A stretch of DNA of 39,767 bases from Pseudobdellovibrionaceae bacterium (GTDB lineage: Bacteria > Bdellovibrionota > Bdellovibrionia > Bdellovibrionales > JAMPXM01): the NCBI GenBank assembly GCA_947462815.1, contig CANHQR010000032.1:1-39767 (forward strand). The letters are read 5' to 3'. The position numbers and the translations under genes are program-made. The notes under the pieces are model-generated. The model saw only the letters and a program-made list of their open reading frames with translations. It did no database searches and was not told the origin of the DNA. Shown here piece after piece: positions 1-39,767 of the stretch. Numbering within the stretch: position 1 is the first letter of the stretch; every line of letters starts with the position of its first letter.

Positions 1-404
1 AAGTCGCAGTCGAGCTCGCGCATTCGATCAATCAAATGGTCAAACTTGAGGTAAGTGTTGCAGTTCACGCAGGGCAAAGGCGTTTGGCCCTGAAGGTAAG
101 AATTCACGAAGGGATCAATCACAGATGCTTTAAATTTAGCTTCGCAATTGGCGACGTAAAATGGAATTCCGAGTCGATCCGCGACCGCCCGCGCATCATC
201 GACATCCAAGGACGAGCAGCAAGTTCCGTTACCCTCCTCAAGATCACAGCTTGAGTAGTCCCAAACCTGCATCGTCACGCCGACGACATCGAAGCCTTGC
301 TCGACCAACAAAGCGGCCGCGACCGAAGAGTCCACACCACCGCTCATGGCCACCAACACGCGTCGGCGGCGCCCATCGGGTCCAATCGGATTTTGATCAA
401 GCAT
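1..404 (-). CDS. mnmA: tRNA-uridine 2-sulfurtransferase MnmA (3' end outside window)
   Basis: This is the N-terminal 134 residues of MnmA, which adenylates U34 of tRNA-Lys/Glu/Gln and inserts sulfur to give s2U. The reverse strand reads from an ATG at 404 with a short extension, then the PP-loop MSGGVDSS (about residues 20-27). It continues with [11 protein letters not shown], a [11 protein letters not shown] segment and PCVNCN, which holds the first catalytic Cys of MnmA. The ATG overlaps the end of the cysteine desulfurase gene by 8 bases (ATG at 404-402, upstream TGA at 399-397), so translation is probably coupled. The pairing makes sense because the desulfurase can supply the persulfide sulfur. 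The gene continues beyond base 1, so the second catalytic Cys is not visible. Confidence 0.95.
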
Positions 405-1638
405 GTTCAACCACCTGTTCCAAAACGTCGCACGATTCATCCCGCGCTTGGGGCATTTGAAAGCCGCGTAAGCTTCGCAAGCGCTCGACAACACGAACGA
501 GGGCCTCCAGGAATTCATTCAAGTCCGAGGAAGTTGTCGACCAGCCGATTCCGACGCGAAGTGAGGCTTGTGCCTCGTCACGACTCAATCCCATCGCCAA
601 GAGGACAGGAGATGGCTCAGGACTTCCCGAGCTGCAAGCAGCTCCCGTTGAAACGGCAAAGCCGTCCATGTCGAGGGCCATCAACAGAGTCTCTCCATCG
701 ACACCCGGAATGACCAGACTTGAGGTCGAAGGAAGACGCGGGCTCGTTGCCGCGGTGATGGAGACGCCGGCGATGCGCTGGCGAACTTGGGACTCGAACT
801 CATCTCGCAGTCGGCGCATTCGCTCGGCTCGCTCGTTCACTTCACCAATGCGCGAGCACATATAGCCGAAGGACGAAAGAGCGAGGAGATTTTCCGTACC
901 GCCGCGCCGAAAGCGCTCCTGCCCACCACCATCGATCAGGGCTTCAAGAGCCACACCTTTGCGATGAAAGAGAGCGCCCGCACCTTTAAGAGCGTAGAAT
1001 TTGTGAGCCGCGAAGCTCGCCAAATCGACGTCAAGCTCACGTATCGAAACTGGAATTTTACCAAGTGCCTGCACCGCATCCGTGTGCATGAGTGCACCGG
1101 CGGCATGCACGACCTGCGTGATCTCGCGCACCGGCTGCAAGACACCCGTTTCATTGTTCGCCAGCATGACCGAAACCAAAAGAGTTTGCCCTGGCCGCAA
1201 GCGCGACTGAACGTCTGCAACCTTCACTTGACCGCTTCGATCCACCGGAATGATTTCGATTTCGGCGGCAAAATCCCGGACAAGGCTCTGGGCCGCGCGT
1301 TTGAGACTGGGATGCTCCAAAGCGCTGATCAAAATGTGACGACGTTGATCGCCACGTGCACGCGCCGCCGCCATCGTCCCCTTGAGCGCCATATTGTTGG
1401 CTTCTGAACCACCTGCGGTGAACACAACTTCCAGCGGCGAGCAGGCGATGGCTTTGGCGACCAAATCTCTCGCATCGCGAAGGCGAGCCTTGGGCCCACG
1501 ACCGAAGACATGAATGGAACTCGGATTCCCCCACTCGATCGCCCAGGACGAAAGACGAGCTAAGACCTCGTCATCCACGGGCGTGGTGGCGTTATGATCC
1601 AAATAAATGCGTCGCTTGCCGCTTTGCGTAAAGAACAT
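397..1638 (-). CDS. iscS: Cysteine desulfurase (IscS/NifS family)
   Basis: This is a PLP enzyme of 413 residues that removes sulfur from cysteine as a protein persulfide. Visible features are YLDHNATTP at 12-20, His109 in ALEHP (expected to stack on PLP), the PLP lysine K213 in [10 protein letters not shown] and the catalytic cysteine C335 in [14 protein letters not shown]. The short Cys loop and length fit group I (IscS/NifS). The frame stays open upstream to 2076, but the ATG at 1638 is preferred: AGGAG lies 8 bases before it, the protein then starts where the family starts, and the extension would run into the divergent gene at 1771. The downstream partner is mnmA, overlapping by 8 bases, so a main role is probably sulfur supply to tRNA. 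No iscR, iscU or iscA is visible, so NifS-type naming is equally possible. Confidence 0.93.
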
Positions 1639-1770
1639 CGAGGCCGCTCCTGCGAGCGCGCAACTTAGCACAATTTCTAGATTTTTTCCAAGGAGCCCGG
1701 CCTGAATTCCCCGGCCGTGTAAAAGCAAACCAGACTCATGTAAACCCCCTGAAACACCGATAAATTCGAT

Positions 1771-3864
1771 ATGGACGCTTGGAAGAATTGGCCAGAGCAC
1801 TTCGGAATTGATTCCGAACACGCAGGCGCATTTGCTCGCGAAGGGCACGGCGACGCTATGTCTCCGGGAAACCTGGCGAAATTCTTCACTTGGTGCATCC
1901 ACAAAGGCCTGATCGACCAGCAAGGGGCCGCACAATTCGTCGCTGAACTTTCCGCAAAACCCATCGTCAACGCCGCCTTCTTCGATCAGCCGATTGATCC
2001 GCAGGTGTGGGAACTTGTGAAAGGCGTTCACGCTTGGTCGCCGACACTCGTACCTTTGGGCTACTGGGAAGATCATCTTTTGCTCGGCACACCTTTGCCG
2101 CCCTGGGAGACTCCGCCACTTCGCAAACTGCGAACTCCGCCGATGATCGTCGTCGCCCCTGCTCTAGATCTCCTGAACTACTTTGAGCGTCTCACCGGCC
2201 AAACGAGCACCTGGTCCAACATGAGCGAGCACAACGTTGGCCCCTTAGGGTTGGATGACTCCAACTCGCAAATTTCAGTCGAGCGCCCTCCCGGGGAGCA
2301 GACGATGGTGGCCTTTCAGGTGATCACTCGCCCGAATGAGGTGAATGCGGCGCTCACCTCGAAAACCCATCCCGAGCCGATGCCGGCGGAAGCGAAGTCG
2401 AAATCCACTCCAGCTTCGGCGGCTTCAGATGCTTCAACGTCAACCAAGCCCCGAAGCGCTTCGCCGACGACAGCGACTCGTAAAGCCCCGAGCGCGAGTG
2501 ATGATCCGTTTGCAGCATTGGCCGCAGCGGCCGGTGTCGACATCGAGGAGCACTCCGAAGGCGAGGCCCCCACCGAGTCGGATGCAGTGGCGATCACCGA
2601 GGAGCTTCCGGAAGGCCTAGATTTTGGGGCGCGACATGCCGACCAAGCCGAAGCTTTTCAGGCCACCACTTCGGAAATCAGTTCGATAGCGTCCGAGGGC
2701 GAGCCCTTGCATTCTGCCCCTGAAGTGACGTCTTGGAAAAGCGAAGCGGACGCTTTCTCCCCACCGACACCTGATCAGTCTCTTGAAGCCCCGTCTGTGG
2801 CACAGGCTCTGACCCCTCCCACCTCGAGTGAGGCGACGGCCGATCCGATCGAGGCGGAGCAGGAGCCCGTTGCAGCGGGTCTCGACTTTGAGTTGCCTCC
2901 ACCTCCTCCACGGACCGCGCCCCCGTCCGCGATCGCGAAAGCCGCTTCTCTAACGTCGGATTTGGCTTCGGCTTCGGCTTCGGCTTCAGCTTCAGCTCCA
3001 GAGCCCGAGACAGAGAGCGAATCTCAGAGCCCCAGCGAAGATTCGGGTGTGAAAGAAATCAATCGAACCGTCGTTCACGATTTTGACAATGGCAGCGAAG
3101 AGATCGTCGAGACTCCCGCCGCAGAGGTCGCAGAGGCACCGGCGGGATTGGTCAGCTTCGATCCTCCTTCTCAAGACATTGAGCCGGAATTTTCTTTGGA
3201 TAACATCACGAAGTCCGATCTGCCGGCTCCACCTGAGGAGGAAGCTCCGCCGACAGCTCAAATCGGTCGTCGTATTGCGGACGGCGCCGAAGCCGGTTCG
3301 CGCGTGATTGACTTTGAAGGCACACTCTCGGGCGCTCGAGTGAATCGCCAGGATCCCGCATCGAGCAAGATCATCAACATCAGCTCTCTTGAACCGATGA
3401 TGCTCGATGACTGCCACACCTTTGATCAAATCGGCGCGCAAGTTCTACTGCAGGTGCAAGGCGGCTTTGAATCCGGCATGATTCTTCTATTTCAAGGCGG
3501 CCACCTGATGCCGTGGAAGTGGTCTGACCTCATGCTCTCCGTCAAGGGTGAGCATCCTGATCCCATTCAGCTTGATGATCCCAGTGTATTCCGAATCGTC
3601 TATCGCTCGGCTCTTCCCTACCACGGCTATGTCGTGACGAATCCCACGAATCAAAAATTTTTCAACGAATTCTCTCGCGGCATGCTTCCCAAACACATGA
3701 CCATCATGCCCATTATGATCGAAAAACAAATGTGCGGAATGCTCTTGGCCATTTCGAATCAAGACGTACAACTTCGCCAGTCTTTGCGAATGATGGAGCG
3801 CTTGGCATTTGAATTGAGTCGCGGTTTCAAGCGCCTGCGCGGTGGAAGTTCAAAAGCCGCCTAA
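1771..3864 (+). CDS. Large protein with disordered middle and C-terminal GAF-like domain
   Basis: I do not recognise this as a named family. The 697 residues fall into three parts. Residues 1 to about 135 form a compact Trp- and Pro-rich domain with no signal peptide. Residues about 135-530 are low complexity, rich in Ala, Ser, Pro and Glu, and include an (AS)n run encoded by hexanucleotide repeats near 2965-2994. Residues about 535-690 look folded and resemble GAF-type sensor domains, with FESGMILLFQGGHLMPWKW followed later by a PIMIEKQMCGMLLAISN strand-loop-strand and a final long helix. The protein is probably cytoplasmic. Its start is divergent from the desulfurase gene 132 bases away; no good ribosome site precedes the ATG. 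Its stop interlocks with the stop of tsaE on the other strand. A signalling or motility adaptor is a guess only. Confidence 0.8.
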   Translation: MDAWKNWPEHFGIDSEHAGAFAREGHGDAMSPGNLAKFFTWCIHKGLIDQQGAAQFVAELSAKPIVNAAFFDQPIDPQVWELVKGVHAWSPTLVPLGYWEDHLLLGTPLPPWETPPLRKLRTPPMIVVAPALDLLNYFERLTGQTSTWSNMSEHNVGPLGLDDSNSQISVERPPGEQTMVAFQVITRPNEVNAALTSKTHPEPMPAEAKSKSTPASAASDASTSTKPRSASPTTATRKAPSASDDPFAALAAAAGVDIEEHSEGEAPTESDAVAITEELPEGLDFGARHADQAEAFQATTSEISSIASEGEPLHSAPEVTSWKSEADAFSPPTPDQSLEAPSVAQALTPPTSSEATADPIEAEQEPVAAGLDFELPPPPPRTAPPSAIAKAASLTSDLASASASASASAPEPETESESQSPSEDSGVKEINRTVVHDFDNGSEEIVETPAAEVAEAPAGLVSFDPPSQDIEPEFSLDNITKSDLPAPPEEEAPPTAQIGRRIADGAEAGSRVIDFEGTLSGARVNRQDPASSKIINISSLEPMMLDDCHTFDQIGAQVLLQVQGGFESGMILLFQGGHLMPWKWSDLMLSVKGEHPDPIQLDDPSVFRIVYRSALPYHGYVVTNPTNQKFFNEFSRGMLPKHMTIMPIMIEKQMCGMLLAISNQDVQLRQSLRMMERLAFELSRGFKRLRGGSSKAA
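2965..2994 (+). repeat. In-frame hexanucleotide microsatellite (Ala-Ser repeat)
   Basis: Five consecutive six-base units occur here: three GCTTCG followed by two GCTTCA, all in frame in the disordered part of the 1771-3864 gene. They encode alternating Ala and Ser. Gain or loss of units would change linker length without shifting the frame. Confidence 0.9.
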
Positions 3865-4439
3865 GCCGTGCGGCCCGCGACTGGGAATCCTTCAATGCGC
3901 ACACGGCGCTGATCCTGGGCAAGCTTCTGCGCAGAATCAGTATCGGTGGCAGGGTCATTGGCGGCGGCGGTGGCCGCGGCCGAGGCAAACTGAATGCGCC
4001 AAACGTGATAGCCAGGGAAGACGCGAGCCGCATCCGAGAGATCTTTGATCAGACCCAGTTCAACGAGGCGATTCGCCCATTCGACGAGAACAAAACGCGT
4101 GCCCCCATCGTGACGCCTCTCTTCCAACAGATCCCATAAACCCAAACTTTCTAGCTCATCACGAGAGGCCAAGCGATCCAAATCCAAGTGATCGAGCTGA
4201 GCCTGACCCGAGACATATTCACTGTGTAAGGCAAACGACGGCGACGCCGCTTCTTGAGATCCAAAGGCCTCGGCGACAGCGGTCACCCATGTCGTCTTTC
4301 CTGAGCCCATAGCGCCTTCCAGAAATACGAGTTTTGGCAACTGTGTCTGAAGTTGAGCCATGGCCCAGGCGGCGGCCTTTGCCTTAAAGTCGGCCAGATC
4401 CTTCGCCAAAAATGCAGAGTGATGCGGCGCTGATGTCAC
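3861..4439 (-). CDS. tsaE: tRNA threonylcarbamoyladenosine biosynthesis ATPase TsaE
   Basis: TsaE is the ATPase that works with TsaB and TsaD to make t6A37 in ANN-decoding tRNAs. The Walker A loop is GAMGSGKTT at residues 42-50. It is followed by the family's SPSFALHSEY segment (about 66-75), then the acidic LDHLDLDRL and a late VEWANRL motif. At 192 residues it is longer than the usual 140-160; the extra length is an Ala-rich tail after residue about 150. Its ATG overlaps the glmM stop as ATGA (4436-4439), so it is the last gene of the tilS-ftsH-cdaA-cdaR-glmM-tsaE run and probably translationally coupled. Its stop interlocks with that of the opposite-strand gene at 3861-3864. Confidence 0.92.
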   Translation of the reverse strand: MTSAPHHSAFLAKDLADFKAKAAAWAMAQLQTQLPKLVFLEGAMGSGKTTWVTAVAEAFGSQEAASPSFALHSEYVSGQAQLDHLDLDRLASRDELESLGLWDLLEERRHDGGTRFVLVEWANRLVELGLIKDLSDAARVFPGYHVWRIQFASAAATAAANDPATDTDSAQKLAQDQRRVRIEGFPVAGRTA

Positions 4440-5908
4440 GAAAGTTCGCGCTCCAAAAAGCCGGCGATTTCTTCCGCATAGCGAGAGATTTCGCTTCGAT
4501 CTCGTCCTTCTAAGAGAACGCGCACAACCGGCTCTGTCCCCGAGAAGCGAACAAAAACTCTTCCTTCGCCTTTTAGCTGAGCTTCAACTCGCTCAATCAG
4601 TTCTCGATAACCCTTGATCTGCGACAAGTTTTCTCGCCGACGAACCCGCGTGTTCACTAACACCTGGGGATAATCTTCCAGAATCGCGTTGAGAGCTTTA
4701 AGCGACGCCGACTTGGATTTCATAACCGCCAACACATTGAGTGCCGCGATCACCCCATCGCCTGTGGTTGTATGCTCGTGAAAAATAATATGTCCCGACT
4801 GCTCACCACCCAAAACGTATCCATGTTTGCGCATCTCTTCGACCACATACTTATCGCCGACGTCCACGCGAACAACGCGAATTCCATGGCTCTGCATGAG
4901 ACGATCGAAGGCAAAGTTGGACATCTGTGTGGCCACCACGGTGTCTTTGGGTAAGCGACCCTGCTCCTTGAGATGGAGAGCGCAAACCGCCAAAATGTGA
5001 TCGCCGTTGACCACCTGTCCGGAGTCATCGACCATCACAACGCGGTCGGCGTCGCCATCCAGAGCGATGCCCACATCGGCGCGGTATTGTAAGACGGACT
5101 CTGCAACCCGATCCGGATACAGAGCGCCCGATTTATCGTTGACGTTAAAACCATTGGGCTGGTTGCCGAGAACAATGCACTCTGCCCCCAATTCACGGAA
5201 GATCATGGGCGCGACTTTGTAAGCGGCTCCATGAGCGCAATCCAGCACGATCCTCAAACCCTCGAGGGTGTATTCGAGCGGAAAGGCATTCTTCGCATGG
5301 ACAATGTAGCGTCCATCCGCATCGTCGATTCGCTTTGACCGTCCGATCAGAGGCGACTCAGCCAAAGACGCGGTGAAGTCAGCCGTCGCGACCAGCTCTT
5401 CGATCTCTCGCTCCATCGTATCCGGAATTTTGTAACCATCTGGTCCAAAGATTTTAATGCCGTTGTCGACATAGGCGTTATGTGAAGCGGAGATGACGAC
5501 GCCGGCATCCGCGCGCATATTGCGAGTCAAGAACCCGATCCCGGGAGTCGGTAATGGACCGACAAGCTCAACATGCACACCCATGGAGTTAAGTCCCGAA
5601 GTCAGCGCGTTCTCCACCATGTAGCCACTCAGACGCGTGTCCTTACCAATCACCACTTTGGGAACCTTGTTCCGCGCCGGCGCTCGCATCAAGATGAGGC
5701 CCATCGCCTGACCCACCCTTAAAATCACATCGGGCGTGATCGGAAACTGATTGGCCGTTCCTCGAATCCCATCGGTGCCAAATAGTTTTTTTCTGGGCGC
5801 CGGTTCCGTCTTCTTTTCCGACGCAGATCCCGAATTTGAACTCCGCGAGGCGTCCCCTCTCGATTCTGTCGGATGACCGGTGCCACGATTCGATTTCTTA
5901 TTGGTCAT
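4436..5908 (-). CDS. glmM: Phosphoglucosamine mutase GlmM
   Basis: GlmM converts glucosamine-6-phosphate to glucosamine-1-phosphate for UDP-GlcNAc, and so for peptidoglycan and LPS. All family motifs are present: KLFGTDGIRG at 41-50, the phosphoserine loop ISASHN with Ser142, the metal loop DGDADR, the sugar-binding GGEQSGH and the phosphate-binding RFSGTEP near the C-terminus. The protein has 490 residues against about 445 usual. The excess is a Ser/Asn/Lys-rich N-terminal tail of about 38 residues before the normal start. No better ribosome site is obvious inside it, so the tail may be translated. It is flanked by a cdaR-like gene (101 bases upstream) and tsaE (4-base overlap). The cdaA-cdaR-glmM order is the one known from Firmicutes, where c-di-AMP cyclase and GlmM interact. 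Confidence 0.96.
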   Translation of the reverse strand: MTNKKSNRGTGHPTESRGDASRSSNSGSASEKKTEPAPRKKLFGTDGIRGTANQFPITPDVILRVGQAMGLILMRAPARNKVPKVVIGKDTRLSGYMVENALTSGLNSMGVHVELVGPLPTPGIGFLTRNMRADAGVVISASHNAYVDNGIKIFGPDGYKIPDTMEREIEELVATADFTASLAESPLIGRSKRIDDADGRYIVHAKNAFPLEYTLEGLRIVLDCAHGAAYKVAPMIFRELGAECIVLGNQPNGFNVNDKSGALYPDRVAESVLQYRADVGIALDGDADRVVMVDDSGQVVNGDHILAVCALHLKEQGRLPKDTVVATQMSNFAFDRLMQSHGIRVVRVDVGDKYVVEEMRKHGYVLGGEQSGHIIFHEHTTTGDGVIAALNVLAVMKSKSASLKALNAILEDYPQVLVNTRVRRRENLSQIKGYRELIERVEAQLKGEGRVFVRFSGTEPVVRVLLEGRDRSEISRYAEEIAGFLERELS

Positions 5909-6009
5909 AATTCGCCTGCCCTACTGATCTGCTACGTTTGATCGACTTTCAGCTCACCGTTCCGATGCCTGCATTGAAGTTCCAGAACTCCAGCTCAAAA
6001 TCAACATTC

Positions 6010-6528
6010 TTAAGGTTTGGAACGCCCCGGTCGCGGCGTCGGAGTCGGAGCCTCCATCACGCTGACTTCGCTCGGAGAGGCGACAGGTGCCGGCGAAGGC
6101 GCCGGGCGAAGCACGAGATTTAATGAATCGGGCGACATGCTCACCAACTTCACGCCAAAGGGGAGTTCGATGTTGCGCGCTTGGATCGGCGCCATCACAG
6201 ACTTCGGCCGACCTTCCTGCACTTGTACCTTGGTCAGGTCAACCGTGACCGAGCCCGGCGACTGACCAAAGCGCTTCAGCGCTGTTCGCGGCCCCGAAAC
6301 CTTGACGGTGATTTTCTGTTCCGTAAGCGGCCCGCCTTGGGTGTTTTCTAAGATCACCGACTGCGGCAGCAAAAACTCCACATCCATTTCACGAGTCAGC
6401 ACAAAATCACGGCGACCCAAAATCGTGATCCAAAGAATCAATGTCACAAAGAGCGCGACAAGCTTGTAGCTGCCATTGTCGAGCAGCCATTCCTGCCAGT
6501 TTAGCTTAGGATTTCTCCTTGGACTCAT
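6010..6528 (-). CDS. YbbR-domain membrane-anchored protein (CdaR-like)
   Basis: This 172-residue protein has one N-terminal membrane segment (about 22-39, YKLVALFVTLILWITILG) followed by a single YbbR-like beta domain outside the cytoplasm, recognisable by LTEQKITVKVSGPRTAL and VTVDLTKVQVQEG. The tail is a Pro/Ala-rich stretch ending in basic residues. CdaR of Firmicutes usually has several YbbR repeats and regulates the diadenylate cyclase; here only one repeat is visible. The ATG overlaps the cdaA stop as ATGA (6525-6528), supporting a cyclase-regulator pair. Function as a CdaA regulator is inferred from this position. Confidence 0.85.
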   Translation of the reverse strand: MSPRRNPKLNWQEWLLDNGSYKLVALFVTLILWITILGRRDFVLTREMDVEFLLPQSVILENTQGGPLTEQKITVKVSGPRTALKRFGQSPGSVTVDLTKVQVQEGRPKSVMAPIQARNIELPFGVKLVSMSPDSLNLVLRPAPSPAPVASPSEVSVMEAPTPTPRPGRSKP

Positions 6529-7331
6529 GATATGCCCCCCGGTGACTGGGGTCGATACCTCAAGCCAAAACCCTCATAGAGCTTGCGGCGCAGCTCTGCG
6601 TGATCGAGATCATGGGCGAGCATCCCTGCCTCGACGACACCCACGCGATGGTTCTCTTCGCTCACCACAATCACAATCGCATCTGTCTCTTCAGCCAATC
6701 CCAAAGCTGCGCGATGCCGAGTCCCCAAGTTCTTATCCAGGACCGGATTTTTGGAAAGTGGCAAGAAGCAACCGGCCGCCCAAACCCGTCCGTTGCGAAT
6801 CACCACAGCTCCATCGTGCAGCGGAGAGTTCGGCTGAAAGAGTGAATACAAGATTTCCGCACTGACCACGGAGTCCATCTCCGTACCCACTTCGACGAAG
6901 TATTCTAAGTTGATCTCGCGTTCGATCACGATCAAAGCACCCAGCTTTTTTTGCGACAGACCGATCGCACCTTTGGCGATCTCCTCGACGATATGCGTTT
7001 CTTCAACGCGACTCACACCGGTGAAGAATGGATTCGAACCGATGTGCGCCAAGGCGCGACGAATTTCACCTTGGAATAAGATGACCACGATCAGAAACAG
7101 ATTGTTGAAGAACTTCTCAAGGATCCAGTTGAAGGTGAAAAGTTCCAACCAGATGGATCCGAGGTAAGCGATGGCCAAAATGCCGAGGCCCGAAAGCATC
7201 TGCACCGTACCAGTATGGCGAATCAAGACGAGAACGCGATAGACCACAACCCAAACGAGGGCCATGTCGAGCAGATCACGAGCGCGAAGCTGCGTGAAGA
7301 TAAACTGTAGGTTCTCCCAAATACCTTCCAC
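6525..7331 (-). CDS. cdaA: Membrane diadenylate cyclase CdaA (DisA_N domain)
   Basis: CdaA condenses two ATP to c-di-AMP at the membrane. The 268 residues show three hydrophobic segments in the first 90, then the DisA_N catalytic domain. The two signature motifs are intact: LHDGAVVI with DGA at 173-175 and GTRHRAALG with RHR at 205-207. The preceding SQKKLGALIVIERE segment is also typical. The start is a GTG at 7331 with GGGGA just upstream, closer than ideal. It lies 68 bases downstream of ftsH and overlaps the YbbR gene. In many bacteria folP or another gene sits between ftsH and this gene; none is present here. The product should be active, given the intact motifs. Confidence 0.95.
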   Translation of the reverse strand: MEGIWENLQFIFTQLRARDLLDMALVWVVVYRVLVLIRHTGTVQMLSGLGILAIAYLGSIWLELFTFNWILEKFFNNLFLIVVILFQGEIRRALAHIGSNPFFTGVSRVEETHIVEEIAKGAIGLSQKKLGALIVIEREINLEYFVEVGTEMDSVVSAEILYSLFQPNSPLHDGAVVIRNGRVWAAGCFLPLSKNPVLDKNLGTRHRAALGLAEETDAIVIVVSEENHRVGVVEAGMLAHDLDHAELRRKLYEGFGLRYRPQSPGGIS

Positions 7332-7399
7332 GATCCCCCGCGCTCAAGTCGTCAATGCCTGAAGTCTGTCCTGCGCGCTTCTTGTGGCCTGGCGAAACC

Positions 7400-9382
7400 T
7401 TAGCCCACAGGCGCGGGTTTAAGCCCGGCGCTCGCCGCTTCACGCGCGGCTTTTTCCGCGGCCTCGCGTTCCGCAGCTTCTTTCGCGTCCATTTCTTTTT
7501 GCGCCTGATCCAATTCAGCCTTGAGGCCGCGATCCTTGTCGCCGCGATCGCGCTTGATTTCATCGACGGAGGATCCCGCAATCAAGCGGTCGACTTCAGC
7601 TCCATCGATCGTCTCAAGCTCAAGCAGAGCTTGGGCCATGCGGTCTAAGGCATCGCGCTTTTCGATGAGGATCTGCTTGGCCTTCTCGTAAGCGGTATGG
7701 ATGATACTGTAGACTTCCTTATCGATTTCTTCCGCCTTGGCCTCGGAATAATCTCTCGAAGCCCCTTGCTGAAGACCCAAGAAAACGGGGCCCTCGCGTT
7801 TTTCGTAGGCCAAGGGGCCCAGGCGCGACATGCCCCACTCACACACCATACGGCGAGCCAGCTGTGTGGCGCGCTCGATATCATTGCCCGCGCCCGTCGT
7901 GTAGTCCGTGAAGACCAATTCCTCAGCAGCCCGACCTCCAAACAGAACCGTGATCATCGACTCCGCCTGAATTTTCGAAAAGGACAACTGATCCTTTTCC
8001 GGAAGATGCATGGTGAGTCCCAAAGCCATGCCTCGAGGAATGATGGTGACTTTGTGAATCGGATCGGTCTTTGGCAGGAGCTTGCTCACCAGAGCATGAC
8101 CGGCTTCATGATAGGCCGTGTTTTTCTTTTCATCTTCCGAGATCACCATCGAACGTCGCTCAGCACCCATCATCACCTTGTCGCGAGCGTATTCGAAGTC
8201 CTCCATCGTGAGCTTCGACTTCCCGGTTCGCGCCGCATTGAGTGCCGCTTCGTTCACCAGGTTTTCCAAATCAGCACCTGCAAATCCGGGCGTGCCTCGA
8301 GCGATCTTGTCGACATCGACATCGCTGGCGATCGGGGTCTTTTTGGTGTGAACCTCGATGATCTTTCGTCGTCCCGCAATATCCGGCTTGTTCACCACCA
8401 CACGACGATCGAAACGACCCGGTCGAAGCAGGGCCGGGTCCAAGACGTCGGGACGATTGGTCGCGGCGATCAAGATCACGCCATCATTCGACTCAAAGCC
8501 ATCCATCTCCACAAGCATTTGGTTGAGCGTCTGTTCGCGTTCGTCGTGACCGCCGCCCATGCCGGCACCCCGATGACGGCCAACGGCGTCGATCTCGTCG
8601 ATGAAGATCAAACAAGGTGCATTGCGCTTACCTTGTTCGAACAGGTCGCGAACGCGGGATGCTCCGACGCCGACGAACATCTCCACAAAGTCCGAACCCG
8701 AGATGGTGAAAAACGGCACACCCGCCTCACCGGCAACGGCGCGCGCCAGAAGCGTCTTACCCGTTCCGGGAGGTCCGACCAACAAGACACCTTTCGGGAT
8801 CCGTCCGCCGAGCTTGGTGAACTTTTTCGGATCCTTTAAAAACTGAACGATCTCGACCAAGTCTTCTTTGGCTTCTTCCACACCTGCGACGTCGGCAAAT
8901 GTGACTTTGATTTTATTCTCATTGAGAATCTTGTGTCGGCTTTTACCGAAGCTCATGGCTTTGCCGCCGCCGACCTGAATCTGTCGCATGATGAACATGA
9001 ACATCACGACAAACAATAAAATCGGCAACCAGTTGATCAGCAGCTGAGCCATCAAACCCGATGATTCCTCGTGATCATAGTTGGGCGTAATACCCAATCC
9101 TCGCACCAGTTCAAAACCGGAGTCCTCGGTGTTGCCTGCAACCTGGAACTGTTTACCTTTGAACTCTTGTTCAAACTCAGGCTTCACCTCGCCCACAATC
9201 ATGCCGCTCGACCGCTTGAAAGTGACGCTGGCAATTTTCCCGTCTTTGAGAGCTTGTACGAATCTTTCGTAGGTGAAGCCCGGAATCGCACCGAGTTTAC
9301 TCGCATGATGCATTTGAAAGAGAATCAGCGGAATCACTAGGAGAAAAACCCACAACGCCCACGCCTTATGCCCAGATTTCAT
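7400..9382 (-). CDS. ftsH: ATP-dependent zinc metalloprotease FtsH
   Basis: FtsH is a membrane AAA+ protease that extracts and degrades membrane and short-lived proteins. The 660 residues show a membrane segment near 7-23, a periplasmic domain, and a second membrane segment near 112-133. The AAA module follows with Walker A GPPGTGKT (203-210), Walker [11 protein letters not shown] (257-266) and the second region of homology ending RPGRFDRR. The zinc site is HEAGH at 425-429, with the third ligand expected at D501 in GAGNDIERA. The C-terminus is a charged Ala/Glu/Lys-rich coiled tail of about 50 residues. A strong ribosome site (AGGAG) precedes the ATG. It lies between tilS and cdaA on the same strand, with a 335-base leader that may hold its own promoter. 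Confidence 0.98.
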
Positions 9383-9717
9383 TCTCTCTCCTCACACCGC
9401 AAAACTCTTCGCGTCGGTTCGACATCCAAAAAAACATCACCACCACAAACGGGCCTCGATTGTCCGCCTTAGTCACGGACTCGATAGATCGCACGACGTG
9501 AAGATCTGTCGGCAGGTGATTCTCAAAGTGATTCACTCCAGCTTGCAGAGCCGCACGCGCGACCTAGATTATGCTAGCACGCCAAGACGCCGGACCCAAC
9601 TTCTCTTGCCAGGCAGATCACTTCCTTCTGGACTAGGCGGTGGTCAATTTGTGACGAGCTGAGCAGTGCTGTGACCTGATGACTCGACCTAGGCCTTCGA
9701 CGGCACCGCGCCATAGC
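9383..9717 (-). other. Intergenic leader between tilS and ftsH
   Basis: There is no gene in these 335 bases. On the minus strand a CATAAT hexamer at 9573-9568, one mismatch from the -10 consensus, could belong to a separate ftsH promoter, but no convincing -35 sits at normal spacing. The first bases before ftsH hold its AGGAG ribosome site. No terminator hairpin with a T-run is seen after tilS, so read-through from tilS is possible. Confidence 0.4.
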
Positions 9718-10986
9718 TCATCGCTCCCCGGCCGGGGCGATATCAGAGGTACTGCTTGGGGTGCTGATGGGGGTGCTGATGGGGGCCTTGGCCACGCGAT
9801 TCCCAATGGGTTCACACGTGAGATCGTCGCCACGCACGGACCAGCGCAGGCCCGCAACGGCAAACTCAAAATTCTTCTCCGCTTGCGCCAAACGTTTCAG
9901 CACCTCGCCGATCTGCGAGCGCGAGATGGAAAGTTCGCGATCGCTCAACCAAGCATACAGGCTGCGTTCTGCTTGCGCCGATGAGATCAACATCAAGCGC
10001 GATCTCGATAAAACCTGCGGCCAGGTCTGCTGGTTTTCGAGCACGCCAGCCTCAAGCGCGTCCACGATCAAGTCAAAAGACCGCGCCATGGCGGCGGTGG
10101 CACCCGGCCGCAGAGCCTCGAGACAGGGCCAGAGCTCTCGACGAAATCGAGCTCGTAAATCTTGTCCCAAAAAATTTTGCGGATCATGAAGATAGGCGAG
10201 CCTCTCCGAGACCGGAGAAAGCGCGCTCGCCGAGGCTTCACCGCCCGCATGCAGCTCCTCGGGCGTCCAATCTAAGACCGGGCGTACCGCTTGGCTTTCG
10301 GGATTCCACGCGGTCATGCTGCGAAGGCCCTGTGGACCTGTGCCGCGCATCAAGCGCATCAGTCGCGTTTCCAAGAGGTCCTCACGATGATGCGCCAACC
10401 AAACCGGAGCTTGTTGAGCTTGAAATACCGCCCAGCGCGCTTCGCGCCAGGCTTCCTCGGACTCACGGGTTGGCTCCACATGAAAACTGCAAAAGTTGAG
10501 TCCCCACGTGTTCGACCAGGTTTTCACAAGCTGCTCGGCGCGATCGCGAAACTCGACCTGTGGGTTTGGGGACGCGGCAACCTCGGCGACGGCATGAGCC
10601 TGAGGGTCCAGCGGTGCCCCGGCTCTCCCATGATGCACATGCCAAACCTCGAGCTCCAGGGATGTGGGCCAATGCGTGCGCGCTCGAATCTCCGCCAGCA
10701 TCGCGAGCAAACTCATCGAGTCGCGACCTCCGGATACGGCCACAGCCCAACGGCCTCGAACCGGGAGATTGAGTCGCAAGATGTCGGCGCGCAGGCGATC
10801 GGCGGCCGGAGTGAGTTTTTCAATTCGCGCGAAGGGCTCGGGCATCCCCTCAAGCTGCCCCACTTGCGTGTGGATCACCAAGGATTTTCCCCGATTCAGA
10901 CACTTAAGTGACCGAGTTCCATGGACTTTTTTGGGCAACGCCCGCAAAAGTCGACACGTCGCCAAAACCTCCACCATGAGATCCAT
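9718..10986 (-). CDS. tilS: tRNA(Ile)-lysidine synthase TilS
   Basis: TilS modifies C34 of the CAU-anticodon tRNA-Ile to lysidine. The PP-loop is AVSGGRDSMSLL (SGGRDS at residues 85-90), followed by the family's HVHHG (usually HVDHGLR), and the central LAHHREDLLETRLMRLMRGTG region, which matches the conserved HxxDDxxET...RG block in diverged form. Annotated from the longest frame it has 422 residues, but the first 45 or so do not look like TilS. A start at the in-frame ATG near 10845 or a GTG slightly upstream is as likely. The C-terminal tail carries Ser-Thr-Pro repeats encoded by a 12-base duplication. The neighbour is ftsH, the classic tilS-ftsH order. Confidence 0.9.
   Translation of the reverse strand: MDLMVEVLATCRLLRALPKKVHGTRSLKCLNRGKSLVIHTQVGQLEGMPEPFARIEKLTPAADRLRADILRLNLPVRGRWAVAVSGGRDSMSLLAMLAEIRARTHWPTSLELEVWHVHHGRAGAPLDPQAHAVAEVAASPNPQVEFRDRAEQLVKTWSNTWGLNFCSFHVEPTRESEEAWREARWAVFQAQQAPVWLAHHREDLLETRLMRLMRGTGPQGLRSMTAWNPESQAVRPVLDWTPEELHAGGEASASALSPVSERLAYLHDPQNFLGQDLRARFRRELWPCLEALRPGATAAMARSFDLIVDALEAGVLENQQTWPQVLSRSRLMLISSAQAERSLYAWLSDRELSISRSQIGEVLKRLAQAEKNFEFAVAGLRWSVRGDDLTCEPIGNRVAKAPISTPISTPSSTSDIAPAGER
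9759..9782 (-). repeat. 12-bp tandem duplication in the tilS tail
   Basis: Two perfect adjacent copies of GGGTGCTGATGG (plus-strand view) occur at 9759-9770 and 9771-9782. They encode the repeated Pro-Ile-Ser-Thr units near the TilS C-terminus. A perfect 12-base palindrome, CCCCGGCCGGGG, lies close by at 9726-9737. This looks like slippage in an unconstrained tail. Confidence 0.85.
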
Positions 10987-11233
10987 TTTCTTTCATGTTT
11001 TCAGCTACTTACAATTTTACGACCCGAACAGCCACACAGCCAAGTTGAGCAGCTCATGGAGACCCCTTAGACACACCTAACCCCACCAGGTCGCGGAAAT
11101 CTCATCTGAACGCGTCCCAATTTTGCTCCGATTCTACTCCGATGTTGCTGCAGTTCAGGGTTGCGGCGCGCACCGAAGCGAGACGCATCAACCCCGGAAC
11201 AGAGATCGCCCCCCAGCGGAGCGGAGATCGATC

Positions 11234-12010
11234 ATGAAGCTGAATTGGACCAAAGAGTACTTTGCGGATTCAAAGCGAAAGTCGATTTCGCGTTGGATCA
11301 CCTTTATGCTGATCGCACTCAGCCTGGTCCACGCCGTCCTGGATCAAGCCCAGGCGCAACAAGTGCCCGACAAAGCTCTGGCAGTCCGCCAACTGCGAGC
11401 GGTGCGTGAGCGAGTGCTCGAACGCGATCGCGAGCTGCAGACGCAAATACGGAGCACATTGAACCAGATCGCGCGCATGAGTTTGAGTTTTGACCTCGAT
11501 CAGGGAGCGCGAGCTCAGGATGCACGAAGACGCGTGGATCAGCCTTTGGACTTCATTCAAAGCTTAGATCAGGATCGCATCGAATTAGATGCTCAACGGC
11601 GCATCGTTGACCAATTGATCTTCGCCCTGGACACCAAGTGGTCAGGCCGCGACCTCAAGGCATTTTTGGAAATGCAGTTGATGGAGATGGCGGCGGTCGA
11701 TCTGGACTCAGATCTCAACGATTCACGTCGCGGCGAGTGGTGGCGATTTCTTCTTCAGGCCAGTGTGGCCTTGCGCGAAATCGCCGAGCCCAATGAAGAC
11801 CCGATTGCATTTTTTGAGAGTTACATGAAGTTTAGCCGAGTCCTCGATCCACGAAATGCGATCGACTTTATGCTGGAACGAGCTTACGTCGGAGAGCGGA
11901 GCTTAGAGGCCGAGACCGGCCCAACCCGCGAGCATTCCGAAGAAAGCGACGACGGACAAAAGCGCCAAGGTGAAAAGAGCCGTGCCCCGCTCGAGTCGCC
12001 GGCCGGCTGA
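11234..12010 (+). CDS. Exported helical protein of unknown function
   Basis: I do not recognise this family. The 258-residue product starts with a basic stretch and a hydrophobic signal segment (about 20-37, WITFMLIALSLVHAVLD) ending in AQAQ, which suits signal-peptidase cleavage. The mature part is almost all charged helix, with Arg/Glu-rich heptad-like stretches near 45-75 that could form a coiled coil. The ATG at 11234 is preferred over the longer frame from 11123 because GGAG lies 7 bases before it and the signal peptide then sits at the N-terminus. The last 36 codons overlap the 3' end of the opposite-strand gene 11903-12367. That tail is hydrophilic and looks unconstrained. It is probably periplasmic. 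Confidence 0.75.
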   Translation: MKLNWTKEYFADSKRKSISRWITFMLIALSLVHAVLDQAQAQQVPDKALAVRQLRAVRERVLERDRELQTQIRSTLNQIARMSLSFDLDQGARAQDARRRVDQPLDFIQSLDQDRIELDAQRRIVDQLIFALDTKWSGRDLKAFLEMQLMEMAAVDLDSDLNDSRRGEWWRFLLQASVALREIAEPNEDPIAFFESYMKFSRVLDPRNAIDFMLERAYVGERSLEAETGPTREHSEESDDGQKRQGEKSRAPLESPAG

Positions 12011-12367
12011 GTTCAACTTTTCGGCGCGCTCGAGGACATAGGTCTCAAAACCCGAATCCGGAAGTCGCCACTCACGATTTTCTTCTTCATAGGCCATCGA
12101 CTTCACAATCCGCGAACCACTCCCCGGCCAATTCTCTTGCACGCCTTTTCGCATTGAACCGGCCGTTTGACGGAGGAGTTCGCGAACACAAAGCATGAAC
12201 GCCAAGGCTGAAAACAGCGCAATACCCGCCGCCATCAGGGAATTTCCCATGGCCGCTTCGATCACCTGAACACTGGCCAATGAATTGGCTTCAGCAAAGA
12301 GCATCGAAACTAAACTTGTAAGATCGAGGTTTGAGAATCCCATCACTTTCGTGATCGGCAGATTCAC
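11903..12367 (-). CDS. Small two-helix membrane protein, unknown
   Basis: No family is recognised. The 154 residues contain a hydrophobic segment near 45-65 (AGIALFSALAFMLCVREL) and another at the extreme C-terminus (about 128-152, TALFTLALLSVVAFFGMLAG), with a charged loop between them that includes WRLPDSGFETYVLERAEKL. The predicted start is a GTG at 12367 with no clear ribosome site; an in-frame ATG at 12343 is an alternative. Its final membrane helix is encoded in the 108 bases that overlap the convergent exported-protein gene. It lies about 100 bases after the 12470-12961 gene on the same strand and may be the last member of that group. Confidence 0.6.
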   Translation of the reverse strand: MNLPITKVMGFSNLDLTSLVSMLFAEANSLASVQVIEAAMGNSLMAAGIALFSALAFMLCVRELLRQTAGSMRKGVQENWPGSGSRIVKSMAYEEENREWRLPDSGFETYVLERAEKLNSAGRRLERGTALFTLALLSVVAFFGMLAGWAGLGL

Positions 12368-12469
12368 GTTTCAACTTGAGACGAGATTGAACTTAAGGAG
12401 ATCAAGGATCGACCTTGGTCCGGTTTCTCAGGATGCTTGAGTCTCTGAGACCCATCTCGACGGCTGAAC

Positions 12470-12961
12470 CTAGCCTGAAGTGGGGCGATGATCGGCGGAG
12501 GTGGAAGCCTTTTCCGAACTCCCCGCCGAGGCGTCACTGCCTCCAACGGGTTGTTTCTTGATCACTTCAATTTCCGCGACCACGCGAAACTTATGTTCCT
12601 CAGCAAACTTTGAGGCCTCTTTGACGAAATCGATTTTGGAGATGATGCCGATCACCTCACGTGTCACTCGATTCATCAATTCGTCTTTAGACTTTGAGGC
12701 TCCTTGTACGAGCAAATCCAAAGTCTCCTTGGGTAACTTCATGTCCGAGACAAAACGTCGCAAGCTCTCTTCCGTCATGAAGGCGGCCGAGATGCCTGTC
12801 GCGAGAAGCTTCTTGATCGAATCCCCGACTCGCGGTCCCGAAGAGCTCGTGACCGGATCGTCCCAGACTTCGTTTCTCTCCGAGGAACTACCCGGCGCTC
12901 CCGCGCCCGGTTGAGTTTTGGAGTCGCCGGATTTTCCAGAACCGCCGTCGCGTTGATTCAC
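12470..12961 (-). CDS. Small helical cytoplasmic protein, unknown
   Basis: This is a 163-residue protein with Gly/Ser-rich disordered ends and a helical core of about 45-130, containing KKLLATGISAAFMTEESLRR, LPKETLDLLVQGASKSKDEL and IISKIDFVKEASKFAEEHK. The amphipathic helices are reminiscent of phasin-like or membrane-associated accessory proteins, but I see no diagnostic motif. Its ATG overlaps the stop of the START-like gene as ATGA (12958-12961), so the two are coupled and probably work together. No signal peptide or membrane helix is visible. Confidence 0.75.
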   Translation of the reverse strand: MNQRDGGSGKSGDSKTQPGAGAPGSSSERNEVWDDPVTSSSGPRVGDSIKKLLATGISAAFMTEESLRRFVSDMKLPKETLDLLVQGASKSKDELMNRVTREVIGIISKIDFVKEASKFAEEHKFRVVAEIEVIKKQPVGGSDASAGSSEKASTSADHRPTSG

Positions 12962-13395
12962 TTGCCGTAAACCTCTTTGATACGTTTGTGATAAGCCGCC
13001 ATCATGGCGGGCAAATTCACGTTCAGAAGCGTCTTGGCGACCGGACCTGGAACGAAGATTTTGAAGTCGCCTTCGACTTGATAAGTCGCTCTCGTTTTAA
13101 CCCCACCCGCTTCAGGCGCCAACGTCCATGAGCCACTCATGGATTTGAAAACATCTCCGGCTACGAATTCCCAGCTCACCCTCTGCGCTTGAGACTCTTG
13201 AGTTCGCAGCTGATAGGTGATGGCCTTGATCACGCTGACTTTGTACTCGACAAGTTTCGAGCTCGACTCGCTCTTGAGCACTCGGCACTCTTTCACTTCG
13301 CTCAAAAACTGCGGGTACTTTTCGTAGTCGGTGACCAGCGCGTAGAATTCGTCGGGTGTGCAGTTGAACACTTCAGTATGTTGAGCTCCGGCCAT
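12958..13395 (-). CDS. SRPBCC/START-like protein (Coq10/RatA type)
   Basis: This 145-residue protein has the pattern of the polyketide-cyclase/Coq10-RatA branch of the SRPBCC fold: an early EVFNCTPDEFYALVTDYEKY, in which the YALVTDYEKYPQF segment is typical, then alternating beta strands and a long C-terminal helix ending in AAYHKRIKEVYGK. Members bind hydrophobic ligands such as ubiquinone in a cavity; the ligand here is unknown. There is no signal peptide, so it is cytoplasmic. It overlaps the following gene by 4 bases and starts 15 bases after the zinc-ribbon gene, inside a compact minus-strand cluster with glpX. Confidence 0.85.
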   Translation of the reverse strand: MAGAQHTEVFNCTPDEFYALVTDYEKYPQFLSEVKECRVLKSESSSKLVEYKVSVIKAITYQLRTQESQAQRVSWEFVAGDVFKSMSGSWTLAPEAGGVKTRATYQVEGDFKIFVPGPVAKTLLNVNLPAMMAAYHKRIKEVYGK

Positions 13396-13410
13396 GTGGA
13401 CTCCTTCGTC

Positions 13411-13701
13411 TCATTTGCCCTTTTTAAACAGGGCTTCAGCCGCCGCGCGCAGCGACTCTCGATCATTTTTCGCGGTTCGAGGCCCGCCGACAACAAAATG
13501 ATCGCAAAAGTTGGATCGATCTTTTTCTTGAACGCGCTCCGCCACAGGTTCTCGGCATTCGTTGTAGGCCGTGGACTCGTAATGCTGGCAGTTCTTGCAC
13601 ACGTGCAGATCCGCACGGCACTTCGGGCACTCGTCGCGACGACCCGGAGGGCTCGGCAGGCTCTGCTGATGCCCACAGGCATGACAAGTCAGCGACAACA
13701 T
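13411..13701 (-). CDS. Small zinc-ribbon protein
   Basis: This 96-residue protein has two CxxC pairs typical of a zinc ribbon plus a third: C6/C9, C25/C28 and C35/C38, with further Cys at 49 and 66. The motifs are LTCHACGHQQ, DECPKCRAD and HVCKNCQHYE. I recall the last motif, followed by an NFCDHF segment, from uncharacterised proteins of several Gram-negative groups, but know no function. The ATG at 13701 lies one base after the glpX stop (13703-13705), which suggests coupling. The frame is open further upstream, but that part lies inside glpX and is discarded. The protein probably binds zinc; nucleic-acid or protein partners are unknown. Confidence 0.8.
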   Translation of the reverse strand: MLSLTCHACGHQQSLPSPPGRRDECPKCRADLHVCKNCQHYESTAYNECREPVAERVQEKDRSNFCDHFVVGGPRTAKNDRESLRAAAEALFKKGK

Positions 13702-13702
13702 T

Positions 13703-14677
13703 TCAGCGTCCCGACATGGTCGCCGGTTTGCGGGCGAGATCATGCGTGGCCTCAATGGTCCGCACTGTCCCCGTCGCACTCCGCATGACAATCGAGTGCG
13801 TGGCCGCTCGGTGATTGGGCAAGAAGGACACACCCTTGAGCAGCGGACCGCTCGTCACGCCGGAGGCGACAAACATCACAGGACCATGACAGAGATCGGT
13901 GAGGCGAAAGGCCCGATCCACTTCACTCACACCCATTCGCGTCGCACGAGCGCGCTCTTCATCGCTGCGAAACTTGAGGCGACCTTGAAAATCTCCACCC
14001 AAGCAAGTGAGAGCGGCCGCGGAAATCACGCCTTCTGGCGCACCGCCCACGCCGAGAAGCAAGTCGATCCCCGAATCGACCACACCCGTGGCGACAGCGG
14101 CGGAAACATCACCATCGCCAATCAAGTGAATGCGGGCACCTGTCTGGCGAACCTCGGCAATCAGTTTTTCGTGGCGCGGCCGATTGAGAATCACGACGGT
14201 GACGTCGCTGATGTCTTTGCCGAGCTTTTTGGCCACAGCGCGAATGTTCACCTCAGGAGGAGCATCGATATCGATCGAGCCCACCGCCCCAGGTCCACAG
14301 GCGATCTTATCCATGTAGGTGTCAGGCGCGTGCAAAAACCGGCCGCGCTCCGCCACGGCGATGACCGAGATGGCTCCCACGCCGCCGGTTGCGCAAATGG
14401 TCGTGCCTTCGAGAGGATCCAGCGCAATATCGACGGCTGGTGCATCCGGGCCAGCCAAGCCCACTTTTTCACCGATGTAGAGCATCGGCGCCTCATCGCG
14501 TTCGCCCTCTCCGATCACCACCGTGCCGTCGATGCGCAAGGAGTTGAACGCCCGGCGCATAGCATCGACAGCCGCTTGGTCAGCGGCCTTCTCGTCGCCT
14601 CGCCCCATCCACCGCGAACTCGCCAAGGCAGCGGCTTCAGTGATTCGAACAAATTCCAAGGCTAAGTTGCGATCCAT
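13703..14677 (-). CDS. glpX: Class II fructose-1,6-bisphosphatase GlpX
   Basis: GlpX hydrolyses fructose-1,6-bisphosphate in gluconeogenesis. The 324-residue product has the usual length and motifs: an early RITEAAALASSRWMGRGDEK, the metal site GEGERDEAPML (56-66), DPLEGTT at 87-93, and the conserved DGDVSAA and GVGGAPEGVISAAAL segments. A GAGGAG ribosome site lies six bases before the ATG. It leads a tight run with the zinc-ribbon, START-like and helical-protein genes. Possession of a gluconeogenic phosphatase fits an organism that grows on amino acids or other non-sugar carbon. Confidence 0.96.
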   Translation of the reverse strand: MDRNLALEFVRITEAAALASSRWMGRGDEKAADQAAVDAMRRAFNSLRIDGTVVIGEGERDEAPMLYIGEKVGLAGPDAPAVDIALDPLEGTTICATGGVGAISVIAVAERGRFLHAPDTYMDKIACGPGAVGSIDIDAPPEVNIRAVAKKLGKDISDVTVVILNRPRHEKLIAEVRQTGARIHLIGDGDVSAAVATGVVDSGIDLLLGVGGAPEGVISAAALTCLGGDFQGRLKFRSDEERARATRMGVSEVDRAFRLTDLCHGPVMFVASGVTSGPLLKGVSFLPNHRAATHSIVMRSATGTVRTIEATHDLARKPATMSGR

Positions 14678-14795
14678 GGCGGTCTCCTCGATGGCGAAGT
14701 GTAAGGGTTCGCTCAGCTCAATTGCGGGTCAATGGCGGGATGGTGGACCAAGGGTTCCAAACCCCCGCGTCCATCGCAGCGCTGGGAAAACTACC

Positions 14796-15272
14796 TCAGC
14801 GTCGAGGCGACGTTGAGGCGCAAAGCGTCGCAAGTTCAGCCTCGGCCGGGAGACTCGGCGGCCAGTTCGTGCTCCAAGTTTGAGCACGAAGCTTTTCGCG
14901 GACAGCGAGAGGCAAACGCGCGGGCCGAAGATCCGCCACCTGCATGGCGGTGAGATCCGTCTCACCTGTCACCACAAGCTCGCGTGTGGCCTGTGCAAAC
15001 ATCGCATAGCGAAATTGGATCAAGGCGCCCTGCAAGCGACCTTGGCAGGCCACCCAGGCGAGATCATCGAACTTCAAGGGCCGATGATAGCGAATGTCCA
15101 AGCGCAGCACCCCAAAGACCAAGGGGCCCCTCGGGATGTGTAAATCCATAAGTTCGTGGCGGCGCATCCATTCAACACGCGTCTCTTCGAAAACATGCAC
15201 ATGCTGGGAGTGATGCATGACGCCCATGGCGTCGGTGTTGCTGAAATGTACGCGACGGGCGAGCCAAAGCAT
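14796..15272 (-). CDS. 4HBT-fold acyl-CoA thioesterase (YbgC/FadM-like)
   Basis: This is a hot-dog-fold thioesterase. The N-terminal VHFSNTDAMGVMHHSQHVHV matches the family's active-site helix start, in which the Asp of TDAMG and the following His are typical. Further down are FEETRVEWMRRHEL and LDIRYHRPLKFDDL, also typical. The product is about 158 residues with a basic, less conserved tail. The ATG at 15272 overlaps the stop of the PilZ gene as TAATG, which is preferred over a TTG six codons upstream. The substrate is not evident; family members cleave short- to medium-chain acyl-CoA or act with Tol-Pal loci, but no tol gene is here. Confidence 0.85.
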   Translation of the reverse strand: MLWLARRVHFSNTDAMGVMHHSQHVHVFEETRVEWMRRHELMDLHIPRGPLVFGVLRLDIRYHRPLKFDDLAWVACQGRLQGALIQFRYAMFAQATRELVVTGETDLTAMQVADLRPARLPLAVREKLRAQTWSTNWPPSLPAEAELATLCASTSPRR

Positions 15273-16108
15273 TAGGCCGCCTGCGAGCAAATCGAAGTCA
15301 AATGCTTCACCAAGGCGGCGACGGGCTCGCCTCCACCGCGGATCTGAAGGGCCGCATCGAGAGCGAAGCTGGCCAATTTGCGGGGATCAGAAGGCTCGAG
15401 CTTCGAGTTCGCCTCTGGGTCGGGCTCCCAGGTCGCCAAGTCACCCGCTTGGGACTTCAACCAAAAAACCTTTTCGCCGACTTGCACCTGGGCCAACGAG
15501 AGCTGCGAGTTTTTAAACCACAGGATGAAGTTGGTATCGCGGGGACCTGAGTACCAGAAATCGAAGTCCTGACCCGCGTGAAAAAAGGCGCGATCGACAG
15601 CGCGCATATTCAATCCCACAAGCTTGGCATCCAAAAATCGATCGACATTCACATGCCCATCGACTTCGAGTTGCTCAAACTCGAAAGCCACGATCATCTC
15701 ATTGAATCGCGCGAGGCGACCCCGCACTTGAAAACTCGGCGATTGGCCGAGCGAAACCTCCAGATCATAACTTTGCCCAATGACCCATGGACGTAAAGCG
15801 CTCGGCGAACTCTCGGTGTACTGTCTGAGGGCAAGACCATTGTGGCTGAGATCCACAACCGGAGCATCGAGATTCTCGCGCAAAACTTTCGCCGTCGCTC
15901 CCGCGATTTGCGTGAGAACTTGCGCGGACTGTGGCCCCAGGCGCTCCGCCACGTCGACGACCAGGTTCACGCGCTTAAAACGCCGTGGATCGGGCTTGCC
16001 GGCCGTTCCCGCAGTCGAGGTGGAAACTGCCGAGGCTCCCGCCGAAGAGACGGCCGACGAGACCGAGTGATCACTTTTTAGTCCGAAGAGTTTTGCGAAA
16101 ATCGACAT
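15272..16108 (-). CDS. PilZ-domain protein (probable c-di-GMP receptor)
   Basis: The 278-residue protein begins MSIFAKLFGLKSD, followed by a Ser/Ala-rich linker. A PilZ-type pattern follows: RRFKR at 42-46 and VVDLSHNGLALR with D86, S88 and G91, corresponding to the RxxxR and DxSxxG signatures, although they lie farther apart than usual, so the fold may be PilZN/PilZ-like. The remaining half is a beta-rich domain containing FDFWYSGPRDTNFILWF. The ATG at 16108 is chosen over the open upstream frame because the product then starts with a typical N-terminus. It is coupled to the thioesterase by TAATG and is divergent from the cyclic-nucleotide protein gene. It is cytoplasmic. Confidence 0.7.
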   Translation of the reverse strand: MSIFAKLFGLKSDHSVSSAVSSAGASAVSTSTAGTAGKPDPRRFKRVNLVVDVAERLGPQSAQVLTQIAGATAKVLRENLDAPVVDLSHNGLALRQYTESSPSALRPWVIGQSYDLEVSLGQSPSFQVRGRLARFNEMIVAFEFEQLEVDGHVNVDRFLDAKLVGLNMRAVDRAFFHAGQDFDFWYSGPRDTNFILWFKNSQLSLAQVQVGEKVFWLKSQAGDLATWEPDPEANSKLEPSDPRKLASFALDAALQIRGGGEPVAALVKHLTSICSQAA

Positions 16109-16219
16109 GCTTTCATTGAAGTTCCCGAGCCTCCGACTGGTCAACATCGGTCCGCATCTCGAGGTCTCGTCCAACTCGCCGCATTTGAATTGCATAGGAT
16201 GCATCGGTCCCAGTCCCGA

Positions 16220-16233
16220 GTCGAGCGCTCGAC
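16220..16233. promoter_or_regulatory. Perfect 14-bp palindrome in a divergent promoter region
   Basis: GTCGAGCGCTCGAC reads identically on both strands and lies midway between the PilZ gene start (16108) and the cyclic-nucleotide protein start (16297). A dimeric regulator could bind here and control both. No -10/-35 pair is convincing nearby. The only support is symmetry and position. Confidence 0.35.
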
Positions 16234-16296
16234 CTTGGTCGATGCCGACAAAGTCTCAACTGTCCCACCTCGTCCGCGGAGGCTTAAACTTGCGAC

Positions 16297-18459
16297 ATGC
16301 CGAATACAAACGCTCCTGCCGTTCCATCCGCAACTGCGACTCAGACCGGGGTTGCCCCGACCTCCCCCGCCTCCCTCCAAGACGTGCGACCTCGCCTCAA
16401 GCCGGGCCAAGCTTTTGTCTCGGACGCACGTGTGATTTGGGAGCGCATCGAGGGCGCGAAGCAAGTCACGCTACCCGCCGAGATCGCGCCCATGCTGAGC
16501 CTACTGGACGGGACGCGAAGCATTCCGCAGGTGATCGAGGAGCTGCAGCGGCGATTGGGTCGCGTGCCCTTTAAGTCGTTCTTTGGCAGCTTGCAGAAAC
16601 TTCAAGCTCAAGGCTTTCTGGAAAATGCCGAGTCGCTGGCCGATCAGGGTGCTCAAGCGCGCGCGGAAATGTTCGAACGAGAGCCCGTCTGGATCTCGCG
16701 ACCTATTTTCAGCTTACCTATCATTCCGCGCATGAGTTTTGGCCGCCCCTCTCTTTTGGCGTTTTATGTGTTCGCTGCCGGATCGGCACTCATCACTCTC
16801 TTGTTTCTTTTTAATGCCTACCAAAATGGACACTTGGAAGTTCCTGGACAGTTTCTCTTTATCGATAACTCGCATGCCTTGGGTTTGGTGTTTCTCTTTG
16901 CAGCTTGCTCCATTCTGATTTCTGCGAAGACGCTGTTCAAAGCCCTGCTCTCCATTCTGCTCACAGGACGCATCAGCCAAATCCGTCTAGAACTGAATCT
17001 CTTCTCTCTCGCACTGCGATCCCACGACGAAACTCTCTATTTGGCCGGAGATCGCTGGACAGGAATCTTGGCTATGGCGGGAGTCGGCTGTTCGCAGTTT
17101 TTCTTCTTTGCCATTGCCTCCGGAGCCGCACCCCAGTGGTCACTTCTCACCGATTTGTTCTGGGTGTCGATGCTTCTCGCGCTTGTCGATCTCAATCCGT
17201 TTCGCCGCTCCGAACTCTCGAGCTTCTTCAATATCGTTTATAACCAAAGCTCGGCCGCTCACATGCTGCCCTATCTCAAGAATCGCGGTCTGTTTGCGAG
17301 CATCGGCCGCAAAGATCAGCTCGCGGATCAAGGTATTTACACGGCCTATTCGATTCTCGCCATGCTTTGGGTGATGACGGCCTACAACCTTTTCATCCAT
17401 TTGCTCAATCGCAACTACGCGCCCCTCGCTTCGAGCCTCCATCGAGGCCTCAGCGGCGATTTACCGTTGGCGGAGCTTGTGGCGAGCGGCTTGATTTTAG
17501 GCGGCTTAGTCCTGATGTCTGGCGCGATGGTGATCGATCTATTGCGCACGCTCTCACAAAACGTGCTCCACCCCTTAAGCCAGAAGCGAATTCGCGCACG
17601 CGCCTCGCGCGCCACCACATCCACGCAGATCTCTGACCCTCGCGAGTTTGCCGCAACTTTGAAGGATCTTCCGCTGTTTCAGGGACTCGCCATCGAGTCG
17701 ATTCAATTTCTGCTTGGCAAAGGCTCGATTCGTCAGGTTCCGCCCGAGGTCCACGTCATCATCCAAGAGACTGACTCCGACGAACTCTTCATTTTGTTGG
17801 ATGGCGAAGTGGCGATTCAAAAGCGCCACCCGACAGGTGCCACCTCAGAGATCGCACGGCTTCGACCCATCACCATTTTCGGCGAGAACACGTTGATGGA
17901 AAACGCCCGTCGTTCGGCCGACGTCGTCGCCACGGCCACCACTCGCCTTATTGCCATTCCTCGCTCCGCGGTCGAAGAGCTTCGGCAGATGCCCGAGTTC
18001 AAACACGATTTCGACCAGATTCTCGATCGCCTCATGCTGGGCCAATACATCGGCTCAAGCGAGCTCTTCCGCGAAGCGCCGCGCGAAGCCGTCTCTGTCT
18101 TCTTGAACGCCGGCGAACTGATGAGTCTTCCTTCGGGCCGACCTGTGATCGAACAAGGCCGAAGCGACAAAGACTTTTACCTGCTTGTACGAGGATCCGT
18201 GGACGTCATTCACGATGGTCGTGTGATCAAAACTCTTCAGCAGGGCGACTTCTTCGGCGAGATGGCACTGATCCTTAATGCGCCTCGAAACTCGACCGTG
18301 ATGACTCGCGAGAACTGTCGGCTGCTCAAACTCTCTGCCGACGCGTTCTGGGGCGTGCTCTCGCAACACGCTTCGCTCGCGCTGTTTTTGGAAACCATCT
18401 CAGAAATGCGTCAACAAGAAACCGAACACAACGGCACCGGACAAGTGCGCTTGGCCTAA
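16297..18459 (+). CDS. PqqD-like / degenerate S2P-like membrane / dual cNMP-binding protein
   Basis: This 720-residue protein has an unusual architecture. Residues about 30-108 resemble the PqqD/RRE winged-helix fold, with PRLKPGQAFVSDARVIWERI and later LLDGTRSIPQVIEEL. Residues about 150-430 hold several membrane helices laid out like the M50 (site-2 protease) proteins of peptide-maturation clusters: a helix, then LLTGRISQIRLEL, then DRWTGILAMAGV, then DLNPFRRSELSSFF. The HExxH zinc motif expected before the first block is missing (SAKTLFKALL stands there), and the usual NPxxxxDG is replaced by NPFRRSE. Two cyclic-nucleotide-binding domains follow. The first has a weakened cassette (FGENTLMENARRSADV, from about 528); the second has a canonical one (FGEMALILNAPRNSTV, from about 653). 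A GGAGG lies 14 bases before the ATG. It is probably a non-proteolytic membrane sensor. Confidence 0.8.
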   Translation: MPNTNAPAVPSATATQTGVAPTSPASLQDVRPRLKPGQAFVSDARVIWERIEGAKQVTLPAEIAPMLSLLDGTRSIPQVIEELQRRLGRVPFKSFFGSLQKLQAQGFLENAESLADQGAQARAEMFEREPVWISRPIFSLPIIPRMSFGRPSLLAFYVFAAGSALITLLFLFNAYQNGHLEVPGQFLFIDNSHALGLVFLFAACSILISAKTLFKALLSILLTGRISQIRLELNLFSLALRSHDETLYLAGDRWTGILAMAGVGCSQFFFFAIASGAAPQWSLLTDLFWVSMLLALVDLNPFRRSELSSFFNIVYNQSSAAHMLPYLKNRGLFASIGRKDQLADQGIYTAYSILAMLWVMTAYNLFIHLLNRNYAPLASSLHRGLSGDLPLAELVASGLILGGLVLMSGAMVIDLLRTLSQNVLHPLSQKRIRARASRATTSTQISDPREFAATLKDLPLFQGLAIESIQFLLGKGSIRQVPPEVHVIIQETDSDELFILLDGEVAIQKRHPTGATSEIARLRPITIFGENTLMENARRSADVVATATTRLIAIPRSAVEELRQMPEFKHDFDQILDRLMLGQYIGSSELFREAPREAVSVFLNAGELMSLPSGRPVIEQGRSDKDFYLLVRGSVDVIHDGRVIKTLQQGDFFGEMALILNAPRNSTVMTRENCRLLKLSADAFWGVLSQHASLALFLETISEMRQQETEHNGTGQVRLA

Positions 18460-18528
18460 ACGTGGACGTCAAGGGGCGCGAACGAACATCCGTCACCCTT
18501 TGACGAACTGGCCACAAGGAGAGTTGAA

Positions 18529-18921
18529 ATGATCGAAGCCATTGCTAAATCTATTCCCGTTGTCACGATGGCCGGCGGCGCCGCAGCCTCCAGCGATGAG
18601 ATTAAAGCGCAAATTCAAAAGGTCATCGAAACAACGAAAGTGATCGCCACCCAGCAGGAAGTGAATGACATCGCCAAGATGATCTACCTGGATACGATCG
18701 ATGGCTCACACCCCAAAGTCTCCGAATTCGCGGCCTATCTTCAACGCAACATGATGACCAAAAACAATATCCAGCGCGACACGAGCAAAGACCAGTGGGG
18801 CACGGCCTACGTGCTTCGCTACGACAAAAACAAAAATGAACTGCGCGTCTCTTCAGCCGGGCCCGACATGAAATTGAACACACCCGACGACATTATTGCG
18901 GCCTATCCCTACAAGCCCTGA
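18529..18921 (+). CDS. Small pseudopilin-like (GspG C-terminal type) protein
   Basis: This 130-residue protein has a C-terminal half like the globular end of the type II secretion pseudopilin GspG: KDQWGTAYVLRYD followed by ELRVSSAGPDMKLNTPDDI, the loop that binds calcium in GspG. The N-terminus lacks the prepilin motif and the long hydrophobic helix. It has only a short mild segment, IPVVTMAGGAAASSDE, followed by a helix. A strong ribosome site (AAGGAG) precedes the ATG. It lies 69 bases after the PqqD/cNMP gene on the same strand, and a hairpin follows it, so the two look like an operon. It could be a client of the upstream membrane protein; that is inference. No other secretion-system gene is in the window. 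Confidence 0.75.
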   Translation: MIEAIAKSIPVVTMAGGAAASSDEIKAQIQKVIETTKVIATQQEVNDIAKMIYLDTIDGSHPKVSEFAAYLQRNMMTKNNIQRDTSKDQWGTAYVLRYDKNKNELRVSSAGPDMKLNTPDDIIAAYPYKP

Positions 18922-18935
18922 ACCCGTAAACCCCC

Positions 18936-18973
18936 AAGCCTGAACCTGTCCCGATCAAGACGGGTTGAGGCTT
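18936..18973. terminator. Bidirectional hairpin between convergent genes
   Basis: AAGCCT, AACC and GTC on the left pair with GAC, GGTT and AGGCTT on the right around an 8-base loop, with two single-base mismatches between the stem blocks. It lies between the stop of the pseudopilin-like gene and the stop of the hydrolase gene, and overlaps the latter by two bases. There is no clear T-run, so it may terminate weakly or protect 3' ends. Confidence 0.65.
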
Positions 18974-19736
18974 AAGCCTCGGCGCGCGACCACACTTCCA
19001 AACTTCGATCGACAGCCAATTGCGCAGACACCGGCTCATAATCAGGATGACCACAGCGATTGAATCCGTGACCAGCCGGATAGACGAACACAGGATGCGC
19101 GCCTTGGGCCTCGCGCACCGCTTGTACCTGCTCGAGCGGAATGAGCCCGTCGTGCTCGCCATAGTGAAACACGCCAGGAACCGGGGCGACCTCTGCGCGA
19201 AAATCGTAGACCGCTCGGCCATAGTAACTCACAAAGGCATCCGGACGCTCATGCCCACGCCCACGCGACGCCGATAAAAATGCCACAGCACCGCCCCAGC
19301 AGTAGCCTAAACTCATCACGAGATTGGGCTCGCCCAGGTCTCGAAGGCGCTCGCGCAGCTCGCCGATCACCCGTCCGGTGACTTTGGCCGCCACCTCAAA
19401 ACCGAGGGTCTGCGCGAGGCCCCGGCCGACGACAAAGTCCCGATCTCGATACGCGAGCTCAGGCCCCCGACCGTTCACGTCACGCACCACGAGCTCAAAG
19501 TAGGCCGGAGCCCACACGCGAAAGCCTCGCGAAGCCCAAAGTGCGGCATCCGCGCGAATGTGCGCGTTGAGGCCGAAAATTTCTTGGATCAAAACGAGGC
19601 CGCCGCGCACATCCTGGCCTGGGGGCGGCTGAAACTCCGCGATCTGCAACGAGGTGTAAGGTCCCGCTGACCAAGGGGTGAGTGCCTCATTGACGTCGGG
19701 GGAAGACTGGGTCGGCCAAGGGATCGCAATTCGCAT
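18972..19736 (-). CDS. Dienelactone hydrolase family protein
   Basis: This is an alpha/beta hydrolase of the dienelactone hydrolase family with a Cys-Asp-His triad: the nucleophile elbow LGYCWGG, the acid in GEHDGLIP and the base in YPAGHGFNR. The N-terminal GLVLIQEIFGLNAHIR block is also characteristic. The start is taken at an ATG at 19736 (254 residues). The frame is open to a TTG at 19793, but the extra 19 residues are not family-like. Neither start has a strong ribosome site. There is no signal peptide, so it is cytoplasmic. It stands alone, divergent from yceD, and the natural substrate cannot be told from the sequence. Confidence 0.9.
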   Translation of the reverse strand: MRIAIPWPTQSSPDVNEALTPWSAGPYTSLQIAEFQPPPGQDVRGGLVLIQEIFGLNAHIRADAALWASRGFRVWAPAYFELVVRDVNGRGPELAYRDRDFVVGRGLAQTLGFEVAAKVTGRVIGELRERLRDLGEPNLVMSLGYCWGGAVAFLSASRGRGHERPDAFVSYYGRAVYDFRAEVAPVPGVFHYGEHDGLIPLEQVQAVREAQGAHPVFVYPAGHGFNRCGHPDYEPVSAQLAVDRSLEVWSRAEA

Positions 19737-19847
19737 GGCTCTGGATATCCCACGAAAGCCTTCCTCAGCCACCACAAATTCAGCGACGACCAAGGCCCTC
19801 GGAGTGTTTCAGATCCATCGGATCCATCGGGTGCGCGACAATTTACA

Positions 19848-19874
19848 CCCTGTCGAACACGGTCTTTGACAGGG
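19848..19874. promoter_or_regulatory. Inverted repeat overlapping a TTGACA box upstream of yceD
   Basis: CCCTGTC (19848-19854) and GACAGGG (19868-19874) form a perfect 7-base inverted repeat with a 13-base spacer. The right arm overlaps TTGACA at 19866-19871, a perfect -35 element pointing at yceD. The hexamer 17 bases further on (TTAGCC) is a poor -10. A direct duplication GATCCATCG lies just upstream at 19812-19829. The arrangement suggests an operator over a promoter, but the weak -10 makes it uncertain. Confidence 0.35.
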
Positions 19875-19904
19875 GCGATGGCGCGGCTTTAGCCTGCGCG
19901 GCCT

Positions 19905-20489
19905 ATGCGTATTCGATTGAGCGAAATTCCTGAGGATGGACGACAGTTCACTTTCAACCGAGAGACCGGTGAATTGAACGAGGCCCTTCGCGACCTCATT
20001 GATCAGGCTCCGTACAAAGTTGAATTTGAAATTCGCCCGCTCGGCAACGCTTACCAGCTCCAAGGTAAGCTCATCACTCAGCTCACCGAGACCTGTTCGC
20101 TCTGCGGCTGGGACCTGCACTTGCCGCTCACCAAAGATATCAACGAAATTCTGGTGGATGAACCCGCCGCCGATCGCGAGACCCACCACGTGCACGGCAA
20201 TCAGTCGGTGAACTTCCTCAACGAAGGCCCATCGATGACACCCGTGCAGAATGAAACCTTCGATGCCGCCGAGTACGTGCACGAAGTGATTGCCCTCGCT
20301 GAGCCGCTCTATCCGAGCTGTGGCGACCCCGACTGTGAACACTTGGATGAAGCTCGCCGAAAACGCGAGGAATTGGCCGCGGAGTTTGCGCGAGCCGACG
20401 AGAACACCAATCCCTTCGCACAGCTCAAAGATGAGCTCGTGAAAATCCCGTCCCAGCCCAAGCCCACACCGAAAAACAAAAAGCACTGA
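19905..20489 (+). CDS. yceD: YceD/DUF177 family protein
   Basis: This 194-residue protein belongs to the DUF177/YceD family, which is linked to 23S rRNA and ribosomal protein L32 metabolism. Its core is YQLQGKLITQLTETCSLCGW followed by LPLTKDINEILV and, after a variable loop, AAEYVHEVIALAEPLYPSC. Cysteines C64/C67 and C139/C144 form two pairs that could bind a metal. The tail is Lys/Pro-rich. In most bacteria the next gene is rpmF (L32), but here a terminator hairpin follows at once and rpmF is absent from the window. A TTGACA lies 39 bases before the ATG, so the leader must be very short if that box is used. Confidence 0.88.
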   Translation: MRIRLSEIPEDGRQFTFNRETGELNEALRDLIDQAPYKVEFEIRPLGNAYQLQGKLITQLTETCSLCGWDLHLPLTKDINEILVDEPAADRETHHVHGNQSVNFLNEGPSMTPVQNETFDAAEYVHEVIALAEPLYPSCGDPDCEHLDEARRKREELAAEFARADENTNPFAQLKDELVKIPSQPKPTPKNKKH

Positions 20490-20510
20490 GGCCCAGCGGA
20501 CCTCAAAAAG

Positions 20511-20544
20511 AAACCGCCTCGGCTCTTGCGAGCAGCGGCGGTTT
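20511..20544. terminator. Terminator hairpin after yceD
   Basis: AAACCGCC (20511-20518) pairs perfectly with GGCGGTTT (20537-20544), and an inner GCTC/GAGC pair with a TTGC loop stiffens the top. The A-rich left flank (CAAAAAGAAA) becomes a U-run on the minus-strand transcript, so it could serve both yceD and the remnant on the other strand. Confidence 0.75.
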
Positions 20545-20552
20545 GGAAACTC

Positions 20553-20792
20553 TCACTCTTTGGGCCAACGCTCAGACTTGTTGATCAAGTTTTGAAGCTC
20601 AGCTTGTGGAGTGTTGACCCCGTAAAGGGTAATCCAAAAACCAAAGTCGAAGCTCTGTCCGGCACGCTCGATCGAGATGAGGCTTTGCCTCAGGGAGGCT
20701 GGGCCAGATCCACGACCTAGGGCTGGATCACCGCGACGTCTTTAGTTCAGGACCTCCTTCACGGTGGTCCAAGTTCGACATAAGTCGTTCAT
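20553..20792 (-). pseudogene. Small gene interrupted by an in-frame stop
   Basis: On the minus strand AGGAGGT precedes an ATG at 20792 with near-ideal spacing. The frame reads 16 codons beginning MNDLCRTWTTVKEV, then TAA. The same frame continues for 62 more codons to TGA at 20553. The second part looks like real protein: SLISIERAGQSFDFGFW, then ITLYGVNTPQAELQNL, then INKSERWPKE. No start codon exists after the TAA in this frame. Possible explanations are a nonsense mutation, compensating frameshifts around the stop (a neighbouring frame reads KDVAVIQP there), or stop-codon readthrough. The product family is unknown. The yceD-side hairpin lies just past its end. Confidence 0.45.
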
Positions 20793-20982
20793 TGGCACCA
20801 CCTCCTCTCCCGGCACATACACCTAGGACTAGGATAATCTTTAGCCCTTGGTCGGCACAAGAGCTTCGCTACGAACTCGACTCTAAATCCAAGAAAAATT
20901 GAGCGACACTAGAGAGAGTCGGCCCCCGAAACACTCGCATAGGACGAGAAGTGCGGCTCAGGGCCATTTTTGAGGAGTCATT

Positions 20983-21663
20983 GTGAACGACGCTCGCCTG
21001 GAAGCTTTTTGTAAACTGGGAACTCAAGCCGATCAGCACACTCGGGCCCATCGCCATCGCGATGCGCTCAAGTCTTATCAAGAGATCTTAACGGAAGTGG
21101 AAAAGACAGGTGAGCTCGATTCCTACTTGCTCGCCAAGATCACACTCGGGGCTCTGCGCGCTCACGTAAAAACGGGCGACTTTCAACAAGCCATTGAAAT
21201 TTGGAATGCGCATATGGACGAGTCCCTCTGGGGCATCGGCATTTATGCTCTCGAGAACGCGCAGACAAAAATTGAAGATTTGGTCCTTTACGACATGCTT
21301 TGTGCGTTCTTGCACACGCTCGTCGAAGGCGATCGACGCGAATCCATCAAGGCCGTGAACCTCTACATGTCGCGAGTGTGCGAGCATGCCTTTGAAGCCG
21401 GCGATAAGCCTTTGATCGTGCAGGCGATCTCGAACTGGAAGTCCCACCTGAAGGAGATCTGTGGCGGCTCCATCCCCATGGGCGACGCCAAAAATCTAAT
21501 TCAGTTCGAAAAGCGCTTTGGCGAGGTGGTCAAACCACGAAGCATCGACTTCCCTCTCCCTGCAGAGTGGGAAAAGCCCGGCGATTTCCGCGAGACCTCG
21601 ACCGTCGTCGCCAAGCGCGCCCTCGTCGAACGCGTCGAAGGCAAAAAGAAAAAACGCGCGTAA
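20983..21663 (+). CDS. Helical-repeat (TPR-like) protein, unknown
   Basis: This 226-residue cytoplasmic protein is almost entirely helical. Helix pairs such as RDALKSYQEILTEVEKTG, LLAKITLGALRAHVKTGDFQ and QAIEIWNAHMDESLWG have the spacing of TPR-type repeats, without strict consensus. The C-terminal 50 residues are basic, ending in GKKKKRA. The start is a GTG with GAGGAG five bases upstream. It is preceded by about 190 bases with no gene on this strand and followed by a weak hairpin with a T-run. The role is probably protein-protein interaction; no partner is suggested by the context. Confidence 0.75.
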   Translation: MNDARLEAFCKLGTQADQHTRAHRHRDALKSYQEILTEVEKTGELDSYLLAKITLGALRAHVKTGDFQQAIEIWNAHMDESLWGIGIYALENAQTKIEDLVLYDMLCAFLHTLVEGDRRESIKAVNLYMSRVCEHAFEAGDKPLIVQAISNWKSHLKEICGGSIPMGDAKNLIQFEKRFGEVVKPRSIDFPLPAEWEKPGDFRETSTVVAKRALVERVEGKKKKRA

Positions 21664-21683
21664 GTTTTCTCGGAAACCTTTTT
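21664..21683 (+). terminator. Weak hairpin with T-run after the TPR-like gene
   Basis: GTTTT (21664-21668) pairs with GAAAC (21673-21677) around a CTCG tetraloop, followed by CC and five T residues. The stem is short and AT-rich, so termination would be modest. It immediately follows the stop codon. Confidence 0.4.
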
Positions 21684-21741
21684 CGAAACGTTGGCTGTTG
21701 CGTTCTCTGTTACTTTTTCTGATGGGTTCTTTGGGGCTCTC

Positions 21742-22449
21742 TCACGATCTTGAAGAGGCCGCTTTCCGATTCTCCATGTGGCGCCGCATTCGCTGCGCCA
21801 CCTTCTCCGCAATGGCCTCTAAAACCACCCCCATGAGAGCTCGAGGCAGCGGCAACTCCGGCGACTTGTGATCGACAAATAGAGCCACTTGCGTGACCTC
21901 GCCTTGCATCTTGGGCGCGAACGCCAAACGCCCTTTGAGTCCCAGAAAATGTCCCTCGATCACTTCGAAGAAAAGCTCGCGCTCCGACTGAATCTCGCGG
22001 GATCGCATCGCCAGCTTCATCTCCGTCACGTACCCGAGAGCCACCATGGCCAAAAAGAGCTCGCTTTTCTCAGCCGACCATACAGCTTTTTGAAAATGCT
22101 CGCTGATCTCAGGCAGGCGTGCGTAATCCTGAGCGATGCGAAATGCTTCGTCGGGACTGGCTTTGACCCAACCCGCACCCTGGATCTGAAAGTGGTCTTC
22201 GGGCCGGTCCGAGCTCCCGGTGCGCTCCACTTTAGAGGACACCACAATTCGACGATCCTCGCGCATCGCCTCAATGAGCTGGGGTTTTTTCTCCCAAAAT
22301 CCGGCCAAGGCCTTGCCCCGCTGAGCTTCCCCAGCGCGTTCATCGCTCAGCGCGAGGACTCCGGCTCTCGCAGTAGGCCTCGGGACTCCCGCTAAAGTGA
22401 TCACTAACGCAAGGCGCAGAACTGCGAGGCGTCGGCTAGCACATTTCAT
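21742..22449 (-). CDS. Exported START/SRPBCC-like protein
   Basis: This 235-residue protein starts with a signal peptide (basic MKCASRR, then VLRLALVITLAG, cleavage likely after ARA near 29). The mature part has the order of a START-like fold: IQGAGWVKASPDEAFRIAQD, YARLPEISEHFQKA, a run of strands, and a C-terminal helix LMGVVLEAIAEKVAQRMRRH. It is probably periplasmic or outer-membrane associated and may bind a lipid. It is divergent from pgsA with 71 bases between, which hints at a link to lipid metabolism but proves nothing. It has no overall similarity that I can see to the cytoplasmic SRPBCC protein at 12958-13395. Confidence 0.75.
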   Translation of the reverse strand: MKCASRRLAVLRLALVITLAGVPRPTARAGVLALSDERAGEAQRGKALAGFWEKKPQLIEAMREDRRIVVSSKVERTGSSDRPEDHFQIQGAGWVKASPDEAFRIAQDYARLPEISEHFQKAVWSAEKSELFLAMVALGYVTEMKLAMRSREIQSERELFFEVIEGHFLGLKGRLAFAPKMQGEVTQVALFVDHKSPELPLPRALMGVVLEAIAEKVAQRMRRHMENRKAASSRS

Positions 22450-22520
22450 CTTGAAAAGCCTAAACTGGGCGCATTAGGAAATCCAGATCTCGATCCGCTC
22501 CGGATTGGCGAGGTTCACTG

Positions 22521-23138
22521 ATGTCCACAGCCCCATCGACAAACTCCGCGTCCCCTTCGCCTGCGACAGGTTGGCGCTTGTCCTTTCCGATGTGGCTGAC
22601 GATGAGCCGCATGCTTTTGGCTGCGGTCATGATGAGCACCATGCAGTTCATTTCCCCGCCCTGGAACGGCTGGATCTCGGCGGCGATCTTCATTTTCGCC
22701 GCACTCACCGATTGGTGGGATGGTTACTTTGCGCGTCGGTGGAATGCGACGAGCAACATGGGCAAGTTCATGGACCCCATTGCCGACAAAGTACTGGTGT
22801 CGACAACTCTGATCATTTTGATCCCCGATGGCCGAGTCCACCCTTTCCTCGTTGTCCTCCTCCTCAATCGCGACATTCTGATTGGCGGCCTGCGATCTGT
22901 GGCGGCGGCCGAACAGCTGATCATCGACGCCAAGCCCTCGGGTAAGTGGAAGACGGCCGTGCAAATGTCCGCCATCCCTGTCCTCTTGGTCGGTCCGCCC
23001 AATTTGGGCGGCGTACCGATCACCGACATAGCCCATGTTGTGCTCTGGTTGAGCGCGGGCCTCAGTCTTTATTCAGCTTGGGAATACTTGCAGCTGTATC
23101 GCAGCCGACAACGAAAAGGGCGCAGCAGCAGCACATAA
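22521..23138 (+). CDS. pgsA: CDP-alcohol phosphatidyltransferase (PgsA-like)
   Basis: This is a membrane enzyme of the CDP-alcohol phosphatidyltransferase family, most likely phosphatidylglycerophosphate synthase, which makes the precursor of phosphatidylglycerol. The full catalytic signature is present: D64, D67, G68, A71, R72, G81, D85 and D89 in TDWWDGYFARR and GKFMDPIADK. The 205 residues include about five membrane helices and a disordered Ser/Pro N-terminal stretch of about 15 residues. GAGG lies seven bases before the ATG. PgsA is favoured over phosphatidylserine synthase by size and by the MDPIADKVLV sequence, but the alcohol substrate is inferred. Confidence 0.9.
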   Translation: MSTAPSTNSASPSPATGWRLSFPMWLTMSRMLLAAVMMSTMQFISPPWNGWISAAIFIFAALTDWWDGYFARRWNATSNMGKFMDPIADKVLVSTTLIILIPDGRVHPFLVVLLLNRDILIGGLRSVAAAEQLIIDAKPSGKWKTAVQMSAIPVLLVGPPNLGGVPITDIAHVVLWLSAGLSLYSAWEYLQLYRSRQRKGRSSST

Positions 23139-23213
23139 TTCGAGCAGTATCCCCCGATCCCGCCCCTAAACCGCACTCGCCAGGTCGGTTCATTCATCTT
23201 CGCTTTGCACACC

Positions 23214-23241
23214 TTGACAGCCTGGCACCTCGCCCGATACC
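23214..23241 (+). promoter_or_regulatory. Promoter of the tRNA-Gly gene
   Basis: A perfect TTGACA (23214-23219) is followed after 16 bases by GATACC (23236-23241), which keeps three of six -10 consensus positions. The tRNA begins 20 bases further on, so a short 5' leader is expected. Confidence 0.6.
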
Positions 23242-23260
23242 TTGGACCCTCGTTTGGGGC

Positions 23261-23337
23261 GCGGGTGTAGCTCAGTTGGCTAGAGCGATACCTTGCCAAG
23301 GTATAGGTCGACGGTTCGAGCCCGTTCACCCGCTCCA
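23261..23337 (+). tRNA. tRNA-Gly (anticodon GCC)
   Basis: All arms fold. The acceptor GCGGGTG pairs with CACCCGC. A D-arm GCTC...GAGC follows. The anticodon stem ATACC/GGTAT holds the loop TTGCCAA, with GCC at 23295-23297. The T-arm GACGG/CCGTT holds TTCGAGC. The discriminator is T and CCA is encoded at 23335-23337. It reads glycine codons GGC and GGU. It stands alone between pgsA and arsC with its own promoter. Confidence 0.97.
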
Positions 23338-23642
23338 ATTTCTGTCTGCCTCACGCTTCTGCCTCCTAGACGGTCCAACTCCGACGCAGTTAAAAACTAA
23401 GAGAAAACTTCTATAAGAAGGATCCTCGAGAGCTTGTGGGCTTTTTGACGGCCGCGATGAGCGCCGATGGCCCAACGGTCGAACTCGTCCGCCTGCCTCT
23501 GCGGCCGGCAATGAGCATCTCAGCGGTTTTCCCTTCAAAGATGAAGCCCAGGTTGAGCCTTTCTTCTCAACTCATTCCTAACTTGTTGACCGAATCAGGG
23601 GTTCGTAGGTTCCGACCCAACAACCTCTGGAGGCAAAACCAC
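23338..23642 (+). other. Gap between tRNA-Gly and arsC
   Basis: These 305 bases hold no gene I can support. The arsC frame stays open upstream to 23436, but those residues are not family-like. No arsR gene and no ArsR-type operator half-sites are evident. A small CTTCT/AGAAG palindrome at 23409-23422 is too weak to call a terminator. The last bases contain the arsC ribosome site GGAGG. Confidence 0.5.
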
Positions 23643-24098
23643 GTGACGAAGCGAAAGGTTCTCTTTATGTGCGTCGCCAATTCAGCGCGAAGCCAAATGG
23701 CCGAAGGCCTGGCCCGCAAGCTTTGGCCTCACACCCAAGTTTGGAGCGCAGGCTCAGCACCCAAGAGTGTGAACCCCTTTGCCGTGATCGCGCTTCGCGA
23801 AATCGGAATCGACATCTCAGATCAACACTCCAAGTCCGTCGATGATTTGGGGACTGAGGTGAAGAGCCAACTCACCCACATAATCACCTTGTGTGCTGAA
23901 GAGGTCTGCCCGACCGTGTACGCACCACAGGCACAGCGTCTCCATTGGCCTTTTGCAGATCCCGCGGCAGATCCCGCGCCTTCTCCTGAAGCCGATTTGA
24001 CTGATGAAGAGCAGTTGCAACGCTTTCGCGAAGCTCGCGACGCGATTCGCTCGAAACTCATCGAGTATAGCGCTTCAACAGAGAATCATCGTGCATAG
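23643..24098 (+). CDS. arsC: Arsenate reductase (low-molecular-weight phosphatase type)
   Basis: This protein of about 151 residues reduces arsenate to arsenite, probably with thioredoxin. The phosphatase-like loop CVANSARSQ has C10 and R16 (C-x5-R), and the redox cysteines are in [25 protein letters not shown] is characteristic of thioredoxin-coupled ArsC rather than of a tyrosine phosphatase. The GTG at 23643 is preferred because GGAGG lies 9 bases before it and the protein then begins at the normal place. The stop overlaps the aquaporin-like gene by 8 bases, so the two are one unit. No regulator or ArsB/Acr3 pump gene is adjacent. Confidence 0.92.
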
Positions 24099-24801
24099 GG
24101 CAACGGCGATCAAAATCTTGGCCGAATTCATTGGCACAGCCACACTCCTCATGATCATCGTTGGCTCTGGAATTATGGCCGATCAGCTTTTCACACCGTC
24201 TTCTCAGGATCTGAATCACAACGTTGGCTTCAAACTCCTGGCCAACTCTTTGGCCACGGGAGCCGGTATATTCGTCCTCATTCAAAGCTTAGCACCAATC
24301 TCAGGAGCGCATTTCAATCCTCTGGTGACGGTATTCGCGGTCTATCAACGGAAACTCAATTTTCGCCTCAGCATCGCGTACATTGCCGCCCAGTTTTTCG
24401 GCGCTATTCTCGGCGTCATCGTGACCCACCTGATGTTCGCAAGACCCTTACTTGAGGTCGCTTCTCAGCCGCGAGCGAGCCTTGGGCTCTGGATTTCGGA
24501 GAGCGTCGCGACGGCTGCACTTCTCGCGATCATTTCGCTCAATGCCGCGAGGCCCTTGGCCTCACAGGCCGCAAACATCGGCCTGTGGATCATGGCCGCC
24601 TACTGGTTCACATCTTCGACATCATTTGCGAATCCCGCAGTGACTTTGGCCAGAAGTCTGACCGCAAGTTTTAGCGGCATCGCGCGCTCTGATGTGCTGG
24701 GTTTCTGTTTAGCGCAAGTGTTTGGCCTCGGCCTGGTCGTCGCCGCGTCGCCGCGTGGCCGCGTCGCCGATTCTGAAACCATCGCGCTTCTGAGAAGTTG
24801 A
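24091..24801 (+). CDS. MIP/aquaporin-family channel, probable arsenite channel
   Basis: This is a 236-residue integral membrane protein of the aquaporin family with about six membrane helices. Its two pore loops are GAHFNPLVT (first, NPL instead of NPA) and [12 protein letters not shown] (second, normal NPA). The first helix, [19 protein letters not shown], is typical. The GTG start at 24091 overlaps the end of arsC by 8 bases. An arsC-aquaporin pair is known in Sinorhizobium (AqpS), where the channel lets arsenite flow out; the same job is inferred here. Alternatives are transport of glycerol or water, but the overlap with arsC argues for arsenic. Confidence 0.88.
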
Positions 24802-24871
24802 GACGAGCATTTCCACGTCGGCGCCAAGGCTCCTGCTTGACGAGGGCCAAGGAGGTGGGGATTGATGCCTT

Positions 24872-25471
24872 ATGTATCAAATTCGGGCACTTCGCGCCGA
24901 GGACCTCAAATCCCTTCAGCGCTTTACAGATCAGGCCATCGGCGAGGGCTATTACTCGCTCGATGAAGTCCGTGAAGTGCTGCAGCGCTCAACTCTCGGA
25001 GGCGAAGTCTTCACCTTGGTGTTGGTGCGTCCTGACGAGGCCACGGGAGAGCGAATCGTCGGCGCGCGCCTGACTTATCCCCCCGGCCTATGGAATCATG
25101 GCAAGGGCAAGGGTTTGAGCCCACACGCTTGGCCACATCCCCTTCAACACACGGCTTATTTTCAGTCGTTGTTCTTAGCCGACGAGTTGCGTGGCCAGGG
25201 CTGGGGCGGAAGACTGTCGCTGGCTGCGATTGAGCTATTGCGAGACAAAACCTCCACGCGAGGAATTGTGACCCACTCCTGGAAAGAGAGCCCCGACAAC
25301 TCTTCCACTCGCTATTTACTGAAGCTCGGCTTTCAAAAGATCACGGAATATCCAGAGTATTGGCGCGAAGTGGACTACAATTGCACGCGCTGCTTGAAAC
25401 CCCCTTGCCTCTGCACCGCCCAAGAGATGTATTTGGATTTGACGAAGCTAACTCAAGACTTAAAGGACTAA
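24872..25471 (+). CDS. GNAT-type N-acetyltransferase with C-terminal Cys cluster
   Basis: The first 165 residues look like a GNAT domain: an MYQIRALRAEDLKSLQRF start, an acidic helix, and the acetyl-CoA loop RGQGWGGRLSLAA (107-119), followed by SSTRYLLKLGFQKI. After it comes a compact cysteine cluster, C171, C174, C179 and C181, in YNCTRCLKPPCLCTAQ, which could bind zinc. The acceptor is unknown. A perfect AAGGAGGT lies 15 bases before the ATG, too far to be ideal, while an out-of-frame ATG at 24864 sits at ideal distance. The gene is 7 bases upstream of the FAD oxidase, so the pair is likely an operon acting on an amine or amino acid. Confidence 0.8.
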   Translation: MYQIRALRAEDLKSLQRFTDQAIGEGYYSLDEVREVLQRSTLGGEVFTLVLVRPDEATGERIVGARLTYPPGLWNHGKGKGLSPHAWPHPLQHTAYFQSLFLADELRGQGWGGRLSLAAIELLRDKTSTRGIVTHSWKESPDNSSTRYLLKLGFQKITEYPEYWREVDYNCTRCLKPPCLCTAQEMYLDLTKLTQDLKD

Positions 25472-25478
25472 AATCCCT

Positions 25479-26651
25479 ATGAGCACTTCCTATTGGTTAG
25501 ATCGAAGCTCCCCCAAAAATCGCCGCACTTACGACGCCATCATCGTCGGCGGCGGGATCTCCGGACTGTCCACGGCCTACTGGTTGAAGAAGGAAGACCC
25601 GAGTCTCAGAGTCGCCGTCGTGGAGAAATCGCGTCTGGCGTTTGGCGCCAGCGGCCGCAACGCGGGCTTCATCACGGGTGGATCTGTCGAGCATTTCAAT
25701 CGCATGATCACCAAGCACGGCTTGGAGACGGCGACCGCGATCTGGCGATTTGCGCAGGAAAATCTGCGTTTACTCAAAGAGGAGATCATTCAGGACCAAG
25801 GCGCCTCTCTCAGCTTCGAACAAAACGGCGCCTACTCCTTGGCGGCGCAGCCGACTGAGTTTGCTGAGCTCAAGAAGGTCTCGGAAATCATGACCTCACT
25901 CAAGATCCGCACGGAGATCATCGAAGAGAAAGACATCTCCTCAAGGGTTGGAGCCCGCGGCTTTGTGGGCGGCATCAAGTACCTGGATGATGCGAGTGTG
26001 AATCCAGTTTCTCTTGTGCATCGCCTTCACCAGCGGTCTGGTGCAGATTTATTTGAGGGCACCGAGGCCTTTGCGATCGAGTCCACCAGCGAGGGCACGC
26101 GTGTTCTCAAAACCGACAACGGCGACTTCGAGGCCGCGATGATTCTGATGAATCTGAACGGTTACTCCGCGCGCCTGCATCCCTGGTTCAAAGATAAGAT
26201 CTACGCCACGCGTGGGCAGTGTCTCATGATGGAAGCCGTACCTCGCTTCATGGATGCTCCCTGCTATGCAAATTTCTATTTGGACTACTTCCGTCAAGTC
26301 CCGAGCGGCGAGCTGTTGATTGGCGGCTTCCGCCAAGTCGAAAAAGAGACTGAGGTCGGATACTCGGATCACACCACCGAGCCGATTCAAAACGCTCTTT
26401 ATGAATTCGTCGTTTCGCACTTACCCCAGTTCAAAAATGCCAAGGTCACACACCGCTGGTCGGGTGTGATGGGCTTTGCTCGCGACGGCGAGCCAATGGT
26501 CGGCGCCCTGCCGGATGACAATCAAGTCTTCTTCGCCGGCGGATACACGGCGCATGGGATTGGCCTGAGCTTTCACACCACCAAATGCTTAATTGATGCT
26601 GTCTTTGGCCGTGCTGTGCCCGAATGGCTCTCGGCACGACGCTTTGGATGA
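25479..26651 (+). CDS. FAD-dependent oxidoreductase (DAO family)
   Basis: This is a 390-residue flavoprotein of the D-amino-acid oxidase/glycine oxidase superfamily. The dinucleotide fold is AIIVGGGISGLSTAYWL (GxGxxG at 24-29) with the acidic end VVEKSRLAFGASGRNAGF, and the C-terminal flavin-binding FFAGGYTAHGIGLSFHT. ASGRNAGF is common in oxidases for amines such as gamma-glutamylputrescine or for sarcosine-like substrates. There is no signal peptide. It follows the acetyltransferase by 7 bases and precedes the P-type ATPase by a few bases. The exact substrate is open. Confidence 0.9.
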   Translation: MSTSYWLDRSSPKNRRTYDAIIVGGGISGLSTAYWLKKEDPSLRVAVVEKSRLAFGASGRNAGFITGGSVEHFNRMITKHGLETATAIWRFAQENLRLLKEEIIQDQGASLSFEQNGAYSLAAQPTEFAELKKVSEIMTSLKIRTEIIEEKDISSRVGARGFVGGIKYLDDASVNPVSLVHRLHQRSGADLFEGTEAFAIESTSEGTRVLKTDNGDFEAAMILMNLNGYSARLHPWFKDKIYATRGQCLMMEAVPRFMDAPCYANFYLDYFRQVPSGELLIGGFRQVEKETEVGYSDHTTEPIQNALYEFVVSHLPQFKNAKVTHRWSGVMGFARDGEPMVGALPDDNQVFFAGGYTAHGIGLSFHTTKCLIDAVFGRAVPEWLSARRFG

Positions 26652-26655
26652 GGTT

Positions 26656-29472
26656 GTGCCCAATCCAAATGAACTGAACTCCATTCCTCCGAAAATCTTG
26701 GAGCCGATCTCGGCTCCTCATGCCGAGACGGCCACGACCGTGATCAAGCGACTGCAAACTTCGCCGAGCGGACTCCACCTCGCCGAGGTCGAAGTGCGAC
26801 GCGAGATCTACGGCCACAATCGCCTTCCAACTCAAAAGGCGACTCCATTCTGGGTGGTGTTCGCACGTCAGTTCCTCAATCCCTTGATTTACATTTTGCT
26901 CGCCGCTGGCGCGATCGCACTTTGGCTCGATGACGTGAGCGATGCGCTCTTTATTCTGCTGATTCTCACCCTCAATGCCATCGTCGGCAGTATTCAAGAA
27001 TACAGTGCGGAGAAGAGTGCTCGAGCTTTGCAAAATCTCTCTCGCACTCGATGTTTGGTCGTCCGCAATGGGCAAGAGATCGAAGTCGATGCCGAAGAAC
27101 TCGTACCTGGAGATTGGGTTCGTCTTGAGTCCGGTCGCAAAGTCCCCGCGGATCTTCGCCTGCTACCGCACCTTGTTGCCGATCAAGCCGATCCATCGGA
27201 TGCGACACAACATCCATCACAAGCCCCAACACAAAAGTTCGACTTACAAATCGACGAATCTCTTCTCACCGGCGAATCTCGCCCCGTTCAAAAAGACGCA
27301 AGCCTGGTTTTTGAGGTGGGGACGAGTTTAGCGGATCGTCGTAACATGGCTTTTGCAGGCGCCGTGGTGACGCGAGGGCGGGCCGAGGCCGTGGTGTTAG
27401 CCACTGGCCTGCAGACTCAGCTCGGCCACATTGCGATTTCCTTGAAGCAAGAGGACACTGCTCCACCGCCCCTCGTGCTGCGAATGGCGAAGCTCACGCA
27501 AAAGATCAGTTGGTCGCTGCTGATCATTTGTGTGGCGATGGCCGGGATTCTCCTCACTCGAGGCCAAACTTGGCTCGACGTGCTGATGTTCTCCGTCGCG
27601 CTCGCTGTGTCCGCGATTCCTGAAGGCCTACCGGTCGCTCTAACGGTCGCCCTCTCGGTTGCCAGTCGCCGCATGGCCAAACGACATGTGATTGTTCGAC
27701 GTCTCCACGCCGTTGAAGCCTTAGGTTCTTGCACGATGATCGCGACTGACAAGACGGGCACACTGACGGTGAATCAACTGAGCATCACCGAAGTTCGCTC
27801 ACTCGATAGGCCGCCATTGCGACTTCAGGTTTCGGGCGACCTTCGACCCGAACCTATCGAGCCACTTCTCGAAGATCACCGCGAACTCATTCTCACCGGG
27901 GCGCTTTGCAACGAAGCTCAGCTCAAGTCACCCGTGGGTCATCAGTCCTGGGAGGGCCACGGCGACGCTGTCGACCTCGCCTTTTTGGTTCTCGCTCAAA
28001 AGCGACCTTACCCCGTATCGACGGCGAAGTTTAATCTTCGTGCGGCAATACCTTTTGAGCCTGAGAATCAGTTTGCGGCAACACTTCACGAATCCCAAGG
28101 GCAAGATCGACTTTCGGTCAAGGGCGCACTCGAGAAAGTTTTAGCGATGTGTTCGACTTATCGATCTGCGTCGGGTATCGAGGAACTCACGGATTCTCTT
28201 CGCTCCCGCATCGTCACAGAAATTTCAGATCCTCTGGCGGAGTCGGGCCATCGCGTCTTAGCTTTGGCCTCCAAGTCAGCGCCCACGCCTTGTCTGCAGG
28301 GTGCAGAACTCCGCCGCGAACTTGCCCACCTGTGCTTTGAAGGACTTGTCGGCATGTTGGATCCCCTCCGGCCTGAAGCTCGCGATGCCATTCAGTCCTG
28401 CCACCAAGCTGGGATTCAAGTCGCTATGGTGACCGGAGACCATCCGAAGACGGCCATGGCCATTGCCCGACAATTGGGTCTCGCTGAGTCCGACTCCGAG
28501 TGTGTGACGGGACAGGCGCTGCGAACCTCCATGAGTCCCGAAGAGTTGATTCGGCGAGGCCGCGTTTTCGCTCGTGTGGAACCGACACAAAAACTTCAAA
28601 TCGTGCAACAGCTGATTCGCGACGGTCACTTCGTGGCTGTGACGGGCGACGGCGCCAACGATGCGCCGGCCCTCAAAGCAGCTCATGTCGGGATCGCCAT
28701 GGGAAAGTCCGGAACGGATCTCGCGAAAGAAACGGCCGATTTGATTCTTGCCGATGATCGATTTGCGAGCATCGTGGCGGGGATCGAGGAGGGCCGCATT
28801 GCCTACGCGAACATCCGGAAAGTTGTTTACCTTCTCATCTCGACGGGCGCAGCTGAGATCATCATGTTCTTCTATGCGGTTTGGGCCAATACGCCACTTC
28901 CCCTGACGGCCGCGCAGCTTCTTTGGCTCAACCTGGTCACGAACGGCATTCAAGATGCCGCCCTCGCCTTTGAGCCCAAAGAGGGTGACGAACTCACACG
29001 TCCCCCTCGCTCACCCCAAGAACCCATGTTCAATCGAATCATGCTCGAAAGAATCGCGCTCAGCGCTTTGGTCATGGGCTTGGTTTCTTCGGTCTTCTTC
29101 GAGCTGCAGCTGCGCTCCGGCACTTCGGTCGAAGCCGCCCGAAATCTCACGCTCCTGCTGTTGGTCCTTTTCGAAAACCTAATGATCGGCAACTGCCGCA
29201 GCGAAACACGCTCAGCGTTTCGAGTTTCGCCTTTCTCCAATCGCTATTTGTTTTTTGGCACACTCGGCGCACAGCTTTTGCATATTGCGGCTCTCTATAC
29301 GCCGGGTCTGAGCGAGATTCTCCAACTCGAACCTGTTGCACTCGCGCAGTGGGGCGAGCTCTTGGGGTATGCCGTCAGCGTGGTGATCATCATCGAGATT
29401 CACAAACTTTGGCGAGGCTCCTGGTCCAGCTCGAACAACAATGCTCGCGGAACCTCGCCCTCGTCGATCTAG
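26656..29472 (+). CDS. P-type cation-transporting ATPase (P2A-like)
   Basis: This is a large membrane pump with the full P-type core. It has a cation-ATPase N-terminal domain (HLAEVEVRREIYGHNRLP), the actuator motif LLTGESRPV, and PEGLPVALT in the fourth helix. The phosphorylated Asp is about residue 365 in DKTGTLTVNQ, followed by VTGDHPKTAM, VTGDGANDAPALKAAHVG, and TM6 with WLNLVTNGIQDAALAFEP. PEGLP fits calcium or similar pumps, but the NGIQD in TM6 differs from calcium ATPases, so the ion is uncertain. The start is unclear: GTG at 26656 (used here), TTG at 26644 or ATG at 26593 inside the oxidase gene. It is about 939 residues from the start used. Confidence 0.93.
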   Translation: MPNPNELNSIPPKILEPISAPHAETATTVIKRLQTSPSGLHLAEVEVRREIYGHNRLPTQKATPFWVVFARQFLNPLIYILLAAGAIALWLDDVSDALFILLILTLNAIVGSIQEYSAEKSARALQNLSRTRCLVVRNGQEIEVDAEELVPGDWVRLESGRKVPADLRLLPHLVADQADPSDATQHPSQAPTQKFDLQIDESLLTGESRPVQKDASLVFEVGTSLADRRNMAFAGAVVTRGRAEAVVLATGLQTQLGHIAISLKQEDTAPPPLVLRMAKLTQKISWSLLIICVAMAGILLTRGQTWLDVLMFSVALAVSAIPEGLPVALTVALSVASRRMAKRHVIVRRLHAVEALGSCTMIATDKTGTLTVNQLSITEVRSLDRPPLRLQVSGDLRPEPIEPLLEDHRELILTGALCNEAQLKSPVGHQSWEGHGDAVDLAFLVLAQKRPYPVSTAKFNLRAAIPFEPENQFAATLHESQGQDRLSVKGALEKVLAMCSTYRSASGIEELTDSLRSRIVTEISDPLAESGHRVLALASKSAPTPCLQGAELRRELAHLCFEGLVGMLDPLRPEARDAIQSCHQAGIQVAMVTGDHPKTAMAIARQLGLAESDSECVTGQALRTSMSPEELIRRGRVFARVEPTQKLQIVQQLIRDGHFVAVTGDGANDAPALKAAHVGIAMGKSGTDLAKETADLILADDRFASIVAGIEEGRIAYANIRKVVYLLISTGAAEIIMFFYAVWANTPLPLTAAQLLWLNLVTNGIQDAALAFEPKEGDELTRPPRSPQEPMFNRIMLERIALSALVMGLVSSVFFELQLRSGTSVEAARNLTLLLLVLFENLMIGNCRSETRSAFRVSPFSNRYLFFGTLGAQLLHIAALYTPGLSEILQLEPVALAQWGELLGYAVSVVIIIEIHKLWRGSWSSSNNNARGTSPSSI

Positions 29473-29485
29473 CTCGAGACCTCGA

Positions 29486-30121
29486 TCACTTGTACTTCAC
29501 CGAACAACCATAAGGCTTGGTCGACGCCGTTGCGACCGGCTGACCGGCTTTGACGGCCTTCAAAGCTTCGGTCACATAGTTGGTCGCTCCGGCGATCGTT
29601 TTTGGGTCAGAAGATGAATTCGAGTCGATCGCGCCTTGATAAACCAACACACCTTTCGAATCGATGACGTACATATGGGGTGTTGTCTTGGCTGCGTAAC
29701 GACGTCCCACCTCGCCTTGAGGATCCAACAAGAGCGCTGTCATGTTCGCCTTTCGATCAGCGACAATCTTTTGCGCGGCCGCGGCCTCGACATGTCCCTG
29801 CTTCCCTGGTGCTGAAGAAACGATGGTGAGCCACACCGTACCGTCAACTGTCGCCTGCGCCTGCAACTTCTGCATGTTGCCCGAGTCGTAGGGCTTCGTC
29901 TCGTAGGGGCAGTCATTATTGAACCACTCCATAACAATCGTCTTTCCCTTGTACTGCGAGAGTTTTACATCCGCGCCTTGCGCCGATTTCAAACTGAAGT
30001 CTGGCGCGGCCTCGCCATTTTTCACCTGCGCCGCCGCCGTTGCACCGATCATTCCACTTATACCGATGGCGATGATCATCGCTGTCCCTGTCAGCTTGGA
30101 GAGTTTCCGAATTCCCAACAT
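29486..30121 (-). CDS. Exported redoxin (AhpC/TSA-type thioredoxin fold)
   Basis: This 211-residue protein has a signal peptide (MLGIRKLSKLTGTAMII..., cleavage likely near residue 31) and a thioredoxin fold beginning GEAAPDFSLKSAQGADVKLS. The active site is NNDCPYETKPY with C71, a single Cys without a CxxC partner. The only later cysteine is C206 in KPYGCSVKYK at the C-terminus. This resembles periplasmic peroxiredoxin-like redoxins in which a distant C-terminal Cys resolves the disulfide. The region KTTPHMYVIDSKGVLVYQG supplies the expected cis-Pro. Directly upstream is dsbD on the same strand, a natural source of electrons. The convergent ATPase gene ends 13 bases away. Confidence 0.88.
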   Translation of the reverse strand: MLGIRKLSKLTGTAMIIAIGISGMIGATAAAQVKNGEAAPDFSLKSAQGADVKLSQYKGKTIVMEWFNNDCPYETKPYDSGNMQKLQAQATVDGTVWLTIVSSAPGKQGHVEAAAAQKIVADRKANMTALLLDPQGEVGRRYAAKTTPHMYVIDSKGVLVYQGAIDSNSSSDPKTIAGATNYVTEALKAVKAGQPVATASTKPYGCSVKYK

Positions 30122-30182
30122 ATCGACCTCCTGAGGTTATTGGATTTTGATCAAACTTCGTCACATCTCATTTCACATCTGG

Positions 30183-30218
30183 CTTCTGTTCGGGCTTCTG
30201 GTCGGGTTTCTGGTCGGG
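30183..30218 (-). repeat. Three 12-bp units just past the dsbD stop (KPDQ-type)
   Basis: Plus-strand units CTTCTGTTCGGG, CTTCTGGTCGGG and TTTCTGGTCGGG follow one another. On the minus strand they read Lys-Pro-Asp/Glu-Gln repeats in a frame one base off dsbD's. The array ends at a TGA at 30168-30170. Confidence 0.9.
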
Positions 30219-30228
30219 CTTCGCACCT

Positions 30229-32481
30229 TCACTTCGTGTTCTCTGGCACCGGTCGGCCTGCATGGGCCGAATCAATTTCATCGCGAAATCCCGCCGGGGT
30301 GAGCACTTCGGCAAGCAATTTGGCCTCTCCGTTGGGCGGGTAGTAAACATAGAGAGGCACACCGGCTCGTCCAAAACTTTTCAAACTCTCGGTGATCACC
30401 GAGTCCGACTTCGTCCAGTCGGCTTTGAACATGACGACGCCACGCTCTTTGAGCCAGGCCCGAGTTGCGGAATCGCGAAACACCACCCGATCATTCACTT
30501 GGCAGGTCAAACACCAAGTCGCAGTGTAATTGATGAAGACCCCGCGTCCCTCACGGCGCGCCTGCTCGACGGCTTGTGGAGAAAAACTCTGCCAGAAAGA
30601 ATCCTGAACAGGCGTCGTTTCAGAAGGAAGTCGTGAGGCAAACATCAAGAGCCCGCCCGCCGCGACGAAAACGAGAGCCGAAACCCATCTCAGACGCTGG
30701 AACTCCATCGCCAGCAACATCAAGATACCGGCAGCGCCGACGATGGCGGCCGCAATGGGCGTCCAGAGTGTTGAGAGGATCCAGAGAAGCCAAAGCGAAG
30801 TTGCCGCAAGCCCCACGGCCATGGCGAGCTTCAAACGATTCATCCAAGCTCCTGGTCTCGGCCAAAGCTTGAGAATCGAGGGTGCCCCCACCAGGAGCAA
30901 ATAGGGTGTGGCCAAACCCAGCCCCAAGGCGGTCAGGCTAAGGAACATCTTGCCCATCGGAGCGGTCAAGGCAAAACCCATTGCAGGAGCCATGAGCGGC
31001 GCTGTGCACGGCGAAGCGACGATCACGGCGAGAAGTCCGGTAAAGAAAGAAGCGCGCCGGCCACCGCCTCGCGTGAGGCCTTCTCCCCAACCCATCCAGC
31101 GCCCTCCCCAATCCCACCGACCGAGCAAGGACCAAGTCATCGCCAAAAACAGGGCGAACATGAAGATCACAAAATGAGGAGACTGCATTTGAAAACCCCA
31201 GCCCAAACTCTCACCCGTCAAGCGAAGTCCAGCGAGAATCGCGCCGATCAACCACATACAAGTCAGCACCCCGAAGGTGTAGGCGAGAGCCTGATGACTC
31301 ACTTCGCGGCGATTTTGCTGGGCCAACTTGCCCAGACTGAGCATTTTCAGAGAAATGACCGGTAGCACGCAGGGCATGAGGTTGAGAATCAGCCCGCCGG
31401 CCCATGCAAAGAGAAGCGCACGCCACCACGTCAGAGTCTGCCCTTCACCACGTAATTCAAAGGCCTGAACAGAGCCCGAGGAAGCAGATTGCAAGAGGAC
31501 AAGACCCCATGGCTCGGCCTGATTCATACTCGGTTTATTCGCATTCGGATCATTCATATTCGGTGGCTCGGCAAAGGCGAGGTGAACTCGCTCGCCTATC
31601 CGCTCAATACTGGGCCTCGAGAGGGAGAGCCCGCTCGCCACGCTCGGAAAAAAGTCGACGACCTCGATCGTCGGATCGGCCGACAGCAAAGATCCCAAGC
31701 CAAAGAGCTGCAATTCTCGACCTTCCATTTTCCAAGTCGATGCCGACCAAGGTTTCGGTAAGTGCTCTTCGTTCAGTAAAAACTCGGCCTGCCTTGTGGA
31801 AGGAAGGCCCTGTTGGCCAATCGGCCAATCCCATTTCCATTTTTGCCGAGCCGGTATGCACTCCTTAAGACAAACCAACCACTCCGCGTCCACTTCGATG
31901 TGCAAGGTGCTCGGCATCTTGCCGGCCCGCTGCAGCTCCTCGGCCCGCCCCGCAGGCCAACGGAGCCGACGCGTGAACATGACTTCGCCCTCGTAGGCGA
32001 AGCTTGTCAGAGGAGGCTGATCGATTCGAATGGGAGTCGGAAACTCAACATCCTCCACTCGGGGGAGCCAAAAGTTGGGATCAGATTCGGGAGGAATAAC
32101 GCGAACCTCAAATCGCGGTGGCGCCCCTGAGTCTCCGGGATTTGACCAATAGGTGTGCCACTGCGGATCGAGACGAATTTTCAGACCGATGCGGGAGCTT
32201 CCTCCCCACTCCAAGACCTGATTCTCGAGCAGAATCTGCCCCACCGAGTGCGCCTGACGAGTGGACTCCGCAAGCCCCAACACAGCTTCGGACTTCACCG
32301 ACTTGTCGGCCGCAGCAGGAGAGGCTTCGGCAGCTCGCCCTGCCTGTTGAAAACCTGCCTGTTGATTCCCTGTCTGCGGGAACCCATTCTGTGGCCACAT
32401 CGACCCGAGCGCAAGCGCCGCAGCGGCGGCGACAAATCTCCATGACTCGATTTGAGATGACCTCGACGGATCCGCGCACAT
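30229..32481 (-). CDS. dsbD: Thiol:disulfide interchange protein DsbD (ScsB-like)
   Basis: This is a 750-residue protein carrying electrons from cytoplasmic thioredoxin to the periplasm. Residues 1-30 form a signal-like segment, followed by a Gln/Ala-rich linker. An alpha domain follows with the Cys pair C204/C208 in VCLKECIPA. The central membrane domain holds C371 in NLMPCVLPV and C492 in ASPCTAPLMAPA. A C-terminal thioredoxin domain has C657/C660 in TATWCLTCQVN. All three redox pairs are thus intact. The long N-terminal domain is closer to the ScsB subtype. A lineage-specific insert with Asn/Pro repeats (about 308-320) is present. The tail ends at a TGA whose removal by one base would add a KPDQ-repeat tail. 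Partners are the downstream redoxin and the upstream small exported protein. Confidence 0.93.
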   Translation of the reverse strand: MCADPSRSSQIESWRFVAAAAALALGSMWPQNGFPQTGNQQAGFQQAGRAAEASPAAADKSVKSEAVLGLAESTRQAHSVGQILLENQVLEWGGSSRIGLKIRLDPQWHTYWSNPGDSGAPPRFEVRVIPPESDPNFWLPRVEDVEFPTPIRIDQPPLTSFAYEGEVMFTRRLRWPAGRAEELQRAGKMPSTLHIEVDAEWLVCLKECIPARQKWKWDWPIGQQGLPSTRQAEFLLNEEHLPKPWSASTWKMEGRELQLFGLGSLLSADPTIEVVDFFPSVASGLSLSRPSIERIGERVHLAFAEPPNMNDPNANKPSMNQAEPWGLVLLQSASSGSVQAFELRGEGQTLTWWRALLFAWAGGLILNLMPCVLPVISLKMLSLGKLAQQNRREVSHQALAYTFGVLTCMWLIGAILAGLRLTGESLGWGFQMQSPHFVIFMFALFLAMTWSLLGRWDWGGRWMGWGEGLTRGGGRRASFFTGLLAVIVASPCTAPLMAPAMGFALTAPMGKMFLSLTALGLGLATPYLLLVGAPSILKLWPRPGAWMNRLKLAMAVGLAATSLWLLWILSTLWTPIAAAIVGAAGILMLLAMEFQRLRWVSALVFVAAGGLLMFASRLPSETTPVQDSFWQSFSPQAVEQARREGRGVFINYTATWCLTCQVNDRVVFRDSATRAWLKERGVVMFKADWTKSDSVITESLKSFGRAGVPLYVYYPPNGEAKLLAEVLTPAGFRDEIDSAHAGRPVPENTK

Positions 32482-32594
32482 CTCGTCAATCTTGCGTTCG
32501 GTCTTTCGAGTTCCGCAAACACTTTCCCAGGGAGGTAAATATGATTCGACTGATGTCGCAGATTCTTAAACTCGCTGCGGACACAAAGGTCGAA

Positions 32595-32948
32595 TTAATC
32601 GAAGTCCAATTCGCAGTGGCTACCCAGATCCACGTAATGACCGGGAGCTCGGACTTCGATTTGTGTCCAGCAGTTGTGGTAAGCCCACTGCGCTCCGCCT
32701 TGTAGACGATGCGTTTCAGCCCAAACCGAGGTCTCAATTTGCATCACTGGACCTGACCACTGGGGCTCACCGACGTACTCCAAGCGCTCAAGGTCGACCC
32801 CGCGCGACTCGCTGTTGAAGAAGATCTCAATCGATTCGCGAGTCATCAGGTCGACCTCGCCAAAATCAGCGCGTGCGACCTGGGGTAAGAAAAGTAGCAG
32901 ACCCGCAATCATGAAAATCAAGTTCGTGGGGTATTTGATTCGGCTCAT
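32595..32948 (-). CDS. Small exported protein with two cysteines, unknown
   Basis: This 117-residue protein has a clear signal peptide (basic start, LIFMIAGLLLFLPQ, cleavage after ARA near residue 27) and a mature part with only two cysteines, in AYHNCWTQIEV and LGSHCELDFD, likely a disulfide. GGAGG lies five bases before the ATG. It sits 113 bases upstream of dsbD on the same strand. Its disulfide may be a reason for that association, but the function is unknown. The family is not recognised. Confidence 0.75.
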   Translation of the reverse strand: MSRIKYPTNLIFMIAGLLLFLPQVARADFGEVDLMTRESIEIFFNSESRGVDLERLEYVGEPQWSGPVMQIETSVWAETHRLQGGAQWAYHNCWTQIEVRAPGHYVDLGSHCELDFD

Positions 32949-33177
32949 CTCGTCCTCCAGCCTGAGTTTTCAGCACTTCTCATCACCTTCTCGACCAACA
33001 CTCAAGGAGGTCATCGCCACCAAGTCAGCTTTTCCCGATTTTTGCCTCTGAGCCTAAAAGCTTGCCCTATCCTTATTCAGCTAATTCGTCTCCGACACCG
33101 CGCCCCTATGCGACGCCTTGAGTCCCCGTGTTTCCGACGCTATGCTCGAGGCTCTCAACTTGCCTGGAGGACTCGCC

Positions 33178-33867
33178 ATGCGTGCCGTTTCTCGTTTTTG
33201 CCTCAAAACACTTGCCGCAACTTTGATCTTGTCCACGTACGGAATGACGATGGGCCAGGCCCACGAAGGCGACCACGGTGATCACTCCCATGCCGAGCCA
33301 GCAGCCGACCTGAGCCAAAGTGGCGATCACGCCGGCCATGGTCATGCGAAAAAAGACAAGAAAGCACACGCCGAGCACGGCGGAAAAATTCACTTCAAAC
33401 CCAAAGCGCGCCCCGCCACAACTCACCCATCAGCTCATCATTCGGGGAATACTCCGATCGATTTGAGCCACGGCGTTTTATGGAACAACGGCACATACGG
33501 CCAACCCAATCCCGAAATCGCGATGAAGGGAACAAGCTCAACTTGGGCCGTGAGCCTCGCCGAAATTGACTATGGCTATGAGAGCAAAGCTCGCTTCATT
33601 GGCTCTCTCGGTGAGCGTCTGGATTTCTACGATGTGGCGATGAAAGAGTGGAACAAGACGTCCGAGATCACTAAGCCCGAGGTCGCTGAGTATTCAAAGA
33701 ATGCAGTCAGCGAACTGGGACCACGTCTTGAGAAGGCCCGCCAGGCTTGGAAGCAAGCAAAAGGCGCCAACGCTAAGTCTTGGGCGGAGGCCAGCAACAA
33801 CGCCAAGCGCGCCTTTGTCGAACTGCAAACAGCCTACTATCAGCTGCACAAAAACGTTCGCCGCTAA
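33178..33867 (+). CDS. Exported His-rich protein, probable metal binder
   Basis: The 229-residue product has a signal peptide (MRAVSRFCLKTLAATLILST, cleavage near GQA at about 27). A very His-rich stretch follows (HEGDHGDHSHAEP, then GDHAGHGHAKK, then AHAEHGG). The remainder, from about residue 85, is a mixed alpha/beta region ending in helices such as GPRLEKARQAWKQAKG and NNAKRAFVELQTAYYQL. Such His loops bind zinc, copper or nickel in other proteins, so a periplasmic metal-sequestering role is likely, though no metal transporter gene is adjacent. The ATG at 33178 is supported by GGAGG seven bases upstream; an open frame from 33118 is discarded. It stands alone. Confidence 0.8.
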   Translation: MRAVSRFCLKTLAATLILSTYGMTMGQAHEGDHGDHSHAEPAADLSQSGDHAGHGHAKKDKKAHAEHGGKIHFKPKARPATTHPSAHHSGNTPIDLSHGVLWNNGTYGQPNPEIAMKGTSSTWAVSLAEIDYGYESKARFIGSLGERLDFYDVAMKEWNKTSEITKPEVAEYSKNAVSELGPRLEKARQAWKQAKGANAKSWAEASNNAKRAFVELQTAYYQLHKNVRR

Positions 33868-34053
33868 GAGGGTGAGCCTCGAGCTATGGGGCTCGACATG
33901 AGATGGAGTTCTCAAGGTCGACCCTGAGGTTTCGCCTTAAACTGCGCACCAGAAGCACGCCCACCATTCTACGCAAGCCGTCTACCCAATCAGCCTACGC
34001 CCTCCGTGCACGGCCTCAGTGCTCCAGTCGATGGCTTTCAAAGCTGCCGAGGT

Positions 34054-34734
34054 TTAGTACTGAGCCACGAACCTCAGACCCAAGGTCCGGCTGCGCACGC
34101 CTCGAAGTGAGTCCACCAATCCTGCTGACTCTTTCGACCAAACGACGCGGGCCTCGAGCACTTGCCGACGGCCCGAGTCGCCCTGCGTGCTCGGATAATC
34201 CACTTTGAGGGCCTCGCGATGATCGAAACTCCGGAGAGAATCGACCAGCACGCGCGCACCCATTTGTGCAAAATCAAGAAAGCGGGCTCGGTAGGGCTGA
34301 CCCAAACGATCCGTGAGAATGACCTCTCCCTCTCGCTTAATTCGAGCGTGTTGGCGCAAACCTACGGGCTGCCCTTTCTGCCACCGCTCGATCATGGCCG
34401 AAAGATCTCGTCGCTCTTCGGGCTCCGCCAAAAAACTCATGCGCTCCATCCCCGTCAGCATCGCTCGCGCTCGCGGCTCGGCATCAGCGGCCATCACAAT
34501 AACGGAGACCTTTTGAAACTTCCCTCGCAAACGATGCAACATTGGGAGATGCGCCTCGCGAAACTGCGGCAATCGCAGCAGCATAAGATCCATCGGAAAA
34601 TCGATGAGACCATGCAGGACCTCCTGCATCGATAAAAACTCGCGATAGGTGAAGCGAACAGGATTGCGGAACTCCGAGCGAATCCACTCGAGATCCCGAT
34701 CTGGTCGCGACACCAAGGCGATGCGCGTGAGCAT
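34054..34734 (-). CDS. Receiver-like / PilZ domain protein
   Basis: This 226-residue cytoplasmic protein joins a receiver-like N-terminal half to a PilZ-type C-terminal half. The N-terminus, MLTRIALVSRPDRDLEWIRS, then LMLLRLPQFREAHLPMLHR and KVSVIVMAADAEPRARAML, has the alternating strand/helix pattern of a response regulator, but no normal acidic phosphorylation site is evident. The C-terminal half has RQHARIKR (127-134) and LDFAQMGARV with D154 and G159, matching RxxxR and DxSxxG except that Ala replaces Ser. It may bind c-di-GMP weakly or be a pseudo-receptor. AGGGA lies upstream of the ATG. Confidence 0.72.
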   Translation of the reverse strand: MLTRIALVSRPDRDLEWIRSEFRNPVRFTYREFLSMQEVLHGLIDFPMDLMLLRLPQFREAHLPMLHRLRGKFQKVSVIVMAADAEPRARAMLTGMERMSFLAEPEERRDLSAMIERWQKGQPVGLRQHARIKREGEVILTDRLGQPYRARFLDFAQMGARVLVDSLRSFDHREALKVDYPSTQGDSGRRQVLEARVVWSKESAGLVDSLRGVRSRTLGLRFVAQY

Positions 34735-35099
34735 ATTGTGTTTCCCTCAATCCCCGGATTCCTTCCGGCCACTTCGACGCCCAAGCGAACTTCGAACGTC
34801 CTCAGACAAAGGGAGCAAATCTCATCCCACCTCAAACGGAATTGGCTCAAAGCGGGACGAAATCGCTGTCTAGAAAAACGACAGAGCCTGTCGATCCTGA
34901 ACAGGAATTTCATCGCTGAAGATCGAGTCCTCATTTCCTCGGCCTCACTTGACCCAGTTCGTCGGCCCAACAAAAAAGCCCAGCCTTATTCGGGCTGGGC
35001 CTGGGGACATGAAACCGATTTCAAACAAGCGCCCTCTTTCCTTTTGAAGGCGCGCTCTCCACCGATCCCAATTCAAAACAAAATCTGAGTTGCGCCGTC
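34735..35099. other. Gap between the PilZ protein gene and the lipoprotein gene
   Basis: These 365 bases contain no gene that I can support. The only clear element is the minus-strand terminator at 34972-35000 that ends the lipoprotein transcript. The part nearest 34735 must hold the promoter of the receiver/PilZ gene, but I see no good -10/-35 pair. Confidence 0.5.
34972..35000 (-). terminator. Rho-independent terminator of the lipoprotein gene
   Basis: Read on the minus strand, GCCCAGCC (35000-34993) pairs with GGCTGGGC (34985-34978) around a 7-base loop, followed by six T residues. This is a textbook intrinsic terminator 100 bases after the stop of the 35100-35867 gene. Confidence 0.9.
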
Positions 35100-35867
35100 T
35101 CACTTTCCAACGATACAGAGGCTTGCACCCGTTTCGGGGCTGCATCCCGGCCAGAATGTCTCTTTGCAAGTGCCGCCGTTTTCAGGAGTGCGCCACTGAC
35201 CTGCCGAAGTGCAGGCCTTCCAAGCCGGTGACTGTACATTCGCAAACTGCGTACGCGCGTCGTTCATCAACTCCTGAATCAAGCCCTGGGTCGCCGATCG
35301 CGAAAGCGCCAACGACTTCGCCATTTTCTCGATGCCATCCGACGAAGGCATCTGAAACTTTGCCATCGACGTCAGGTCATCTTGGGACAGTCCTAAGGAG
35401 GTCAATGCATCGGCCTGACCCGCATGCGCAGACTGCAGAGCCTTCGTGAGCCTCTCCGCCGACTCAAGCGGCAGATTGTATCGACCCGACACCGTCGAGA
35501 CCGATCTATCAGCCCTCAAGAGAGAGGAAGCGGCGGAGGCGGCGTAGCGAGTCGCACATGAGTCCCACTCGCGCGTGCAGCTGGTGTGGCGACGACCCCA
35601 GCGATCATGCGTACTGCGGCAACGTTCCACATAGCCGCCACGGCATCGGGGCCGATGTGAATGATCATCATCATCGCCCAAGGCGGCGCCAATGGCGACG
35701 GCGCCCGCCACGATGGCAATGGCTCCACCGACCGCGGCGACATCTTCGTTTTTACAAGCTGTCGTGCCCATGGCGATCGACAAGGCCACGGTGGGCAAAA
35801 CGGCCAACTTCATCCATAGGGACATTCTGTTGGCATTCACTTCTGACTTCGATGTTGTATTTTCCAT
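35100..35867 (-). CDS. Lipoprotein with Cys-rich mature domain, unknown
   Basis: The 255-residue product has a 14-residue hydrophilic lead, then a signal (MSLWMKLAVLPTVALSIAMG) ending in the lipobox GTTAC, so C38 is probably lipidated. Next is a Gly/Ala-rich hydrophobic segment (VAAVGGAIAIVAGAVAIGAA), then an Asp/His-rich DDDDHSH and a region with six cysteines. The C-terminal region includes CKETFWPGCSPETGASLCIV. Several helices (about 130-210) lie between. The Cys-rich parts probably form disulfides. A GGGAG ribosome site precedes the ATG. It is probably anchored in the outer or inner membrane. The family is not recognised. The transcript ends at the strong terminator downstream. Confidence 0.8.
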   Translation of the reverse strand: MENTTSKSEVNANRMSLWMKLAVLPTVALSIAMGTTACKNEDVAAVGGAIAIVAGAVAIGAALGDDDDHSHRPRCRGGYVERCRSTHDRWGRRHTSCTREWDSCATRYAASAASSLLRADRSVSTVSGRYNLPLESAERLTKALQSAHAGQADALTSLGLSQDDLTSMAKFQMPSSDGIEKMAKSLALSRSATQGLIQELMNDARTQFANVQSPAWKACTSAGQWRTPENGGTCKETFWPGCSPETGASLCIVGK

Positions 35868-35885
35868 TTCGGAAATCTCCCTCGT

Positions 35886-35923
35886 TCAAAATTCTTTCGA
35901 GCGCGCTTCGGCGCTCAAAATTC
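35886..35923. promoter_or_regulatory. Hairpin flanked by direct repeats upstream of the lipoprotein gene
   Basis: TCAAAATTC occurs at 35886-35894 and again at 35915-35923. Between them GAGCGC (35899-35904) pairs with GCGCTC (35911-35916) around a 6-base loop. The block sits 19 bases before the lipoprotein start. It could be an operator with two sites, or an RNA hairpin in the leader. Confidence 0.35.
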
Positions 35924-36127
35924 AATGGTGATGGCAGGTTCAACGACGCAAAGTGCGACTGTCGGACTGGTGCCAAGCTTGCCCTCTTGCGAAAATGAGC
36001 TCGCGTTTTCTGAGAGCAAGGCAATTACGAGACCAAGTCCCTTGGCCCACCGCCGATCACGGAAATCTAGACACTTAACGCCTCGCAAGGTGCACCGTGG
36101 CTCTCGAATTCGGTAAAACTCCAAGGT

Positions 36128-36553
36128 ATGGACGCACGCCTTGAACGCTTTCTGGAAAACTTCAATCAACTCGAAGCCGGAAAAATGAAGCTGCTCACGC
36201 TCATGTATTCCGAAGACATCAGCTTCCAAGATCCGCTGCATGAGATTCACGGATTGAGCGAGCTCACGCGGTACTTTGATCGCCTCTATAAAAACACATT
36301 GTCTTGTCGATTCGAGTGGGAGTCGCGACTCATGCTCGGCAACGAAGCCATGCTCACCTGGCGCATGGGGCTGACGCACAAGCATCTCAATCGAGGCCGC
36401 GAGTTTTGGCTTCCCGGCGCCTCGCATCTGCGATTTCGGCAGGGCACTGACCTCGTCTGTATGCATCGAGACTACTTTGACGTGAGCGATCTCATTTACG
36501 AACGCATTCCCGCCGTCGGCCCCGCCGTACGTTGGATCAAGTCCCAACTCTGA
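36128..36553 (+). CDS. NTF2/SnoaL-like small protein
   Basis: This 141-residue cytoplasmic protein has the NTF2-like fold pattern: a starting helix (MDARLERFLENFNQLEAGK), the MYSEDISFQDPLHEIHG segment of SnoaL-like proteins, a helix ELTRYFDRLYKN, and then curved strands (RFEWESRLMLGNEAMLTW). Members bind small hydrophobic ligands or act as isomerases; the ligand is unknown. Its stop and the HrpB start overlap as TGATG (36551-36555), so the two are co-translated. The ribosome site is poor, with AAGG immediately before the ATG. Confidence 0.82.
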   Translation: MDARLERFLENFNQLEAGKMKLLTLMYSEDISFQDPLHEIHGLSELTRYFDRLYKNTLSCRFEWESRLMLGNEAMLTWRMGLTHKHLNRGREFWLPGASHLRFRQGTDLVCMHRDYFDVSDLIYERIPAVGPAVRWIKSQL

Positions 36554-39072
36554 TGAAACTTTCGCCGCTCCCTTTTGACGAGGCCTCGGGCCTCGTGCTC
36601 CGCGCGCTCAAAGATCACTCTTCCCTGGTCGTCGTCGCGGAGCCTGGTGCGGGAAAAACCACACGCTTGCCACCCTTGCTGGCGGAGAACTTTTCCGACC
36701 GTATCGTGGTTTTGGAGCCTCGGCGGATCGCGGCGCGCGCGGCGGCCACCCGGATCGCGGAGGAGCGAGCTTGGCAACTTGGACGCGAAGTCGGCTATGC
36801 CGTTCGCTTTGAAAACAAAATTTCTCCGCAAACACGTGTGGCATTTTACACCGAGGGCTTGTTTCTTCAGAAACTCAAGCATGATCCCGAACTCAACGGC
36901 GTGAGCGCGGTGGTTTTGGACGAGTTCCATGAGCGGAGTCGACACACCGATGTGGCCCTCGGAATCATTAAAGAACTGCAAGAGCTTGCAAGGCCCGACC
37001 TCAAACTTGTCGTGATGAGCGCCACTCTCAATGCGGAGGCTCTGTCCCGGCATCTGGGTGAAGCACCGATTGTGAAGGTCCCCGGCCGAACCTTTCCAAT
37101 CGAAGTCCGACATGGTCTTGAGCCGCTCAGCCTCAACGTCGGTCCTCATTTCGTCGACCGTGTCGCCGATAAAATTTTGAGTCTCTTCACAGGTCGAGAA
37201 CCGCGCATCGAAGATGTCCTCGTCTTCTTACCGGGAACGAGTGAAATTCGCCGTGTTCGCGAAGCCGTGCAAACTCGCCTCGCCGGCTTGGCCGACATTC
37301 ATGAACTTCATGGGCGACTCGCGCTCAAGGACCAGCAAGCTGCACTCAGCAAGGGACCTCGTCCCCGTGTCGTGCTATCGACCAATGTGGCTGAGACCTC
37401 CCTCACTCTCGATGGCATCGGCACGGTGATCGACACAGGTTTGCAGCGCATCGATCGACGCGATCGCGCCGGATTTCCTCGCCTTGAACTGGAGCGCATT
37501 TCACTCTCCTCCGTCACGCAACGAGGAGGACGCGCGGGCCGACAATTTCCGGGACTCAATTATCGGCTCTGGAGTCGCATTGACGAAAACGCCTTTCCCA
37601 CCTTCGACGAACCCGAAATTGAACGCATCGATCTTGCGGCCACACTTTTGGATTTGAAATCGCTCGGTGTCACCGACGCGCGCAGCTTTTCATGGTTCAC
37701 TCCGCCACCGACGCCGAGTCTGGCTGAAGCCGAAGCTCGGCTCTTTGATTTGAAGGCGACCGATGCCTCGGGGAGGTTGACGGAATTGGGCAAAGCCATG
37801 GCACGTTCCCCTCTCGATCCGCGACTGGCCGCACTTTGGGTTGAAGCCCAGCGACGTGATCTGGCATCCCTCGGCGCTCGACTGGCCGCGATTCTTCAAG
37901 AGCGAGACTTTCTCATCGATCCGCCACCGGCACGCGGCGAAGACAGCGATCTCATGCCACGACTTGATGCGCTGACAGATACGTCCTCGCGCTTCCGAAT
38001 CGACTTCAACGCCCGTGATCTCGCGATGCGAGTGGCTGAGCAAATCTACGGCGGGCCCCTGCCGCGCGACTCGTTCAAACGCGAAAACGTGACGGAACTT
38101 CTCGTACACGCCTTCGCTGATCGCCTCGCCAAACGCCGTGGGCCGCGCTCAGATCGCGCGCGCCTCGCGGGTGGCAAAGGTTTAGCTTTGAGCTCCAGGA
38201 GTTTAGTGCAAGACGCGACCTTCTATTTTGCGCTGGCCACAGGTGGCCCTGCTCACCGCGAGACGGGCGATGCCGTGTGTGTCTTAGCGCACGGTCTCAC
38301 GCCAAGCGAAGAGGTTTCGCTCTTCCATGGACCTTGGCGGTCTCAAGTGCGAAGTGATCGTGAAGTCCAAATCGACGAGGCCACAGAAAACCTCACCGTC
38401 ATGGAAGTCTTCTATGACGCCTTTCGAGGCCTTCCGCTCACCGAGCCAAAGCGACGCCGAGCAGGAAGTGAAGAAGCCTTCCCGCTGCTTTTGTCCGAGG
38501 CCCAGCGTCGGGAAATTCTCGAGCGCGAAGCGAGTGACCTCTACGCGCGCTTCCTGTTTGTCAGCGATCCACCGCCAGGTCTCTGTGTCGCTGGCCAGCC
38601 GGAGCTCGAGGCATGGGACGAAATTCGCGGTCGAGCTCTCGAAGAAATTTACTTCGGCGAAACACGACTTGAAGTGTTCAAACAAAAATCCGCCAGCGAA
38701 GCACTCTGGCGCGCTATGGCCCCATCCACGCGCGAGGCTCTCGAGGCTTACGCGCCCCGCGATTTTCTCGCGCCTAGCGGCAAACGTGTCGTCATTCATT
38801 ATCTTCGCGACCGGGCCCCCTACTTGGAAATCCGCCTGCAAGAGCTCTTTGGCCTTTCTCGAGGTCCTCGTGTTTGGCGAGACCAACTTCCGGTCACGTT
38901 ACATCTTCTGGGTCCGAACTTTCGACCGGTGCAAGTGACTCAAGATCTCGCCGGGTTTTGGCGCGGAAGCTATGCTGATGTTCGCAAGGAACTCCGCGCG
39001 CGCTACCCCAAGCACTCTTGGCCGGATGACCCCGCCCATGCCGAGCCCCCGCGACCCCGCCCTCGAAAATGA
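36553..39072 (+). CDS. hrpB: ATP-dependent helicase HrpB
   Basis: HrpB is a DExH-box helicase of the DEAH/RHA family; its cellular role is poorly defined. The 839-residue product has all core motifs: Walker A AEPGAGKTTRLPP (29-41), the Walker B variant DEFHERS (DEFH at 123-126, as is usual for HrpB), SAT in VVMSATLNAEA (156-158), and QRGGRAGR near residue 323. A helicase C-terminal block and the HrpB-specific C-terminal region follow. The ATG at 36553 is preferred over a TTG at 36532 because it overlaps the NTF2-like stop. A short inverted repeat follows the stop. It is cytoplasmic. Confidence 0.95.
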   Translation: MKLSPLPFDEASGLVLRALKDHSSLVVVAEPGAGKTTRLPPLLAENFSDRIVVLEPRRIAARAAATRIAEERAWQLGREVGYAVRFENKISPQTRVAFYTEGLFLQKLKHDPELNGVSAVVLDEFHERSRHTDVALGIIKELQELARPDLKLVVMSATLNAEALSRHLGEAPIVKVPGRTFPIEVRHGLEPLSLNVGPHFVDRVADKILSLFTGREPRIEDVLVFLPGTSEIRRVREAVQTRLAGLADIHELHGRLALKDQQAALSKGPRPRVVLSTNVAETSLTLDGIGTVIDTGLQRIDRRDRAGFPRLELERISLSSVTQRGGRAGRQFPGLNYRLWSRIDENAFPTFDEPEIERIDLAATLLDLKSLGVTDARSFSWFTPPPTPSLAEAEARLFDLKATDASGRLTELGKAMARSPLDPRLAALWVEAQRRDLASLGARLAAILQERDFLIDPPPARGEDSDLMPRLDALTDTSSRFRIDFNARDLAMRVAEQIYGGPLPRDSFKRENVTELLVHAFADRLAKRRGPRSDRARLAGGKGLALSSRSLVQDATFYFALATGGPAHRETGDAVCVLAHGLTPSEEVSLFHGPWRSQVRSDREVQIDEATENLTVMEVFYDAFRGLPLTEPKRRRAGSEEAFPLLLSEAQRREILEREASDLYARFLFVSDPPPGLCVAGQPELEAWDEIRGRALEEIYFGETRLEVFKQKSASEALWRAMAPSTREALEAYAPRDFLAPSGKRVVIHYLRDRAPYLEIRLQELFGLSRGPRVWRDQLPVTLHLLGPNFRPVQVTQDLAGFWRGSYADVRKELRARYPKHSWPDDPAHAEPPRPRPRK

Positions 39073-39090
39073 GCGCACTGTTCAGTGCGC
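39073..39090. terminator. Inverted repeat between hrpB and the HNH gene
   Basis: GCGCACTG (39073-39080) and CAGTGCGC (39083-39090) form a perfect inverted repeat directly after the hrpB stop and before the convergent HNH stop. Without a T-run it is at best a weak terminator for either strand. Confidence 0.4.
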
Positions 39091-39098
39091 GTCGAGAG

Positions 39099-39767
39099 TC
39101 ATTCGCGGCTCAGTGCGCGGCGTTGATGGCCCGTCGCTGATTTTTTGGGCTGAGTATCCGTCGCTGATGAGTGCGCGCCGGTCAGCACGCGTCGCTGATT
39201 GCAGACGCGACAAAGCACGCGCAAGTTGCGAGGGGTGCTTGGGCCCCCACGCGCGAAAGGCCGGATGTGGTCGATCTCGAGCGCGTAGCGGGAACCGCAG
39301 TTTTCGCAGGCGTGTTCAGCTCTCTGTTTCAATTCACGGCGGAGTTGTTGCGGGATGTAGCGCTGATGCGGGTTGGGTGGCGCCGTGGCTTTTCGCGCTG
39401 GCGCGGGTCGCAGCGCAGCGAGCTTTTCTCGTGCGAGCAGCGTGATCAGCTCAGCCGTCGTGAGTTGGGGATGCTTATGCGCGAGCGCCCCTTTAAGTTG
39501 CTGGAGAATGTCCAGAGTTTCATTCGGGAGCTCAAGACTCAGCTGCGAAGTCGTGGCGGTGGTCGCGCGTGTGCGCTCAAGTCGTGGAAGCTCAGGCGCT
39601 TGAGTAGCGATGAGCCGCTCGGCTTTGCGTTTGGTTTTGTGTTCGATCTTGGTGATGAAGGCTAGTTTTTCTTCCCGTGTGTGGGGCTTGTGACGAAAGA
39701 GTCGCTTCGCCTGGCCAAGGTTGGTGAGTGTCAGTCGCCCCTCTTCGATGGCGGGTTGGATCTCGGG
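39099..39767 (-). CDS. HNH endonuclease-like protein (5' end outside window)
   Basis: The minus strand is open from the window edge to a TGA at 39099, giving at least 222 residues. The N-terminal part is helical (AIEEGRLTLTNLGQAKRLF, later KRKAERLIATQAPELPRLER). It is followed by a basic linker and an HNH finger: HACENCGSRYALEIDHIRPF and NLRVLCRVCNQRR, with the two CxxC pairs and the catalytic DHI. I recall very similar multi-copy HNH proteins from Bdellovibrio genomes. The tail after CNQRR differs from the usual form and is built on repeated CGTCGCTGAT blocks, so the end may be rearranged. The true start is outside the window. Confidence 0.85.
   Translation of the reverse strand, partial: PEIQPAIEEGRLTLTNLGQAKRLFRHKPHTREEKLAFITKIEHKTKRKAERLIATQAPELPRLERTRATTATTSQLSLELPNETLDILQQLKGALAHKHPQLTTAELITLLAREKLAALRPAPARKATAPPNPHQRYIPQQLRRELKQRAEHACENCGSRYALEIDHIRPFARGGPSTPRNLRVLCRVCNQRRVLTGAHSSATDTQPKKSATGHQRRALSRE
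39132..39199. repeat. Three copies of CGTCGCTGAT
   Basis: The decamer CGTCGCTGAT occurs at 39132-39141, 39159-39168 and 39190-39199. The copy at 39190 overlaps the conserved Asn-Gln-Arg-Arg codons of the HNH finger; the others lie in the tail in a different frame. GTGCGCG motifs recur in between. This looks like a short duplication that altered the end of the HNH gene. Confidence 0.7.

Follow-up and report, generated by a model that had tools for sequence, protein, structure and literature searches.

We describe a protein from a Pseudobdellovibrionaceae bacterium (Bdellovibrionota) that almost certainly combines an RRE/PqqD-like domain, an M50-type membrane core without its zinc site and two cyclic-nucleotide-binding (CNB) domains. 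Because an RRE-like domain, a site-2-protease (S2P)-type core without a zinc site and two CNBs are joined in one chain, the analysis supports a signalling role at the membrane and descent of the protein from the RRE-M50 architecture of RiPP maturation. A preliminary description, made from the sequence alone, had proposed a membrane signalling protein built from RiPP maturation parts; the RRE-M50 ancestry is upheld by profile alignment (hhalign) and by fold, but the window holds no RiPP context. The window (39,767 nt) is positions 1-39,767 of contig CANHQR010000032.1, forward strand, of assembly GCA_947462815.1, a draft genome of 3.4 Mb. Our literature search found no paper combining PqqD, M50 and cyclic-nucleotide binding, and none combining RRE and CNB.

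Domain architecture

The protein and its N-terminal domain are encoded as follows:

16297-18459, forward strand: main open reading frame, 720 aa; RRE/PqqD-like domain, pseudo-site-2-protease membrane core and two CNB domains
16369-16641, forward strand: RRE/PqqD-like winged-helix domain, residues ~25-115; VIA-align fold matches and hhalign E 9.5e-6

Pfam assigned two cNMP_binding stretches to the protein (E 1.2e-37). In residues 1-450 no Pfam family reached threshold, and neither M50 nor PqqD did so in scans against Pfam and NCBIfam. The Fur, cupin and PaaA-like_N matches that these scans gave in the same residues were all sub-threshold and were set aside, and a profile search of the N-terminal part against solved structures returned FurB as its sole match, at chance level. 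Domain identities were checked independently, by hhalign against active PqqD-like/M50/HlyD proteins and by comparing AlphaFold models with the PDB; since the structure search with the full-length model was filled by CNB domains, a second AlphaFold model was made of residues 24-445 (mean pLDDT 88). Both lines of evidence bear out the order first read from the sequence (PqqD-like, M50-like, CNB, CNB), with the winged helix at residues ~25-115, the M50 core at ~150-430 and the two CNBs at ~455-715. The two motifs quoted in that reading, TGRISQIRLEL and DLNPF, are both present.

After realignment, the best PDB matches of the N-terminal domain were mostly RREs (Z 7.2-8.9). In VIA-align these were the TbiB1 RRE (5v1v, Z 8.9), TruD (4bs9, Z 8.0), the PbtF RRE (8t19, Z 8.0) and PqqD itself (5sxy, Z 7.2), and the domain alone aligned with the N-termini of active M50 proteins at the E value given above; the suggested resemblance to PqqD is confirmed by these fold matches and this alignment. 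The curated Pfam cut-off for PqqD (PF05402) was reached by none of the 45 family members (best E 0.011). Elsewhere in the genome that carries the window, no PqqD was found above threshold; a methyltransferase-like open reading frame there (L139:265-1656, forward strand) ends in a weak PqqD-like domain. RRE domains usually bind N-terminal leaders, and that of the main protein may still bind a peptide.

A membrane core that has lost its zinc site

Three features define the membrane part:

16753-17577, forward strand: pseudo-M50 membrane core, with predicted helices at residues 153-176, 193-223, 253-277, 284-298, 339-385 and 391-427
16927-16941, forward strand: former HExxH position, K211-T-L-F-K215; K/R at 211 in 40/45 members
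17188-17220, forward strand: NPxxxxDG remnant, D298-LNPFRRSELS-308; P301 in 45/45 members, S305 in 40/45

We aligned 45 sequences of the family and compared them with the active RRE-M50-HlyD proteins of the phylum using hhalign, which gave a probability of 97.1 (E 7.5e-11, 336 columns). The membrane part alone matched the active proteins with E 3.8e-7; reversed or column-shuffled controls gave E 0.37-0.82 and the CNB half gave E 0.53. In structure comparison, the predicted membrane core matched SpoIVFB (8vjm; Z 8.3, 177 residues, 6.6 A) and MjS2P (3b4r; Z 6.0, 173 residues), Z values that are modest for a helical bundle when taken alone but that, together with the profile result, argue convincingly for an S2P fold. 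The M50-like core of the preliminary description thus rests on an alignment with clean controls as well as on the SpoIVFB match.

Reading the hhalign register by eye, together with the SYxxG and TG/GG motifs on either side, placed the HEFGH of active proteins on residues 211-215. By hhalign, the active NPLxKLDGY falls on NPFRRSELS (residues 300-308), with NP kept and Asp-Gly replaced. The loss of HExxH and of the DG of NPxxxxDG, first noticed in this one protein, extends to the entire alignment: HExxH is kept in 0/45 members, and no zinc-site histidine or glutamate, nor the DG aspartate, remains in any of the 45. An intact zinc site at this position in any homologue, named beforehand as what would speak against this register, was looked for and not found (0/45). 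Since the zinc site is missing from all 45 homologues, we are dealing with a conserved pseudoprotease family and not with local decay, and the loss is family-wide and ancient. The dN/dS of the membrane domain is 0.04-0.09 in three close genome pairs, and the dead protease is therefore maintained. Decay of the window copy alone was considered and is ruled out by the family alignment together with dN/dS. W358 is invariant, as is P301, lysine or arginine is conserved at the old zinc position, and the conserved charged residues K211, D/E298 and E/D306 stand at the site of the former active centre.

Averaged over the 45 sequences, lysine plus arginine counts are 1.2, 0.3 and 0.5 in outer loops 1, 3 and 5, 2.7 and 6.2 in inner loops 2 and 4, 3.5 ahead of helix 1 and 6.2 past helix 6, a distribution that fits a predicted topology of six helices with both termini cytosolic. 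The CNBs are attached directly after helix 6, where active relatives have instead a further hydrophobic segment leading into HlyD.

Two CNB domains with conserved ligand residues

The C-terminal part holds two domains:

17659-17980, forward strand: CNB1, residues ~455-562; FGE (528-530) and R539-S-A; Pfam PF00027
18055-18435, forward strand: CNB2, residues ~587-713; FFGE (652-655) and R664; Pfam PF00027

The motif of CNB1 is FGENTL...RRSADV, with E530 and R539, and that of CNB2 is FFGEMAL...PRNSTV, with E655 and R664. These four glutamate and arginine residues are each conserved in 39-44 of the 45 members, and the phosphate-binding cassettes (G529-E530/R539 and G654-E655/R664) in 39-45. The preliminary description was right to count two CNBs (PF00027), but the decay that it ascribed to one of them is not seen: neither is decayed, because both keep the ligand-binding glutamate and arginine. 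Structure comparison placed the CNB half on the tandem CNB of Bcy1 (3of1; Z 18.9, 243 residues), and single-CNB matches included SthK (4d7t; Z 20.9, for CNB2) and HCN2 (Z ~21). CNB2 is the slowest-evolving part of the protein (dN/dS 0.007-0.016). The CNBs of the main protein may bind cAMP or cGMP; three class III cyclases are encoded in the same genome. An ion-channel-like open reading frame with a CNB domain was also found there (L003:404-1669, reverse strand).

The family and its active relatives

Residues 1-460 were matched in 24 of 99 relatives; searching 369 genomes of the phylum with a profile found 57, some through the N-terminal domain only. A scan of genome contigs with the single protein gave two loci, both in metagenome-assembled genomes labelled Bdellovibrionota/Bdellovibrionaceae, and tblastn of residues 1-460 against plasmids gave no match. 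In nearly all aligned members the N-terminal domain is followed by the membrane part and then by two CNBs; two members (L016:1501-3150 and L020:1459-3156) have lost one CNB. The genome that carries the window has a second paralogue (L002:1471-3495, reverse strand, contig 35; 674 aa) with the same order of parts; it has lost the NP motif too and groups with L030, L077, L078 and L136.

A DNA pattern for NPxxKxDGY picked out active relatives in 10 of the 369 genomes. They carry an N-terminal domain of the same kind, an intact HExxH and NPLxKLDGY, and all full-length ones except one have an HlyD-like C-terminal region (for L085, Pfam confirmed both M50 and HlyD). One active relative, L095:499-2763 (forward strand), has HExxH and an RRE-like start, has no HlyD and shows the SYxxG of the dead family; it is a possible intermediate. 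On a single contig (L117; genome G159, contig 39), an active RRE-M50-HlyD gene at ~29.3 kb and a dead family member at ~44.4 kb occur together.

Soluble relatives with RRE-CNB-CNB and no membrane part are also present (L119-L125 and L082-L084, 377-500 aa; also L029). Because such paralogues exist, not every function requires the pseudo-M50 core. Three of them (L121, L123 and L125) lie behind a gene for a beta-propeller-like lipoprotein and a small lipoprotein gene.

Conserved neighbouring genes

The main gene is flanked by two others:

18529-18921, forward strand: GspG-like small protein gene, 130 aa, directly downstream of the main open reading frame; GGAG-type ribosome site at ~18518
15272-16204, reverse strand: PilZ-domain protein gene, 310 aa, divergent; RxxxR (RRFKR) and DxSxxG (DLSHNG); Pfam PilZ E 6e-4, just below cut-off

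We compared 41 neighbourhoods, 34 with the full-length gene and 7 with a soluble RRE-CNB-CNB relative. Both flanking genes, which had been missed in the earlier reading, emerged as conserved neighbours of the full-length gene, GspG-like in 15/34 and PilZ in 16/34, counts that include related genomes and so do not represent independent events. The GspG-like gene lies directly downstream and in most cases overlaps the family gene at ATGA; in the window, a gap of 69 bases separates it from the main gene and its ribosome site is good. Five of the 15 were held out of profile building (L109, L111, L128, L137 and L138), and one of these, L128, diverges most from the rest of the family. When the GspG-like profile was searched against 359 genomes, 24 strong matches were obtained (E 2.5e-18 or better), 22 of which, judged by coordinates, stand directly behind a family gene (Fisher p 5.6e-18, approximate, with a 369-genome tally set against the 359-genome search). 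The gene is absent in the f4 clade and in divergent subfamilies, including the paralogue L002, and is therefore not required by every member.

In the GspG-like protein, Pro10 is invariant and lies in a hydrophobic segment at the N-terminus, and the C-terminus carries a SAGPDxxxxTxDD loop resembling that of GspG. Pfam T2SSG scored 20.6 bits on the window protein (cut-off 21; E 4.7e-4) and 24.0 bits, above cut-off, on that of L116. A prepilin-peptidase site (G before F/M, E at +5) with a long N-terminal helix was seen in 0/10 aligned GspG-like sequences. In the f12 family (L109, L110, L112 and L137), the GspG-like proteins end in a tail of repeated (Y/F)DxxG(Y/F)D units.

The PilZ gene adjoins the family gene in five held-out neighbourhoods among its 16. 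It is divergent in the window's own family and co-directional and overlapping in the f4 clade, where Pfam PilZ is above cut-off in L107 and L118; the PilZ groups of the two clades are collinear over 224 columns, with weak statistics (hhalign P 0.0046). Both the GspG-like and PilZ genes are present in the window, whose family is the one with both.

The wider surroundings are mostly housekeeping genes (GlmM, CdaA, FtsH, TilS, GlpX, thioesterase, YceD, P-type ATPase, DsbD and HrpB). The c-di-AMP cyclase CdaA lies beside FtsH and GlmM at 6525-9382 (reverse strand), a housekeeping arrangement of known type. Pfam scans of the main open reading frames of the 40-kb window found no radical-SAM, YcaO, cyclodehydratase or peptide exporter gene and no RiPP precursor gene, and the main gene is not in a RiPP cluster.

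Proposed mechanism and alternatives

Domain identities, absence of the zinc site, purifying selection, CNB ligand residues and gene linkage form the computed basis of the reading that we tentatively favour, giving it a little less than an even chance: a pseudoprotease adaptor, gated by cyclic nucleotides, that binds the GspG-like partner without cutting it. To this basis it adds a predicted topology, a presumed ligand, a putative physical contact with the GspG-like protein and a proposed hold/release switch. In active homologues the RRE grips a peptide and the membrane part cuts it. Because the cutting site is lost, the binding parts and CNBs are kept and a pilin-like or PilZ partner gene is usually adjacent, the protein probably holds or releases a partner on a signal instead of cutting it; with nucleotide sensors added, a regulated hold-and-release adaptor would be the simplest reading. 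The cytosolic RRE and the zinc-less six-helix core may jointly form the site where a peptide or membrane segment of the partner binds, and binding of cAMP (or another cyclic mononucleotide) to the cytosolic CNBs on the last helix would alter the hold on it. The likeliest partner would be the GspG-like protein encoded directly downstream, whose short N-terminal hydrophobic segment with its invariant proline resembles the bent helices accepted by site-2 proteases. In the window's family of genomes, the adjacent PilZ protein may supply a c-di-GMP input. That all this amounts to an undescribed system, in which cyclic nucleotides (with c-di-GMP through PilZ in some lineages) control a zinc-less S2P whose client, a GspG-like protein, is captured by its N-terminal membrane segment, is possible and more doubtful.

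It is unlikely that the membrane core is a mere anchor and that the working unit is the RRE with the tandem CNB, acting as a cyclic-nucleotide-controlled peptide clamp. The soluble relatives that have RRE and two CNBs with no membrane part (L029, L082-L084) are in its favour, as is the slow evolution of CNB2, but the dN/dS of the membrane part, the invariant P301 and W358 and the K/R at the zinc position exceed what an anchor would need.

We consider it decidedly unlikely that the M50 scaffold is a cyclic-nucleotide-gated exporter or channel that passes a small protein or peptide through the membrane uncut. EpeP, an M50 protein of B. subtilis, is believed to export its peptide as well as cut it (PMC10885120), CNBs gate channels, with SthK and HCN among the top structure matches, and the six predicted helices with cytosolic ends would suit such a role. 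However, no transporter signature was found, nor any fold match beyond the S2P type, and the HlyD part, which is tied to export in active relatives, is gone.

It is highly improbable that the protein remains part of a RiPP-like pathway in which its RRE recognises the GspG-like protein as a precursor. The ligand preference of RREs and the conserved GspG-like N-terminus would agree with it, and RRE-M50 proteins are part of RiPP gene sets (PMC10885120), but the Pfam-scanned window has none of the RiPP genes listed above, the partner is a folded GspG-like domain and not a short precursor, and the genome has no other PqqD over threshold.

A metal-independent or atypical active protease with a re-invented site is barely credible: the charged residues conserved at the old active site would be in keeping with one, but none of the 45 members retains H, E, H or the DG aspartate, and no intramembrane protease is known to have such a site.

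Comparison with known systems

The RRE/PqqD-M50(-HlyD) proteins of RiPP clusters have an RRE-like domain and a six-helix M50 core in the same order as here. The main family differs in having no zinc ligands, two CNBs in place of the seventh helix and HlyD, and no RiPP genes nearby. The M50 proteases TglG, TmoG and EpeP cut RiPP precursors (PMC10885120). SpoIVFB and MjS2P can be aligned with the predicted membrane fold, but the main protein has no HExxH, has NPxxxxDG reduced to NP and carries an added N-terminal RRE; where SpoIVFB has a CBS domain, it has the tandem CNB.

The CNB fold, tandem or single, and its ligand residues are shared with the PKA regulatory subunit and SthK-type proteins, in which the CNBs are joined to an inhibitor segment or an ion pore and not to a pseudoprotease. 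The TIGR03896 "bacteriocin-type transport-associated" proteins likewise have two CNBs, but they are not described as having an RRE or M50 part. Membership of that family was rejected at 54.9 bits, far under the cut-off of 161, a cut-off that all CNB proteins approach. Within the phylum, Bd1971 of Bdellovibrio is a signalling protein that links cAMP and c-di-GMP, its cAMP-binding CNB switching a c-di-GMP phosphodiesterase partner domain (PMC6717892); cAMP signalling of this general type therefore exists in Bdellovibrionota. Unlike the main protein, Bd1971 is a soluble EAL-domain enzyme and has no RRE or membrane part.

By analogy, the iRhom and derlin pseudoproteases likewise retain a dead intramembrane protease fold under selection and are thought to act by binding clients (PMC3149277). 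They differ in that the rhomboid fold is unrelated to S2P, the proteins are eukaryotic and they have no nucleotide sensor.

Significance

Dead intramembrane proteases that serve as regulated binding proteins are known chiefly from eukaryotic rhomboids. If our reading is true, this family would be a bacterial counterpart of the iRhom idea on an S2P fold, carrying its own nucleotide sensor and having a partner gene linked to it, which together would make client binding without cutting directly testable. It also illustrates how an RRE domain can be taken into signalling where no RiPP pathway is visible.
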